This document shows, piece by piece, positions 1 through 57,225 of a DNA stretch of 57,225 nucleotides. A program made the translations under genes and the position numbers. Under the pieces are notes generated by a model. That model had not been told where the DNA came from. It saw only the letters and a program-made list of their open reading frames with translations, and did not search any database. Positions within the stretch are counted from its first letter, which is position 1, and the number at the start of each line of letters is the position of its first letter. The stretch comes from an uncultured Gammaproteobacteria bacterium (GTDB lineage Bacteria; Pseudomonadota; Gammaproteobacteria; PS1; Pseudothioglobaceae): assembly GCA_937896195.1 (NCBI GenBank), contig CALBNC010000051.1, forward strand, positions 1 to 57,225, read 5' to 3'.

Positions 1-139
1 TAAAGAGTGCAGGAATAGTAAAGTCCGGCAAATGAATAATGCTTGATAGCCAATTAGTATGCCCACGAGTGGCAATCATTAAAAGTATCATGATATATAC
101 AGCAAAGAGAGTTCTAGTTTTGTTGATTTGATTAGTCAT
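1..139 (-). CDS. N-terminal part of a small membrane protein, possibly linked to cobalamin uptake
   Basis: A reading frame opens with ATG at 139 on the minus strand and runs off the window edge, giving 46 residues. The start lies 22 bases after the stop of the BtuB-like receptor and has an AGGA-type ribosome site, so the two are probably co-transcribed behind the same cobalamin riboswitch. A hydrophobic helix (about residues 10-22) is followed by the motif ATRGH and then HLPDF. This resembles the N-terminus of small integral membrane proteins found at B12-regulated loci (BtuM-like or DUF6580-like S components). The family assignment is from memory of general patterns and is tentative; the rest of the gene is outside the window. 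Confidence 0.5.
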   Translation of the reverse strand, partial: MTNQINKTRTLFAVYIMILLMIATRGHTNWLSSIIHLPDFTIPALF

Positions 140-161
140 TTTATTTCCTGTTAATCCTTAG

Positions 162-2138
162 TTAGAATTTATACTCTACACCTACATTAATATTTCTAGT
201 GAAGTTATTTGGAGTAACAACATCATTCCTTAACCAAAAACCATTTTTGTTTTCAAGTAAGTTCTGTACACTCATAGAAAACTCCACATCTTTAGAGTAT
301 TTATGTGAACCAGAAACATCTAAACTCTTAAACGCTGTTTGCTTCTGTACGTCTGTATTTGAGAAATCTTCAGCTGCATAAGTTTCACTACGCCATTTTT
401 GTGTGATGTTCAATTTAGACTTATCACTAATCTTATAGTTAACACCTAAGCTAATATTATGCTTAGATACACCAGGTAAATTGTTACCATCATACACATC
501 AGAACCTTGTGTTTCTTTATCGATTTTTGCAACAGTGTAATTATAATTCAAGTTTGTGTTTACTTTAGGGTTAACTACGTACTTATTTTGTAACTCTAAA
601 CCATATTTATGAGATTTATCAAGGTTAGTATTAGTCCAAGTAGATCCTTCTTTATGCAAATAAATCTCATTAGTAAGGCTAGATTTGAATACAGTTAACT
701 TAGTTTTAGTTTTATCTGTCTTATGGCTCAGGCCAACATTTAAAGTTTTAATCTTAGCAGGTTCCATAAATTCATTAAATTCTTGCCCAGTATAACCAGA
801 GTTGAATTTAAAAAAATTATCGATATTAGGTGCTTGGAAGCCACTATTGTAGTTTGAGAATACTGACAGGTTGTCATCAATACTTCTATTAATACCAATA
901 TCAAAAGCAGTTAGCTTGTTTTCTCTTAATTCTGTCGGGTTAGTTGATGATACGTATTTGTAATCAACAACTTCCTTTCTAGCACCTGCAGAGTAAGTGT
1001 TCTTATCTAGCTTATACACAGCTTTAGAAAATACAGACTTACTATCCTTTGATGTAGTGTTAGTATCAGATCCGGTATTTAGTCTTTCATTATCGAATGC
1101 ACTTACACCAGATACGACATCAAGGTTACCATCTTTATAAGCAACAGTGATTTTCTTCTGGTTGGTGTTATATTTGCTAACCGATGGGGCGCCGCCATTT
1201 TGCATTGCCGTACTTTCTTTATCTTCGAATGAATAATCAAATTTAGTTGTGAATTTATTCTTCTTATTCTCAACGGATAAATCCACATTATTTATTTTGT
1301 ATTTTTGCTGAGTATATGTAGAATTGTAAAGTCTACTACCCATCTGAGTAGGATTATCATTAAATTCTGCAGTGGTTAGGTTTCCAGGGTATCTAGTATC
1401 AACATTGGACGTACCTTTTGAAAGTGTAACTTCCGTGTTATTAGTTACATTTGCTGATAAAGTAATCTTATCATTATCATTAGTAGATTTGTCTTTATTA
1501 CCAGTGGCATCTGCTTCATTAAAACCACCAAACTCAGCTCTGCTACCAACGTAAGTCAGATCCATAGATTCATCTGAAAATCCTACTACTGTAGAAACAT
1601 TTTTGGCGCCATAATTACCAACAGAAACTTTAACTGAACTATTATTCTTGGTCTTAGTATAGATATGAATACCACCAGCCATTGCACCATCACCATAAAT
1701 GACTGAGCCACTACCTTTAGTAATTTCTATCTTTTTGATGTTATTAATATCTAAGTTGGCCAAATACTGAGGATTACTATCAATATTATTTAAGCGTCTT
1801 CCATTAAGTGTTATCACGATATTTTCATAACCGTTTGTTAGTCCAAAACCACGAGTATTTATTTTTTGAGCAAATGGGTTTCCAGATGCAGGTGTTACTA
1901 CTAACGAAGTATTCTGACCTAAGAATTCAAAAATATCACTTGAACCTGACTTCTTAATATCAGCACCAGTATAAATCTCTGATGCAAAGGTAGATTTAAA
2001 ATCATCTGTAGCAAAGATACTACTTTCTATTTTAGTTGGGTTCAAATAAATCGGAATAGGGCCTAGTATAGCGTTCGATGCGGTAGAGAAAGTTAGTGCT
2101 GATACTGCAGCAACCACGCAGAGTTGTGTGAATTTCAT
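162..2138 (-). CDS. btuB: TonB-dependent outer-membrane receptor, probable cobalamin receptor BtuB-like
   Basis: Predicted outer-membrane beta-barrel that imports a ligand using TonB energy. The 658-residue form starts at the ATG at 2138, because it begins with a clean signal peptide (MKFTQLCVVAAVSALTF, cleavage near SNA) and has AAGGAT upstream; a longer frame reaching 2231 would run through the riboswitch. The plug domain is recognisable around residues 50-175, with motifs NTRGFG, VTLNGRR-like VITLNGRR, and IYGDGAMAGGIHI. The remaining two thirds alternate polar and aromatic residues as a barrel does and end in Phe (VEYKF), the usual outer-membrane signal. Substrate is inferred from the cobalamin riboswitch immediately upstream. 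Length is close to BtuB (about 610 residues). The barrel itself is too divergent to prove the ligand. Confidence 0.85.
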   Translation of the reverse strand: MKFTQLCVVAAVSALTFSTASNAILGPIPIYLNPTKIESSIFATDDFKSTFASEIYTGADIKKSGSSDIFEFLGQNTSLVVTPASGNPFAQKINTRGFGLTNGYENIVITLNGRRLNNIDSNPQYLANLDINNIKKIEITKGSGSVIYGDGAMAGGIHIYTKTKNNSSVKVSVGNYGAKNVSTVVGFSDESMDLTYVGSRAEFGGFNEADATGNKDKSTNDNDKITLSANVTNNTEVTLSKGTSNVDTRYPGNLTTAEFNDNPTQMGSRLYNSTYTQQKYKINNVDLSVENKKNKFTTKFDYSFEDKESTAMQNGGAPSVSKYNTNQKKITVAYKDGNLDVVSGVSAFDNERLNTGSDTNTTSKDSKSVFSKAVYKLDKNTYSAGARKEVVDYKYVSSTNPTELRENKLTAFDIGINRSIDDNLSVFSNYNSGFQAPNIDNFFKFNSGYTGQEFNEFMEPAKIKTLNVGLSHKTDKTKTKLTVFKSSLTNEIYLHKEGSTWTNTNLDKSHKYGLELQNKYVVNPKVNTNLNYNYTVAKIDKETQGSDVYDGNNLPGVSKHNISLGVNYKISDKSKLNITQKWRSETYAAEDFSNTDVQKQTAFKSLDVSGSHKYSKDVEFSMSVQNLLENKNGFWLRNDVVTPNNFTRNINVGVEYKF

Positions 2139-2167
2139 GATAGTCATCCTTCGTGAGATTAAAAAAA

Positions 2168-2245
2168 GATTATGTATCGGACTGATTTCGTAAAGAAAAA
2201 TACCGTTGCGAGGACAGCGTGGGATTGACACCCACTTCCATAATC
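2168..2245 (-). promoter_or_regulatory. Cobalamin riboswitch, short (class II-like) form
   Basis: Read on the minus strand, the 5' leader of the receptor gene holds a closing stem GATTATG (2245-2239) pairing with CATAATC (2174-2168), then GGAAG, a hairpin GTGGG/CCCAC whose 7-base loop is TGTCAAT, followed by GCTGTCCTCGCAACGGTA, and finally AGTCCGATAC. The TGNNAAT loop, the GCAACGGTA segment and the AGTCCGA element are hallmark conserved parts of cobalamin riboswitches (as in E. coli btuB and the short marine env8 type). It sits 30 bases before the ATG, so control of translation or early termination is likely. Cobalamin would be expected to switch the receptor off. Confidence 0.88.
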
Positions 2246-2256
2246 AAGTGAGCGAG

Positions 2257-2285
2257 ATTATAGACTATTGTTAATATGATTTAAA
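2257..2285 (-). promoter_or_regulatory. Probable promoter of the riboswitch-btuB transcript
   Basis: On the minus strand TTTAAA (2285-2280) and a perfect TATAAT (2262-2257) are 17 bases apart, placing the transcript start just before the riboswitch. The -10 is strong and the -35 weak. Sequence inference only. Confidence 0.5.
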
Positions 2286-2412
2286 ATTAATAAAAACCAT
2301 GTGTTAGCTATGATTGATCTAGAACAGATTATTGAGGTTGTATCCTTGAAAAATTTAGCTAATATTGACGTAAAATAAGGGCTAAATTTATTACAGAATT
2401 ATTTGGGAAATA

Positions 2413-3498
2413 ATGTCAATGAGTGAAATATATAACTTTAGCGCTGGTCCGGCAGCGCTACCTAAATCAGTATTGTGCCAGATTCAAGAAGAATTATTGG
2501 AGTATGGCAATGCCAAAGCATCAGTGATGGAGATATCTCATCGTGGTGTTGATTTTATGCAGGTGGCTCAAAAAGCTGAGCAAGATTTACGCGATTTGAT
2601 GAACATTCCTAGTAACTACAAAGTCTTATTTTTACAAGGCGGCGCATCATCACAATTTTCTATGGTGCCGATTAATTTATTGCGCGGTAAAACTAAAGCT
2701 AATTATGCCAATACTGGACACTGGTCAGTTAAGGCAATTGAAGAGGCGCAGCGCTATTGCGATGTAAATATCTGCACAGATAGTAGCGTGAATAAATTTA
2801 CCGATATTGAAGATTTTTCAAACTGGCATATTGATGAGTCTGCAGCATACCTCCACTACACACCCAATGAAACTATTGCCGGCTTGGAATTTGATTTCAT
2901 TCCAGAAGTGGATATGCCAGTTGTGGCAGATATGTCATCATCAATATTGTCGCGAGAGATTGATGTATCTAAGTTTGGTGTTATTTATGCGGGCGCACAA
3001 AAAAATATCGGTGTAGCAGGCGCAACCATTGTTATCGTACGAGAAGACTTAATTGGTGATGTCGTGGCTAAACAGCCCATATTGTTTGATTATTCAACAC
3101 AAGCTGATAACGATTCTATGTTTAACACGCCAACAACCTTTGCCTGGTATACAGCTGGACTTGTATTTGAGTGGCTAAAAGCTCAGGGCGGAATTAAAGC
3201 CATGTCACAAATTAATGATCGTAAGGCTAGCAAGCTTTATCAGGCAATTGATAGTTCTGATTTCTATTCAAACCCTGTTAACCCTAAATATCGTTCATGG
3301 ATGAATGTTCCATTTATATTGGCAGACAACAGTCTTAATAAACTATTCTTAGAAAAGTCTTATAATGCTAACTTATTAGCACTAAAGGGTCACAAGTCTG
3401 TGGGCGGGATGCGTGCCAGTATTTACAATGCCATGCCTGAAAGTGGGGTGGATGCACTAATTGAATTTATGACTGATTTTGAAAGGCAACATGGGTAA
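2413..3498 (+). CDS. serC: Phosphoserine aminotransferase SerC
   Basis: PLP enzyme that makes 3-phosphoserine from 3-phosphohydroxypyruvate and glutamate; it also serves the pyridoxine pathway, for which pdxJ is at 20750. The 361 residues match the family length. The N-terminus has the signature IYNFSAGPAALP, and the PLP lysine lies in AGAQKNIGVAG (about residue 196). First gene of a five-gene operon with pheA, hisC, tyrA and aroA, the order known from Pseudomonas-type supraoperons. Two ATGs occur 6 bases apart (2413 and 2419); GGGA lies 4 bases before the first and 10 before the second, so the second may be the true start. The stop overlaps the pheA start. Confidence 0.96.
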   Translation: MSMSEIYNFSAGPAALPKSVLCQIQEELLEYGNAKASVMEISHRGVDFMQVAQKAEQDLRDLMNIPSNYKVLFLQGGASSQFSMVPINLLRGKTKANYANTGHWSVKAIEEAQRYCDVNICTDSSVNKFTDIEDFSNWHIDESAAYLHYTPNETIAGLEFDFIPEVDMPVVADMSSSILSREIDVSKFGVIYAGAQKNIGVAGATIVIVREDLIGDVVAKQPILFDYSTQADNDSMFNTPTTFAWYTAGLVFEWLKAQGGIKAMSQINDRKASKLYQAIDSSDFYSNPVNPKYRSWMNVPFILADNSLNKLFLEKSYNANLLALKGHKSVGGMRASIYNAMPESGVDALIEFMTDFERQHG

Positions 3499-4570
3499 GA
3501 AAACATTAGCAGAATTACGAGTTGAAATTGATGCGCTTGATCAACAAGTGCAAACGCTTATCGGCAAGCGAGCTGATTTAGCGGGCGAAGTTGCGACAGT
3601 TAAAAGAGCGGATGATATTAATAGCGTGTTCTATCGACCTGAGCGAGAAGCTCAAGTATTACGCTCTATTATTGAGCGTAATAAAAGCCAACTGAAAGAC
3701 AAAGACATGGCACATATTTTTCGTGAAATTATGTCAGCTTGTCTTGCTCTAGAGCAGCCTCTTAATATTGCTTACTTAGGCCCTGAAGGAACATTCACCC
3801 AAGAGGCTGCTTTAAAACATTTTGGTCACGCTGTCTCCACACTTGATTGCGCTAGTATTGACGAGATTTTTCATCAAGTTGAAAAAGGCAATGCACATTA
3901 TGGCGTGGTGCCAATTGAAAATTCATCAAATGGCGTTATTGGTGGTACGGTAGATATGCTTTATTCACAAGACCTTAAGATTTGTGGTGAAGTGGAAATA
4001 TCTATTCAGCATCAGCTCATGAGTGCTGATCAATCAATTGAAATTAAAACGATTTACGCACATCAACAAGCGCTTGATCAATGTCAGCGATGGTTAGCAA
4101 ATCATTATCCCAATGCTCAATTAAAAGCGGTCGCCTCTAATGCTTTAGCTGCTCGAATGGTTAAAGACGAAGTGGGCGCTGCTGCCATTGCCTCAGAAGC
4201 CGCTTTAAGTTTGTATGAGCTAGAGAGGGTGGCTAAAAATATTGAGGACAAAGCTGGTAATACGACTCGATTCTTGATACTCAGCAAAGAATCTATAGAG
4301 CCTTCAGGTAAAGATAAAACCTCTATTTTGGTTGTTACTAAACACGAATCTGGCGCGTTATTTGATTTGCTTGAACCTTTTAAAGAGCAAGGTATTAATA
4401 TGATGCAGCTAGCACGTCACCCAATTCCTGGTGTGAAGTGGGAGTACTTATTTTTGATCGATATTGAAGGTCATCAAGACGATGATAAAGTGAAAATTGC
4501 CTTAGCTGAAGTTGAAAAAAGAGTAATTAAAGTGAGTATTTTAGGTTCATATCCTATTGCTATATTATGA
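3491..4570 (+). CDS. pheA: Bifunctional chorismate mutase / prephenate dehydratase
   Basis: Converts chorismate to prephenate and then to phenylpyruvate for phenylalanine synthesis. Three parts are visible: an AroQ-type mutase helix bundle (residues 1-90, LAELRVEIDALDQQV), a prephenate dehydratase domain beginning AYLGPEGTFTQEAAL (about residue 95) with the family motif TTRFLIL, and a C-terminal ACT domain (from about 275) for feedback by phenylalanine. The start at 3491 (MGKKTLAELR) overlaps the serC stop by 8 bases (ATGGGTAA); an in-frame ATG 12 bases earlier is less likely. The stop overlaps hisC by ATGA, so translation is probably coupled. Confidence 0.96.
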   Translation: MGKKTLAELRVEIDALDQQVQTLIGKRADLAGEVATVKRADDINSVFYRPEREAQVLRSIIERNKSQLKDKDMAHIFREIMSACLALEQPLNIAYLGPEGTFTQEAALKHFGHAVSTLDCASIDEIFHQVEKGNAHYGVVPIENSSNGVIGGTVDMLYSQDLKICGEVEISIQHQLMSADQSIEIKTIYAHQQALDQCQRWLANHYPNAQLKAVASNALAARMVKDEVGAAAIASEAALSLYELERVAKNIEDKAGNTTRFLILSKESIEPSGKDKTSILVVTKHESGALFDLLEPFKEQGINMMQLARHPIPGVKWEYLFLIDIEGHQDDDKVKIALAEVEKRVIKVSILGSYPIAIL

Positions 4571-5631
4571 GTGTTTGTGAGGTAGTTAAGGGCTTAAAGC
4601 CTTACCAGGGCGGCAAGCCAATTAGTGAATTACAGCGGGAATACGGGCTTAAGCGCGTCGTCAAGTTAGCCAGTAACGAAAATCCGCTGGGCGTTGGTCA
4701 AAAAACCCTTGAGGCAATGCAAAAAGCTGTGAGTGAAGTGGATCGCTATCCAGATGGAAATGGCTTTGAGCTAAAACGAGCAATTAGCAATTATCTTGAT
4801 GTGTCGGCAGACATGATCACATTAGGCAATGGCTCAAATGATATTTTGGAGTTAATTGCTAAAGCTTATGTTTGTTCTTCAACTGATGAGGTTATTTTTT
4901 CAGAGTATGCTTTTGTTGTATATCCACTAGCTACTCAAGCTTTAGGTGCAACTGCTGTTGTTACGAAATCAAAAGATTTTGGCCATGATCTAGAAGCTAT
5001 GCTGTTAGCAATTACTGATAAAACCAAGCTTATCTTTATTGCCAATCCTAATAATCCAACAGGCACTTTACTCTCTGATGAAGCGGTTCATGCTTTTTTA
5101 TCACGCGTTCCAAATTCTATTGCAGTTGTATTAGACCAGGCATATTTTGAATATCTTGATCATGCTGATAGAGCTATTGGCTGGCTTGCAGAATTTGAAA
5201 ATTTAATCATCACTCGTACATTTTCTAAGGCTTATGGCTTGGCAGGTTTAAGAGTGGGCTATTGTGTTTCAAGTGAAAAAATTGCGGATTATCTTAATCG
5301 CATTCGCCAACCTTTTAATGTTAATCATGTGGCTCAAGTAGCAGCTGTTGCAGCCTTGGGCGACCAATCTCATTTAGTACGCTCAGTGATAGCTAACAAT
5401 AACGGACTTAAGCAATTAGAGCAAGGATTTGACAAACTAGGATTGTCCTACATCCCCTCATCAGCCAATTTTATTTCCGTTAAAGTTGATGATTCAGTCA
5501 AACTTTATCAGCAATTATTAGAACTCGGATTTATTGTTCGTCCAGTTGAAATGAAAAACTACTTGCGAGTGTCAATAGGCACCTCAAGAGAAATTTCAGA
5601 TTTCCTAGATGCGTTAAAATCATTATTATGA
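4567..5631 (+). CDS. hisC: Histidinol-phosphate aminotransferase (HisC2-type), likely also aromatic
   Basis: Fold-type I PLP aminotransferase of 354 residues. Motifs include KLASNENPLG near the N-terminus, ANPNNPTGT in the middle, and the PLP lysine in RTFSKAYGLAGLRVGY. Family members make histidinol phosphate, but copies placed inside a pheA-tyrA operon, as here, usually transaminate phenylpyruvate and hydroxyphenylpyruvate too. The other his genes in the window, hisG and hisD, lie 24 kb away and do not include hisC, so this copy may serve both pathways. It overlaps pheA and tyrA by ATGA at both ends. Confidence 0.93.
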   Translation: MSVCEVVKGLKPYQGGKPISELQREYGLKRVVKLASNENPLGVGQKTLEAMQKAVSEVDRYPDGNGFELKRAISNYLDVSADMITLGNGSNDILELIAKAYVCSSTDEVIFSEYAFVVYPLATQALGATAVVTKSKDFGHDLEAMLLAITDKTKLIFIANPNNPTGTLLSDEAVHAFLSRVPNSIAVVLDQAYFEYLDHADRAIGWLAEFENLIITRTFSKAYGLAGLRVGYCVSSEKIADYLNRIRQPFNVNHVAQVAAVAALGDQSHLVRSVIANNNGLKQLEQGFDKLGLSYIPSSANFISVKVDDSVKLYQQLLELGFIVRPVEMKNYLRVSIGTSREISDFLDALKSLL

Positions 5632-6479
5632 ATAAGATTTGTATTATTGGTGTTGGGTTGATTGGTGGCTCATTTGCTGCAGGCTTAAAAAAAGCTAATA
5701 AAGTTGCTAGTATTGTAGGATTTGGCAGGGATGAGAATAACTTAGCCAAAGCAAAAGAGCTAAATATTATTGACGAGTACACACTTGACATCGCTAAAGC
5801 ACTTGATGGCGCAGATTTGGTGCTGATTGCCACCCCAGTTAATAGTTTTAAAGCAATACTAGAAATGATCAAGCCACATGTTAACGAAAAAATGATTATT
5901 ACTGATGTGGGTAGCACTAAAGGAAGTATTGTTCAAATTGCTAAGCAAGTATTTGGACATATGCCTGAAAATTTTATTCCTGCACATCCAATTGCCGGCA
6001 AAGAGCGCAGTGGCGTTGAAGCAGCTGACGCAACTTTATTTAATCATAGGCGTGTCATTATTACTCCAGGCAAAAATGCCAATACTCAAGCTGTTGTTAC
6101 AGTGAGTGATTTATGGGAAAGTGTGGGCGCGAAAATAGAAATTATGAATGAAATTAAACACGATGACTTATTAGCCATGACGTCACATCTACCTCATATG
6201 TTAGCTTTTTCACTCATGGATTATTTGATATCAAGTAATCCAGAAGCGTGTAAATATGCAGCAGGCGGATTTAAAGACTTCTCTCGAATAGCTTCAAGTG
6301 ATGCGGTTATGTGGCGAGATATTTGTATTAATAATTCAGATCAAATAGTTAAGCACATTGAAGGCTATCAAAAAAGCCTAGATAAAGTCGCTAATTTAAT
6401 TAAAAATCAACAACCAAAAGAACTAGAAAAACTATTCCTTGATGCAAAATCTGCAAGAGATAGCTGGTTAAAAGACTAA
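5628..6479 (+). CDS. tyrA: Prephenate (or arogenate) dehydrogenase TyrA
   Basis: NAD(P)-dependent oxidation of prephenate to 4-hydroxyphenylpyruvate for tyrosine. The 283 residues begin with a Rossmann glycine motif (IIGVGLIGGSFA). The catalytic segment is recognisable as PAHPIAGKERSGVEAA (about residues 118-133), followed by a helical dimerisation half with HDDLLAMTSHLPHMLAF. It is a single-domain enzyme, not fused to aroA as in Pseudomonas, although aroA follows after only 5 bases. No ACT domain is present, so feedback control by tyrosine, if any, must be direct. Confidence 0.95.
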   Translation: MNKICIIGVGLIGGSFAAGLKKANKVASIVGFGRDENNLAKAKELNIIDEYTLDIAKALDGADLVLIATPVNSFKAILEMIKPHVNEKMIITDVGSTKGSIVQIAKQVFGHMPENFIPAHPIAGKERSGVEAADATLFNHRRVIITPGKNANTQAVVTVSDLWESVGAKIEIMNEIKHDDLLAMTSHLPHMLAFSLMDYLISSNPEACKYAAGGFKDFSRIASSDAVMWRDICINNSDQIVKHIEGYQKSLDKVANLIKNQQPKELEKLFLDAKSARDSWLKD

Positions 6480-6484
6480 ATATT

Positions 6485-7786
6485 ATGAGTAAGTTTATTG
6501 CAAAACCGGCGACAACTTTGTCGGGTGAGTTAAAAATTCCAGGTGATAAGTCTATCTCTCATCGATCTATCATGCTCGGCTCCTTAAGTGAAGGTGTGAC
6601 AAAAGTTTCAGGATTTTTAGAAGGTGAGGACGCGTTATCAACCCTTAAGGCTTTTCAAGCTATGGGGGTTAAAATTGAGCGTGAAGATGATAATGTTACT
6701 ATTCATGGTGTTGGTATTCATGGCTTAAAAAATCCGGAAAAACCACTAGATTTGGGAAACTCAGGTACCTCTATACGCTTAATGTCTGGCATTCTAGCCG
6801 CTCAAGCGTTTGATAGTGAATTAGTCGGCGATGAGTCGCTTTCTAAAAGACCGATGGATAGAGTGATAAACCCGTTAAAAGATATGGGTGCAGTCATTCA
6901 AAGTAACGATGGTAAGCCACCCCTTAAGATTACTGGCGGACAATCCTTAAAAGGTATTCATTATGATTTACCAGTAGCATCAGCCCAAGTCAAATCTTGT
7001 GTTTTACTAGCGGGTTTGTACGCCGATGGCGATACTTGTGTTACTGAGCCAGCACCAACTCGCGATCATACAGAGCGTATGTTAAAAGGCCTAGGCTATG
7101 ATGTTCGTGTTAATGATAATCAGATGTGCCTTACAGGTGGTGGCAAACTTAGTGCAACTGCAATACAAGTTCCGAGTGATATTTCTTCTGCTGCATTTTT
7201 CATGGTGGCAGCTTGCATTGCACCAAAATCAGACATCACGCTAATGGGTGTTAATATTAATCCAACTCGAACCGGTGTGATTGACATTCTAAAGTTAATG
7301 GGTGCAAATCTAACACTTTCTAATGAGCGCGAAATCGGTGGTGAATTATTAGCAGATATTCGTATTAAATCATCAGAGTTAAAAGGCATTCAAATCCCTA
7401 AAGCTTTAGTGCCATTAGCAATTGATGAATTTCCAGCGGTGTTTATTGCTGCTAGTTGCGCCCAAGGGGAGACAATCCTAACAGGTGCTAAAGAGCTCAG
7501 AGTTAAGGAATCAGACCGCATTCAAGTAATGGCTGATGGCTTAGATATTTTAGGTGTTAAAAATGAAGTGCTAGACGACGGCATTAAAATTCAAGGCGGT
7601 GAATTTAAAGAACCAACATCAATCATTGAATCTCATCATGATCATCGTATTTCAATGGCTTTTGCCATTGCTTCTTTAAGGTGTGCTTATCCTATTGAAA
7701 TTAATGGGGTAGATAATGTCATGACCTCTTTTCCCAATTTTGTTGATTTAGCTAATTCAGCAGGCATGGATATTACTGAAGTTTAA
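6485..7786 (+). CDS. aroA: 3-phosphoshikimate 1-carboxyvinyltransferase (EPSP synthase)
   Basis: Sixth step of the shikimate pathway: joins shikimate-3-phosphate and phosphoenolpyruvate. 433 residues. Visible motifs are the N-terminal GDKSISHRSIMLG, the active-site loop LGNSGTSIRLMSG, RPMDRV, ASAQVKSCVLLAG, TRDHTERML and the C-terminal KESDRI with DHRISMAF. The SAQVKS and NPTRTG blocks resemble the class II branch of the family, while the loop glycine typical of most enzymes is kept. Last gene of the serC operon, followed by a strong terminator. Confidence 0.96.
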   Translation: MSKFIAKPATTLSGELKIPGDKSISHRSIMLGSLSEGVTKVSGFLEGEDALSTLKAFQAMGVKIEREDDNVTIHGVGIHGLKNPEKPLDLGNSGTSIRLMSGILAAQAFDSELVGDESLSKRPMDRVINPLKDMGAVIQSNDGKPPLKITGGQSLKGIHYDLPVASAQVKSCVLLAGLYADGDTCVTEPAPTRDHTERMLKGLGYDVRVNDNQMCLTGGGKLSATAIQVPSDISSAAFFMVAACIAPKSDITLMGVNINPTRTGVIDILKLMGANLTLSNEREIGGELLADIRIKSSELKGIQIPKALVPLAIDEFPAVFIAASCAQGETILTGAKELRVKESDRIQVMADGLDILGVKNEVLDDGIKIQGGEFKEPTSIIESHHDHRISMAFAIASLRCAYPIEINGVDNVMTSFPNFVDLANSAGMDITEV

Positions 7787-7804
7787 GAAAATATTTAAAC
7801 CAAT

Positions 7805-7834
7805 AAAAAAGGCGCTCAATGAGCGCCTTTTTTT
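7805..7834. terminator. Bidirectional intrinsic terminator between aroA and the dsrC-like gene
   Basis: GGCGCTC (7811-7817) pairs with GAGCGCC (7821-7827) around a 3-base loop, flanked by an A-run before and a T-run of seven after. It can end the aroA operon on the plus strand and the convergent gene on the minus strand. Confidence 0.9.
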
Positions 7835-7856
7835 ATTAAGTTAAAAAGCTTAATGC

Positions 7857-8183
7857 TTAGTAACCACCTTTACGTCTAGTTTCTGGAAGGCCAGCAACTT
7901 TACCCGCTTGTTTAGCAGGACCTTTAGGGAATAAGTTATACAACTCTTTAGTGCCTAATTTACCATCCCAATCATCTTTCAAGCCTTTAACCATGTTGCG
8001 CTCGTTAGGTTGGTTGGCGTTATTGTTGATATATTCATTACGCAGGAAATTAATCAATTTAAAGCTATCATCGGTTAATTCAACACCTTCTTCTGCTGCA
8101 ATTTCATGAGCAATGTCTTCGTTCCAAGTATTAAGATCAACTAAGTAACCGTGAGCGTCTCTTTCTAAATCTGATAATGCCAT
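7857..8183 (-). CDS. DsrC/TusE-family protein lacking both redox cysteines
   Basis: A 108-residue protein with the DsrC fold signature: LNTWNEDIAHEIAAEEGVEL, then LINFLRNEY and the C-terminal arm LYNLFPKGPAKQ. In true DsrC the arm carries two cysteines, one after KQA/KQG and one next to the last residue, which carry sulfur as a trisulfide. Here the arm reads KQAGKVAGLP and ends RRKGGY, so both positions are glycine and no cysteine occurs anywhere. It cannot do DsrC or TusE sulfur-transfer chemistry. Cysteine-free paralogues in sulfur oxidizers have been suggested to act as regulators (RspA-type); function here is unknown. A very strong GGAGGA site precedes the ATG, suggesting high expression. 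It stands alone, away from any dsr operon in the window. Confidence 0.9.
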   Translation of the reverse strand: MALSDLERDAHGYLVDLNTWNEDIAHEIAAEEGVELTDDSFKLINFLRNEYINNNANQPNERNMVKGLKDDWDGKLGTKELYNLFPKGPAKQAGKVAGLPETRRKGGY

Positions 8184-8217
8184 TGTATTTCCTCCAATAT
8201 AAAAACTATAAAAAGAA

Positions 8218-8233
8218 GTTATTATATAATAAC
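8218..8233. promoter_or_regulatory. Perfect 16-bp palindrome between divergent dsrC-like gene and lepB
   Basis: GTTATTATATAATAAC is identical on both strands and lies in the 88-base gap between two divergent starts. It contains TATAAT in each direction (8225-8230 plus; 8226-8221 minus), so it could supply overlapping divergent -10 boxes or bind a dimeric regulator. No good -35 partner is seen on either side. Confidence 0.5.
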
Positions 8234-8271
8234 AACGTTTTGCTTTACCTTTTTTTTGTACGGATATTATT

Positions 8272-9156
8272 ATGACACTTGAAAACGCATCACCTTTCTT
8301 TGCATGGGATGTTTCATCGTATTTAGCTTTATTTTTAATTGTAGCCTTTGTAGTGGTTAGTTTGGATCACTTATTTTTTAATAAGACTTCAAATACAAAG
8401 CTCCCAACGCCTGATAAAACAGGCTTTTCAAAGTTAGTTTATTTTGTTTTATTTTTGCGATTTAATAAAAGTGAAAAGTATGTTGACCGCCCAAAAATCG
8501 TTCAATGGTCTGCAGAATTTTTTCCAGTATTACTTTTAGTATTTGCATTACGTGGTTTTGTTGTGGAACCTTTTAGAATTCCATCTAATTCTATGATGCC
8601 AACTTTATTAACAGGAGATTTTATTTTAGTTTCTAAGTTTGATTATGGCATTAATATTCCAGTACTAAATAAAAAACTAATTGAATTTAAAAAGCCTGAA
8701 AGAGGGGACGTGATTGTTTTTAGATATCCTAATTATGAGAAAAATGATAAATATTTAGGTGCTGACTTTATTAAAAGAGTTGTTGGTATTCCTGGTGATA
8801 CAGTGGTTTACCATGCAGATCAGATGATGATTAATGGCGAAAAAATTAATTTTGAAAATTTTGAAGATTATCACGGTGTTGAATCAGGTGCTGAGATGAC
8901 GGGCTTTAAGCATAAGAGAGAATTACTGGGTAACAATCCTCATGATATTTTACTAGATCCAAATCGAGATTCTCGTGGGGTTAAGGCAGTTGTTCCAAAA
9001 GGGCATTATTTTGTTATGGGTGACAACCGATCTCGTAGTAGTGACTCTCGTTTTTGGGGCTTTGTGCCAGAAAAATACATCATTGGTAAAGCGTTCGGCA
9101 TTTGGATGCACTATGATGATTCACTTAAGCTAGATAGAGTTGGCGGTTTTGATTAA
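8272..9156 (+). CDS. lepB: Signal peptidase I
   Basis: Inner-membrane serine protease that removes signal peptides from exported proteins. 294 residues. A first membrane helix spans about residues 14-36, a second about 83-98, and the catalytic domain follows in the periplasm. The nucleophile is Ser107 in PSNSMMPTL and the general base Lys168 in FIKRVVGIPGD; the family motif GDNRSRSSDSRFWG is near the C-terminus. The ATG is 38 bases after the palindrome at 8218. It is not followed by rnc as in E. coli; here rnc-era lie 8 kb further on. Confidence 0.96.
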   Translation: MTLENASPFFAWDVSSYLALFLIVAFVVVSLDHLFFNKTSNTKLPTPDKTGFSKLVYFVLFLRFNKSEKYVDRPKIVQWSAEFFPVLLLVFALRGFVVEPFRIPSNSMMPTLLTGDFILVSKFDYGINIPVLNKKLIEFKKPERGDVIVFRYPNYEKNDKYLGADFIKRVVGIPGDTVVYHADQMMINGEKINFENFEDYHGVESGAEMTGFKHKRELLGNNPHDILLDPNRDSRGVKAVVPKGHYFVMGDNRSRSSDSRFWGFVPEKYIIGKAFGIWMHYDDSLKLDRVGGFD

Positions 9157-9188
9157 GACTGATTAAGGTAAGACTAAGATTTAAAGAA

Positions 9189-10037
9189 CTAATTGATATG
9201 TTTTAAGATGTTACTTAGCTCCTCTTCTGATTGATAATGGATAACAATCTTGCCTTTATCGCCCGTAGCCTTAATCTCAGTTTTAGAGTTCAGTGTTTTT
9301 GACAAAGCACTCATTAATTCAGATATATGAGGCTCAACAGTTGTAGTAGCTTTTGTTTTTGGATTTAAAATACGCTTAACCAACTCCTCAGTTTGGCGCA
9401 CAGATAAAGATTTTGCAATGACTTGGTTGGCCACCATTAACTGATTGTCTTGCGTTAACGGTAGAAGTGCACGAGCATGCCCCATTTCAATTTTACCTTG
9501 GCCAAGAAGTTTTTTTGATTCTTCGCCAAGTTGCAATAAGCGAATCAGATTACTCACACTAGAGCGTGAACGACCCACCACGTTAGAAATTTCTTCATGT
9601 GTCATTTTAAAATCTTCAATCAGTTGCTGTAAAGCTTTTGCCTCTTCAAGCGGTGTTAGCGATTCACGCTGGATATTTTCAATCAGACCAATAGCAAGAG
9701 CTACCTGGTCGTTAATTTCACGCACAATCACAGGTACTTCTTCTAGCCCAGCAATTTGAGCGGCATGCCAACGACGCTCACCTGCAATAATTTCGTATTT
9801 ATCGTAAGTGACCTTCCTAACAACCAATGGCTGAATAACGCCTTGAGAGGTTATTGATGCAGCTAGCTCGTTGAGTGTCTCTGTGTCTATGTCATCTCTA
9901 GGCTGAAATTTTCCACGCTGAAGACTATTAACACTCAGCATTCTCATACTGTTATTAGTTTGTGAATTTTCAGTGTTGGTGCCAACTTGTCCTAATAAAA
10001 TATCTAGTCCGCGACCTAGTTTTGAGATTTTTGCCAT
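9189..10037 (-). CDS. parB: Chromosome partitioning protein ParB
   Basis: CTP-dependent DNA clamp that loads at parS and works with ParA in origin segregation. 282 residues: the conserved start LGRGLDILLG, a ParB/sulfiredoxin-like N-terminal domain with GERRWHAAQIAGL and ENIQRESLTPLEEA (about 95-130), a helix-turn-helix (TQEEI-type, here MTHEEISNVVGRSRSSVSN), and a short C-terminal dimerisation domain. Five bases separate it from parA upstream. No convincing parS site was found in the window. Confidence 0.95.
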   Translation of the reverse strand: MAKISKLGRGLDILLGQVGTNTENSQTNNSMRMLSVNSLQRGKFQPRDDIDTETLNELAASITSQGVIQPLVVRKVTYDKYEIIAGERRWHAAQIAGLEEVPVIVREINDQVALAIGLIENIQRESLTPLEEAKALQQLIEDFKMTHEEISNVVGRSRSSVSNLIRLLQLGEESKKLLGQGKIEMGHARALLPLTQDNQLMVANQVIAKSLSVRQTEELVKRILNPKTKATTTVEPHISELMSALSKTLNSKTEIKATGDKGKIVIHYQSEEELSNILKHIN

Positions 10038-10042
10038 AGTAG

Positions 10043-10813
10043 TTAATTCATTGATGTTTTTCTTAGCACTTCACTGGCTAAAGATATATAGGAAATTGCA
10101 CCCTTAGATGATCTAGCGTAGCTAATTGCATCTTGACCAAAACTAGGCGCTTCTGCTAATTTTACATTTCTAGGAACAATGGTTTTAAATACTTTGTGTG
10201 AGAAATATTGTTGTAGTTGTAAAGATACCTCATTAGAAAGATTATTTCGGTTGTCATACATGGTTCTCACCAGTCCAGTAATCTCAAGATCTGGATTAGT
10301 GGTAGCTTTAATCTTGTCAATGGTTTGTATTAGAGCACTCAAACCTTCTAATGCGTAATATTCACACTGCATAGGGATAATAATCCCATCAGATGCAGTA
10401 AAGGCATTAATGGTTAGCATATTCAAAGAAGGCGGACAATCGATAATTACATAGTCATATTGACTGGCCACTGAATTAATAGCATTTTTAAGCTTATATT
10501 CAGAATTTTGTCCACGCAATAGGGCAATTTCTGCAGCAATCAAATCTGTATTTGAGCCCAATACATCAATGCCTGATTCGTCAACATGAACAATGGCTTT
10601 GTTAATACTGCATTCATCTAAAAGCAATTCACAAACAGTATTCTCAAGTGTGTATTTGTCCACGCCACAACCCATTGTGGCATTGCCTTGTGGATCGATG
10701 TCAATTAATAAAACTCGTTTTTTAACCGCTTTTAATGCAGCACTCAAATTAACAGCCGTTGTCGTTTTACCAACACCACCTTTTTGATTTGCAATTGCAA
10801 GCGTTATCGCCAT
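10043..10813 (-). CDS. parA: Chromosome partitioning ATPase ParA (Soj)
   Basis: P-loop ATPase of the MinD/ParA group, 256 residues, that forms nucleoid gradients pulling ParB-bound origins. The deviant Walker A KGGVGKTTTAVNL is at residues 10-22, with a Walker A' DIDPQGNATMGCG and a Walker B DYVIIDCPPSLN. No N-terminal helix-turn-helix domain is present, so it is the chromosomal type rather than the plasmid type. It lies between ctpA and parB in a minus-strand operon with 3 and 5 base gaps. In many gammaproteobacteria parAB sit beside gidAB near the origin; that neighbourhood is absent here. Confidence 0.95.
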   Translation of the reverse strand: MAITLAIANQKGGVGKTTTAVNLSAALKAVKKRVLLIDIDPQGNATMGCGVDKYTLENTVCELLLDECSINKAIVHVDESGIDVLGSNTDLIAAEIALLRGQNSEYKLKNAINSVASQYDYVIIDCPPSLNMLTINAFTASDGIIIPMQCEYYALEGLSALIQTIDKIKATTNPDLEITGLVRTMYDNRNNLSNEVSLQLQQYFSHKVFKTIVPRNVKLAEAPSFGQDAISYARSSKGAISYISLASEVLRKTSMN

Positions 10814-10816
10814 TAA

Positions 10817-12151
10817 TTACTTACCTAAAACCGTCAGTGCTTTAAGCAAATTACTAGCCTCATGCACAAAATAATCTTTCTTTAATTTTTCAATAGTTTC
10901 TTTATCTATAGTCGCTTGTTTTTTTTCTTGCGACTCAACAATCTCAGACTCAGACATTTTGCTTGGGTCTTCTTGCTCCAAGTGACCACTTAGATCATTT
11001 TCTTTAATATCAATAATCGACTCTTCTTTTTCATTTTCTAAGCTGATATTTTTTAGTTTAATATCCGGCTCAATGCCTTTAGCTTGAATTGATCGACCGT
11101 TAGGTGTGTAGTATCGAGCAGTGGTAACTTTAAGTCCATAACCCTTATCTAGTTCAATAATAGTTTGTACCGAGCCTTTTCCAAAAGAGGTTTTACCCAT
11201 AATAATAGCACGCTTGTGATCTTGCAAGGCCCCAGCAACGATTTCTGATGCAGAAGCCGAGCCTTCGTTAATCAAAACAACAATCGGAGAGCCAAGCATA
11301 ATGTCACCACGCTCAGTTTTAAACTTTAAGTTGGAGCTAGGAATCCTGCCTTTGGTGTAGACCACTAAGCCAACTTCATCAATGAATAAGTTAGAAACAT
11401 CAACGGCACTATCTAAAACGCCACCTGGATTGTTACGCAAATCAAGAATTAACGACTTAAGGTAGCCATCATTCTTATCTACCAAATCAGCAACTGTTTC
11501 TTTAAGTAGATCTGCAGTAGGCCCTTGGAAGCTAGACACGCGCACATAGCCAATATCCTTTTCAAGTAAATAACCTTTGACACTCACAATGGTGATAATT
11601 TCACGAGTAATGTCAACGACAAAGGGTTTTTGATTTGTACGCAAAACTGTAATTTGAATATCAGTGCCAGGCTTGCCACGCATTAGATCTACGCCATCTT
11701 CCAAGCTCATACCACGAACTGGCTTATCACCAATTTTAATAATTAAATCACCAGCCTGAATGCCAGCCTTATAGGCGGGAGTATCATCAATAGGAGAGAT
11801 AACTTGAATACCATCGTCTTTTTTGCTAATCACAATACCTAGGCCGCCAAACTTTCCTGAAGCACTTTCCATTAAACTTTTTTGTTCTTTAGGCTCTAGA
11901 TATACAGAATGAGGATCAAGACCACTAACCATGCCTTTAATAGCGTTATTAAACAACTCCTTGTTCTCGACGTCATCAACGTACAGTTGTTTGATATCAC
12001 TAAAAACCACAGTAAAGGCTTCGAGGTCAGAGAAAAAAGCCTCAAGCCTTTGTTCTTCTTCAGCAGTTTTAGCACTTAAAGCAGGTGCAGAAATTAGCAC
12101 AGAAAGCAGTGCAAACAGTAGAGAAAATTTAGAAAAATTAAATAAAATCAT
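10817..12151 (-). CDS. ctpA: Carboxy-terminal processing protease (S41 family)
   Basis: Exported serine protease of 444 residues that trims proteins from the C-terminus in the periplasm. A signal peptide covers about residues 1-27 (ending PALSA). A PDZ domain (about 95-175, GLGIVI, GIQAGDLIIKIG) precedes the peptidase domain with LDLRNNPGGVLDSAV. The catalytic pair is Ser300 in GSASASEI and Lys325 in FGKGSVQ, 25 residues apart as in E. coli Prc. The acidic, lysine-rich tail after about residue 365 is low in conservation. It is the first gene of a ctpA-parA-parB cluster, an unusual partner set that may share a transcript for no functional reason. Confidence 0.94.
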   Translation of the reverse strand: MILFNFSKFSLLFALLSVLISAPALSAKTAEEEQRLEAFFSDLEAFTVVFSDIKQLYVDDVENKELFNNAIKGMVSGLDPHSVYLEPKEQKSLMESASGKFGGLGIVISKKDDGIQVISPIDDTPAYKAGIQAGDLIIKIGDKPVRGMSLEDGVDLMRGKPGTDIQITVLRTNQKPFVVDITREIITIVSVKGYLLEKDIGYVRVSSFQGPTADLLKETVADLVDKNDGYLKSLILDLRNNPGGVLDSAVDVSNLFIDEVGLVVYTKGRIPSSNLKFKTERGDIMLGSPIVVLINEGSASASEIVAGALQDHKRAIIMGKTSFGKGSVQTIIELDKGYGLKVTTARYYTPNGRSIQAKGIEPDIKLKNISLENEKEESIIDIKENDLSGHLEQEDPSKMSESEIVESQEKKQATIDKETIEKLKKDYFVHEASNLLKALTVLGK

Positions 12152-12249
12152 AATATAGTTATTTACTTATAGGAAGTTTAAATATAATACTGTGAAAACG
12201 AGATACATTTTTTTTAATTTTTTGCTTGTTTTTATCAAATGGAGAAAAA

Positions 12250-12900
12250 ATGAGAAGATTAAATGTCATATTATTAACCCTATTATTGTCTTTATCCGCA
12301 TTTAGCTTTGCACAAGAAGCTTCGGAAAATAATCAAGACACAGTAGACAGTCAAAATGAAAACATTGATGAGGTGTCAGTTTCAGAATCTCAAAAACCCG
12401 CCGGCCCTGTTAAAACTATTCAAACTGCTATTGTTAAACTGAATCAATTAACAACAGTTGCTAATTACTCTCCACAACTTGCAAACACCTTAATCAAAAC
12501 TCAAGTGGCGCCATTATTTGATTTTGATCATATTGCTAGTGAGATCTTACTAGTAAGTAATTTAAATTTAGGCGCTGATGAGCAGCTATATTTTTCTAAT
12601 AAAATTAAGAAAAATATTATTACTTCATTATTATCAAGATTGACTCAAACGCGATCTACATCGTTCCAATTTATTTCAGCACGACCAGTTATTGGTGGTT
12701 CAATTGCTGTTAAACTTAAAGTTAACGGTTATTATTCGTATGGTATGTTCCTAGATATAATTTTCCATCAAACAGCCAGCCAAGCTTGGAAAATCTCTGA
12801 TATCGTATTAAACAATGATAGTTTGGTTAATTATTATCAAAAAATGGTCTTAATTAAATTGAGAAGATATGGCGTATACGGTATGCTAGGTCGACTTTAA
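12250..12900 (+). CDS. MlaC/Ttg2D-like periplasmic phospholipid-binding protein
   Basis: Exported protein of 216 residues when started at the ATG at 12250, which has GGAG six bases upstream and opens directly into a signal peptide (MRRLNVILLTLLLSLSAFSFA). After an acidic linker the segment VAPLFDFDHIASEILL and the C-terminal pattern WKISDIVLNNDSLVNYY match the MlaC fold, which carries phospholipid between outer and inner membranes. It is more divergent than the second MlaC copy at 31052, and no MlaFEDB genes are nearby. The related partner system cannot be seen in this window. The next gene (ArsR) follows after 31 bases on the same strand. Confidence 0.75.
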   Translation: MRRLNVILLTLLLSLSAFSFAQEASENNQDTVDSQNENIDEVSVSESQKPAGPVKTIQTAIVKLNQLTTVANYSPQLANTLIKTQVAPLFDFDHIASEILLVSNLNLGADEQLYFSNKIKKNIITSLLSRLTQTRSTSFQFISARPVIGGSIAVKLKVNGYYSYGMFLDIIFHQTASQAWKISDIVLNNDSLVNYYQKMVLIKLRRYGVYGMLGRL

Positions 12901-12931
12901 ATTTACCATTCAACAACCCCGAGAAGAAAGT

Positions 12932-13246
12932 ATGAGTGATATGACATTATTAGAAAAAGATGAAGATATTGAAAAGGCCACTAAAGCTTTAAAAGCGATG
13001 GCACACCCATTGCGCCTAAAGATTTTATGTGCCCTTAAAAATGACGAGCTACCAGTATTAGAAATTGTTAGACAGGTAGGCTCTTCACAGTCAAATATCT
13101 CGCAGCATATTGACATTCTAAGAACTAAAGGTATTATTGAGTCAAGACGCGATGGCAATAAGATTTTGTGTAAAGTAAAAGATGCAAAAATCCTTAAATT
13201 AGTGGCAAACATGCAAGCAGTATTTTGTTCAGCTGAAGTTGACTAG
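12932..13246 (+). CDS. ArsR-family regulator with the cysteine pattern of persulfide sensors
   Basis: 104-residue winged-helix repressor: MAHPLRLKILCAL (helix 1-2), recognition helix SQSNISQHIDIL, wing with RRDGNKILC. Cysteines occur at 33 (ILCAL), 80 and 99 (VFCSAEVD). The Cys33-Cys99 spacing of 66 residues is the same as the redox pair in the sulfide sensors SqrR (41/107) and BigR (42/108), and their sequence surroundings also look alike. This suggests a repressor released by persulfide or polysulfide, forming a bridge between the two thiols. Metal-binding residues of ArsR or SmtB are not evident. Target genes are unknown; the MlaC-like gene is upstream and a terminator follows directly. 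Confidence 0.85.
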   Translation: MSDMTLLEKDEDIEKATKALKAMAHPLRLKILCALKNDELPVLEIVRQVGSSQSNISQHIDILRTKGIIESRRDGNKILCKVKDAKILKLVANMQAVFCSAEVD

Positions 13247-13280
13247 TTTAATTTTTTAAAAATAGATCAAGTTTAAAAAA

Positions 13281-13303
13281 AACCACCGCAAGGTGGTTTT
13301 TTT
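13281..13303. terminator. Intrinsic terminator after the ArsR gene
   Basis: AACCACC (13281-13287) pairs with GGTGGTT (13292-13298) around GCAA, followed by a T-run and preceded by an A-run, so it can work in both directions. Confidence 0.9.
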
Positions 13304-13407
13304 AAGTGCCTATTACAAAGCTAATAATTTACTTGGACAGCACTTTTTCGCATTAATAGATGATTTATGCTTATAATTACAGAGTCCTAAATAAGAAGTG
13401 AAAATTA

Positions 13408-13473
13408 ATGAAAGCTTTAGAATTCCTTGATATGAAAGACTTTGCTAAGGCGAACCCCTTATTGTGCTCGTAG
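13408..13473 (+). CDS. Possible 21-codon ORF running into tRNA-Arg
   Basis: ATG at 13408 opens 21 codons (MKALEFLDMKDFAKANPLLCS) whose stop TAG lies inside the D-arm of tRNA-Arg. A TATAAT at 13372-13377 is placed to transcribe both the ORF and the tRNA. The ribosome site is weak (AAGAAGTG). It may be a chance frame in the tRNA leader; a coding role is unproven. Confidence 0.2.
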   Translation: MKALEFLDMKDFAKANPLLCS

Positions 13474-13540
13474 CTCAGCTGGATAGAGTGTTGGCCTCCG
13501 AAGCCAAATGTCGGGTGTTCGAATCACCTCGAGCACACCA
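13464..13540 (+). tRNA. tRNA-Arg (anticodon CCG)
   Basis: 77 bases fold as a full cloverleaf: acceptor GTGCTCG/CGAGCAC, D-arm GCTC/GAGT, anticodon stem TTGGC/GCCAA around the loop CTCCGAA (anticodon CCG, reading CGG), T-arm GGGTG/CACCT with TTCGAAT. The CCA end is encoded. A TATAAT at 13372-13377 may be its promoter. lgt begins 12 bases downstream. Confidence 0.97.
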
Positions 13541-13552
13541 TCTTAATTACCT

Positions 13553-14326
13553 ATGACTTATCCCAACATTAATCCCATTGCATTAGACTTAGGTTTTGCT
13601 CAAATTTATTGGTATGGATTAATGTATCTTGCGGCTTTTTTAGCGGCTTATTTTTTAGCTAATTATCGCGCCAAACAGGCTGATAATTGGAATACCCAAC
13701 AAATTGAAGACCTAATTTTTTATGGTGCCATTGGCGTTATTATTGGCGGTCGTTTGGGTTATATGTTGTTTTACAACTTACCTAACTTTTTATCTGATCC
13801 ACTCTCAATCTTTGCCATTCAAGGTGGCGGCATGTCTTTTCATGGTGGATTTTTGGGTGTGTTATTGGCCATGGTTATATTCAACCGAAAATACAACAAA
13901 AGCTTTTTCTCCACCATGGATTTTGTCGCACCACTCGTGCCACTCGGGCTTGGCTTTGGTCGAATAGGCAATTTTATCAATGGTGAGCTTTGGGGTAAAG
14001 TTACCACCAGTCCTTTAGGTATGTATATCCAAGAACAAGGGGTTAGTCGCTATCCGTCGCAATTGTATGAAGCTTTTTTAGAAGGCTTAGTGCTATTTAT
14101 TATTCTTTGGCTATATAGCAATAAACCTCGCCCTTTAATGTCTATTTCGGCATTATTTTTAATTTTTTATGGCGCCTTTAGATTTATAATTGAGTTTGTT
14201 AGAGTGCCTGATGTGCAGTTAGGTTACTTAGCGTTTGAATGGCTAACCATGGGGCAATTGCTAAGCCTTCCAATGATAATATTAGGAATTTACCTACTCC
14301 AAAAGGCAAACAAAAAACCAGCATGA
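13553..14326 (+). CDS. lgt: Prolipoprotein diacylglyceryl transferase
   Basis: Inner-membrane enzyme that attaches diacylglycerol from phosphatidylglycerol to the lipobox cysteine of prolipoproteins, first step of lipoprotein maturation. 257 residues with about seven hydrophobic helices. Key motifs are FHGGFLG (the catalytic His region) and the Lgt signature LGFGRIGNFINGELWG (about residues 137-152), plus RYPSQLYEA. It lies 12 bases after tRNA-Arg and overlaps thyA by ATGA, the same lgt-thyA pairing as in E. coli. Confidence 0.97.
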   Translation: MTYPNINPIALDLGFAQIYWYGLMYLAAFLAAYFLANYRAKQADNWNTQQIEDLIFYGAIGVIIGGRLGYMLFYNLPNFLSDPLSIFAIQGGGMSFHGGFLGVLLAMVIFNRKYNKSFFSTMDFVAPLVPLGLGFGRIGNFINGELWGKVTTSPLGMYIQEQGVSRYPSQLYEAFLEGLVLFIILWLYSNKPRPLMSISALFLIFYGAFRFIIEFVRVPDVQLGYLAFEWLTMGQLLSLPMIILGIYLLQKANKKPA

Positions 14327-15177
14327 AGGCATACATAGATATTGGAAAACGAATTTTAGATGAAGGTGTATGGCTGGAAAATGCACGTACTGGTCAAAAA
14401 ACATTGGCCATTGTTGGCGCCACTTTCGAGCATGATCTTAGTGATGGTACTGTGCCAGTCGTTACCACCAAAAAACTCTTTTGGAAATCAGCTATTGCTG
14501 AGATGTTGGGCTATATTCGTGGCTATAGCAGTGCGGCTCAATTTAGAGCCATTGGCTGTAATACTTGGAATGCCAATGCCAACGATAACCAAGCCTGGCT
14601 TGATAACCCGCATCGCAAAGGTGAAGATGATATGGGTATGTGCTACGGCGTAATTGGGCGTGCATTTCCAGGCATTGAAGATGATGAGCCACTAGACCAA
14701 TACCAAAAAATCGTTACTGATTTATCCCAAGGTATTGACGATAGACGTGAAATCATGACTTTTAATCACCCAAATCTTATTCATAGAGCCTGTTTGCCAG
14801 CCTGTATGCACACCCATCATTTTAATTTACTGGGTGATGATTTGTATATAGAAAGCTATCAGCGTAGCAGCGACTTTGCCCTAGGCCAGCCATTTAATCA
14901 TTTCCAAGTGGCATTTTTACTGCTTATTACCGCACAAATTACCGGCAAAAAAGCTAAAAAAATGCGCCATCATTTATCCAATGTTCACTTGTATGAAAAT
15001 CAAGTAGATATTTTTAAAAATGAACAAGTAAATCGTGAACCATTGGCTTTACCAAAACTAAAAATTAATCCAAATATCAAAACCCTGGCCGACCTAGAAA
15101 CTTGGGTAACCATGGATGATTTTGAATTGGTTGATTATGAGCATCATACCCCTGTTAAATATCCATTTACCGTATAA
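14323..15177 (+). CDS. thyA: Thymidylate synthase
   Basis: Methylates dUMP to dTMP with methylene-tetrahydrofolate. The start at 14323 (MKAYIDIGKRIL) overlaps the lgt stop by ATGA; a longer in-frame extension inside lgt is rejected. 284 residues. The catalytic cysteine is in ACLPACMHTHHF and the nucleotide-binding motif in YQRSSDFALGQPFN. The PCMHTHHF region differs from the PPCHxxxQF of E. coli ThyA and fits a divergent branch seen in other marine gammaproteobacteria. Confidence 0.94.
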   Translation: MKAYIDIGKRILDEGVWLENARTGQKTLAIVGATFEHDLSDGTVPVVTTKKLFWKSAIAEMLGYIRGYSSAAQFRAIGCNTWNANANDNQAWLDNPHRKGEDDMGMCYGVIGRAFPGIEDDEPLDQYQKIVTDLSQGIDDRREIMTFNHPNLIHRACLPACMHTHHFNLLGDDLYIESYQRSSDFALGQPFNHFQVAFLLLITAQITGKKAKKMRHHLSNVHLYENQVDIFKNEQVNREPLALPKLKINPNIKTLADLETWVTMDDFELVDYEHHTPVKYPFTV

Positions 15178-15186
15178 GAAAAAACC

Positions 15187-15516
15187 ATGAGTCTACCAAA
15201 CTGCCCAAAATGTAAATCTGAATATGTCTATGAAGATGGCAATCTATTAGTTTGCCCTGAGTGCTCATACGAGTTCTCAGCTGATGATCTAATTGATCAA
15301 GAAACTATCGTTAAAGATGCTAATGGTAATATTCTTAATGACGGTGATACAGTAACAGTCATCAAGGATTTAAAAATCAAAGGCACTTCTAACGCGGTTA
15401 AAGTGGGTACAAAAGTTAAAGGCATTCGTTTGTGCGAAGGTGATCACAATATTGATTGCAAAGTTCCCGGCCATGGTGCGATGAAACTTAAATCAGCATT
15501 TGTGAAAAAAATTTAA
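15187..15516 (+). CDS. yjdM: YjdM/PhnA-family zinc-ribbon protein
   Basis: 109-residue protein with an N-terminal zinc ribbon ([21 protein letters not shown], four cysteines at residues 5-26) and a C-terminal beta domain with [23 protein letters not shown] and [14 protein letters not shown]. This is the PhnA/YjdM family; despite the name it is not a phosphonate enzyme, and its role remains unclear. It follows thyA after 9 bases and is closed by a terminator, so it probably rides on the lgt-thyA transcript. Confidence 0.92.
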
Positions 15517-15544
15517 TCACTCTAAAAATTTAGAAAATTTTGTA

Positions 15545-15571
15545 AATCACCCTAAAAGGGCGATTTTTTTT
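15545..15571 (+). terminator. Intrinsic terminator after yjdM
   Basis: AATCACCC (15545-15552) pairs with GGGCGATT (15558-15565), with one A-C mismatch, followed by a run of eight T. Ends the lgt-thyA-yjdM unit. Confidence 0.8.
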
Positions 15572-15572
15572 G

Positions 15573-15760
15573 CTAAAAATCCAAATTAATCATTTTTATT
15601 TCTATAAAAACACTTTTTAAGACTTTTAAAATTGTTTATAGGTGCTTAAGTGACCAATCTTATGAAAAAATAATATTTTTTTAAGCATTCTTAGAAAAAT
15701 TTAAGAAATTTTGATAATGCTTAGATTATCTTAATAAAGTCGATTGGTTTAAGACTTTAT
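15573..15760. other. AT-rich non-coding stretch with two inverted repeats
   Basis: No convincing ORF. TAAGCATT (15682-15689) pairs with AATGCTTA (15716-15723). ATAAAGTC (15734-15741) pairs with GACTTTAT (15753-15760) around an 11-base loop right after the stop of the minus-strand thioredoxin gene. Neither hairpin has a T-run on its exit side. They may protect a 3' end or belong to a small RNA; function unknown. Confidence 0.4.
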
Positions 15761-15761
15761 C

Positions 15762-16793
15762 CTACTTCCAAATATCAACTGTAACACCTTTAGCTCTAAG
15801 CTTGTCTGATTTGTCTTCAAGGTAGCGTTGGAAGTTTGGCTGATGCTTGTATTCACCTGAGAGTGTATAAGTCATGATGCCGTGTAAGTGATATTCTTTA
15901 AAGTAGGCATCTTTACGAATGACCTCAACACCTTCTTTGTCAAAAAACACAATTGCGGGCTTATAGGTCAGTTTTAGTTTGTCGTACCATGCTTTGGCTG
16001 TGGTACGCTCGCCAGATGGGGTGATGAGCTTGTCATCGGATAGTGCATTAAAACGCACAACTTGCATCTGTTTTAAATAATTTTGAGTTTGATCAAGTGA
16101 TAATAAATTTTTGTGGAAAAAGTCACATTCCGTGCAATTTGGCTCCTCAAAAAATACCGCTAAGTATTTATTGGCTGGCAGAGTTTTACTACGAGCTAGT
16201 AAGTGTGGGCCAGATTCAAAAATGGCGTTGGCATTAAGCGTACCAGAGCTGTCTTTTTTTAGACCGTTAAGATAGCTTGCATATGATTGATTTAGGTAGG
16301 TTTTATTAGAAACATAATTAAGCGTGGCCTGCATTTTATCAATCGATTGGTAGCCATTTACCCTAAGAACACTTTCACCTTTTTCGTTTAAAAAGACAAG
16401 AGTGGGGGTAAATTGAATTTTCATTTTGGCTGAAAATTCTTTTTCTATGTAATCATTACCTTGCCAATCGGTAAGCTCTCGATCGCCCCACATATTGGTT
16501 TCAATTGTATCAAAATCTTTTTGTAATTTAGCAACTAGAGCGTCATCATGAAAATTTTCCTGAACCAGTTTGGCGCAATAAGGACAACCATCTTGATGAA
16601 AATAAATCATGATATGCTTACCTTCGTCATCAGCTTCTTCTAAGTCCTCAGAAAAATCCATAAAACTGGCTTTAAACCAATTTGGTAATTCATCAACCAC
16701 TTGGCTTCCTAAAAATTCAGCTTCTTTTACAGGCTCAACAGCCAGAGATGGCTGAAAGATCAGTAGTGAAAATATTAGAATTAAAGCGCGCAT
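15762..16793 (-). CDS. Exported double-thioredoxin protein, SoxW-like
   Basis: Periplasmic protein of 343 residues with a signal peptide (MRALILIFSLLIFQPSLA). Two thioredoxin-like folds are visible. The first has the active site Cys70-Pro-Tyr-Cys73 in FHQDGCPYCAKL and a cis-proline in FTPTLVFL; the second has Cys220-Thr-Glu-Cys223 in EEPNCTECDFF and a KPAIVFFD strand. Proteins of this type (SoxW, DsbE-like) reduce disulfides or persulfides in the periplasm of sulfur oxidizers. The pairing of two different CxxC centres in one chain suggests an internal relay, which is inference. It stands alone on the minus strand. Confidence 0.8.
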   Translation of the reverse strand: MRALILIFSLLIFQPSLAVEPVKEAEFLGSQVVDELPNWFKASFMDFSEDLEEADDEGKHIMIYFHQDGCPYCAKLVQENFHDDALVAKLQKDFDTIETNMWGDRELTDWQGNDYIEKEFSAKMKIQFTPTLVFLNEKGESVLRVNGYQSIDKMQATLNYVSNKTYLNQSYASYLNGLKKDSSGTLNANAIFESGPHLLARSKTLPANKYLAVFFEEPNCTECDFFHKNLLSLDQTQNYLKQMQVVRFNALSDDKLITPSGERTTAKAWYDKLKLTYKPAIVFFDKEGVEVIRKDAYFKEYHLHGIMTYTLSGEYKHQPNFQRYLEDKSDKLRAKGVTVDIWK

Positions 16794-16862
16794 AACCTCT
16801 CCCCAGAGTTAAGTGTATAGATACTAAAGATTGTAGACCGAAAGTGGCGTAAATGCAAGTAA

Positions 16863-17531
16863 CTAACTCTCTAGGGTTTCAATGCCTTTTTGTGCAATGA
16901 AAAGCCCACAGCCTAGTAAGCGATGATCACCCAGACCTTTTTCTTGTAATAAGATGGACTCATTTTTTTTCAGATCAGCCAGCATTAAAGAGCGAGTATG
17001 GATGGCGCCATTATCTGTTTGAATGGTATGTTCAAGACCAGCCATCATTTTATTGACTTTAATACCTAAATCAGTTAATTGGTCAAAGCACTGTTGCAAA
17101 AAAACAGCCTCGCTAATACTTTGATCACAAGCTACTTGTTTAGCAAACAAAACAGGCATCTCACTTAATACTTTATTATTAATAAATTTAACAACCTTGA
17201 TTTTGTATTCGCCAAGATCTAAGGTCTTCCCAACAATTGTCTTTACACTATCTAAATGTTCGTACTGGATGCGAATCGTTAACTTAGAACGCTTAGAAGG
17301 GTAGTAAAAGCCACCTTCTTTGCTTTGCTCCCATCCATTACCATCTGCTATACCGATCGTATGAATGCCGGCGTTAGACTCGCTTAACCAAGGTAGATGT
17401 TCGAGTAATGCTTGCGCGAGTAAAAAGCCATGATCCATTGGTAATATTTTCGATTGGATTTTAAAGCTAACCTCTTGAATACTCTCAGGAAGCGTAAAAT
17501 ACTCTTCATTGGTGTCTTCTTGCCAAAACAT
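16863..17531 (-). CDS. Orphan Cas6/Cmx6-like RAMP protein
   Basis: 222 residues resembling the Cas6/Cmx6 family defined from type I-MYXAN CRISPR systems. Matching blocks, in order: SKILPMDHGFLLAQALLEHLPW (split here as residues 27-48), GIHTIGIADGNGW, SKLTIRI, VGKTLDLGEYKIKV, LGIKVNKMMAG, and a C-terminal glycine-rich loop GLGDHRLLGCGLFIAQKG (from about 199) that in Cas6 proteins contacts RNA. His34 is a candidate catalytic residue. No CRISPR array and no other cas gene is visible in this window. It starts 37 bases from the divergent rnc (RNase III) start. Such orphans are often annotated as Cas6 from profile matches; the real job may be processing of another RNA. Confidence 0.72.
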   Translation of the reverse strand: MFWQEDTNEEYFTLPESIQEVSFKIQSKILPMDHGFLLAQALLEHLPWLSESNAGIHTIGIADGNGWEQSKEGGFYYPSKRSKLTIRIQYEHLDSVKTIVGKTLDLGEYKIKVVKFINNKVLSEMPVLFAKQVACDQSISEAVFLQQCFDQLTDLGIKVNKMMAGLEHTIQTDNGAIHTRSLMLADLKKNESILLQEKGLGDHRLLGCGLFIAQKGIETLES

Positions 17532-17568
17532 ACAAAATAATTGTTAAATGAATATTGCGTCATTATAG

Positions 17569-18237
17569 ATGGAAAAATTACAACAAAAACTGAACTATCA
17601 ATTTAAAGACTTATCTTTACTTGAGCTTGCATTAACTCATCGTAGCATGGGTAAAAAGAATAACGAACGCCTTGAGTTCTTGGGTGATAGTATTTTAGGC
17701 TTAGTAATTTCAAGAGAACTGTACAAGCGTTTTAAGCAGATTGAAGAAGGTAAGTTGTCTCGTTTGAGGTCACACTTAGTTAGAGGTCAAACGCTGGCCA
17801 AATTTGGCCTTGCTTTAGAGTTAGCTGACGTGCTAATTTTAGGTTCTGGTGAGTTAAAAAGTGGTGGTTATCGCCGTGAGTCTATTCAGGCAGATGCGGT
17901 TGAAGCGATCTTTGGCGCTATTTTGCTTGATTCTGATTTAGAAACGATTAACACTGTTATTTTGGATTTGTATCAGGAGCGTTTAAATGCGATTGATCCA
18001 AATGATTCCCTTAAAGATCCCAAGACTCAGCTTCAGGAATATTTGCAAAAGCGTAATAATGCACTGCCGAAGTATGAGCTAACCAAAACAGTGGGTAAGG
18101 ATCATAATGCTGTTTTTACAGTGAACTGCCTTTTGCAAGATCAGAATATTCAAACCAGTCAAAATGCCAAAAGTCTCAAGCGCGCAGAACAGTCTTGTGC
18201 GCAAGTGTTATTAGAAAAATTAAAGGAGAATAAATAA
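17569..18237 (+). CDS. rnc: Ribonuclease III
   Basis: Double-strand RNA endonuclease that processes rRNA and mRNA. 222 residues: catalytic domain with the signature NERLEFLGDSILGLVIS (about residues 26-42, Glu and Asp metal ligands), second metal site DAVEAIFGAILLD, and a C-terminal dsRNA-binding domain from about residue 150 (DPKTQLQEYLQ). Its stop overlaps the era start by one base (TAATG), with an AGGAG site for era inside the rnc end. First gene of the era-recO-pdxJ-acpS operon. lepB, its E. coli neighbour, has moved away. Confidence 0.97.
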   Translation: MEKLQQKLNYQFKDLSLLELALTHRSMGKKNNERLEFLGDSILGLVISRELYKRFKQIEEGKLSRLRSHLVRGQTLAKFGLALELADVLILGSGELKSGGYRRESIQADAVEAIFGAILLDSDLETINTVILDLYQERLNAIDPNDSLKDPKTQLQEYLQKRNNALPKYELTKTVGKDHNAVFTVNCLLQDQNIQTSQNAKSLKRAEQSCAQVLLEKLKENK

Positions 18238-19121
18238 TGGGATTTCAAGCAGGATTTATTGCCGTGGTTGGCCGACCTAATGTTGGAAAATCTACATTAG
18301 TTAATGAGTTAATTGGGCAAAAGCTTTCTATTACCTCTCATCGCCCGCAAACAACACGCCACCGTATTCATGCGATTGACACGACCGATGATTATCAAAT
18401 GGTATTTGTGGATACGCCCGGTGTCCATATTGGCAACAAAAAAGCCATTAATGCTTATATGAACCGTGCAGCGAGCTCAAGCATTAAAGATGTAGACATG
18501 ATTTTGTGGCTGGTGGAAGTTGGCAAGTGGACCAAAGAAGATGCCCGCGTTTTGGAGCATGTGTCACAAGTTGATGTACCAGTTATTATGTGTATTAACA
18601 AAATCGACAAGTTGTCATCTGCTCAAGCTGTACTACCATTTTTAGAAAAAATTGGCCAAATATACCAGGCTACCGACATATTCCCTTTGTCCGCTTTTCA
18701 GAAAAAAGACACCAAAGCATTAAGATCGCTCATCTTAAAACATCTACCTGAACAAGACATGATTTTTGATGCAGACTTCGTAACCGACAGATCAGAAAAA
18801 TTTGTCGTTGCAGAATTTATTCGTGAAAAGTTAATGCGCCATTTAGAAGAAGAGCTACCTTATGAATTAACGGTAGAAATTGAGCAATACGAACTAGACG
18901 GCAATATGCAGCGTATCGCTGCGCGTATTTTTGTTGAAAAAGAATCTCAAAAAAATATAGTGATTGGTAGTAAAGGTGAGATGCTAAAAATCATCGGTAC
19001 CGAAGCACGTCAAAGTATTGAAGGATTCTTAGAGCGCAAAGTATTTTTAAAGCTTTGGGTTAAGGTATCAACAGGTTGGTCAGATTCTAAGCGCTCACTG
19101 GCATCATTGGGTTACGACTAG
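18237..19121 (+). CDS. era: GTPase Era
   Basis: Essential GTPase binding the 3' end of 16S rRNA during 30S subunit assembly. 294 residues. GTPase motifs are VGRPNVGKSTL (G1), DTPGVHIG (G3) and CINKIDKL (G4); the C-terminal KH domain has the loop IVIGSKGEMLKIIGTEAR. Follows rnc by overlap, the standard rnc-era unit; a membrane hydrolase gene has been placed between era and recO. Confidence 0.97.
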   Translation: MGFQAGFIAVVGRPNVGKSTLVNELIGQKLSITSHRPQTTRHRIHAIDTTDDYQMVFVDTPGVHIGNKKAINAYMNRAASSSIKDVDMILWLVEVGKWTKEDARVLEHVSQVDVPVIMCINKIDKLSSAQAVLPFLEKIGQIYQATDIFPLSAFQKKDTKALRSLILKHLPEQDMIFDADFVTDRSEKFVVAEFIREKLMRHLEEELPYELTVEIEQYELDGNMQRIAARIFVEKESQKNIVIGSKGEMLKIIGTEARQSIEGFLERKVFLKLWVKVSTGWSDSKRSLASLGYD

Positions 19122-19130
19122 TTATTATTA

Positions 19131-20051
19131 ATGGACTCGATTACTCAATTTAGTCTGGGTGCTGTCATTGGAATAGCTGTTTCACCTAAGAAAACACCAA
19201 AAGTTGCTCTGATTTCAGGGCTTGTGGCGACCATACCAGATCTAGATATTCTGCTTAGTTATCCAGATGCTTTGACAAGTACCATTCAGCACAGAGGTTT
19301 TTCACACTCTTTGTTTTATCTAGCTCTAATTTCGCCATTAATCGCAAGTTTATTGTACAAATTTTTTGATCTAATTAGCTATTTTCGTTGGTTAATTTTG
19401 GTTTTTTTGGTTTTAACAACTCATCCAATCCTAGATAGCTTTACCAGCTACGGCACCTCTTTACTTCTACCTTTTAGTGATTTTAAAATTATGATTGGGT
19501 CGATTTTTATCATCGATCCAATTTATACAATTCCGCTAAGTATTAGCATTGGCTATATTTTCATTAAGAAGAAAGTATTGATGATTAATAATTTTTCGTT
19601 TAATACAATAGCGCTTATATTTTCGCAAATTTATTTATTGTTTACATTTATCGTCCAGCAATCAATACTGCCAAGTGGAAAGGCTTATGCCACTCCAACA
19701 CCATTTAACAGTGTAGTGTGGCGAGTTGTCGTTGTCGAAGATGACTTTATTAAGCAATATTTTGTTAATATTTTTAAAGGCAAGGGTGTTGAAATTAAAG
19801 TTGAAAATCGACATTATCTACAAAGTATTAATCAACAAGTAGTTGATAAATATGCTAATTTTTCAAGCGGTTTTTATAACCTAGAAGTGGTTGATGATAA
19901 ATTAATATTGAAAGATTTTAGAATGGGCAGTATTACAAATCCATCTTTTAGTTTTATCATTGCTGAACTTATAAATGATCAGTGGGTGGCAGTATTACCC
20001 TCTAGAAATTCTATGAATTTTAATGCAGATAAAATGTTTGGGAATGAATAG
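19131..20051 (+). CDS. YdjM-family inner-membrane metal-dependent hydrolase
   Basis: 306-residue membrane protein of the LexA-binding/YdjM (DUF457, PF04307) group. The N-terminus MDSITQFSLGAVIG, then ATIPDLDIL, QHRGFSHSLFYL and THPILDSFTSYGT supply the conserved Asp and His residues of the family's presumed metal site. Four or five hydrophobic helices (about 60-185) are followed by a soluble C-terminal domain. The family is predicted to hydrolyse lipids or phosphoesters, but no substrate is known. It sits between era and recO with gaps of 9 and 2 bases, an insertion in the usual era-recO order. Confidence 0.85.
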   Translation: MDSITQFSLGAVIGIAVSPKKTPKVALISGLVATIPDLDILLSYPDALTSTIQHRGFSHSLFYLALISPLIASLLYKFFDLISYFRWLILVFLVLTTHPILDSFTSYGTSLLLPFSDFKIMIGSIFIIDPIYTIPLSISIGYIFIKKKVLMINNFSFNTIALIFSQIYLLFTFIVQQSILPSGKAYATPTPFNSVVWRVVVVEDDFIKQYFVNIFKGKGVEIKVENRHYLQSINQQVVDKYANFSSGFYNLEVVDDKLILKDFRMGSITNPSFSFIIAELINDQWVAVLPSRNSMNFNADKMFGNE

Positions 20052-20053
20052 CC

Positions 20054-20743
20054 ATGGCAAAAGTGGATTTAACCCCAGCTTTTTTGATACATCGAAGAAC
20101 CTTTAAAGATACCTCTTTATTGCTAGATTTTCTAACCCTTGAGCATGGCAGAATTAGATTAGTAGGTCGAGGCTTGCGCAACTCAAAAACTCAAATCCAG
20201 GTGTTTCAACATCTAAAAATTTCTTATAGTGGTAAGGGTGATTTAAAGAGCTTAACCAATTGGGAGGCCGATGACACACCTAGACAACTTAAGGGTGATA
20301 ATCTTATTCTAGGCATGTATGTCAATGAGCTTATCTCAAGACTTTTACATGATCAAGATCCTCATTTTGAATTGTTTGAAATTTACAAAAGCTTTGTTGA
20401 AAATTTAGCAACAATCAACCCTTTATCTAGCCATTGGTTGCTACGCTTATTTGAGCACAACCTATTACAAGAGTTGGGTTATGGTGTTGATTTTTCTCAA
20501 GATATAACGGGCGAGCCAATTGATTTAAGCGCTGGTTATGATTATCAACATCAAGGTGGATTTGTGAGAAGTGTTGCAGGTAAAATATTAGGTAAATCTA
20601 TTAACCAGTTGTTGATTAATGATATTAATAACATGCCAGATATGCAACAATTAAAGGTATGTAGAGATTTAAATCGCATGCGATTAAAACCTTTGTTAGG
20701 TGATAAGCCCTTACAAAGTCGATCATTATTTTTTAGCAAATAG
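20054..20743 (+). CDS. recO: DNA repair protein RecO
   Basis: Recombination mediator that helps load RecA onto gaps covered by SSB, with RecF and RecR. 229 residues: an N-terminal OB-fold (AFLIHRRTFKDTSLLLDFLTLEHGRIRLVGRG) and an all-helical C-terminal domain with LLRLFEHNLLQELGYGVDF. The four-cysteine zinc motif found in some RecO proteins is absent, as in E. coli. Positioned between the membrane hydrolase and pdxJ in the usual gammaproteobacterial order. Confidence 0.95.
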   Translation: MAKVDLTPAFLIHRRTFKDTSLLLDFLTLEHGRIRLVGRGLRNSKTQIQVFQHLKISYSGKGDLKSLTNWEADDTPRQLKGDNLILGMYVNELISRLLHDQDPHFELFEIYKSFVENLATINPLSSHWLLRLFEHNLLQELGYGVDFSQDITGEPIDLSAGYDYQHQGGFVRSVAGKILGKSINQLLINDINNMPDMQQLKVCRDLNRMRLKPLLGDKPLQSRSLFFSK

Positions 20744-20749
20744 AACATT

Positions 20750-21475
20750 ATGAGTATTTATTTAGGCGTTAACATTGACCACATTGCCACTCTTAGGCAG
20801 GCGCGTGGCACCAACTATCCATGTCCAATTGAAGGGGCCTTACTGTGCGAAAAATCTGGTGCTGATAGCATTACTCTGCATTTACGTGAAGATAGGCGCC
20901 ATATTCAAGATTCTGACGTAGAAATTTTGCGAGATAAACTAACGACTAAGATGAATTTAGAAATGGCAACGACTGATGAGATGATTGCCATTGCAACTAA
21001 AATTAAGCCTGAAGACTGTTGCTTGGTGCCAGAAAAGCGCGAAGAGCTTACAACAGAAGGTGGGCTTGAAGTAGCTAGTCAAATTCCAAGAATGACACAG
21101 GTTTGCGCTCAATTAGCCGAAGCCAGCATTATTGTTTCATTGTTTATTGATGCTCAAAAAGACCAGATTGATGCCGCAAAAGAGTGCGGTGCGCCAGTTA
21201 TTGAGCTTCATACAGGTCATTATGCAAACGCAACAGGTGACGAGCAAAAACAAGAGTTTGAGCGTATTAAAGCAATGGCAACTTATGCTCACTCAATTGG
21301 CTTACAAGTAAATGCTGGACACGGACTTACTCTAGAAAATACTACAGCAATTGCTGAACTACCTGAAATTATAGAGCTAAATATTGGTCATTCGATTATT
21401 GCTAGAGCTATATTTGTTGGCCTTGAGCAGGCTACTCGTGAAATGAAAGAGTTACTACTCGGAGTAAGGCGATGA
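20750..21475 (+). CDS. pdxJ: Pyridoxine 5'-phosphate synthase
   Basis: Last step of pyridoxine phosphate synthesis, condensing 1-deoxyxylulose-5-phosphate with the amino-acetone phosphate derived from the SerC branch. 241 residues, TIM barrel: [16 protein letters not shown] at the start, [33 protein letters not shown], and the C-terminal phosphate site [12 protein letters not shown] with [14 protein letters not shown]. Overlaps acpS by ATGA. Together with serC it indicates the DXP-dependent vitamin B6 route. Confidence 0.97.
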
Positions 21476-21894
21476 TTTATGGAGTTGGTACAGATATTAT
21501 TAATATTGAGCGTGTTGAGCACATTTTAAGTAAAAATAAAGATGGCTTTGTTAGGCGAGTATTGTCGGATCATGAGCAGTCATTATTTGCCAACAAAGGC
21601 GATAGTGCTTCGTATTGCGCCAAACGATTTGCCGCCAAAGAAGCTTTTGCTAAAGCATTAGGTACAGGAATTGGCAAAATTGTAAGCTTTCAAGATTTAA
21701 CCATTCGTAATAACGATAATGGCAAGCCTTATTTTATTCCAAGTGAGAAATTACGCCTATATTTAGTCGGTAAGAATATTAAACACGCACATTTAAGCTT
21801 ATCTGATGAAAAGTTTAATGCGGTGGCTTTCGTGGTCTTGGAGCTTGGTGCGCCAGAGGCGCTAGAGAAGGGCGAATATAATACTACGTTTTAG
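21472..21894 (+). CDS. acpS: Holo-[acyl-carrier-protein] synthase
   Basis: Transfers 4'-phosphopantetheine from CoA to acyl carrier protein. 140 residues with the family motifs [13 protein letters not shown] (Mg-binding Asp) and [18 protein letters not shown]. About 14 residues longer than usual at the C-terminus (after VVLELG), and that tail overlaps the stop of the convergent gene by 4 bases. Last gene of the rnc-era-recO-pdxJ-acpS operon; no terminator is evident. Confidence 0.96.
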
Positions 21895-22196
21895 TTGATA
21901 TACTTCCCGTAACCTGATTCTTGAGCTTGCTGCTTGGTACCCTTGCAACCAAATTTTTGGGCAGTTTGATAGCCGGAAACAGCCATTGAATTTCTTTCTA
22001 AAATACCAATAGGTGTTTTATCCATATCGAAATGTTTTAGAGATTTATTCATTTTTTTCATACCTTGGTGAGTTAACCCACCACAGTTTTCATTGTAGTA
22101 TTTCACCGCACCAATTACCACAAACATTTCATTGGGCGTAATAGCGTATGAGTTAATGTTAAAGGTTAGAAAAATTAAGATGAATATTTTCTTCAT
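21891..22196 (-). CDS. Small exported protein of unknown function
   Basis: 101 residues with a clear signal peptide (MKKIFILIFLTFNINSYA). The mature part of about 83 residues contains two cysteines (in NENCGGLT and KFGCKGT), which could form one disulfide in the periplasm, and is rich in Lys, Gly and Gln. I do not recognise the family. It is convergent with acpS and its stop overlaps the acpS stop. The gap to ubiG upstream is 75 bases and contains TTTAGGAGG near 22210-22218, a strong ribosome site placed too far from the ATG to be certain. Confidence 0.65.
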   Translation of the reverse strand: MKKIFILIFLTFNINSYAITPNEMFVVIGAVKYYNENCGGLTHQGMKKMNKSLKHFDMDKTPIGILERNSMAVSGYQTAQKFGCKGTKQQAQESGYGKYIN

Positions 22197-22271
22197 AAAT
22201 CGCAGTAAATTTTAGGAGGCAATTAGCTAAAGTTTACTACTTTTCTTTAAGAAAATTAAAGATTTATTAGG

Positions 22272-22970
22272 TTATTTTAAATAATGACACAGGTAATTAA
22301 CACTGACATCATCTTCTAGTTTGTAGACTTTGGTAAATGGGTTGTAAGTCATTCCAATCATGCCTTTTAATGACATATCAGCTTGTCTTGACCATTCATC
22401 CATTTCACTTGGTTTAATGAACTTATCCCAATCATGCGTGCCCTGAGGTAGAAGTTTTAAAACATACTCAGCGCCAATGATCGCAAATAAGTAAGACTTA
22501 GCATTACGATTAAGGGTTGATAAGAATACCTGACCACCTGGTTTAACCAAAGTAGCACAAGCCTTAATAATAGAGCTTGGATCAGGAACGTGTTCAAGCA
22601 TTTCTAAACAAGTCACTACATCAAACTGCCCGGCGTGGGTTTTGGCTAATTCTTCTACTGGAATCTTTTGATAATCAACTTCTAATCCAGATTCTAATAA
22701 ATGCAACTTGGCCACTTCCAGTCCAGCTTCTGCCATATCAATGCCAGTTACTTTCGCACCTTGTTCGCTCATAGCTTCACTAAGAATACCACCACCACAA
22801 CCCACATCTAGAATATTTAAGTTCTCTAGAGAGTTGTTACAACGCTCTTTGATATAATCAAGGCGCAAAGGGTTAATATCATGAAGTGGTTTAAATTCTG
22901 AGTTTTTGTCCCACCAGCGAGCAGCTAGCGCACTAAACTTATTGACTTCATCTAAATCTACATTATTCAT
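22272..22970 (-). CDS. ubiG: Ubiquinone biosynthesis O-methyltransferase UbiG
   Basis: SAM-dependent enzyme carrying out both O-methylations of ubiquinone synthesis. 232 residues; the N-terminus EVNKFSALAARWWDKNSEFKPLH is typical, motif I is ILDVGCGGGILSEAM (about residues 54-68), and CLEMLEHVPDP and VFLSTLNRNAKSYL are the later motifs. The start codon overlaps the stop of bcp (ATGA), so the two are translated from one message. UbiG indicates ubiquinone-based respiration. Confidence 0.96.
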   Translation of the reverse strand: MNNVDLDEVNKFSALAARWWDKNSEFKPLHDINPLRLDYIKERCNNSLENLNILDVGCGGGILSEAMSEQGAKVTGIDMAEAGLEVAKLHLLESGLEVDYQKIPVEELAKTHAGQFDVVTCLEMLEHVPDPSSIIKACATLVKPGGQVFLSTLNRNAKSYLFAIIGAEYVLKLLPQGTHDWDKFIKPSEMDEWSRQADMSLKGMIGMTYNPFTKVYKLEDDVSVNYLCHYLK

Positions 22971-23416
22971 ATTGCTTTAACAGCCTCTAATACTTCATCA
23001 ACATGTCCAACAACTTTAACCTTATCCCAAGCTTTAAGAATATTGCCATCAGCGTCAATTAAGAAAGTTGAGCGCACGATACCCATGTATTTTTTTCCAT
23101 AATTCATTTTCTCCTGGATAACATTAAACGCATTACAAAGTGTTTCTTCAGGATCAGAAATTAGTTCAAATGGAAAGTTTTGCTTAGCTTTAAAATTTTC
23201 ATGAGATTGCATTTTGTCACGACTAACCCCATAGATCACGGTATTAGCATCAACAAATGCTTGATGATTATCTCTAAAATCTTGGCCTTCAGTCGTACAA
23301 CCTGGCGTGGAATCTTTCGGATAGAAATATAAAACAATATTACGACCTTGTGAGTCTGGAATGCTTACTTCTAAATCGCTCGTTGCAGAGCAGGTAATTG
23401 ATTGAACTTTATTCAT
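22967..23416 (-). CDS. bcp: Peroxiredoxin of the Bcp/PrxQ family, lacking the usual resolving cysteine
   Basis: Thiol peroxidase of 149 residues. The peroxidatic cysteine is Cys40 in DSTPGCTTEGQDF. Most PrxQ proteins carry the resolving cysteine five residues later; here that position is Gln45, so the enzyme is either of the one-Cys kind or uses another cysteine (Cys9, or the one in ETLCNAF). The exported paralogue at 53858 keeps both cysteines. Cytoplasmic by lack of signal peptide. Overlaps ubiG and is divergent from lepA, 44 bases away. Confidence 0.93.
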   Translation of the reverse strand: MNKVQSITCSATSDLEVSIPDSQGRNIVLYFYPKDSTPGCTTEGQDFRDNHQAFVDANTVIYGVSRDKMQSHENFKAKQNFPFELISDPEETLCNAFNVIQEKMNYGKKYMGIVRSTFLIDADGNILKAWDKVKVVGHVDEVLEAVKAI

Positions 23417-23460
23417 TGCTTGTATAATAGATTGTTTAAAACGTTTATTTTATCACCGTC

Positions 23461-25248
23461 ATGAAGAACATCCGTAACTTTTCAATCATTGCCCATATTG
23501 ACCATGGAAAATCTACAATTGCTGATCGATTTATTCAGTTTTGCGGCGGTCTGAGCGACCGTGAAATGTCTGAGCAGGTACTTGATTCAATGGATATTGA
23601 GAAAGAGCGCGGTATTACTATCAAGTCTCAAAGTGTGACACTAGACTATAAGGCAAATAATGGTGAAATTTACCAGCTAAACTTTATTGACACTCCGGGT
23701 CACGTTGATTTCTCCTATGAAGTTTCTCGCTCATTGTCTGCTTGTGAAGGTGCTTTATTAATTGTTGATGCCTCACAAGGTGTCGAAGCTCAAACAGTGG
23801 CTAATTGTTATACCGCTCTTGAGCAAGGTTTGGAAGTAGTTGCTGTTTTAAATAAGATTGATCTTCCTGCTGCAGAGCCAGAACGTGTGATTGAAGAAAT
23901 TGAAGATGTTATTGGTATTGAAGCGACTGATGCGGTGCATGCTAGTGCCAAATCTGGCATTGGAATCCAAGATATTCTTGAGCAAATTGTTGAAAAAATA
24001 CCTGCACCTGAAGGTGAAATTGAAGCCCCTATTAAAGCCCTTATCATTGACTCATGGTTTGATAACTACTTAGGTGTTGTATCGTTAATTCGTGTGTTTG
24101 ATGGTGAAATTAAAGCTAAAACAAAGATCAAGATTTTCTCAAATGGCGACGAGCATTCAGTCGATGAAGTTGGTGTATTCACGCCTAAACGCGTTAAGAC
24201 TGATAGCTTAAAAGCCGGTGAAGTTGGGTTTTTAATTGCCAACATTAAAAACATTGATGGTGCGCCAGTGGGTGACACCATTACCAGTGCTAAAAATTCG
24301 GTAACTGAAGCGTTAGAAGGTTTTAAGCCAGTACAACCTAGAGTATTCGCAGGAATATTTCCTATCTCTGGCGAAGACTATGAAAAATTTCGTGATGCAT
24401 TAGCGAAATTACGCCTTAATGACGCTGCTTTACAATATGAGCCTGAAAGCTCCGATGCCTTAGGATTTGGCTTTAGAATCGGATTTTTGGGCTTGCTACA
24501 CATGGAGATTGTGCAGGAGCGTCTTGAGCGTGAGTACGATCTTGATCTTATCACTACGGCACCAACCGTTATTTACGAAATCCTAGACACTAAAGGCAAC
24601 ATTCATCATGTTGATAGCCCTTCTAAAATGCCTGATAATCAAGCGATTGCAGAGTTTAGAGAGCCGATTATTACTGCTAATATTTTAGTAACAGACGAGT
24701 ACGTAGGTGCGGTTATTAGTTTGTGTATTGAAAAACGCGGCATGCAAAAATCCATTACTTACATGGGTAGACAAGTGCAGTTGGTCTATGAGCTACCACT
24801 TAACGAAGTTGTGCTTGATTTCTTTGATCGGCTTAAGTCTGTGTCACGTGGTTTTGCTTCTATGGATTATCAATTTACACGCTATCAAGAATCGGACCTT
24901 ATTCGCCTAGATATTATGATTAATCAAGAGCCTGTGGACGCTTTAGCACTTATTATTCATCGTGATGATTCTGTACGTAAAGGCAGAGATTTGGCTGAGA
25001 AAATGAAAGAATTAATTCCGCGTCAAATGTTTGATGTTGCTATCCAGGCTTGTATTGGCGTGAAAATTATTTCTCGTGCGAATGTTAAAGCGCTTAGAAA
25101 AAATGTAACAGCTAAGTGTTATGGTGGTGATGTTTCACGTAAGCGTAAATTGCTTGATAAGCAGAAAAAAGGTAAAAAACGTATGCGTAGTGTGGGTCGA
25201 GTGGATATCCCTCAAGAGGCATTCTTAGCGGTTCTTCATATCGACTAA
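23461..25248 (+). CDS. lepA: Elongation factor 4 (LepA)
   Basis: Translational GTPase that affects ribosome assembly and back-translocation. 595 residues, the normal length. G motifs are [11 protein letters not shown] (G1), ERGITIKSQ (G2), [16 protein letters not shown] (G3) and [11 protein letters not shown] (G4); the C-terminal domain carries the LepA-specific [15 protein letters not shown] tail. Divergent from bcp. In E. coli lepA precedes lepB; here lepB is at 8272. Ends 13 bases from the convergent ypjD stop, with no terminator visible. Confidence 0.98.
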
Positions 25249-25261
25249 AAGCTTTACCAGC

Positions 25262-26047
25262 TTAAGACAATAAGCGCTCTAAGACAAATTTAGAGCCAAA
25301 ATAAGCAACGACTAACAATCCAAATCCAATTTGAGTAGCGGTAATCGCTTGTTTACCACGCCAGCCAAAAGTGCTTCGCCCAATCAACAGTGTTGCAAAA
25401 ATACCCCAAGCAATGATCGATAAAATAGTCTTATGCATCAGTTGCTGTGCAAAGAAATTATCAATAAAAATAAAGCCACTAATTAAAGATAAAGTCAGCA
25501 GATAAAAACCAATTCTTAAATTTTGGAACAGTAATCTTTCCATGGTCTGAAGGGGTGGCAGTTTATTAATAAAAGCATTAATACTGCGATCATGAAGATG
25601 GCGCTCTTGAATTTTTAATAAGATTGATTGACATACAGCTAATGCCAATAGGGCGTAGGCCGTTATTGATAAAAAAACATGTGAAGCGATACTCAGAGGA
25701 ATAAGCTTATCGCCAGTATCTGGAAATAAAATACCAAACATCAATGACAAAGCCGCTAATGGATAAACCAAAATTCCAAGCACATGTACAGGTTTAGAAA
25801 TAGAAGAAAGGAATAACAAAATAGCCACCAACCAAGCAACAAAAGAAGCGCTATTTGCTAGTCCAAATACAATACCATCGGCCGTCCAAAAATTAGTAAA
25901 GGTAAGTGTTTGAGCAATAATAGCAAAACTAATGAGTAATGAGGTGGTTTGCTGGCGAGGGTGTTTAAGTTCATTCTGGCTAAAGAAACGCATCAGCAAA
26001 AGGGCTGCAGCAAGATAGGCCGATATTGCGAAATAAGATAAAAACAT
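25262..26047 (-). CDS. ypjD: Cytochrome c assembly-type membrane protein (YpjD/CcsA family)
   Basis: 261-residue polytopic protein with about eight hydrophobic helices. It matches the CcmC/CcsA-like YpjD family; the C-terminal pattern HKTILSIIAWGIFATLLIG followed by RSTFGWRGKQA is typical. YpjD-type genes lie divergent from ffh in many gammaproteobacteria, as here. Relatives handle haem, but a role for YpjD itself in cytochrome c maturation is not established. A separate CcmH-type gene is at 36445. Confidence 0.9.
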   Translation of the reverse strand: MFLSYFAISAYLAAALLLMRFFSQNELKHPRQQTTSLLISFAIIAQTLTFTNFWTADGIVFGLANSASFVAWLVAILLFLSSISKPVHVLGILVYPLAALSLMFGILFPDTGDKLIPLSIASHVFLSITAYALLALAVCQSILLKIQERHLHDRSINAFINKLPPLQTMERLLFQNLRIGFYLLTLSLISGFIFIDNFFAQQLMHKTILSIIAWGIFATLLIGRSTFGWRGKQAITATQIGFGLLVVAYFGSKFVLERLLS

Positions 26048-26110
26048 ATTTAACTTGTTGGATTAATACAAGCTACTATAATACGATACTTTGATTCAAT
26101 AATTGTAATA

Positions 26111-27535
26111 ATGTTTGATAATTTAACCGAGCGTCTATCCAATAGTTTTAAAACCCTTCAGGGTAAAAGTAAACTTTCCCAGTCTAATATCAAAGAGGCG
26201 ATTCGCGAAGTTCGTCGAGCTTTATTAGAGGCCGATGTTGCGCTTGAGGTTATCAAGACCTTTTTGGATCGTGTACAAGAAAAAGCACTAGGCTTAAAAG
26301 TTGGCGAGGGGCTTAGCCCTTCTCAAGCTTTTATCAAGCTGGTTGAAACTGAATTAACCGATATTATCGGTGGTGAAAACAAAACCCTAGATCTTAAAAC
26401 TCAACCACCAGCAGTGGTTATGGTGGCAGGTCTTCAGGGTGCAGGTAAAACAACCTCTATCGCTAAATTAGCGCACTATCTAAAAGAGCGTGAAAATAAA
26501 AAAGTATTGGTAGTCAGTGCGGATGTTTATCGTCCAGCTGCTATTGAACAATTAGAGGTCTTAGCCAAACAGGTTGGAATAGATTTCTTTCCATCCAATA
26601 TTGATCAAAAGCCAGAAAAAATAGTCGCTGATGCGAAAAGACACGCGCAAAAACAATTTCATGATGTGTTGTTAGTTGATACCGCTGGCCGTTTGCATGT
26701 AGATAGTGAGATGATGGATGAAATCCAAGCCTTGCAAAAGCAAGTCAATCCTATTGAAACCTTATTTGTAGTTGACTCAATGACCGGCCAGGATGCAGCA
26801 CATACAGCCAAAGCTTTTGCAGATGCATTGCCATTAACAGGTGTTATTCTAACCAAAACTGATGGTGATGCGCGAGGTGGTGCTGCACTGTCTGTGCGCC
26901 ATATTACTGGTAAGCCAATTAAGTTTTTAGGTGTTGGTGAAAAGATTGATGCACTAGAGCCATTTCATCCAGAGCGGATTGTTTCACGACTATTGGGCAT
27001 GGGCGATGTATTGTCTTTGGTTGAAGAAATTTCTCGCAAGGTTGATCATAAAAAGGCAGAAAAATCAGTTCAAAAAATGGCTAAAGGTCAATTTGATTTA
27101 TCCGATATGCGAGATCAGCTTCTACAAATGGAGCAAATGGGCGGCATGGAAGCCTTGATGGATAAAATGCCAGGTATGGGGCAAATTCCTCAAAGTGTTA
27201 AAAACCAGATGATGGGTGGGGTGGATACCAAGCGTATGGTAGCCATTATTAATTCCATGACACCTAAAGAGCGCTCACACATAAAACTCATTAAAGGATC
27301 TCGAAAAAATCGTATTGCCAAAGGTTCTGGTACCGGGCCACAAGATGTTAATAAGTTGTTAAAGCAGTTTGAAAAAATGCAAAAACAAATGAAGAAAATG
27401 GGTGGCGGAAAAATGCAAAAAATGATGGCGAAAATGGCCGGCATGCAAGGTGATAATGGTGCGCCTGCCGGTATGCCAGATCTATCAAAGATGAAATTAC
27501 CTGGTATGGGTGGTGGAAATAAATTTCCCTTTTAG
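26111..27535 (+). CDS. ffh: Signal recognition particle protein Ffh
   Basis: GTPase subunit of the signal recognition particle that targets inner-membrane proteins. 474 residues: N domain (MFDNLTERLSNSFKTLQGKSKL), GTPase domain with GLQGAGKTTSIAKL (Walker A), DTAGRLHVD and TKTDGDARGG, then a methionine-rich M domain from about residue 325 that binds 4.5S RNA and signal peptides (GMGQIPQSVKNQM, SRKNRIAKGSG). The M domain ends with a long Met/Gly/Lys tail. No 4.5S RNA gene was seen in the window. Confidence 0.98.
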   Translation: MFDNLTERLSNSFKTLQGKSKLSQSNIKEAIREVRRALLEADVALEVIKTFLDRVQEKALGLKVGEGLSPSQAFIKLVETELTDIIGGENKTLDLKTQPPAVVMVAGLQGAGKTTSIAKLAHYLKERENKKVLVVSADVYRPAAIEQLEVLAKQVGIDFFPSNIDQKPEKIVADAKRHAQKQFHDVLLVDTAGRLHVDSEMMDEIQALQKQVNPIETLFVVDSMTGQDAAHTAKAFADALPLTGVILTKTDGDARGGAALSVRHITGKPIKFLGVGEKIDALEPFHPERIVSRLLGMGDVLSLVEEISRKVDHKKAEKSVQKMAKGQFDLSDMRDQLLQMEQMGGMEALMDKMPGMGQIPQSVKNQMMGGVDTKRMVAIINSMTPKERSHIKLIKGSRKNRIAKGSGTGPQDVNKLLKQFEKMQKQMKKMGGGKMQKMMAKMAGMQGDNGAPAGMPDLSKMKLPGMGGGNKFPF

Positions 27536-27875
27536 AGATCACTGTTAAAAATTTCTCAAATAATGCGAATCGCGATATTTCTAGATTCAAAAGCACCTAA
27601 TAACCCTTAAAAAGACTAATTTAAAGCCAAAAAAGGCACTTTTTAGTAGTTTTTATTTGAAATATTGCTGTTATAGTAAAGACTTATAGCGCAATGACTA
27701 AAATTTCAGAAATAATCGAAATGAGTAAATTTATTCAGTTTTATTCGAATAACAAGTATTTTTTTTCTTATGTAAGGCAGATTTTATTAAATTTGATTAA
27801 GCATAGTCAATCTATGTGATTGAAAATTTTAAAAATCTAACAAAACAGAAGGAAAAAAGACGCTGTTATTTAAAG
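27536..27875. other. 340-base intergenic region between convergent ffh and hisD
   Basis: Very AT-rich. A weak hairpin GCC/GGC with A-loop (27626-27637) followed by five T could end ffh. A 41-codon frame from ATG at 27694 (MTKISEIIEMSKFIQFY...) lacks a ribosome site, although TTATAG-like promoter bases precede it, and I do not call it. Overlapping inverted repeats CATAG/CTATG and TCAATC/GATTGA lie near 27804-27824. Nothing else is supported. Confidence 0.4.
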
Positions 27876-29168
27876 TTATTTGATGCGGTAGCGGGCAGAC
27901 TGTGCGTGAGCTTGAAGCCCTTCACCATCAGCGAGCGTTGCAGCAATTTCACCTAAAACATTAGCACCTTCATCAGACACCATGATTAAGCTTGATTTCT
28001 TTTGGAAATCATAAACACCTAGGGGTGATGAAAAACGCGCTGTGCCAGATGTGGGTAAAACATGGTTTGGACCAGCGCAATAGTCACCTAAGGATTCACA
28101 CGTATGGCGACCCATGAATATCGCACCTGCATGCTTAATACCATCAAGCATGCCTTGTGGATCTTCAACCGACAACTCTAAATGCTCAGGAGCGATTTGA
28201 TTAGATATTTCAACTGCCTCATCCATGTCTTTGGTTAGAATAAGGGCGCCACGGTCTTTTAAGGCAGTTGCAATAATAGCCTTACGCGCCATAGTTGGTA
28301 ATAGTTTAGCGATACTCGCTTGAACTTGGTCGATAAAATCTGCATCTGGACATAACAAGATAGATTGTGCATCTTCATCATGCTCAGCTTGAGAAAACAA
28401 ATCCATGGCGATCCAATCAGGGTTAGTTTTTCCATCACAAATAATCAAAATTTCACTCGGTCCAGCGATCATATCGATACCAACTTGGCCAAATACCACA
28501 CGCTTCGCGGTGGCGACATAGATATTGCCCGGACCAACAATCTTATCAACTTTAGGAATAGTTTGCGTACCATAAGCAAGGGCTGCAACAGCTTGTGCAC
28601 CGCCAACGGTAAAGACAGTATCCACACCTGAAATATAAGCAGCAGCGAGTACTAATTGGTTAACAATGCCATCTGGAGTTGGAACTACCATAATAAGTTC
28701 TTCAACGCCCGCCACTTTGGCAGGAATAGCATTCATAAGTACTGAAGATGGATAAGCAGCTTTTCCACCAGGAACATAAAGCCCAACACGATCAAGTGGC
28801 GTTATTTTTTGGCCCAACATAGTGCCGTCATCTTCGGTGTAAGTCCAAGTGACTTGTTTTTGCTTTTGATGATAATTATTAACGCGATCAGCAGCTGTTT
28901 TTAGTGCGGTTTTTTGCTTGTCATCAAGTGTGTCAAACGCCTCTTTTAACGTCGATACTTTAATGGTCAGCTCACCCATGTTTCTAGCACTCATTCTGTC
29001 AAACTGATTGGTATAGTCAACTAATGCTTTGTCGCCATGAGTGCGAATATTGGCAATAATGTCATCCACAGTTTTGGCAACGTTATTGTTAGATACACTT
29101 TCCCAAGAAAGAAGCTTGCTTAAGTTGTCTTGAAAATCTGATTGAGCTGATGAAAGCTTAGTGATCAT
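27876..29168 (-). CDS. hisD: Histidinol dehydrogenase
   Basis: Zn-dependent enzyme that oxidises histidinol to histidine, last step of the pathway. 430 residues. Recognisable are [70 protein letters not shown] with Zn and catalytic residues, and APEHLEL and [18 protein letters not shown]. Overlaps hisG by the sequence ATGA. Placed after murA and hisG, the usual order in beta- and gammaproteobacteria other than enterics. Confidence 0.97.
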
Positions 29169-29782
29169 AGGTTTTTCTCAATAGCATTAACCCAAGATTT
29201 GATCGCTGCATTTTTAGTTTTAAACGAAGCGCTATTAATCACCAGTCGTGAACTGATATCTTCAATATGATCCAGTGGAATAAGGCCATTAGCTTTAAGC
29301 GTGTTGCCTGTATCGACGATATCTACAATACAGTGTGACAAACCAACCACAGGTGCTAATTCCATTGCACCATAAAGTTTGATGATTTCACAAGGCTGAC
29401 CTTTTTGTTCAAAATATTTTTTTGCAGATTTAACATACTTGGTTGCTACTTTTAAAATATTACCTTGTTGGTAGTTTTCAGATTTGGCAGCCACCATAAG
29501 TCTACATTTAGCAATACCTAAATCTAGCATTTCAAATAATCCATTAGCACCATGTTCAAGCAGAACATCTTTGCCGGTAATACCCATATCAGCAGCACCA
29601 TGTTGCACAAATACAGGTACATCGGTGCCGCGGATAATAACGACTTTAACATCATCAAGATTGGTGTCTAGAATTAGCTTACGAGAGTTTAACTCTTCGG
29701 CAGCGATTTCTAATCCGGCTTTTTTTAATAAAGGTAAGGTTTGTTCTAAAATTCTGCCTTTAGATAGTGCAATGGTTAGCAT
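29165..29782 (-). CDS. hisG: ATP phosphoribosyltransferase, short form HisG
   Basis: First step of histidine synthesis. The short-form enzyme of 205 residues lacks the C-terminal regulatory domain and normally needs the HisZ subunit, which is not in this window. The start at 29782 ([12 protein letters not shown]) fits the family; a longer frame to 29812 would run into the end of murA. Motifs: [11 protein letters not shown] and [16 protein letters not shown]. It lies 10 bases after murA and overlaps hisD. Confidence 0.96.
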
Positions 29783-29792
29783 GGTATTTTCT

Positions 29793-31052
29793 CTAATCTT
29801 GTATGCGCTCAATTTGAGCGCCTAATAATTTTAATTTTTCTTCAATGGTTTCATACCCGCGATCTAGATGATAAACACGTTCGATTGTGGTTGTGCCTGT
29901 TGCTGCCAATCCTGCGAGTACTAAAGAAGCTGAAGCTCGCAGGTCGGTTGCCATCAAATTTGCACCCGTGAGCGATTTTACACCTTTACAAATAACCGTG
30001 TTACCTTCTAAAGTGAGGTCCGCACCCATACGAGATAGCTCTGGAATATGCATAAAGCGATTCTCAAAAATAGTTTCAGTGATAGCCGACTGGCCGTCTG
30101 CAATACAATTAAGCGCACAAAACTGCGCCTGCATATCAGTTGGGAAATTTGGATAAACACTGGTTTTAACGTTAACGGCTTTAGGGCGTTTTCCCTTCAT
30201 ATCCAGGGTAATTGTGTTGTCGTTATAATCAATTTCAGCACCTGTTTCTTTCAGTTTATCAAGTACAGATTGCATGGATTGGTAGCGAACATTTTTGAGC
30301 GTCACTTTACCACCAGTAATAGCGGCTGCAATAAGGTATGTTCCCGCTTCGATACGATCAGGGCAAACACTATGTCTAGCTCCAGATAAGCTAGAAACGC
30401 CTTCAACGGAAATAATAGAGGTGCCTGCGCCAGTAATTTTGGCACCCATCTTAATTAAACAATTGACTAGGTCAATAATTTCTGGCTCTTGAGCAGCGTT
30501 ATGAATAGTGGTTAAACCTTTTGCCAAGGTCGCCGCCATTAGAATGTTTTCAGTGGCAGTGACACTGACTTGTTCAAAATGTATATCAGTGCCAATAAGC
30601 TGATCCGTGGTTGCATAGATATAACCATTCTTGACATGAATTTTAGCACCTAGGTCTTCTAGAGCTTTTAAATGGAGGTTTACCGGTCGGGTGCCGATAG
30701 CACAACCACCTGGCAGAGAAATTTTAGCTTCTTTGTATTTTGCCAGCATAGGTCCAAGTGCTAAGATCGATGCACGCATAGTTTTAACTAGATCGTATTC
30801 GCCAGTAAGCTTGGTCAGTTTTGAAGAATCTATAGATAGAGAATTATCAGATTCGAGAATAAACTCTGCACCCATGTCCATTAACAATCTAAGCGTGGTT
30901 GAAACGTCGCTTAAGTGCGGAGTATTATTAAGATTTATTGGGCCATCTGCTAAAATTGAAGCAAACAAGATTGGCAAAGCAGCATTTTTAGAACCAGCAA
31001 TCTTAACGATACCGTTAAGAGTTGTGCCACCTTTGATAACCAGTTTGTACAT
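29793..31052 (-). CDS. murA: UDP-N-acetylglucosamine 1-carboxyvinyltransferase
   Basis: First committed step of peptidoglycan synthesis, adding enolpyruvate to UDP-GlcNAc. 419 residues with KIAGSKNAALPILFASIL at the N-terminus (the catalytic Lys-Asn pair), LPGGCAIGTRPVNLHLKALE, where the active-site cysteine is Cys in GGCAIG, TDMQAQFCAL, and ENRFMHIPELSRMGAD. Start overlaps the mlaC stop by one base. The mlaC-murA-hisG-hisD order is typical of gammaproteobacteria, except that MlaB, which is normally between, is missing. Confidence 0.97.
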   Translation of the reverse strand: MYKLVIKGGTTLNGIVKIAGSKNAALPILFASILADGPINLNNTPHLSDVSTTLRLLMDMGAEFILESDNSLSIDSSKLTKLTGEYDLVKTMRASILALGPMLAKYKEAKISLPGGCAIGTRPVNLHLKALEDLGAKIHVKNGYIYATTDQLIGTDIHFEQVSVTATENILMAATLAKGLTTIHNAAQEPEIIDLVNCLIKMGAKITGAGTSIISVEGVSSLSGARHSVCPDRIEAGTYLIAAAITGGKVTLKNVRYQSMQSVLDKLKETGAEIDYNDNTITLDMKGKRPKAVNVKTSVYPNFPTDMQAQFCALNCIADGQSAITETIFENRFMHIPELSRMGADLTLEGNTVICKGVKSLTGANLMATDLRASASLVLAGLAATGTTTIERVYHLDRGYETIEEKLKLLGAQIERIQD

Positions 31053-31735
31053 TATTTTTTATTCAGTCTTTCAATAGTTTTTTCAATCAAACTATCCAAG
31101 CCTTTGCGCTTAATATGTGAGTTAAATTGTGAACTGTAATTTTTCACAACACTAACACCAGAAAATACAACATCATATATCTTCCAACGATCATTTCGAA
31201 TCATTTTTAAGGTAATCAAAGAAGGTTTAGCGCCTGCATTTGGCTTAATTTCTAGCTTCACTAAAGCTTTATTGTCTTTTCTTAATACTTTTTTCTGTAG
31301 TGCAATTTCAACATAATCTATCTCTTTGTAAGAATACAGCATACCGACATAGTCTTTGATTAATGAGTGCTCGATATAGTCAATAAACAGTTGTCTTTGT
31401 GAAGGGTTTAATTGATCCCAGTGATCTTCAAGAGCAATCTGTGTGCTTTCTTCTAAAGCAATAAAAGGTAGAATCTTTATCTTAACCAGGCTTGTGGTGT
31501 TTGCCATTGAAGCCTGCTCAGATTTTCTTAATACTTTAAAAGAAGAAAGTGCGCTCAGCATAATGTTAAGCGCTGCTACTCCTGGAGGATCAAGCATTTC
31601 GATAACATCCTTTTTGTCAATTGGAACTAAAGGTGTTTCTGATTGTGCAAAAGCAAAGTTCATTTGCAGGATAGATAATATAATAAGGGCTATTTTTAAC
31701 ATTGTATTTTTAAAGAGAAGAAATTTCGTTTTCAT
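31052..31735 (-). CDS. mlaC: MlaC phospholipid-binding periplasmic protein
   Basis: Periplasmic carrier of the Mla system that moves phospholipids between membranes. The start chosen is the ATG at 31735, which has AAAGGTAAA just upstream; the ATG at 31702 opens the signal peptide MLKIALIILSILQMNFAFA more directly but has no ribosome site. The mature part shows WDQLNPSQRQLFIDYIEHSLIKDYVGML and the hallmark C-terminus WKIYDVVFSGVSVVKNYSSQFN. It is first in its operon, since uvrC diverges only 16 bases away; mlaFED are not upstream as usual. A second, divergent MlaC-like gene is at 12250. Confidence 0.9.
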   Translation of the reverse strand: MKTKFLLFKNTMLKIALIILSILQMNFAFAQSETPLVPIDKKDVIEMLDPPGVAALNIMLSALSSFKVLRKSEQASMANTTSLVKIKILPFIALEESTQIALEDHWDQLNPSQRQLFIDYIEHSLIKDYVGMLYSYKEIDYVEIALQKKVLRKDNKALVKLEIKPNAGAKPSLITLKMIRNDRWKIYDVVFSGVSVVKNYSSQFNSHIKRKGLDSLIEKTIERLNKK

Positions 31736-31751
31736 TTTACCTTTTTCACTC

Positions 31752-33542
31752 ATGTCTATTAAAGAAAAACTTGACAATCTAACGCAAAATTCTGGTGTTT
31801 ATCAAATGCTAGATAAACAAGGCCTGGTGATCTATATCGGCAAGGCTAAAAACCTTAAAAATCGGGTTTCCAGCTATTTTGTTAAGCAACATGAAAGTGG
31901 TAAAACGAGAGCTCTTGTGGCTAATATTGACACTTTTGAGGTAATAGTAACTCAAACCGAAACTCAGGCGTTGTTACTCGAAGCAGAACTTATTAAACAG
32001 CACATGCCAAGATACAACATCTTGCTAAAAGATTCAAAGAGCTATCCTTATATCACCATTAGCAACGACAAACATCCAAGAGTAAGTTTTTTTAGAGGCA
32101 CCAAACAAGAAAAACACCAGTATTTTGGACCGTATCCATCGGCTCATGTGGTGCGAGATTCTTTAAATCTATTAAAGAAAATATTCAAGGTTAGACAATG
32201 CACTAACGCCACTTATCGATCTAGATCAAGAGCTTGCTTGGAGTATCAAATTGGCTTGTGCAGTGCTCCTTGTGTCGGGCATATTAATGATGATGATTAT
32301 CAGCAAGATGTCAAGATGATGTCTTTATTTCTAGGGGGGAAGGGTAAGCAAACCTTAGAAAAAATTTCAAAAAAAATGCAAACGGCATCGGTTAATCAAG
32401 AATTTGAGCTAGCCGCTCGCCTGCGTGATCAACTCATTGATTTAAGAAAAATTCAAGAGCAGCATTCTTCAAGTTCTACGGCTGATATGGATGTAATTTC
32501 TGCTTTTCAGCAAGATGGCGTCAACGCTATTGAGGTGCTATTTATTCGTTCAGGTAAGCAAGTAGGACAAGAGTTTATTCTGCCTAAAAATTCAAATCAT
32601 CAATCAGTTGAAGTGGTTTTATGTGCTTTTTTACCTTTGTATTATGTGGGTAAAGACACACCGAAACAATTACTCGTTAGTCATAAATTATTAGACAAGA
32701 GAATAATTTCAACCGCACTTAATACACATATTATTGACACACCAAGTAAAGATAAAAAGCACTATTTATCAATTGCCAATTTGACAGTTAAAGAAAATCT
32801 TAATCAGAACTTATTGGCCAGATTTAGAAAAAAATCAACTTTGGTTCATTTACAAAGTGTTTTAAATTTAAAAAAATTACCCGAATATATGGAGTGTTTT
32901 GATATTAGCCATATGATGGGCGAGGCAACCACAGCATCATGTGTCGTGTTTGAAAAGGGCGTGCCAAAGGTAAGTAAATATCGTCAATTTGACATTAAAA
33001 ATATTACCCCAGGCGATGATTACGCTGCAATGAATCAAGTGGTTTATAGGCGTTATTCAAAATTGTTAAAAGATAATCAGCCTTTACCTGATTTGGTGTT
33101 TATTGACGGTGGCCTAGGTCAGCTTAATCAAGCAATTATGGTGATGGATTCTATCGGCATTGACGAGATTCAACTAGTGGGTGTGGCCAAGGGTGAAAAT
33201 CGTAAAGCAGGATTGGAAACCCTAATCATAGTTGATAATGGCCAGGTTAATAAGATTAACCTGGCACCACAAGATCCAGCTCTCATGTTGGTTAATCATA
33301 TTCGAGATGAATCACATCGTTTTGCCATTAAAAATCATCGCCTTAAGCGCTCTAAAAATCGAACCACTTCCCCTCTAGAGTCAATTAAAGGGGTTGGTAA
33401 GCTTAGACGCTCTGCATTGCTTAATTATTTTGGCGGGCTTGAGGAAATAAAACAAGCCTCGGTTGATGAAATTCAGAAAGTCAATGGAATTAACTTAGCA
33501 TTAGCGACTAAAATAGTTGAAACACTTAATTCATCTAGGTAG
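31752..33542 (+). CDS. uvrC: Excinuclease ABC subunit C
   Basis: Makes both incisions in nucleotide-excision repair together with UvrB (47821). 596 residues from ATG 31752 (MSIKEKLDNL); the longer open frame upstream is only the antisense of mlaC. Domains: GIY-YIG nuclease (GVYQMLDKQGLVIYIGKAKNL, residues about 16-36), UvrB-binding UVR motif near 205 (NQEFELAARLRDQLIDL), RNase H-like domain with ECFDISHMMGE and FIDGGLGQLNQA, and a C-terminal helix-hairpin-helix pair (GVGKLRRSALL). No clear ribosome site precedes the ATG. Confidence 0.96.
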   Translation: MSIKEKLDNLTQNSGVYQMLDKQGLVIYIGKAKNLKNRVSSYFVKQHESGKTRALVANIDTFEVIVTQTETQALLLEAELIKQHMPRYNILLKDSKSYPYITISNDKHPRVSFFRGTKQEKHQYFGPYPSAHVVRDSLNLLKKIFKVRQCTNATYRSRSRACLEYQIGLCSAPCVGHINDDDYQQDVKMMSLFLGGKGKQTLEKISKKMQTASVNQEFELAARLRDQLIDLRKIQEQHSSSSTADMDVISAFQQDGVNAIEVLFIRSGKQVGQEFILPKNSNHQSVEVVLCAFLPLYYVGKDTPKQLLVSHKLLDKRIISTALNTHIIDTPSKDKKHYLSIANLTVKENLNQNLLARFRKKSTLVHLQSVLNLKKLPEYMECFDISHMMGEATTASCVVFEKGVPKVSKYRQFDIKNITPGDDYAAMNQVVYRRYSKLLKDNQPLPDLVFIDGGLGQLNQAIMVMDSIGIDEIQLVGVAKGENRKAGLETLIIVDNGQVNKINLAPQDPALMLVNHIRDESHRFAIKNHRLKRSKNRTTSPLESIKGVGKLRRSALLNYFGGLEEIKQASVDEIQKVNGINLALATKIVETLNSSR

Positions 33543-33547
33543 ATCTC

Positions 33548-33724
33548 ATGTTTCTAATTCGTCTTTTAATTATTGCTTTTGTTATTGGTTACTGTGTGTG
33601 GTTTGTTAGCAATAAAGTCTTGGGAAAAAACCTAAAGATAGCGCGTGTGATCGCTGCAACTCTTGTGGTGACCACTGTGATTTATTTATTATTAGGTAGC
33701 TTGTCTTACGTACTAGAAAGCTAG
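33548..33724 (+). CDS. Small two-helix membrane protein downstream of uvrC
   Basis: 58 residues starting 5 bases after the uvrC stop. Two hydrophobic segments are visible, about residues 3-20 (LIRLLIIAFVIGYCVWF) and 37-55 (IAATLVVTTVIYLLLGSL), with a short basic loop between them. The close spacing suggests translation coupled to uvrC. No family recognised. The frame is too short for many gene finders and would be easily missed, but composition is membrane-like rather than random. Confidence 0.6.
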   Translation: MFLIRLLIIAFVIGYCVWFVSNKVLGKNLKIARVIAATLVVTTVIYLLLGSLSYVLES

Positions 33725-33730
33725 TTGTTA

Positions 33731-33984
33731 CTAAGGGTTATTGCTACTTAAGTGCAAGCCAATAACACTAATTAGTACCGTTCCAAGCCCCGCCCAAATT
33801 GCATAAGCAATCCCTATCTCAAATTTTTCAAGGCAAAAGTTAGGGCGACAAAAGAAAAAGTGTAGCAAACAAAGATCAACACTGAGGGTAGCAGCTTACT
33901 AAAGCCATCTGAGAATTTCATAGCAGTCGTGCCGGCAACCTCTAAGGTGATGGCTAATATTAAAAATATTCAGGCTTGTATCAT
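33731..33984 (-). pseudogene. Decayed SMR-family multidrug efflux gene (EmrE/SugE-like)
   Basis: The minus strand encodes, from an ATG at 33984 overlapping the HAD stop by ATGA, IFLILAITLEVAGTTAMKFS, then DGFSKLLPSVLIFVCYTFSF, and, after a frameshift, GIAYAIWAGLGTVLISVIG. These match small multidrug resistance proteins in order (EVxGTTxMKFSxGF, PSxxxxxCYxxSF, GIAYAIWxGxGxVLIS). Three lesions are visible: TGA at codon 5, where a Trp is expected, a frameshift near the LKN/FEIG junction (about 33815), and loss of the last helix, with a stop after SSNNP. The catalytic glutamate of the family is still encoded in LEVAGT. Confidence 0.88.
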
Positions 33985-34526
33985 GTTTCTTTCTTGGAAA
34001 TAAGTAACGTATTTAGGTGGGCAGTACGATTAATAATCTTATCAGTAGCATTCACTAAAATTGACAAATTTGACGCCTCCCAAACAGGCATATCACGCAT
34101 ATGATCGCCCATATAATCAAATCCTTTATGGCCAAATCTCTCTACCAGTTTGTCTGCTTTATTGTGTGAAGATAGGTTGAAATCAGCATTGCTTGCCATA
34201 ACGTCGTCAAATAAATCAATATATTTGGCAACAGCAAATGCATAATCTTTGTGAGAGGCGGTTGCAAGAATGATGATCGAGCCTTGTTTTTTGCGCTCAT
34301 TAATATAATCAATCGTGTCTTGAATATAAGGCAAGACAGAAACGTCTATTGTAAAGCGCTTTACCAGCTGGTCTTTTAAATAACCCTTACCTTGAAAAAA
34401 CCAAAATGGATACAGTAAGATTAGCCAAGGTTGCTGTTTAAGAACACCTTTGGAGGATTCAAAAAGTAAGTCAGTGTTGATTAGCGTGTGATCTAAATCA
34501 ACAATAAGCGGTATATCTTTACTCAT
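33981..34526 (-). CDS. HAD-superfamily phosphatase, resembling the N-terminal domain of HAD-UbiA fusions
   Basis: 181 residues with the HAD motif I DLDHTLINTDLLFESS at residues 10-25, motif II in ILATASH, and motif III/IV in YMGDHMRDMPVW. The N-terminal sequence, including LLYPFWFFQGKGYLKDQL, is much like the HAD half of large HAD-UbiA proteins that carry a prenyltransferase domain. Here only the phosphatase half is present and the gene stops before any UbiA helices. It overlaps uup upstream (ATGA) and the broken SMR gene downstream. Substrate unknown; the stand-alone form could be functional or a truncated remnant. Confidence 0.82.
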   Translation of the reverse strand: MSKDIPLIVDLDHTLINTDLLFESSKGVLKQQPWLILLYPFWFFQGKGYLKDQLVKRFTIDVSVLPYIQDTIDYINERKKQGSIIILATASHKDYAFAVAKYIDLFDDVMASNADFNLSSHNKADKLVERFGHKGFDYMGDHMRDMPVWEASNLSILVNATDKIINRTAHLNTLLISKKET

Positions 34527-36382
34527 TCAAGCTCTCCCCATTTTTCAAAATAACGGGCTAAATCAGCTTCTAATCTGGCTAGGCGAATCAGTGTATCTTG
34601 AGATTCATCTGTTTGGAAAAATTCTGGATCTGAAAGCTGCATTTGGATCTCGCCAATTTCTATTTCAGCTTTTTCAATTTTTTCAGGTAATTTTTTAAGC
34701 TCTTGCTGTTGCTTATAAGTAAGTTTTTTGGCATTCGTGTCAACTGTTTTTTCAGAAGTTGGTTTTGACTTAGGACTGGACTTTGTTTTTTGAGCTTCTA
34801 CCTTATCTTGTTTTTGACTAAGATAATCATCATAGCCACCTGCATATTGGTTAATGACGCCATCACCATCTAGAACAACCGTTGAGCCAACTACATTGTT
34901 TAAAAAAGTTCTATCATGAGAAATTAAAATTAAAGTGCCGTTGTAATCAACCAACATCTCTTCTAAAAGCTCTAAAGTTTCCACATCCAAATCGTTTGTA
35001 GGCTCATCGAGTACTAGTAGATTAGCGGGCTGAGACAAAATTTTGGCAAGCATGAGTCGATTTTTTTCACCACCAGAAAACATTCTAATAGGTGCCATCG
35101 CTTGTTTTCCAGTGAACAAAAATTGACGTAAATAGCCAATAATATGTTTACTCTTTCCGCCAACATCAATATGCTCACGACCACCAGAGACAAAGTCCAT
35201 GGCTTTCATATTTGGATCAAGGTTATCGCGCATTTGATCAAAATAGGCGAGTTGAATAGTTTTAGAGCGGCGTATTGAACCTTTAGTTGGCTGAAGTTCA
35301 CCAAGTAGTAATTTGATAAATGTTGATTTACCACTACCATTACCACCAATAATGCCAATTTTTTCACCTTTGAGAACCAGCATTGAAAAGTCTTTGATCA
35401 ACTCTAACCCAGATATGTCATATGAGATTTTTTTCACCTCAAATACAACCTTAGAGGCTCTGTTTTCATCTTCTAAAGCGTGAATTTTGACATTACCTTT
35501 TTTGGCGCGACGATCAGTGAAAGATTTTCGCATAGACTCTAAAGACCTTACTCGACCTTCGTTTCTGGTACGACGTGCTTTAATACCTTGTCTGATCCAA
35601 ACTTCTTCTTGAGCCATTTTTTTGTCAAAACGGGCATTCGCAATTTCCTCTGCATGAAGCTGTTCATTTTTACGCTTCACATAAGCTCTATAGCCACACT
35701 CAAAGACACTTAAATACCCACGATCTAGATCAAACACTTTATTAACAATGCCGGCAATAAACGAACGATCATGGCTAATAATTACCAGCGTTCCATGGTA
35801 TTCCTTAAGCATGCGCTCTAAATCCAAGATGGCAGTAATGTCCATATGGTTGGTTGGCTCATCTAATAACAACACATCTGGCTCTTGAATCAAGGCGCGC
35901 GCCAACATCACTCGACGCCTCCAACCACCTGATAAAGTTGACAATGAAGTTTGTGCATTTAAAGAGAATCGATTTAGAATGGTTTCAATTTTGTGTAGAT
36001 ACTGCCAGCCATCAAGCTGGTCTATTTTTTCCTGAAATTCACTTGCTTTATCCAACTCACCCAAATTAATTAAATGTTGATATTTGGCAATCGTATCGCC
36101 AACTTCCCCCAAGCCTTCAGATACAATATTGAAAAGAGTTTTGTCGTTATCTTCAGGCGGTGTTTGCTCTAAATAGCTTATTTTTATGCCATTTTTAATT
36201 TTAAGCTTGCCATCATCTGGCTCAATAGTACTGGCCAAGATACGCATAAAGGTAGATTTCCCTTCACCATTTCGACCAATTAGAGCGATTTTGTCACCTT
36301 TAAGAATCGTGGAACTTACCTCGTTAAGAATAGGTTTATCTGAAAAACTTAAAGAAATATTGTCAAGTGTAATTAATGGCAT
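34523..36382 (-). CDS. uup: ABC-F ATPase Uup
   Basis: Soluble twin ABC ATPase, 619 residues, of the translation-associated ABC-F group (Uup in E. coli is involved in transposon excision and ribosome function). Two nucleotide-binding domains: GRNGEGKSTF (about residue 37) with LSGGWRRRVMLARAL, and GGNGSGKSTFIKL (about 348) with FSGGEKNRLMLAK. The inter-domain linker is basic (KKMAQEEVWIRQGIKARRTR), and a C-terminal coiled coil follows (KQQQELKKLPEKIEKAEIEI), as in Uup. Divergent from the ccmH-type gene and overlapping the HAD gene. Confidence 0.95.
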   Translation of the reverse strand: MPLITLDNISLSFSDKPILNEVSSTILKGDKIALIGRNGEGKSTFMRILASTIEPDDGKLKIKNGIKISYLEQTPPEDNDKTLFNIVSEGLGEVGDTIAKYQHLINLGELDKASEFQEKIDQLDGWQYLHKIETILNRFSLNAQTSLSTLSGGWRRRVMLARALIQEPDVLLLDEPTNHMDITAILDLERMLKEYHGTLVIISHDRSFIAGIVNKVFDLDRGYLSVFECGYRAYVKRKNEQLHAEEIANARFDKKMAQEEVWIRQGIKARRTRNEGRVRSLESMRKSFTDRRAKKGNVKIHALEDENRASKVVFEVKKISYDISGLELIKDFSMLVLKGEKIGIIGGNGSGKSTFIKLLLGELQPTKGSIRRSKTIQLAYFDQMRDNLDPNMKAMDFVSGGREHIDVGGKSKHIIGYLRQFLFTGKQAMAPIRMFSGGEKNRLMLAKILSQPANLLVLDEPTNDLDVETLELLEEMLVDYNGTLILISHDRTFLNNVVGSTVVLDGDGVINQYAGGYDDYLSQKQDKVEAQKTKSSPKSKPTSEKTVDTNAKKLTYKQQQELKKLPEKIEKAEIEIGEIQMQLSDPEFFQTDESQDTLIRLARLEADLARYFEKWGELE

Positions 36383-36444
36383 GGGTCTTCTTTTATGTTC
36401 CTTGGGAAGTGTAAAATCTAGGTTTTATCGTTCATGAATAGCGT

Positions 36445-36912
36445 ATGCGAAATTTTACCCAAACAACAGCTCTATTTAAAAGAGTTAGCCTATGTATTAT
36501 GTTGTTGGCATTTCAGCCAGTTTATGCTGAAAGTATTGAGGCAAATAGCCTTACAAATGAGAAGCATCAACAAAGGTATAGTAGTTTAGTTGACGAGATC
36601 CGCTGTCCAGTTTGCCAAGGGCAAAGTATTGGTGGCTCAAATGCTGGCCTTGCCAAAGACTTGCGTGAAAAAGTACGTGAACTAATTGTTGATAATCAAA
36701 CAGATGACGATATTCGCAAATATATGACAGATCGCTATGGTGATTTTGTGGTTTTTAAACCGCCGATGAATAAAAATACGTATCTTTTATGGTATGCACC
36801 ATTTGTGTTTTTAATACTTGGAATGTTTTTCTTTATTAAGACTCTGGGTAAAAAACCTTCTAAGGATCTTGAAGTCGTTGATACGCAAAAAGCTAAGGAT
36901 TTATTAAAGTGA
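36445..36912 (+). CDS. ccmH: Cytochrome c-type biogenesis protein CcmH
   Basis: Periplasmic thioredoxin-like protein of 155 residues that reduces apocytochrome c during haem attachment. The active site is RCPVCQGQSIGGSNA (CxxC), preceded by a signal segment (MRNFTQTTALFKRVSLCIMLLAFQPVYA) and followed by a single membrane helix near the C-terminus (about 115-133, WYAPFVFLILGMFFFIKTL). No other ccm gene is adjacent; it heads a four-gene run with yjbQ, a TPR protein and lysS. Stop overlaps the GTG start of yjbQ. Confidence 0.92.
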   Translation: MRNFTQTTALFKRVSLCIMLLAFQPVYAESIEANSLTNEKHQQRYSSLVDEIRCPVCQGQSIGGSNAGLAKDLREKVRELIVDNQTDDDIRKYMTDRYGDFVVFKPPMNKNTYLLWYAPFVFLILGMFFFIKTLGKKPSKDLEVVDTQKAKDLLK

Positions 36913-37310
36913 GCCAACATGAGTTAATTGTGACGACCAATGGTCGTGGCGCTGTTGATATTTCTGCTCAGATAAATGAGATAGTTAATGACACTAAGGC
37001 CCAATTGTGCCATGTATTTGTTGCCCATACATCAGCATCGTTAATGATTACTGGCAATGAAGATGCTAATTTGTTACTAGATATTGAAGATTATTTTCAA
37101 CAAAATATTCCTGATGCTAATCCAGATTATCGCCATTGTAATGAAGGCGATTTTGATATGTCTGGCCATATTCGCTCTATATTTACAGGTGAGCAAAAAA
37201 CCATTCCTATTGTTCAAGGATCACTTGCCTTGGGCAAATTTCAAGGCTTGTATTTGTATGAGCATCGAACTGGAAACAACATTAGAAAACTAATTATTAG
37301 CTTAATATGA
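36909..37310 (+). CDS. yjbQ: YjbQ-family protein (UPF0047)
   Basis: 133-residue protein of the UPF0047/YjbQ family; some members have weak thiamine-phosphate synthase activity. The GTG at 36909 overlaps the ccmH stop (GTGA), and the frame has no earlier ATG. Family motifs are HVFVAHTSASLMITGNEDANL and YRHCNEGDFDMSGHI with several conserved histidines, then IVQGSLALGKFQGLYLYEHR. Overlaps the following TPR gene by ATGA. Physiological role unsettled. Confidence 0.92.
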   Translation: MSQHELIVTTNGRGAVDISAQINEIVNDTKAQLCHVFVAHTSASLMITGNEDANLLLDIEDYFQQNIPDANPDYRHCNEGDFDMSGHIRSIFTGEQKTIPIVQGSLALGKFQGLYLYEHRTGNNIRKLIISLI

Positions 37311-37972
37311 ATACAGAAACACAACTAAGCGACTTAATGGTTAGTGCCTATACACATCAGAAAAATGGTGATCTTTCATTGGCTATTCAAGCATGGAATG
37401 GACTGGTTAATCATGTAGATGCAGATGAAGCCCTTAAAGCTAACGCACACCTTAGTTTGGGAAATCTTCATCAATTACAGGGTAATAATGATTTAGCAGT
37501 TGAAAGCATGTCAAATGCTATTAAAGCTAATCCAAACAGTGCCGAGGCTTATTTCTGCTTGGCCTATTTAGAGCAAGAAAAAGAAAATTTTAGCTCTGCA
37601 GTTGAATATTTTGAACAAGCCATTGCGCTTAAAAAAACCGACAGCGGTGCATTTAATAATCTAGGTAATTGTTATGATCGTCTAGAGCAAAGTGATAAAG
37701 CCATTAACGCTTATTCACAGGCAATTAGTTTAGATGCAGATTATATAGCAGCTATTTATAATCGTGGAAATGCCTATATTAAAACTGCTAAAGATGATTT
37801 AGCATTGCACGACTTAAATAAAGCCATTGAATTGGATGCAAATTTTTATCAAGCCTATTATAATCGTGGCACTTTACTAAAGCGTATGGGCAAGATGATC
37901 CAAGCAGAGCAAGATTTAACCAAAGCCAAATCACTTGCACAACAAGAATTAGAGCAAAAAACACCCCAATAA
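37307..37972 (+). CDS. Tetratricopeptide-repeat protein
   Basis: 221 residues made almost entirely of TPR motifs: five to six 34-residue units, for example [60 protein letters not shown] and [20 protein letters not shown]. No signal peptide or other domain, so a cytoplasmic scaffold. In the same operon as a CcmH-type gene (where TPR domains of CcmI are also known to act), but the fold is soluble, so a link is only suggestive. Followed by lysS after 5 bases. Confidence 0.85.
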
Positions 37973-37977
37973 ACCTT

Positions 37978-39471
37978 ATGAGCAATCAAGACGATAACAA
38001 GTTAATTTCTGAAAGAAAATCAAAACTAGATCTATTAAGAAAATCAGGCAATCCATTTGTCAATGATTTTAAACCTGAACATTTGGCGCAAAACCTGGCT
38101 GATGAGTACAATCAATTTTCTAAAGAAGATCTAGAAGAGAAATCTATCAAAGTTTCGATTGCAGGCCGCATGATGCTCAAGCGTGTCATGGGTAAAGCAA
38201 GTTTCGCCTCTATACAAGACTCTAGCGGGAGCATCCAAATATTTGCCACCCGCGATGAATTGCCCGAAGGCTTTTACAACGAACAATTTAAAAAATGGGA
38301 TATTGGTGACATCTTGGCAGCAACGGGTACCTTGTTTAAAACTAATGTGGGTGAGCTTTCAGTTCGTGTTGATAGTATTAAGTTACTGACTAAATCATTA
38401 AGACCATTGCCTGAAAAATTCCACGGCTTATCTGATCAAGAAACCAGATATCGTCAGCGTTATGTAGATTTAATTACCAATGAGCAAGCAAGAGATACTT
38501 TTAAGCGCCGAAGTGCGATTGTGACTTATATTCGTAATTTCTTCAATGAAGCGGATTTCATGGAAGTGGAAACTCCTATGTTGCAAACTATCCCTGGTGG
38601 CGCTACTGCTAAGCCGTTTGAAACACATCACAATGCATTAGATATGCCGATGTTTTTGCGTATCGCACCTGAGCTTTATTTAAAGCGTTTGGTGGTTGGT
38701 GGTATGGATCGAGTGTTTGAAATTAATCGTAATTTTAGAAATGAAGGCTTATCAACACGCCATAATCCAGAATTTACCATGATTGAGTTTTATCAAGCTT
38801 ATGCCACCTATCATGATCTTATGGATTTGACTGAAAAACTCTTTCGCGGTATTGCTGTGGATGTTTGTGGCAGTGACACAATTCATTATCAAGGTGATGA
38901 TTTTGATTTCTCGAAGTCATTTAATCGTATTAGCGTGTTTGATTCAATTCTTGCACACAATCCAACCTTTAAGCCTGAAGATTTAAACGAAGACAATGCT
39001 AAAACTACTGCTGAAAAATTAGGTATCCAAGTTAAAAATGGCTGGGGTTTGGGAAAAATTCAAATTGAAATATTTGAAAAAACGGTTGAAGAAAGACTTA
39101 TACAGCCAACTTTTATTACCCAATATCCTACTGAAGTTTCACCCCTTGCAAGACGCAATGATGACAATCCGTTTATCACTGATCGTTTCGAGCTGTTTAT
39201 TGGCGGTCGTGAAATTGCTAATGGTTTTTCTGAGCTTAACGATGCACAAGATCAAGCTGAGCGCTTTAAGGCCCAAGTGGCTGAAAAAGATGCTGGTGAT
39301 GATGAAGCCATGCACTATGATTCAGACTATATTCGTGCACTAGAATATGGCATGCCGCCAACAGCAGGCGAAGGTATCGGCATTGATCGATTGGTTATGC
39401 TATTTACAGATTCACCATCGATTCGAGATGTTTTATTGTTTCCGCATATGCGCCCTGAGGTAAAAATATGA
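37978..39471 (+). CDS. lysS: Lysyl-tRNA synthetase, class II
   Basis: Charges tRNA-Lys, one of which is encoded at 42372. 497 residues: an N-terminal OB-fold for anticodon binding (about 55-145, [19 protein letters not shown]), then the class II catalytic core with motif 1 near [21 protein letters not shown], motif 2 [22 protein letters not shown], and motif 3 [13 protein letters not shown]. Follows the TPR gene by 5 bases. Confidence 0.98.
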
Positions 39472-39517
39472 TATATTTTTATCGAGGAAGTAGTCTTGGG
39501 CTGAGCCCTGAAACTAA

Positions 39518-40186
39518 ATGAGTACACCTGTTCTAACCATTGATGGCCCAAGCGGTGTTGGCAAAGGTACGGTTGCTCGTGTTATTGCTCAAAAATTAGG
39601 TTGGAATCTACTTGATTCAGGTGCTATTTATCGCGCTTTTGCTTTAGCTGTAGAGAGTAGGGGGGTTAATATTACTGATGAACTAGCCTTGGTAAAAATA
39701 GCTACCCATCTGGATTTAGCGTTTAAAACTCAAGCAGATAGTGAATTAGTGAGTGTTTATCTTGATGGTCATGATGTTTCTAAAGAGTTGCGATTAGAGG
39801 CAACTGGCGAGATGGCTTCAAAAATTGCCTCAATTGGTGTTGTACGCAGTGCCTTATTAAAACGTCAACAAGACTTTGCCACGCCACCCGGTTTGGTGGC
39901 TGATGGTCGTGATATGGGCACGGTAGTTTTTAAAGAGGCTGAATTTAAAGTTTACCTAACTGCAAACAGTGAAGAGCGTGCTAATAGGCGCCTAAAACAA
40001 TTGCAAGCACAAGGTCATAAGGGTATAATGTCGCAAATCTTAGTAGAGGTTGAAGCGCGAGATGCACGAGATAGTTCGCGTAAGCATTCTCCTTTAAAAC
40101 CTGCGAAAGATGCCCTCATCATTGATACCACTGAGTTATCATTAGATGAGGTAATCGCTCAAGTGAGCGAACTGGTTAAAGCTTAA
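39518..40186 (+). CDS. cmk: Cytidylate kinase
   Basis: Phosphorylates CMP and dCMP. 222 residues with a P-loop GPSGVGKGTVARV at residues 11-23, followed by WNLLDSGAIYRAFAL, and the CMP site LVADGRDMGTVVF. Directly upstream of rpsA, as in most bacteria; the pair belongs to the aromatic supraoperon in Pseudomonas but is separate from it here. A short hairpin GGGC/GCCC lies just before the ATG. Confidence 0.97.
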   Translation: MSTPVLTIDGPSGVGKGTVARVIAQKLGWNLLDSGAIYRAFALAVESRGVNITDELALVKIATHLDLAFKTQADSELVSVYLDGHDVSKELRLEATGEMASKIASIGVVRSALLKRQQDFATPPGLVADGRDMGTVVFKEAEFKVYLTANSEERANRRLKQLQAQGHKGIMSQILVEVEARDARDSSRKHSPLKPAKDALIIDTTELSLDEVIAQVSELVKA

Positions 40187-40223
40187 GCGGTTAAGCTTTA
40201 TAAATAAACTAACCCGATATGCA

Positions 40224-40249
40224 TTAGGCGTAAACCGTAAATAGCCTAA
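40224..40249 (+). promoter_or_regulatory. Hairpin in the rpsA leader
   Basis: TTAGGC (40224-40229) pairs with GCCTAA (40244-40249) around a 14-base loop, 32 bases before the rpsA ATG. rpsA has only an A-rich ribosome site (AAGAAGAAA). Ribosomal protein S1 represses its own translation through leader structure in gammaproteobacteria, so this hairpin may take part. Inference from structure only. Confidence 0.4.
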
Positions 40250-40281
40250 AGAATTACCGGTCAATATCAAAAGAAGAAAAT

Positions 40282-41958
40282 ATGTCAGAATCATTTGCTG
40301 AGCTGTTTGAAAACAGCGTAGAACAACAAAACGTAAAAGTAGGTGCCTTATTAATGGGTACTGTAATTAGTCTTAATCGCGAAAAAGCGATTGTAAACGT
40401 TGGACTAAAATCAGAGGGATTTATCTCTCTAGACGAATTTAAAAATCCAAAAGGTGAAATAGAGGTTGCAGAAGGCGATATTGTAGAAGTCGCCCTTAAA
40501 TCAATCGACGATGGCCTAGGTAATACACTGTTGTCATACGCTGATGCTAAACGTATTAAGCTTTGGAAGTCTTTAGAAACAGCAATGAACTCTAAAGAGA
40601 CAGTCACTGGTATTGTAACTGGCGCTGTTAAAGGTGGTTTGACTGTTGATATTGGCCTTGTTAAGGCATTCTTACCGGGCTCATTAGTTGACGTTCGCCC
40701 AGTTAAAGACTTCTCTTACCTGACAGGTCAAGAAATTGAAGCAATCGTTATCAAAATGGACGAAGTTAGAAACAACATTGTTATCTCTAGAAAAGCTGTT
40801 ATGCAGGAAGCTAACTCAGCAGATCGTGAAGCATTACTTGAAACACTTGAAGAAGGTAAGGAAGTCGACGGTATCGTCAAAAACTTGGCTGACTACGGTG
40901 CATTTGTTGATCTTGGTGGTGTTGATGGTTTACTACATATTACAGATATCTCTTGGACGCGTGTTAACCACCCATCTGAGAAGCTAACAATTGGCGATAA
41001 GATCAAAGTTAAAGTTCTTAACTACGATAAAGAGAAGATGCGTGTATCACTAGGCCTTAAGCAGCTTTCTGCTAGTCCTTGGGATAGTATTTCAGATCGC
41101 TTACCAATTGGTAAGAAAGTTACAGGTACTGTTTCTAATCTTACTGACTACGGAGCATTTGTACGCATTGAAGACGGTGTTGAAGGTTTGGTTCACGTTT
41201 CAGAAATGGATTGGACAAACGCAAACGCTCGTCCTTCTAAGATTGTTAAATTAGGTCAAGAGGTTGACGTAGTTATCCTAGATGTACAAGAGTCTAAGCA
41301 CCGTATCTCATTATCAATGAAGCAAGCATTAGAAAACCCTTGGGAAGCTTTTGAAGCAACTCAAAACAAAGGCGACAAGATTATCGTTAATGTTAAGTCA
41401 ATCACTGACTTCGGTTTATTTGTTGGTTTACAAGGTGGTATTGATGGTCTAATTCACTTAGCTGATATCTCTTGGGATAAGCAATCTGCTGAAGAATTAG
41501 TATCAAGCTACTCTAAAGGCCAAGAATTAGAAGTTGTTATTCTAAATATCGATGCTGAGAAAGAACGCATTTCATTAGGTATTAAGCAATTAGCTGAAGA
41601 CGACTTTATGCAATACGCGTCTGCTAACAAGAAGGGTACTATTGTTAAAGGTACTATCATGGAAGTTGATCCACGTGGTGCAGTTATCAGCCTAGCTGAA
41701 GATATTACTGGTTACTTAAAAGCGGGTGAGATTTCACAAGAGCGTGTTGAAGATGCAACAACAGTCCTAAAAACAGGTCAAGAAATTGAAGTTGTTATTA
41801 TGAATGTTGATAGAAGATCTCGCAACGTTTCTGTTAGTGTTAAAGCTAAGAACTCAGTTGAAGAGCAGGCAGCTATGGCAGACTACAATAAGCAGTCTTC
41901 TGATGAAGTAGCTGGTTCAACACTAGGTGACTTACTTAAACAAGCAAAAGATAAGTAA
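40282..41958 (+). CDS. rpsA: 30S ribosomal protein S1
   Basis: mRNA-binding ribosomal protein, 558 residues, almost the E. coli length of 557. Six S1 repeats are visible, with units such as GLKSEGFISLDEFKNP, VKNLADYGAFVDLGGVDGLLHI, VSNLTDYGAFVRIEDGVEGLVHVSEMDW and VKSITDFGLFVGLQGGIDGLIHL. Codon use is strongly biased in the style of a highly expressed gene compared with neighbours. Between cmk and ihfB in the conserved order. Confidence 0.98.
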   Translation: MSESFAELFENSVEQQNVKVGALLMGTVISLNREKAIVNVGLKSEGFISLDEFKNPKGEIEVAEGDIVEVALKSIDDGLGNTLLSYADAKRIKLWKSLETAMNSKETVTGIVTGAVKGGLTVDIGLVKAFLPGSLVDVRPVKDFSYLTGQEIEAIVIKMDEVRNNIVISRKAVMQEANSADREALLETLEEGKEVDGIVKNLADYGAFVDLGGVDGLLHITDISWTRVNHPSEKLTIGDKIKVKVLNYDKEKMRVSLGLKQLSASPWDSISDRLPIGKKVTGTVSNLTDYGAFVRIEDGVEGLVHVSEMDWTNANARPSKIVKLGQEVDVVILDVQESKHRISLSMKQALENPWEAFEATQNKGDKIIVNVKSITDFGLFVGLQGGIDGLIHLADISWDKQSAEELVSSYSKGQELEVVILNIDAEKERISLGIKQLAEDDFMQYASANKKGTIVKGTIMEVDPRGAVISLAEDITGYLKAGEISQERVEDATTVLKTGQEIEVVIMNVDRRSRNVSVSVKAKNSVEEQAAMADYNKQSSDEVAGSTLGDLLKQAKDK

Positions 41959-41970
41959 ATCTTGATGACT

Positions 41971-42010
41971 AAAAAGGCTGCTGAGTAGGAATACAAAGCG
42001 GCCTTTTTTT
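41971..42010 (+). terminator. Intrinsic terminator between rpsA and ihfB
   Basis: AAAAAGGCTGCT (41971-41982) pairs with AGCGGCCTTTTT (41997-42008), with one T-G pair, around a 14-base loop and followed by T. Strong. ihfB starts 12 bases later, so it is probably read by read-through or has its own promoter. Confidence 0.85.
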
Positions 42011-42021
42011 ATGGTGAAATT

Positions 42022-42300
42022 ATGAAAAAAATCGATCTAGTTCAAAACTTAACCGAAAATACCAGCTTACCTAAGTCTGATGTTAAATTAGCAGTTGATT
42101 TAATCATAGCAAGTATTACCCAATCGATTGTATCGGGCGAGGGTGTTGAGATTAGAGGATTTGGTGGTTTTTTAAAAAAACATCGAAAAGCACGCCAAGG
42201 TATAAATCCAAAAACCAGCGAAAGAACACAGGTAGAAGAAAAATACGTACCTTTTTTTAAGCCAGGGAAATTCTTGAAAGAAATAGTAAATAAAGGCTGA
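42022..42300 (+). CDS. ihfB: Integration host factor beta subunit
   Basis: DNA-bending HU-family protein of 92 residues that pairs with IhfA. Signature EIRGFGGFLKKHRKARQGINPKT carries the RGFG turn and the Pro that intercalates into DNA; C-terminus YVPFFKPGKFLKE is typical. The rpsA-ihfB order is the usual one and supports IhfB over HU. Just downstream of a strong terminator. Confidence 0.93.
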   Translation: MKKIDLVQNLTENTSLPKSDVKLAVDLIIASITQSIVSGEGVEIRGFGGFLKKHRKARQGINPKTSERTQVEEKYVPFFKPGKFLKEIVNKG

Positions 42301-42307
42301 TTTTTGA

Positions 42308-42335
42308 TTGTTTTTAAATAGAGATAATGTATAAT
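42308..42335 (+). promoter_or_regulatory. Promoter of tRNA-Lys
   Basis: TTGTTT (42308-42313) and TATAAT (42330-42335) are 16 bases apart, with TATAAT 36 bases before the mature tRNA end. The perfect -10 is good evidence, the -35 is partial. Confidence 0.5.
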
Positions 42336-42371
42336 TTCACTTTTCGCACCAAGTGTTGAAAAAACTAATAT

Positions 42372-42447
42372 GGGGCGTTAGCTCAGTTGGTAGAGCATCG
42401 GACTTTTAATCCGCTGGTCGAGCGTTCAAATCGCTCACGCCCCACCA
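42372..42447 (+). tRNA. tRNA-Lys (anticodon TTT)
   Basis: 76 bases with acceptor GGGGCGT/ACGCCCC, D-arm GCTC/GAGC, anticodon loop CTTTTAA (anticodon TTT) on the stem CGGA/TCCG, and T-arm GAGCG/CGCTC. The CCA end is encoded. Followed by a terminator, so it is a single-gene unit. Confidence 0.97.
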
Positions 42448-42454
42448 TACTATT

Positions 42455-42486
42455 AAAGGCTTTCAAGCGATTGTGAGCCTTTTTTT
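42455..42486 (+). terminator. Intrinsic terminator after tRNA-Lys
   Basis: AAAGGCT (42455-42461) pairs with AGCCTTT (42476-42482) around a 14-base loop, followed by T-run to 42486. Confidence 0.75.
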
Positions 42487-42626
42487 CGTCTACTAAAAGA
42501 TTCAGTCATTTTAAGATTTCCTGCGTTTAAATAATATTTGGATGGCAGTATCTAGTTCTATCTTTGCAAGCTTATCTCGAAATTTAATTGAGAGTACAAT
42601 GGGTTAATAAACAGGAGATTCTTATT

Positions 42627-42815
42627 ATGACAAAAGAAGAGCTTAAATTATTAATTCAGTCGAACCCTTGTTATGCTGTACAAGCAATAGGAATGTATTA
42701 CGAAGACAAAAGAAATTTTGATCCTAGTAGAAAATGGAAAGAGAAATTTTCTGAATATAATACTTGTAGATATATTGACTATGGCGATACAAATTGGGAC
42801 TGCAATAAGAAGTAA
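42627..42815 (+). CDS. 62-residue protein of unknown function
   Basis: Chosen start is the ATG at 42627, which has AGGAG nine bases upstream. Sequence begins MTKEELKLLIQSNPCYAVQA and later contains DPSRKWKEKFSEYNTC and DYGDTNWDCNKK. Three cysteines and many aromatic residues suggest a small folded soluble protein. No membrane helix or signal peptide, no family recognised. It lies between the tRNA-Lys terminator and the ygiQ gene, in an accessory-looking stretch. Confidence 0.6.
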   Translation: MTKEELKLLIQSNPCYAVQAIGMYYEDKRNFDPSRKWKEKFSEYNTCRYIDYGDTNWDCNKK

Positions 42816-42849
42816 TAGAATTTATTATTTCAAAAGGTATGCTTTGATA

Positions 42850-42905
42850 TGGGTGCGCTTTCGTTTAATTTTTAGAACGGAATAACTCTTGGAACGCGCC
42901 ACCCA
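42850..42905. repeat. Imperfect inverted repeat upstream of ygiQ
   Basis: TGGGTGCGC (42850-42858) pairs with GCGCCACCCA (42896-42905) with one bulged C and a 37-base AT-rich loop. No T-run follows, so it is not a plain terminator. It overlaps the small minus-strand ORF at 42872-42958. Confidence 0.4.
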
Positions 42906-42958
42906 GTTTTAATTTTACGATTATTAAACCATGTGCCTGTTGCTGTATAATTTAGCAT
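42872..42958 (-). CDS. Possible 28-residue ORF or gene remnant divergent from ygiQ
   Basis: The minus strand from ATG 42958 reads [19 protein letters not shown] and then WRVPRVIPF before TAA. The dense aromatic/basic pattern looks protein-like rather than random, and the open frame continues 5' of the ATG into the antisense of ygiQ, which would fit a truncated gene end. There is no visible ribosome site. Low confidence; either a remnant or a chance frame. Confidence 0.25.
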
Positions 42959-42959
42959 C

Positions 42960-45149
42960 ATGTCTTTGCCACCTAAAAACCTACATTCTTACCCTAAATT
43001 CTGGCCCCATAAAAAAAGGCTTGTTCCTGCGCCATTACTTCCTATGTCTCGAAAAGAGATGGATGGCTTGGAGTGGGATTGTTGCGATATTATTATCGTT
43101 ACAGGTGATGCATATGTAGATCATCCTAGTTTTGGTATGGCGATTATTGGTCGTTTGCTAGAATCCCAGGGATTTCGAGTAGGGATTATCTCTCAACCTG
43201 ATTGGCATTCTGCAGATGCTTTTCGTCAGCTAGGAAAGCCTAATTTATTTTTCGCTGTTGCATCGGGCAATATGGATTCTATGGTGAATCATTACACTGC
43301 TGAGAAAAGGCCACGTTCAGATGATGCTTACACTGCAGGTGCTATGGCAGGCAAACGCCCTGATCGTGCGACCACTGTTTACACTCAGCGCGCCAAGGAA
43401 GCTTACAAAGGTATTCCTGTCATCATTGGTGGTATTGAAGCCAGTTTAAGGCGTATTGCTCAATATGATCATTGGTCACAAACCATTCGTCGCTCTATCC
43501 TGCCTGATTCTAAAGCTGATTTACTGCTTTTTGGTAATGCTGAGCGCGCTGTGGTTGAGGTTGCACATCGAGTTGCGGCAGGTGAAGATATTAAACAAAT
43601 TACGGACATTCGTGGTACAGCTTTTATGCGCCAAGGAATTCCTGAGGGTTGGACGGTGCTAGATTCAAGTGAAATTGATGCTGACAAGAGTCTAGTTCAC
43701 CCACAAACAGATCCTTATATAGACACATCTGCCAAAGATAAACAGGGTTGTGGCGATAAGAATAATCAGGCTATGCCTATTAAGATTGACCCTAATCAAG
43801 GAGCGGTGCAGGTTATCGATTTTGATCACCGCACTAAAGGACTAAAGAGGGAGGATACTGTTATTCGTCTACCTTCTTTTGAGCAAGTAGCAAAAGATCG
43901 TTATCTGTATGCACATACGTCACGTGTTTTTCATTTAGAAACTAATCCGGGTAATGCGCGTGCTTTGGTACAACGCCATGGTGAGCGGGATGTTTGGTTA
44001 AACCCACCACCAATTCCTTTATCAATGGAAGAGTTTGATAGTGTGTTTGAATTGCCTTATACGCGCAAGCCACATCCTTTTTACGGTGATTTGAAGATTC
44101 CTGCTTATGACATGATTCGTTTTTCGATTAATATCATGCGTGGTTGTTTTGGTGGCTGTACTTTTTGCTCTATTACTGAGCATGAAGGGCGTATTATTCA
44201 AAGTCGTTCAGAGGATTCAGTGATTCGTGAAATCGAAGCAATTCGTGATAATATTGATGATTTTAAAGGTAATATTTCAGATCTTGGTGGCCCGACAGCA
44301 AACATGTATCGCCTTCAATGTAAGGATACAAAAATAGAAGCCGCTTGCCGCCGTCTTTCTTGTGTCTATCCTGGCATTTGCCCAAATCTAGGAACAGACC
44401 ATAAGCCACTAACAAAATTATATCGACGTGCACGAAAGCTAAAAGGCATTAAGCGAGTATTTATTGCCTCAGGCTTGCGCTATGATCTTGCTGTTCGTGA
44501 TCCTGAGTACATCAAAGAGTTGGTTACTCATCATGTTGGTGGCCGATTAAAAATTGCACCTGAGCATACTGAAGATAATACTTTATCAAAAATGATGAAG
44601 CCTGGTATTGGTTCTTATCATCAGTTTAAGAAACTGTTTGATCGCTATTCCAAACAAGCAGGTAAAGAGCAATACCTTATTCCTTATTTTATTTCTTCAC
44701 ACCCCGGAACTAGTGATGAAGATATGCTAAATCTAGCGCTTTGGTTGAAGAGTAATGATTTTAAGCCAGATCAAGTGCAGGCCTTTATTCCTACGCCTAT
44801 GGCGATAGCTTCAGCTATGTATCATACTGAATTAAACCCACTTAAGAAAATTACCCGAGGGTCAGAATCAGTCAAAACCCCACGTAGCGGGCAACAACGA
44901 AAATTGCACAAAGCTTTTTTACGCTACCATGATTCTGAAAATTGGGATGTATTGCGACAGGCTCTTAAGAAAATGGGACGCAGTGATTTAATAGGTGATG
45001 GCGATGAGCATTTAGTACCTTATTCTAGAGCTGGAAATTCGCCAAGATCAAAACCTTTACGAAAAAACAACAATGACTTTCATCATCGTATTTCTGTAAA
45101 AAATAAAAACCAAGGTTTTAACGCCAAACTTTCTAATAAAAAAAAGTGA
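42960..45149 (+). CDS. ygiQ: YgiQ-family radical SAM protein
   Basis: 729-residue member of the YgiQ family. An N-terminal domain ([29 protein letters not shown] style) precedes a radical-SAM core with the cluster motif [12 protein letters not shown] (Cys396, Cys400, Cys403), [11 protein letters not shown], and [10 protein letters not shown]; the end is basic ([15 protein letters not shown]). Function unknown in all bacteria, but widespread. A perfect TATAAT lies at about 42944-42949, only 11 bases before the ATG, so a start nearer or further is possible. No ribosome site precedes the ATG. Confidence 0.93.
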
Positions 45150-45202
45150 GTGATAGTAAATAAGCTATCATATATCCTCTTTAATTTTAACTAAAAAAAA
45201 TT

Positions 45203-46474
45203 ATGCCCCACATACCAAAACTAGATCTATTTTTACACGTTACTACGCCTCATCTAGAGCAGCTTGCGCATAGTCTGGGAAAACAAATTGACCTTCAAGA
45301 TAGACACCAGAAGAAGGGCCTTAGAATGCTTTTATGTAACCTATATGTGCATGGCAAAAATAAGGTCGTTGTTTCTCGTAGAATTCAGTCTTTAGGTGGT
45401 GTGAAATATAATCCATTGAACATAGAGTGTGGCGCTATCAATAACTCTTTGGATAAGTTAAAGATTGCAGGATATATTGTACAAGTGATAGGCAATCCTA
45501 GCGAAGGCACAATGACTACCATGGAGTCTACTGATAAGCTTATTCAGTGGTTTAAGGATACTGGTTGGTCGGATAACTCAATTGATAAAACGGTCGGTTC
45601 TTACATATCACTTAGAGAGGCTAGAAAACAAAATGGTCGCACCGTTTATGTTGACTTTAAAGACACCAAGTATTCAAAATGGCTGGGTGAACGAGTAAGG
45701 CAATATGACCAACTTTTAAATGGTTGTAGAATTGCATTATTGAACGATGACGGTAGTGAAAACAAAGTTTTTAAGAAGTTCACCGTTCAAAGAGAATTTA
45801 TTGAGCAACAATCAACTCATGAAAATATGGAATTTGCCTTTGGTGGCAAGATAACAGCGCCATGGACGAATCTTTCATCAAAATTCAAAGAGAATGTGAC
45901 TATTAATGGCGAGCCTACTATTGAGATAGATATAGATGCGACCAACCTTAATGCCATGTACCAAGTAATTACTGGAGCAGCTTATCCTCATAAGGATGAT
46001 CCATATCTTATAACAGTGGATGATGTGGTTGTGCCTATGCATATAGTCAAGAGTTTTACAACTTTTATGCAAAGCAGTAAAACACCTAAAGGTGCTGCTC
46101 ATTCGGTTTTAAACTTTTATAAGAAAAAAGCCTTGGAAGTTAAAAATCCTAAAGAAGAAGATGTTAAAAAATATGATGAGTATATTGAATTTAAAAGAAA
46201 TACGAAGCCGACAGATATAGCTCAAGCTATTTTAGATAAACATTCTTTGGTGATTAGTCACTTCAATAAAGGCAACACTTATGGTGATTTTATTAGCTGT
46301 TGGGGTTCAGATGTTGCTTTTGAAGTGATTATGGAACTTACTAAGAAAGAGATTCCTTGTTTGGTTACTGATGATTCTTTTATTGTTCCAGCGCAACACA
46401 AAGATCTAGTGAATGAAATGAAAAATAGCACGGCTTATGTAGATAGAAGAGACATAAAAGAAGCTTTAAAATAA
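45203..46474 (+). CDS. Unrecognised protein with polymerase-palm-like motifs and a DNA-binding-like N-terminus
   Basis: 423 residues, family not known to me by name. The N-terminal third contains a winged-helix-like segment (about 36-97, KGLRMLLCNLYVHGKNKVVVS and NNSLDKLKIAGYIVQVIG). The C-terminal half resembles the palm of nucleic-acid polymerases: motif A-like EIDIDATNLNAMYQV (Asp243 and Asp245), DPYLI (266-270), a basic helix region, then FISCWGSDVAFEVIMEL and the motif C-like IPCLVTDDSFIVPA (Asp390, Asp391), near a loop style HDSFIVP seen in uncharacterised plasmid and phage proteins of proteobacteria, and in T7-like RNA polymerase (HDSFG). No ribosome site is seen before the ATG. Single-gene unit between ygiQ and an aminotransferase, ended by a strong terminator. 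A replication or transcription role is inference only. Confidence 0.7.
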   Translation: MPHIPKLDLFLHVTTPHLEQLAHSLGKQIDLQDRHQKKGLRMLLCNLYVHGKNKVVVSRRIQSLGGVKYNPLNIECGAINNSLDKLKIAGYIVQVIGNPSEGTMTTMESTDKLIQWFKDTGWSDNSIDKTVGSYISLREARKQNGRTVYVDFKDTKYSKWLGERVRQYDQLLNGCRIALLNDDGSENKVFKKFTVQREFIEQQSTHENMEFAFGGKITAPWTNLSSKFKENVTINGEPTIEIDIDATNLNAMYQVITGAAYPHKDDPYLITVDDVVVPMHIVKSFTTFMQSSKTPKGAAHSVLNFYKKKALEVKNPKEEDVKKYDEYIEFKRNTKPTDIAQAILDKHSLVISHFNKGNTYGDFISCWGSDVAFEVIMELTKKEIPCLVTDDSFIVPAQHKDLVNEMKNSTAYVDRRDIKEALK

Positions 46475-46530
46475 GATCATTAAATAATTGGCACCATCTT
46501 TTAATGATAAATAACTAAAAGAGCCTTTAT

Positions 46531-46572
46531 AAAAAAACCTCCATAGATATTCATCTATGGAAGTTTTTTTTT
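46531..46572. terminator. Bidirectional terminator between the palm-like gene and the aminotransferase
   Basis: A long stem with TCCATAGAT (46540-46548) pairing with ATCTATGGA (46553-46561) around ATTC, extended by AAC/GTT outside one mismatch, A-run before and T-run after. Works in both directions. Confidence 0.92.
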
Positions 46573-46585
46573 GCTTACTAATGAA

Positions 46586-47761
46586 TTAAATGCTAGCTAA
46601 CTTTTCTACTGCTTGTTTAATGTTATCCATGCTAGTGGCAAATGATAATCTCACGTAGCCTGATGCGCCAAAGGCAGAGCCAGGCACAAGTGCAATATTA
46701 AGCTTTTCTAGGCAATAGGTAGAAAATTCTATATCATCCTTAAGGCCTAGGCGTTTGATCAAGCCTTCAACTCTTGGAAAAGAATAAAAAGCACCTTGGG
46801 ATCTTGGACATTCAACACCATCAATAGCATTTAATGCATTCACAATGTATTCATGACGCTCTTCAAATGCACTAACCATTGTATCAATGATACTTTGATC
46901 GCCATTTAGTGCCTCTAAGGCTGCTGCTTGTGCAATAGAACAAGGATTAGAGGTTGATTGACCTTGAATCTTTTTCATGGCCTTAATGATAGCTTCTGGG
47001 CCTGCACCATAACCAATACGCCAGCCTGTCATGGCGTAACCTTTAGAAACACCGTTAAGAATAATAGTTCGATCTTTTAATTTAGGCTCTGCCATGACAA
47101 TATTAATAAAGTCGTCATTTCCCCAGCGAATATGCTCATAGATGTCATCGGTAATAATAAGTACTTTGGGATAGTTAATCAGTACATCTGCCAAGGCTTG
47201 TAGTTCGTCTTTTGAATAAACTGCACCGGTAGGATTGGAAGGGCTGTTAATAATAAAAAGTTTGGTTTTATCAGTAATGCTTTGCTCTAACTGCTTAGGG
47301 GTAATTTTAAAATCTTGCTCTAAGCCAGTTTCCACCACGATTGGTGTAGCATCAGCCAAAAGCACCATATCAGGGTAGCTCACCCAATAAGGGGAAGGAA
47401 TAATAACTTCATCGCCATTATCAAGTACAGCTTGACACAAATTATAAAAAACCTGCTTACCACCTGAAGATGCCATCACCTGCGTATCTGTATAGTCCAG
47501 ATTATTCTGACGTTTAAATTTATCAATAATAGCTTGTTTTAAAGCGGGCGTACCATCAACTGCAGTGTATCGAGTTTGACCATTGTGGATAGCTTCAATG
47601 GCGGCTTTCTGGATATTAATCGGCGTATCGAAATCTGGTTCACCCGATCCCATTGATACAATTTGAATACCCTGAGACTTTAATTCATTGGCTTTTGCAG
47701 TGACTGCAAGAGTGGCTGAAGGCTTAACTTTTTGAACTCTTTTAGAAAGGAACTCTGGCAT
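46586..47761 (-). CDS. Class I aminotransferase, probable aspartate aminotransferase
   Basis: 391-residue PLP enzyme of the 1b (bacterial AspB-like) branch. Motifs: [35 protein letters not shown], the PLP lysine in [17 protein letters not shown], and [11 protein letters not shown] at the C-terminus with the carboxylate-binding Arg. Most relatives transaminate aspartate or prephenate. Starts 26 bases from the divergent uvrB frame and is convergent with the palm-like gene, with a shared terminator. Confidence 0.92.
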
Positions 47762-47820
47762 GGTTTTTTATAAAAAATAGATTAAAATTGAGGGTTTATG
47801 TTAATGAAAAAATACAAGTA

Positions 47821-49815
47821 GTGGGCAAGAAATTTCAACTAGAATCTAAATTTTCTCCAAGTGGAGACCAGCCCGGTGCTATCAAGGCACTGGTTGATGG
47901 TGTAAATGCGGGTGAGAAATTTCAGACCTTGCTAGGTGTTACGGGCTCAGGTAAGACTTTTACCTTGGCAAATGTGATCCAACAAACCCAGCGTCCCAGC
48001 CTTATTATGGCGCCAAACAAGACTTTGGCCGCCCAGCTATACGCAGAAATGAAAGAATTTTTCCCGAATAATGCGGTGGAATATTTTGTTTCATATTATG
48101 ATTATTATCAGCCCGAGGCATATGTACCTGCCTCTGATACATTTATTGAAAAAGACTCATCAATTAATGAGCAAATTGAGCAGATGCGTCTATCTGCTAC
48201 CAAATCACTTTTAGAGCGCGATGATGTAATCATTATTGCTAGTGTTTCAGCTATTTACGGTTTAGGTGACCCTGAAAGCTACATGTCGATGTTGCTACAT
48301 TTAAGTGTGGGAGAGGTTTCTAATCAAAGAGAAATATTATCTCGACTTACGCAAATGCAATACACGCGTAATGATGTGACCTTGCTTAGAGGAAGTTTTA
48401 GAGTTAAAGGTGAAGTGATTGATATTTTTCCAGCAGACTCTGAAGAGCGAGCGTTGCGTGTTGAAATGTTTGATGAAGAAATTGAAAGATTGTATTGGTT
48501 TGACCCTTTAACAGGTGAAAGACTCAAGTCATTACAACGTATTACTGTTTATCCTCAAACGCATTATGTGACGCCAAAATCTAAGATCTTAAATATGCTA
48601 GATGATATTAAGGCTGAGCTTAAAGATCGTCGTGAGGAATTGCTATCTTTAAATAAACTTGTGGAAGAGCAGCGCCTTACTCAGCGCGTACATATGGATA
48701 TTGAAATGATGCGCGAGCTGGGATATTGTAACGGTATTGAAAACTACTCACGTTATTTGTCTTCGCGTAAGCCGAGCGATCCACCACCTACTTTGCTAGA
48801 TTATTTGCCTGAAAATTCCTTAGTTATTTTGGATGAGTCACACGTTACAGTTAGCCAAATTGGTGGCATGTATAAAGGCGATAGGGCGCGTAAAACAACC
48901 TTAGTAGAATTTGGATTTCGCCTGCCTTCTGCGCTGGATAATCGCCCATTAAAGTACAACGAATTTGAAGAGCGTATTCATCAGTGTATTTTAGTATCGG
49001 CGACCCCTGCACAATATGAGCTTGATGTTTCTACTACGATTGCAGAGCAGCTGGTTCGCCCAACTGGACTATTAGATCCTGAAATTGAAGTGAGGCCAGT
49101 TGGCACTCAAGTGGATGATTTACTTAGTCAAATTAACAAGCGTGTTAAAGTGGGCGATCGAGTTTTAGTGACTACATTGACCAAAAAGATGTCTGAACAA
49201 CTTAGTGAATATCTAAATGAGCATGGGGTTAAAGTTCGATACTTACACTCTGATATTGATACAGTTGAACGTGTAGAAATTATTCGTGATTTACGTCTTG
49301 GTGTATTTGATGTCTTAGTGGGTATTAACTTACTCAGAGAGGGATTAGATATACCTGAGGTGTCTTTAGTGGCGATATTGGATGCAGACAAAGAAGGGTT
49401 TTTGCGCTCTGAAAGATCGCTGATTCAAACCATGGGTAGAGCGGCTAGAAATGTTAATGGTAAGGCAATTTTATATGCTGATCGAATCACCAAGTCGATG
49501 AAAAAAGCCATGGATGAGACAAATAGAAGGCGTGAAAAACAGCAGAAACATAACGAGGAGAATAACATTACTCCTAGAGGCATTATAAAGCCGATTATTA
49601 ACATCTTAGAAACCGACCTAACCAGCGTAGAATTGGATGAGGATACAGGTGAACAGATATTGATTCAATTGTCTCCCGTACAACTTGCTAAAGAAATAAA
49701 ATCATTAGAAAAGCAGATGTATAAACTGGCAAGTGACTTAGAATTTGAACGCGCTGCAGATGTCCGTAATCAAATAAAAAACTTAAAAGACTCTCAATTT
49801 AAAACAGCCTTATGA
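47821..49815 (+). CDS. uvrB: Excinuclease ABC subunit B
   Basis: DNA-damage-verifying helicase-like subunit working with UvrA and UvrC (uvrC at 31752). The GTG at 47821 is preferred because [20 protein letters not shown] then aligns with the family N-terminus, giving 664 residues; an in-frame TTG at 47788 would add 11. Motifs: [12 protein letters not shown] (Walker A), [11 protein letters not shown], the beta-hairpin region [18 protein letters not shown] (DEAD-type), [13 protein letters not shown] and RAARN. C-terminal UVR motif ([17 protein letters not shown]). Start lacks a clear ribosome site. queE overlaps by ATGA. Confidence 0.96.
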
Positions 49816-50450
49816 ATACCGATTTAAACATTACTGAAATTTTCTATTCACTACAAGGTGAGGCTAGAGAAGTGGGCTTACCTAGTATCTTTATTCGCCT
49901 AACAGGTTGTCCACTGCGCTGTACTTATTGCGATACTGAGTATGCTTTTAAAGGCAACAACCTAATTAGTATCGATACAATTATGGCTGAAGTTGGCCAA
50001 TATAACACTCAATATGTTTGTGTGACAGGCGGAGAGCCGTTGGCGCAAATTAATTGTTATGTTTTATTAGATACTTTGATTAAAAATAACTATAAAGTCT
50101 CATTAGAAACTAGTGGCAGTATTGATATTGAACAGATCAATCCAGGCGTTTCTATTGTGATGGATATTAAGACACCTTGTTCAAATGAAGTGGATAAAAA
50201 CTTATACAGCAATGTTGCAAAACTTCAAGCAAAAGATCAGCTTAAATTTGTCATTGGATCGCGCCATGATTTTGATTGGAGTGTTGATATTCTAAATCAA
50301 TACCCAACTCAAGCTGGTGTTTTATTCTCCCCTGTGTTTGATCAAATAACACCAACTCAATTAGCCGATTGGATTCTTGAAGCTCAGCTTAATGTGCGTA
50401 TGCAAGTACAAATGCATAAGTTGCTTTGGGGTGACGAAAAAGGTAAATAA
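49812..50450 (+). CDS. queE: 7-carboxy-7-deazaguanine synthase QueE
   Basis: Radical SAM enzyme making the 7-deazaguanine ring on the route to queuosine (and archaeosine). 212 residues with N-terminal [19 protein letters not shown] and the cluster motif GCPLRCTYC (Cys33, Cys37, Cys40; CX3CX2C type), CVTGGEPL, and MDIKTPCS. Overlaps uvrB. No other que gene is in the window. Confidence 0.95.
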
Positions 50451-50455
50451 ACGAT

Positions 50456-50947
50456 CTACTGAATAGTAATTTTGTTTACCAAGGGTTTAGCTTTTTCTAG
50501 TTTTGGAATAGAGACAGTTAAGAGTCCACTTTTAAATTCAGCGTTAATATTATCTGTATCCGCATCATTTGGTAATGAATAAGATTGCGAGAATTTACTC
50601 GATGAAGTGCGAGAACTGTTAGCTGTTTTCTCAGATATTTGCACACGTCCACTGATATAAATCATGTTATTTCTAGTGGTGATATCTAAATTTTCTTTAG
50701 CCAATCCTTTCACTTTTATTTCAATCATGTAGTGATTAGATTGATCATCAAAATATCGCTTAGTTTGCGTAGTAATCGCATTTTGATTTTGAACAGTACG
50801 TATTCCGTTGTCAAATTGCTGAAACTGTCTATTGAAATTTGACCAAAAATTGTCATTAAGGCCATGACTAGGCGAATAATTATGAAATGACTGATGAGCC
50901 ATGACACTGCTTGATATAAGCATCGCTATTAGTAGAGTTTTTTTCAT
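50456..50947 (-). CDS. Exported Hsp20-family small heat-shock protein
   Basis: 163 residues. The first 17 (MKKTLLIAMLISSSVMA) form a signal peptide, and mature sequence starts HQSFHNYS. The core is an alpha-crystallin domain (about 70-160): HYMIEIKVKGLAKENLDI, IYISGRV, SYSLPNDADTDNINAEFKSGLLTVSIPKL, the classic GxLxxxxP-like edge strand. Normal bacterial Hsp20 (IbpA) is cytoplasmic, so a secreted one is unusual and would act as a periplasmic or outer-membrane holdase. Convergent with queE, with a 5-base gap. Confidence 0.88.
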   Translation of the reverse strand: MKKTLLIAMLISSSVMAHQSFHNYSPSHGLNDNFWSNFNRQFQQFDNGIRTVQNQNAITTQTKRYFDDQSNHYMIEIKVKGLAKENLDITTRNNMIYISGRVQISEKTANSSRTSSSKFSQSYSLPNDADTDNINAEFKSGLLTVSIPKLEKAKPLVNKITIQ

Positions 50948-51025
50948 ATCTATATTTCCTTAAATAATAAATAAATTCATAGAAGATTAATATAAATCAA
51001 AAAAAGGCATTAGTCAATAGTTTGA

Positions 51026-52552
51026 TTAAGCTAGTTTGTCGTCAGCCACATGATATTTTGGATCTTCTAAGATATTAACTTCAACCAAGTTTCTGGCCGT
51101 TTTTAATAGTAATCGACATTCAGCACTCAGATGTTGAAGATGAAGCGTTTTTCCGATTTTTTTATAACGAACTGCAAGCTTATCAATTGCTTGAATGGCT
51201 GAATGATCCATCACTTTTGAGTTGTTAAAATCTATATAAACATCATTTGCATCTTCAGCCGGTGTAAACAGTGCTTGAAAGCTATCTATAGAGCCAAAAA
51301 ATAAAGAGCCGTTAAGCTTATAACTTGTAGCACCATCTTCATTGGTTGATTTATCAGCATGAATCTTGCTTGAAGATTCCCAAGCGAAAGTCAGTGCTGA
51401 CATAATAACACCCACAATAACAGCCAATGCTAAGTTATCAGTAAGTACAGTAATAATAGCAACTGACATGCCGGTAATAACATCCGGCATTGGTACTTTT
51501 CCGAATAGATGGAAAGTACACCATTCAAAAGTACCGATCACCACCATGAACATCACGCCAATTAGGACTGCAATTGGAATCATCTCAATATATTCAGATA
51601 AAAATAGAATAAACATAAGCAGTACAAGAGCAGCAACAACGCCTGAAAGTCGGCCACGTCCACCAGATTTAATATTGATTAAACTTTGTCCAACCATGGC
51701 ACAACCACCCATACCACCAAACAAGCCAGTTACAGAGTTAGCAACACCTTGAGCGATAGATTCTTTATTGGGCTGGCCGACTGTTCCAGTTAAATCGTCA
51801 ATTAGGTTTAGTGTTAGTAGACTTTCAATCAAGCCAACAAGGGCCATGACTATCGCATATGGAAAGACAATTTCAATCATCTCCCAACTTAGACCACCAA
51901 CATCCGGAATATGGAAAATAGGTAGGCCGCCTTTAATTGAAGCAATGTCACCAACTGTTCTTGTATCTAAGCCCATCCAAATAGCTGCAACACTTCCAAT
52001 AATAATGGCTGCTAATGTAGAAGGCACGATTTTGGTGAATCTAGGTAAGAAATGAATGATGGCCATGGTGCCAGCAATAATGACAAGCATAATAACGAGT
52101 GGTGTGCCGGTAATCCAGTCGTCTCCAATTTTGAATTGCTTGATTTGTGCAATAAAAATAACCATAGCTAAGCCATTAACAAAGCCTAGGAAAACCGGAT
52201 GAGGAACAAGGCGAATAAATTTACCCATTTTCAAGACGCCAAACGCGATTTGAATTAAGCCAGTCATGATAACTGCTGCGAATAAATACTCAACGCCATG
52301 CTGGGCAACGAGTGTTCCAATAACAACAGCGATTGCACCAGTTGCACCAGAAATCATGCCAGGTCGTCCACCAATAATTGAGGTAACTAGGCCAATAGTA
52401 AAGGCAGCATATAAGCCAACTAATGGATCGACACCTGCTAATAATGCAAAAGCGACCGCTTCAGGTACAAGTGCCAGGGCAACTGTTAAGCCTGATAAAA
52501 AATCATTCTTGGCGTTAATAGGGGCGTATTTGTTAATCAATGAAAACAACAT
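51026..52552 (-). CDS. SulP-family anion transporter with STAS domain
   Basis: 508 residues, about 11-12 membrane helices followed by a STAS domain from about residue 415 (YIDFNNSKVMDHSAIQAIDKLA). Motifs LALVPEAVAFALLAGVDPLVGLYAAF and GGMGGCAMVGQSLINIKSGGRGRLSG identify the SulP family, whose members move sulfate or bicarbonate with protons or sodium. In a sulfur oxidizer either sulfate export or bicarbonate uptake is plausible; substrate cannot be read from sequence. AAGGAC precedes the ATG by 5 bases. Confidence 0.93.
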   Translation of the reverse strand: MLFSLINKYAPINAKNDFLSGLTVALALVPEAVAFALLAGVDPLVGLYAAFTIGLVTSIIGGRPGMISGATGAIAVVIGTLVAQHGVEYLFAAVIMTGLIQIAFGVLKMGKFIRLVPHPVFLGFVNGLAMVIFIAQIKQFKIGDDWITGTPLVIMLVIIAGTMAIIHFLPRFTKIVPSTLAAIIIGSVAAIWMGLDTRTVGDIASIKGGLPIFHIPDVGGLSWEMIEIVFPYAIVMALVGLIESLLTLNLIDDLTGTVGQPNKESIAQGVANSVTGLFGGMGGCAMVGQSLINIKSGGRGRLSGVVAALVLLMFILFLSEYIEMIPIAVLIGVMFMVVIGTFEWCTFHLFGKVPMPDVITGMSVAIITVLTDNLALAVIVGVIMSALTFAWESSSKIHADKSTNEDGATSYKLNGSLFFGSIDSFQALFTPAEDANDVYIDFNNSKVMDHSAIQAIDKLAVRYKKIGKTLHLQHLSAECRLLLKTARNLVEVNILEDPKYHVADDKLA

Positions 52553-52588
52553 TTTTGTCCTTGTAAGTAAATTTAAAGTAAGTAGTGG

Positions 52589-53689
52589 CTATAAGATAGA
52601 GCCAGGTACAACGGGTGTTGCAGATTTAACATCAGCATTTTGTGCACGATGACGCATCACATGATCCATCACTGTTATTGCAAGCATAGCTTCAGCAATA
52701 GGGGTGGCGCGAATACCAACACAAGGATCATGGCGACCTTTGGTGATAACTTCAATCGGGTTACCTTCTTTGTCGATACTTTCAATAGGTAAGCGTAAGC
52801 TTGAAGTTGGCTTAAGTGCGATAGATACCAGTAAATCTTGTCCCGAACTAATGCCACCAAGCGTACCACCTGCATGGTTAGATTTAAAACCATCAATACT
52901 AATAGCATCACGATGCTCAGTACCTTTTTGAGTAACTGATTCAAACCCTGCACCAATTTCAACAGCTTTAACTGCGTTAATACTCATCATCCCATGGGCA
53001 ACATCTGCTTCTAATCGATCAAAGATAGGCTCACCTAGTCCGACTGGCATATTTGTAGCTACTATGTTGATGCGAGCACCAATAGAGTCGCCAGATTTTC
53101 TTAATGCATCCATGTAATTTTCTAGCTCTGTAATTTTGCTAGCATCAGGACAAAAGAATGGATTGTTATGTACTTCAGACCAATCAAGAGTTTCAGCTTC
53201 AATAGGGCCAAGTTGCTTTAAGTAGCCTTTAATTTCAATACCCTGTGTTTCTTTTAGATATTTTTTAGCGATACCGCCACAGGCAACTCGCATGGCAGTT
53301 TCTCGAGCAGACGAGCGCCCGCCACCACGATAATCTCTAAAACCATATTTTTGATCATAAGTGTAATCAGCATGACCTGGACGAAAGGTATTGGCAATAT
53401 TGCCATAATCTTTCGAGCGTTGATCGGTATTTTGAATAATTAGTGCGATCGGCATGCCCGTAGTTTTACCTTCGAAAGTACCTGATAATATTTTGACTAA
53501 GTCTTCTTCTCGGCGCTGCGTAGTGTGGCGAGACGTACCAGGTTTTCTTAAATCAAGATCCCCTTGAAGATCGGCTTCACATAAGTCCATGCCAGGCGGG
53601 CAACCATCAACAATGCCCACCAATGCCTCACCATGAGATTCGCCAGCAGTGGTTACTGTAAATAATTTTCCAAAAGAATTACCCGACAT
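52589..53689 (-). CDS. aroC: Chorismate synthase
   Basis: FMN-dependent elimination of phosphate from EPSP, the last step to chorismate, made by AroA at 6485. 366 residues with [19 protein letters not shown], the flavin/phosphate motif [35 protein letters not shown], and [13 protein letters not shown] at the C-terminus. Separate transcription unit from the other aromatic genes; 36 bases from the SulP start. Confidence 0.97.
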
Positions 53690-53731
53690 ACGCTTAACCT
53701 AAGTATTTAACATGGGTTTGATTATACCTAG

Positions 53732-53768
53732 CTAGAGGCTTATTTCATTGGTTTGTTATACAACTATG
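53732..53768 (-). repeat. Degenerate copy of the 3' end of the holin-like gene
   Basis: 37 bases align without gaps to 54844-54880 with 9 differences, mostly transitions. Read on the minus strand it encodes LYNKPMK and a stop, against LYNKLAK and stop in the intact gene. Upstream codons here contain a stop (TAG), so it looks like the remnant of a paralogue end. The two copies flank about 1.1 kb with the exported peroxiredoxin and the 68-residue gene. Confidence 0.5.
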
Positions 53769-53857
53769 TTAGTAAAATTTTATAAATCTTAATGTGTAAA
53801 TATCTATAAGATGTTTAGACGAAGCTAGAATTGAGCGTGATAAGTTAATACCTTTCT

Positions 53858-54373
53858 TTAATTGTTTGATTGAAGGGTCATTAAATCTTTTAGAACCTCT
53901 TGTGCATGTTTTTTAGGGTTAACATCAGTATATTTTTTAACAATTATGCCAGCTGGATTAATAATAAAAGTATTTCTAATAGCAACTTTCCAAGTTAAAA
54001 AACTTCCTAAAGAGTCGTAATTTTTAGATACCTCTCCATTAATATCTGATAATAATGAGAAAGGCAAAGTATATTTTTTAGAAAACTTTTTATGTGACTC
54101 TACGCTATCGATACTAACACCATATATTACTGCGTTCTTAGCAATAATATGATCAGTTGCATCTCTAAAGCTGCAAGCTTCTGTTGTGCACCCAGGCGTA
54201 TCATCCATTGGATAAAAATAAATAATAACCCAGTTATTGCGATGCTGTTTAAGTGATTTAAATTCACCATTTTGATCTGGAAGTGAAAAATTTGGAGCGT
54301 AGTCTCCAATTGATAATGCAGAGCTTGTAGAGCTTAATATAAACAACAATAAAGTAATAATTTTATTTTTCAT
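53858..54373 (-). CDS. Exported peroxiredoxin of the PrxQ/Bcp family
   Basis: 171 residues with a signal peptide (MKNKIITLLLFILSSTSSAL) that predicts a periplasmic location, unusual for the family. Peroxidatic Cys62 and resolving Cys67 lie in DDTPGCTTEACSFRD, the five-residue spacing of PrxQ enzymes. It is a paralogue of the cytoplasmic bcp at 22967, which lost the resolving cysteine. Probable reduction partner is a periplasmic thioredoxin such as the one at 15762 (inference). Flanked by the two 37-base repeats. Confidence 0.9.
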   Translation of the reverse strand: MKNKIITLLLFILSSTSSALSIGDYAPNFSLPDQNGEFKSLKQHRNNWVIIYFYPMDDTPGCTTEACSFRDATDHIIAKNAVIYGVSIDSVESHKKFSKKYTLPFSLLSDINGEVSKNYDSLGSFLTWKVAIRNTFIINPAGIIVKKYTDVNPKKHAQEVLKDLMTLQSNN

Positions 54374-54434
54374 ATTTTTCTTATAAAGAATATATATTTA
54401 AATAATACGCTATTTTTGTAAATTCTTATATCTG

Positions 54435-54467
54435 TTGTACAATAAATTATTTTTTGTACAATAAATT
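54435..54467. repeat. Two direct copies of TTGTACAATAAATT, likely operator
   Basis: Identical 14-base copies start at 54435 and 54454, 19 bases apart. Each contains the palindrome TTGTACAA, a probable half-turn-spaced dimer site. A TATAAT follows at 54473-54478, so a bound protein would cover the promoter of the 68-residue gene. Confidence 0.5.
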
Positions 54468-54510
54468 TGTTATATAATCAATGTGAAGTTTTATAAAAAG
54501 GAGAAATTTT

Positions 54511-54717
54511 ATGGAAATAGGTAAAGAGAATCTACTTGAAGAGTTGCAGTCAATTAAACATTGTCTTGATATGACAAATACTAGTATTGAACATCAGCAT
54601 ACTCGTGAGCATATTGTTTCTGTATTGGAAAAGCGTATTACAGATCTTGAGCAGGAAGTTGATAGAACTATTTCAGCAAAGGAGCTAGGCGCAGACATGA
54701 ATATAGATTTTGCTTAA
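54511..54717 (+). CDS. 68-residue protein with a coiled-coil helix, unknown function
   Basis: Start ATG at 54511 has GGAG six bases before it. Sequence MEIGKENLLEELQSIKHCLD and EHIVSVLEKRITDLEQEV is strongly helical with heptad-like leucines (about 8-52), followed by an acidic tail. No membrane segment. Not recognised. It has a well-formed promoter with a double operator upstream and a terminator downstream, so it is a stand-alone, probably regulated gene. Confidence 0.65.
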   Translation: MEIGKENLLEELQSIKHCLDMTNTSIEHQHTREHIVSVLEKRITDLEQEVDRTISAKELGADMNIDFA

Positions 54718-54738
54718 TATAATCAGAATGTTTTAATG

Positions 54739-54767
54739 AAAGCTTTACTTTTTGGTGAAGCTTTTTT
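54739..54767 (+). terminator. Intrinsic terminator after the 68-residue gene
   Basis: AAAGCTTTAC (54739-54748) pairs with GTGAAGCTTT (54755-54764), one T-G pair, 6-base loop, and T-run to 54767. Confidence 0.85.
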
Positions 54768-54843
54768 CGTTCAAGTGTTGATTAACTCAAAAAAATAAAA
54801 TACACCTATGGTCAAGATTTTAAGGTTTTAGGAAGTACTCATC

Positions 54844-54880
54844 TAGAGCTTTATTTCGCCAGTTTGTTATATAGCCATGC
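54844..54880 (-). repeat. 3' end of holin-like gene, second copy of the 37-base repeat
   Basis: Matches 53732-53768 without gaps at 28 of 37 positions. This copy overlaps the intact end of the holin-like gene (LYNKLAK and stop). Confidence 0.45.
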
Positions 54881-55105
54881 CAAGAACCAGCCGCCAATCG
54901 CAGCATCAATAAATGCCCATACCATGCCTATTAAAATGCCAGTAAAACTTAATGAATAGCCAAGATAAATACTTGAAAAGAATCCAACAACATTATGTAG
55001 ATAATTCTCAGACATCATGGCAATAATTGATAAAGATAAAATTGCTAATGACCATAAAACCCCTAAAGAGATCGCCAGAGCTTTTTCGTTAAGTTTAGAA
55101 TCCAT
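54851..55105 (-). CDS. Small holin-like membrane protein
   Basis: 84 residues with two or three hydrophobic segments (about 9-30, 36-58, 60-80): KALAISLGVLWSLAILSLSI, then SIYLGYSLSFTGILIGMVWAF and IDAAIGGWFLAWLYNKLAK. This layout is that of a family often labelled 'bacteriophage holin' in bacterial genomes, with the SxYxGY...G and GGxxxAWLYN motifs, though chromosomal copies are not shown to lyse cells. Single-gene unit. Its 3' end is duplicated at 53732. Confidence 0.75.
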   Translation of the reverse strand: MDSKLNEKALAISLGVLWSLAILSLSIIAMMSENYLHNVVGFFSSIYLGYSLSFTGILIGMVWAFIDAAIGGWFLAWLYNKLAK

Positions 55106-55151
55106 TGATTAACCCTTTTTGAGTTGTTAATTTTTTATTATACGACTAAAG

Positions 55152-56342
55152 CTAAGGGTGAAGGTGTTTAATGTTGAATATTTTAGTTGCCAGTAGCATA
55201 ATCACTCCGCTAAATACAATGATAGCGGTAACGTACAGTGCTTGATTATAATCACCTGATTGGTCTGTTAAGGTTACAGCATATAAAGGCGCACTAACTT
55301 GTCCTATGCCATAAGCAGTAGTAAGTGCACCCATTAGCATGACTGGATTTTTGCCAGCAAGTTTGCCACCTAAATGCATAAATAATGCCACCAATCCTAC
55401 AAATGTTCCACCGTATAAAATGCCCGATAATAAATTAAGATAAAGGTTGCTACTGAGGGTAGGAATCAAAATCCCAATAATTTGAATAATCATGGCAATA
55501 ATAATAATATTTACATTGCCATATTTGTGCGCCAAACGCATCCAGATTATCGAAGAGGGTATGCCAGCCAAACCCACTAATAACCAAGTAAACCCAGCAA
55601 AAGATTCCAATCCTGGTAAGGACTGAATAATAGTAGGCAGGAAGGTACCTTGGACAACCATACCAACGCCTGCAGTAAAATAAGCCACAATCAGAATGAT
55701 TACAAAACGAGAGAATAAATTTTTGTCTAGAGAGTGGCTAGTGTTATTGGCTTGTATTTTTTGATCAGTCGATAAAATATACCAAGAATAGGGTGCAACC
55801 AATGCAGCACTAAGAGCCAAAGCCAGCCAAGAAACTTGCCAAGTATCAATGGTTAAAACTAATCTGGCAATAATATCTGACACCGCTAACGCAATAGCAA
55901 TGCCAGAAAAATAAATCCCCATCGCTTTAGTTTTATCTTCAAAGTTAAGCTTCACCATAACAATCGCTGCACCAACTACCAAGGCCATAGCGCCACCAAA
56001 GCCTGCAATAATTCTACTAACTATTAGCCACATATCTTGAGTAGCAACACCCATCATGGCGGTGGAAACAACACATAAGACCAGTCCTAACCTAAAGTAT
56101 TTAACCTTCGTATCGATGTCTTTGATAAAAACCGCAAACAGGGCACCCAGTAAATAACCAACGTAATTAGTGGAAGCCAAAACACCAGAAAAAGTAAGTG
56201 ACAGAGTTTTGTCATCCAGCATAGAAGGGAGTAGAGAAGTGTAGGCAAATCTGGCTACACCTACACCAATAAACAGACCTATAATGCCTGCTAACAAGAT
56301 ATTGAAGTTGTTATTTTTATCAAGTAAATTGATGTTGTTCAC
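55152..56342 (-). CDS. MFS transporter, YbfB/YjiJ family
   Basis: 396 residues with about 12 hydrophobic helices. N-terminal GVGVARFAYTSLLPSML and ASTNYVGYLLGALFAVF, the mid segment GFGGAMALVVGAAIV, and GVGMVVQGTFLPTIIQSLPGL match the YbfB/YjiJ family. Substrate unknown. Divergent from the aldo/keto reductase, 105 bases away. Confidence 0.88.
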   Translation of the reverse strand: MNNINLLDKNNNFNILLAGIIGLFIGVGVARFAYTSLLPSMLDDKTLSLTFSGVLASTNYVGYLLGALFAVFIKDIDTKVKYFRLGLVLCVVSTAMMGVATQDMWLIVSRIIAGFGGAMALVVGAAIVMVKLNFEDKTKAMGIYFSGIAIALAVSDIIARLVLTIDTWQVSWLALALSAALVAPYSWYILSTDQKIQANNTSHSLDKNLFSRFVIILIVAYFTAGVGMVVQGTFLPTIIQSLPGLESFAGFTWLLVGLAGIPSSIIWMRLAHKYGNVNIIIIAMIIQIIGILIPTLSSNLYLNLLSGILYGGTFVGLVALFMHLGGKLAGKNPVMLMGALTTAYGIGQVSAPLYAVTLTDQSGDYNQALYVTAIIVFSGVIMLLATKIFNIKHLHP

Positions 56343-56447
56343 AGAGTCTTTGACTAATTAAATTCAAATGTCAGTATACATTCAACCGTGCAGTTCGAAT
56401 CTCGCTTATCATGTTAATATATTGCACTTTATAAACTTATTCAAATA

Positions 56448-57225
56448 ATGATCAAATATACCCAGCTTGGAAGTAGTGATTTAATGGTGTCTAATATTTG
56501 CATGGGCACCATGACTTTCGGTGAGCAAAACTCACAACAAGAAGCACATCAACAGCTTGACTATGCAATGGGCCAAGGGATAAACTTTATTGATACCGCT
56601 GAAATGTACCCAGTTCCCCCGCGAGCTGATACCGCTTATTCCACTGAAACCATTGTTGGTAATTGGGTAAAAAGTAAGCCTCGTGATAAAATTATTTTAG
56701 CCACTAAAGCTGCTGGAAGTTCGCGAGGAATGCCTTGGGTTCGTGATGGTGAACATGCCTTTAATCGGTCAAACTTAAACAATGCCGTGGAAGGATCTTT
56801 AAAACGCCTACAGACTGATTATATTGATCTGTATCAGCTGCATTGGCCAGAGCGTAACACACCTATGTTTGGTCAATATTTATTTGATCCAACGCATGAG
56901 CGAGAATTTACAGCTTTTGTTGAGACGCTAGAAGCATTATCTGAACTAGTCAAAGAGGGTAAGATCCGACATATTGGCTTGTCTAATGAATGGCCTTGGG
57001 GTTTAATGCAGTTTTTAAACGCCTCTGAACGAGAAGGCTTACCACGCGTGGTTAGTATGCAAAATGCTTACAACCTTATCAACCGTACTTATGATTTCTC
57101 ATTGCGTGAAATGGGCTATCGTGAAAACGTTCCTTTATTGGCATACTCTCCTATGGCATTTGGCCATCTCAGTGCCAAATACATTAACGATTCAAAAGCT
57201 CAAGGACGAGTTAATATCTTTGATG
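56448..57225 (+). CDS. tas: Aldo/keto reductase, Tas-like (truncated by window edge)
   Basis: Starts at ATG 56448 (MIKYTQLGSSDLMVSNICMG) and is open to the end of the window, 259 codons. NADPH-dependent reductase fold: GTMTFGEQNS, the catalytic Asp/Tyr in FIDTAEMYPVPPRADT, the Lys in ILATKAAG, the His in LYQLHWPER, and LLAYSPMAFG. Similar in order to E. coli Tas. Divergent from the MFS gene. C-terminal third not seen. Confidence 0.93.
   Translation, partial: MIKYTQLGSSDLMVSNICMGTMTFGEQNSQQEAHQQLDYAMGQGINFIDTAEMYPVPPRADTAYSTETIVGNWVKSKPRDKIILATKAAGSSRGMPWVRDGEHAFNRSNLNNAVEGSLKRLQTDYIDLYQLHWPERNTPMFGQYLFDPTHEREFTAFVETLEALSELVKEGKIRHIGLSNEWPWGLMQFLNASEREGLPRVVSMQNAYNLINRTYDFSLREMGYRENVPLLAYSPMAFGHLSAKYINDSKAQGRVNIFD

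Follow-up and report, generated by a model that had tools for sequence, protein, structure and literature searches.

Gene X, an open reading frame of 423 codons in a SUP05/Thioglobaceae bacterium with a 1.42-Mb genome, belongs to a protein family characteristic of small integrative elements located at the 3' ends of tRNA genes, as shown for 18 loci. Its product is predicted to combine the palm and fingers of the family A DNA polymerase/single-subunit RNA polymerase superfamily with an N-terminal winged helix. The copy described here is solitary, and the likeliest explanation is that it has been domesticated, its role being changed or its enzymatic activity reduced.

Gene X occupies positions 45203-46474 (+ strand, ATG start) of the window, i.e. 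the whole analysed stretch of 57,225 nucleotides. It is preceded by ygiQ (42960-45149, +), a conserved neighbour in genomes G008 and G009, and followed by an aminotransferase gene, called aspC here (46586-47761, -), and then uvrB, an order also found in G008, G009 and G016. A hairpin and a subsequent T run, together resembling a terminator, can be read directly from the intergenic sequence between X and aspC (46538-46573). Phage and plasmid genes are absent beside gene X, in agreement with the initial annotation, in which it stood alone between ygiQ and an aminotransferase gene. At the composition of the window, a stop-free frame of this length has a chance of about 2e-13. Full-length homologues (58-96% identity) are present in six other Thioglobaceae genomes, and the dN/dS ratio among gene X and these homologues is about 0.05-0.18 (with synonymous sites saturated in the more divergent pairs). 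The improbable open frame, the full-length homologues and the low dN/dS together show that this is no chance ORF. Relatives of the host's family bear the names 'SUP05 cluster', 'Candidatus Thioglobus' and 'Pseudothioglobus' in the named genome collection.

The window protein matched nothing in Pfam, NCBIfam or the PDB sequences, and a search of the viral contigs with this protein alone also gave no match. It does match PHROG 4756 (E 4.3e-25, residues 37-405), and relatives were therefore gathered with the phrog_4756 profile and intermediate sequences, which yielded 31 loci from viral contigs, 80 loci kept of 159 from bacterial genomes, plasmid copies and 249 phage records. Each of the 90 aligned members matches PHROG 4756, with next to no matches elsewhere, so the X family and PHROG 4756 are the same family. 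Its phage members infect Vibrio (phage ICP1 included), Rheinheimera, Aeromonas, Shewanella and Pseudoalteromonas, and further members reside on proteobacterial chromosomes. The occurrence of relatives on plasmids and phages, anticipated from the sequence alone, was thus confirmed. Gene X is carried, fragments included, by 17 of 83 Thioglobaceae genomes, compared with 3 of 366 other Gammaproteobacteria genomes.

In PHROGs the function of this family is given as unknown. A bare label 'DNA polymerase' is attached to a few phage entries (Rheinheimera phage Barba31A and Pseudomonas phage vB_PsaM_M1), and nearly all others are annotated as hypothetical proteins; in the literature searched, no paper on the family was found and 'phrog_4756' is nowhere mentioned. 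None of the 90 members matched the family A DNA polymerase profile PF00476 at E 0.01, one matched the RNA polymerase profile PF00940 (E 0.006; the window protein did not), and the one match to PADLOC defence families (E 0.005) was taken as noise. The homologue of phage ICP1_2001_A (ADX89283.1, L270:2703-4187), a hypothetical protein of 494 residues, has HDAL in one motif where others have HDSF. Two paralogues of X occur within one locus in three cases (L109, L137 and L050), and in Pseudodesulfovibrio (L109) they adjoin each other.

Predicted fold and active-site residues

AlphaFold2 returned confident models for the window protein (pLDDT 94.6, pTM 0.90) and for a viral relative, L062 (pLDDT 92.6, pTM 0.90). 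When the L062 model was compared with the PDB using Foldseek, the matches with an E-value of about 1e-3 or better were family A DNA polymerases and mitochondrial RNA polymerase. In VIA-align comparisons, the window protein was superimposed on yeast mitochondrial RNA polymerase (Z 11.9, 256 aa, 4.7 Å), T7 RNA polymerase (Z 11.5, 257 aa, 4.2 Å), apPol (Z 11.2, 224 aa, 3.6 Å) and Taq (Z 10.9, 236 aa, 3.9 Å), and L062 on mitochondrial RNA polymerase (Z 15.4, 248 aa, 3.4 Å) and apPol (Z 15.3, 244 aa, 4.0 Å). A palm-type polymerase fold had been proposed from two acidic clusters, and structure prediction followed by comparison with family A DNA polymerases and T7 RNA polymerase had been suggested as the check. 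Both groups are resembled, and the confident models, the polymerases among the top structural matches and the conserved motif residues all argue for the predicted palm. Since the RNA and DNA polymerase matches are tied, the fold is silent on the product of X. That the motifs are coincidental and the protein folds into something other than a palm is hardly conceivable: the window protein indeed lacks a Pfam or NCBIfam match, as such a coincidence would allow, but two independent high-confidence models have polymerases as their top structural matches and the motif residues are strictly conserved.

The N-terminal domain (residues 34-120, positions 45302-45562, +) is winged-helix-like. Its similarities to MarR/MepR and eS10 (Foldseek, E 0.05-0.25) and, with the family profile, to PadR regulators (E 0.1-0.5) are weak but consistent, and they support the winged helix put forward in the initial annotation.

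The sequence features reported earlier for the palm, i.e. EIDIDATNLNAMYQ with Asp243 and Asp245, DPY (residues 266-268) and TDDSFIVP with Asp390 and Asp391, are present as described, as is the ORF itself. Outside the SUP05 solitary clade, residue conservation was counted in 110 copies from phages, elements and genomes. Arg216 and Lys283 were found in 110/110 copies and Asp243 in 109/110, and position 279 is occupied by Arg in 107 copies and by Lys in 3. Asp391 is present in 109/110 copies and the triplet Asp391-Ser-Phe is similarly conserved, this conservation being partly enforced because the motif served as a search pattern in the collection scans. Four aspartates had been put forward as candidates for the active site; Asp243 (motif A) and Asp391 (motif C) proved to be the conserved pair of the family, and Asp245 and Asp390 are not conserved (residue 245 varies, and relatives nearly always have His at position 390). 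In profile alignments, Asp391 falls on Asp812 of T7 RNA polymerase (E 4.5e-4) and, weakly, Asp243 on Asp475 of T7 DNA polymerase, both of which are catalytic residues. The fold matches and the motif registers are consistent with Asp243 and Asp391 meeting at one site in the predicted structure.

Along the window protein (all + strand), these positions lie in (i) GGK, residues 214-216 (45842-45850), which replaces the family's invariant GGR, (ii) motif A, residues 241-253 EIDIDATNLNAMY (45923-45961), (iii) the motif B region, residues 279-293 (46037-46081), with Lys283 kept, Arg279 replaced by Met and Asn291 by Ser, and (iv) motif C, residues 388-395 VTDDSFIV (46364-46387). Family-wide, position 291 is Asn in 80 of 90 members and position 248 is His in 77 of 90, and the consensus of motif C is PVHDSFIV, with DDSF in the window copy.

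The resemblance of this second motif to the HDSF loop of T7-type RNA polymerase, noticed in the initial annotation, holds for the whole family, as seen from the consensus and the profile alignment. It raises the alternative that X is a miniature T7-type RNA polymerase which transcribes element or phage genes (e.g. late genes) instead of replicating DNA. This alternative would also suit the member matching PF00940, the RNA polymerases heading the structural list of the window protein, and the large X-bearing phages that already own a DNA polymerase. Nevertheless, we regard it as unlikely. Motifs B and C of T7 RNA polymerase are separated by about 173 residues, whereas in X the distance (from 291 to 391) is about 100 residues, which leaves no room for a promoter-specificity loop; moreover, a T7-type N-terminal promoter domain was not found in X, and DNA polymerases score equally in the structural comparison.

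Mobile elements carrying gene X

Among the 80 chromosomal X loci, a tyrosine-integrase-like gene was found within six genes of X in 38 and a serine-recombinase-like gene in 11. Every tRNA 3' end at the X loci was scanned for a second direct copy. Repeats of tRNA 3' ends, 17-57 bp long, were detected at 19 loci, of which 18 are distinct (L042 and L085 represent the same element), and X is bracketed by them in 19/19 cases. The control set, comprising tRNA genes of the window, of loci with solitary or remnant copies and of loci without X, gave a repeat for 0/19 tRNA genes. The bracketed elements span 5.2-13.6 kb, apart from one 2.3-kb remnant, and use tRNA genes for Lys, His, Ser, Pro, Gly, Val, Arg, Thr, Ala and Cys. 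A tyrosine integrase (PF00589 in 10/10 tested) and X are common to all 18 elements, and no other gene is; the remainder is unshared cargo, which includes restriction-modification-like genes. The profile search for homologues and their neighbours, which had been recommended on the basis of the sequence, thereby uncovered a class of tRNA-integrated elements that had not been foreseen. A search for iterons upstream of X gave at most two copies of any 11-mer, no more than expected by chance given about 140 tests. SUP05 elements located at different tRNA genes have a family of small cargo proteins in common (cluster c5; L042:8470-8841 and L044:12552-13178), and an ORF resembling these is located near a solitary X copy (L039:8388-8759).

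The composition of the elements bears on the possibility that X is a repair or defence gene carried as cargo by elements and phages, the window copy being kept for that benefit. The restriction-modification-like genes of the carriers and the retention of the solitary copy under selection are compatible with this, but X is present in every bracketed element whereas other cargo is unshared, and there is no meaningful PADLOC match among the family members, which makes a cargo function quite improbable.

Gene X is also carried by other types of replicons. L053, a viral contig of 9,932 bp with an exact terminal repeat of 127 bp, is a small circular genome encoding capsid, protease, portal, head completion, HNH and large terminase proteins, along with X; neither a tail gene nor a replication gene other than X was recognised in it. 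In this respect L053 resembles a capsid-forming phage satellite. The plasmid-like contig L059 (13,249 bp, 99-bp terminal repeat) encodes a ParA-type ATPase, a resolvase, a RepA-type initiator (PF10134) and X, which weakens the idea that no carrier has a replication gene besides X. X occurs in large tailed phages as well. A separate family A DNA polymerase of 700-850 aa was found above Pfam's cut-off in 7 of the 14 tested X-bearing viral records (phage HNL01 included), in a search that left X itself unmatched by PF00476, and family B polymerase (PF00136) was found in none of the 14. X is therefore not the main polymerase of the records with a family A enzyme, and the idea that it is the only DNA polymerase of its phages was rejected. 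Contig IMGVR_UViG_3300037296_000253 (21,444 bp; L078 and L272) contains three tandem units of about 3.35 kb, one of them of 4.66 kb, each with X and a gene for a 215-aa tyrosine-recombinase-like protein, beside HK97-type head and packaging genes. This arrangement may reflect tandem integration, a concatemer or an assembly artefact.

The solitary copy and its clade

Neither an integrase gene nor an att repeat was found around the window copy. The tRNA gene nearest to it is tRNA-Lys(ttt) (42372-42447, +), which has no att-like second copy in the window, and entry at this gene is unsupported. In sister genomes G002, G026 and G032 the site is empty, with ygiQ adjoining aspC, and X lies beside aspC-uvrB in G000, G008, G009 and G016. 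A tRNA-Asn gene is located beside aspC in G011 (L266) and G021 (L269), and just upstream of ygiQ in G032 (L267), so in these relatives the X site is near a tRNA gene, while none is adjacent to X in the window.

Seven solitary X copies form one clade (support 100/99) nested among element-borne copies, and the pair sister to this clade contains a copy from a SUP05 element. The nesting indicates that the direction was from element to solitary gene. Within the clade, residues that are otherwise invariant or nearly so have changed: Lys216 is found in four copies, Met279 in three, Glu243 in one and Glu283 in one, and in two of the seven, close relatives of the window copy, Asp391 of motif C is lost (Asn or Gly). 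The window copy keeps Asp243, Asp391 and Lys283, and has Lys216 and Met279. In view of these losses, it may no longer polymerise. At the same time, its dN/dS is about 0.10-0.15, and when gene halves were considered separately, values of 0.07-0.18 were obtained in the window's sub-clade (palm half 0.13-0.18), beyond which dS is saturated.

A decaying relic without function would be expected to look similar in some respects, given the loss of the integrase, the changed signature residues and the truncated X copies present in relatives. Such decay is nonetheless very unlikely, because the solitary gene is intact in seven genomes and dN/dS is 0.05-0.18 overall and 0.07-0.18 per half in the window's sub-clade. 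Purifying selection combined with altered signature residues suggests instead that the window copy is probably domesticated and that full polymerase activity is no longer needed. The domesticated cellular copy envisaged in the initial annotation is thus supported by the lack of integrase and att sites, the empty site in sister genomes, the nested solitary clade, the low dN/dS with a constrained palm and the lost signature residues.

Proposed role and comparison with known systems

From the fold and the genomic context we infer an activity for X, and we lean slightly towards its being the replication polymerase (priming or extending) of the elements, with the window copy descending from an element, now solitary and probably domesticated. 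According to this proposal, the integrase would excise the element as a circle, to which X would bind through its winged helix; Asp243, Asp391 and Lys283 would be used for template-directed nucleotide addition, and X would prime or extend DNA replication of the element, as piPolB does in pipolins and the primase in PICMI satellites. The window copy would have descended from such an element by loss of the mobile parts, and its present role could perhaps be DNA binding or, as a guess, interference with incoming related elements. A replication role appears the most economical explanation because X and an integrase are constantly paired, no other gene is shared, the predicted fold is that of a polymerase and a DNA-binding domain is probable. 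The L053 genome, in which X has no recognisable replication gene beside it, speaks for this role. Counting against it, other replication proteins can accompany X (phage family A polymerases, RepA in L059), Asn and His stand family-wide where family A enzymes have the motif B Tyr and the steric-gate Glu, respectively, and iterons are missing upstream of X.

A bolder version, which we consider possible but would not yet favour, is that X represents a third lineage of the PolA/T7 RNA polymerase superfamily, consisting of self-contained initiator-polymerases, each a winged helix joined to a minimal palm, that replicate a new type of two-gene, tRNA-targeted elements and satellites, and that it has been domesticated in SUP05 bacteria and is catalytically dead in some species.

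Among integrative elements, pipolins and casposons have been described as encoding polymerases, which belong to family B, and phage satellites as encoding primases. Elements of this kind are thus already known, and the X lineage in such a role is absent from the literature searched. A family A/RNA-polymerase-like counterpart in which only two genes are shared would bring a further type of polymerase into the mobilome, and a replication role would provide a function for a so far unexplained phage family to which a gene of the model phage ICP1 belongs. Moreover, X may yield a compact polymerase (about 420 residues) of practical use, and the solitary SUP05 clade offers a natural test of the fate of a mobile-element polymerase once it is kept by the host.

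Among single-subunit RNA polymerases (T7 and mitochondrial), the likeness comprises the HDSF-type motif C (found in the family, with DDSF in the window copy), a GGR-Y motif resembling DxxGR and equal structural similarity, whereas X is half the size, has no promoter domain, shows the short motif B-C spacing and has the motif B Tyr replaced. With family A DNA polymerases (Pol I, T7 gp5 and apPol) it shares the predicted palm/fingers fold and motifs A, B and C in register. The element copies appear to combine this fold with the motif A and C aspartates and the motif B Arg/Lys, and the window copy retains both aspartates and the Lys, with Met279 in place of Arg279. Unlike those enzymes, X has no PF00476 match, begins with a winged helix where those have their usual N-terminal domains, has Asn for the motif B Tyr/Phe and His for the steric-gate Glu throughout the family, and reads HDSF rather than HDE in motif C.

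In pipolins, a primer-independent family B polymerase and att sites are the sole common features (PMC7385651). X elements likewise consist of a polymerase gene, a tyrosine recombinase, tRNA att repeats and variable cargo, and this arrangement around the polymerase gene is seen at the 18 element loci and not at the window copy. They differ from pipolins in the enzyme, since X is not a family B polymerase (piPolB) but a family A/RNA-polymerase-like protein of about 420 aa. By analogy, X may prime or perform DNA replication of its element, in the manner of a family-A-type pipolin. PICMI satellites encode AlpA and a DUF3987/DUF5906-type primase and integrate beside fis, and deletion of the primase lowers the circular or concatemeric copy number (PMC10803314). 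Like X elements, these and other phage satellites are small integrative elements of marine origin that pair an integrase with a single replication gene, the part that X would play; X elements differ from PICMIs in using tRNA genes and X in place of the fis site and the primase.
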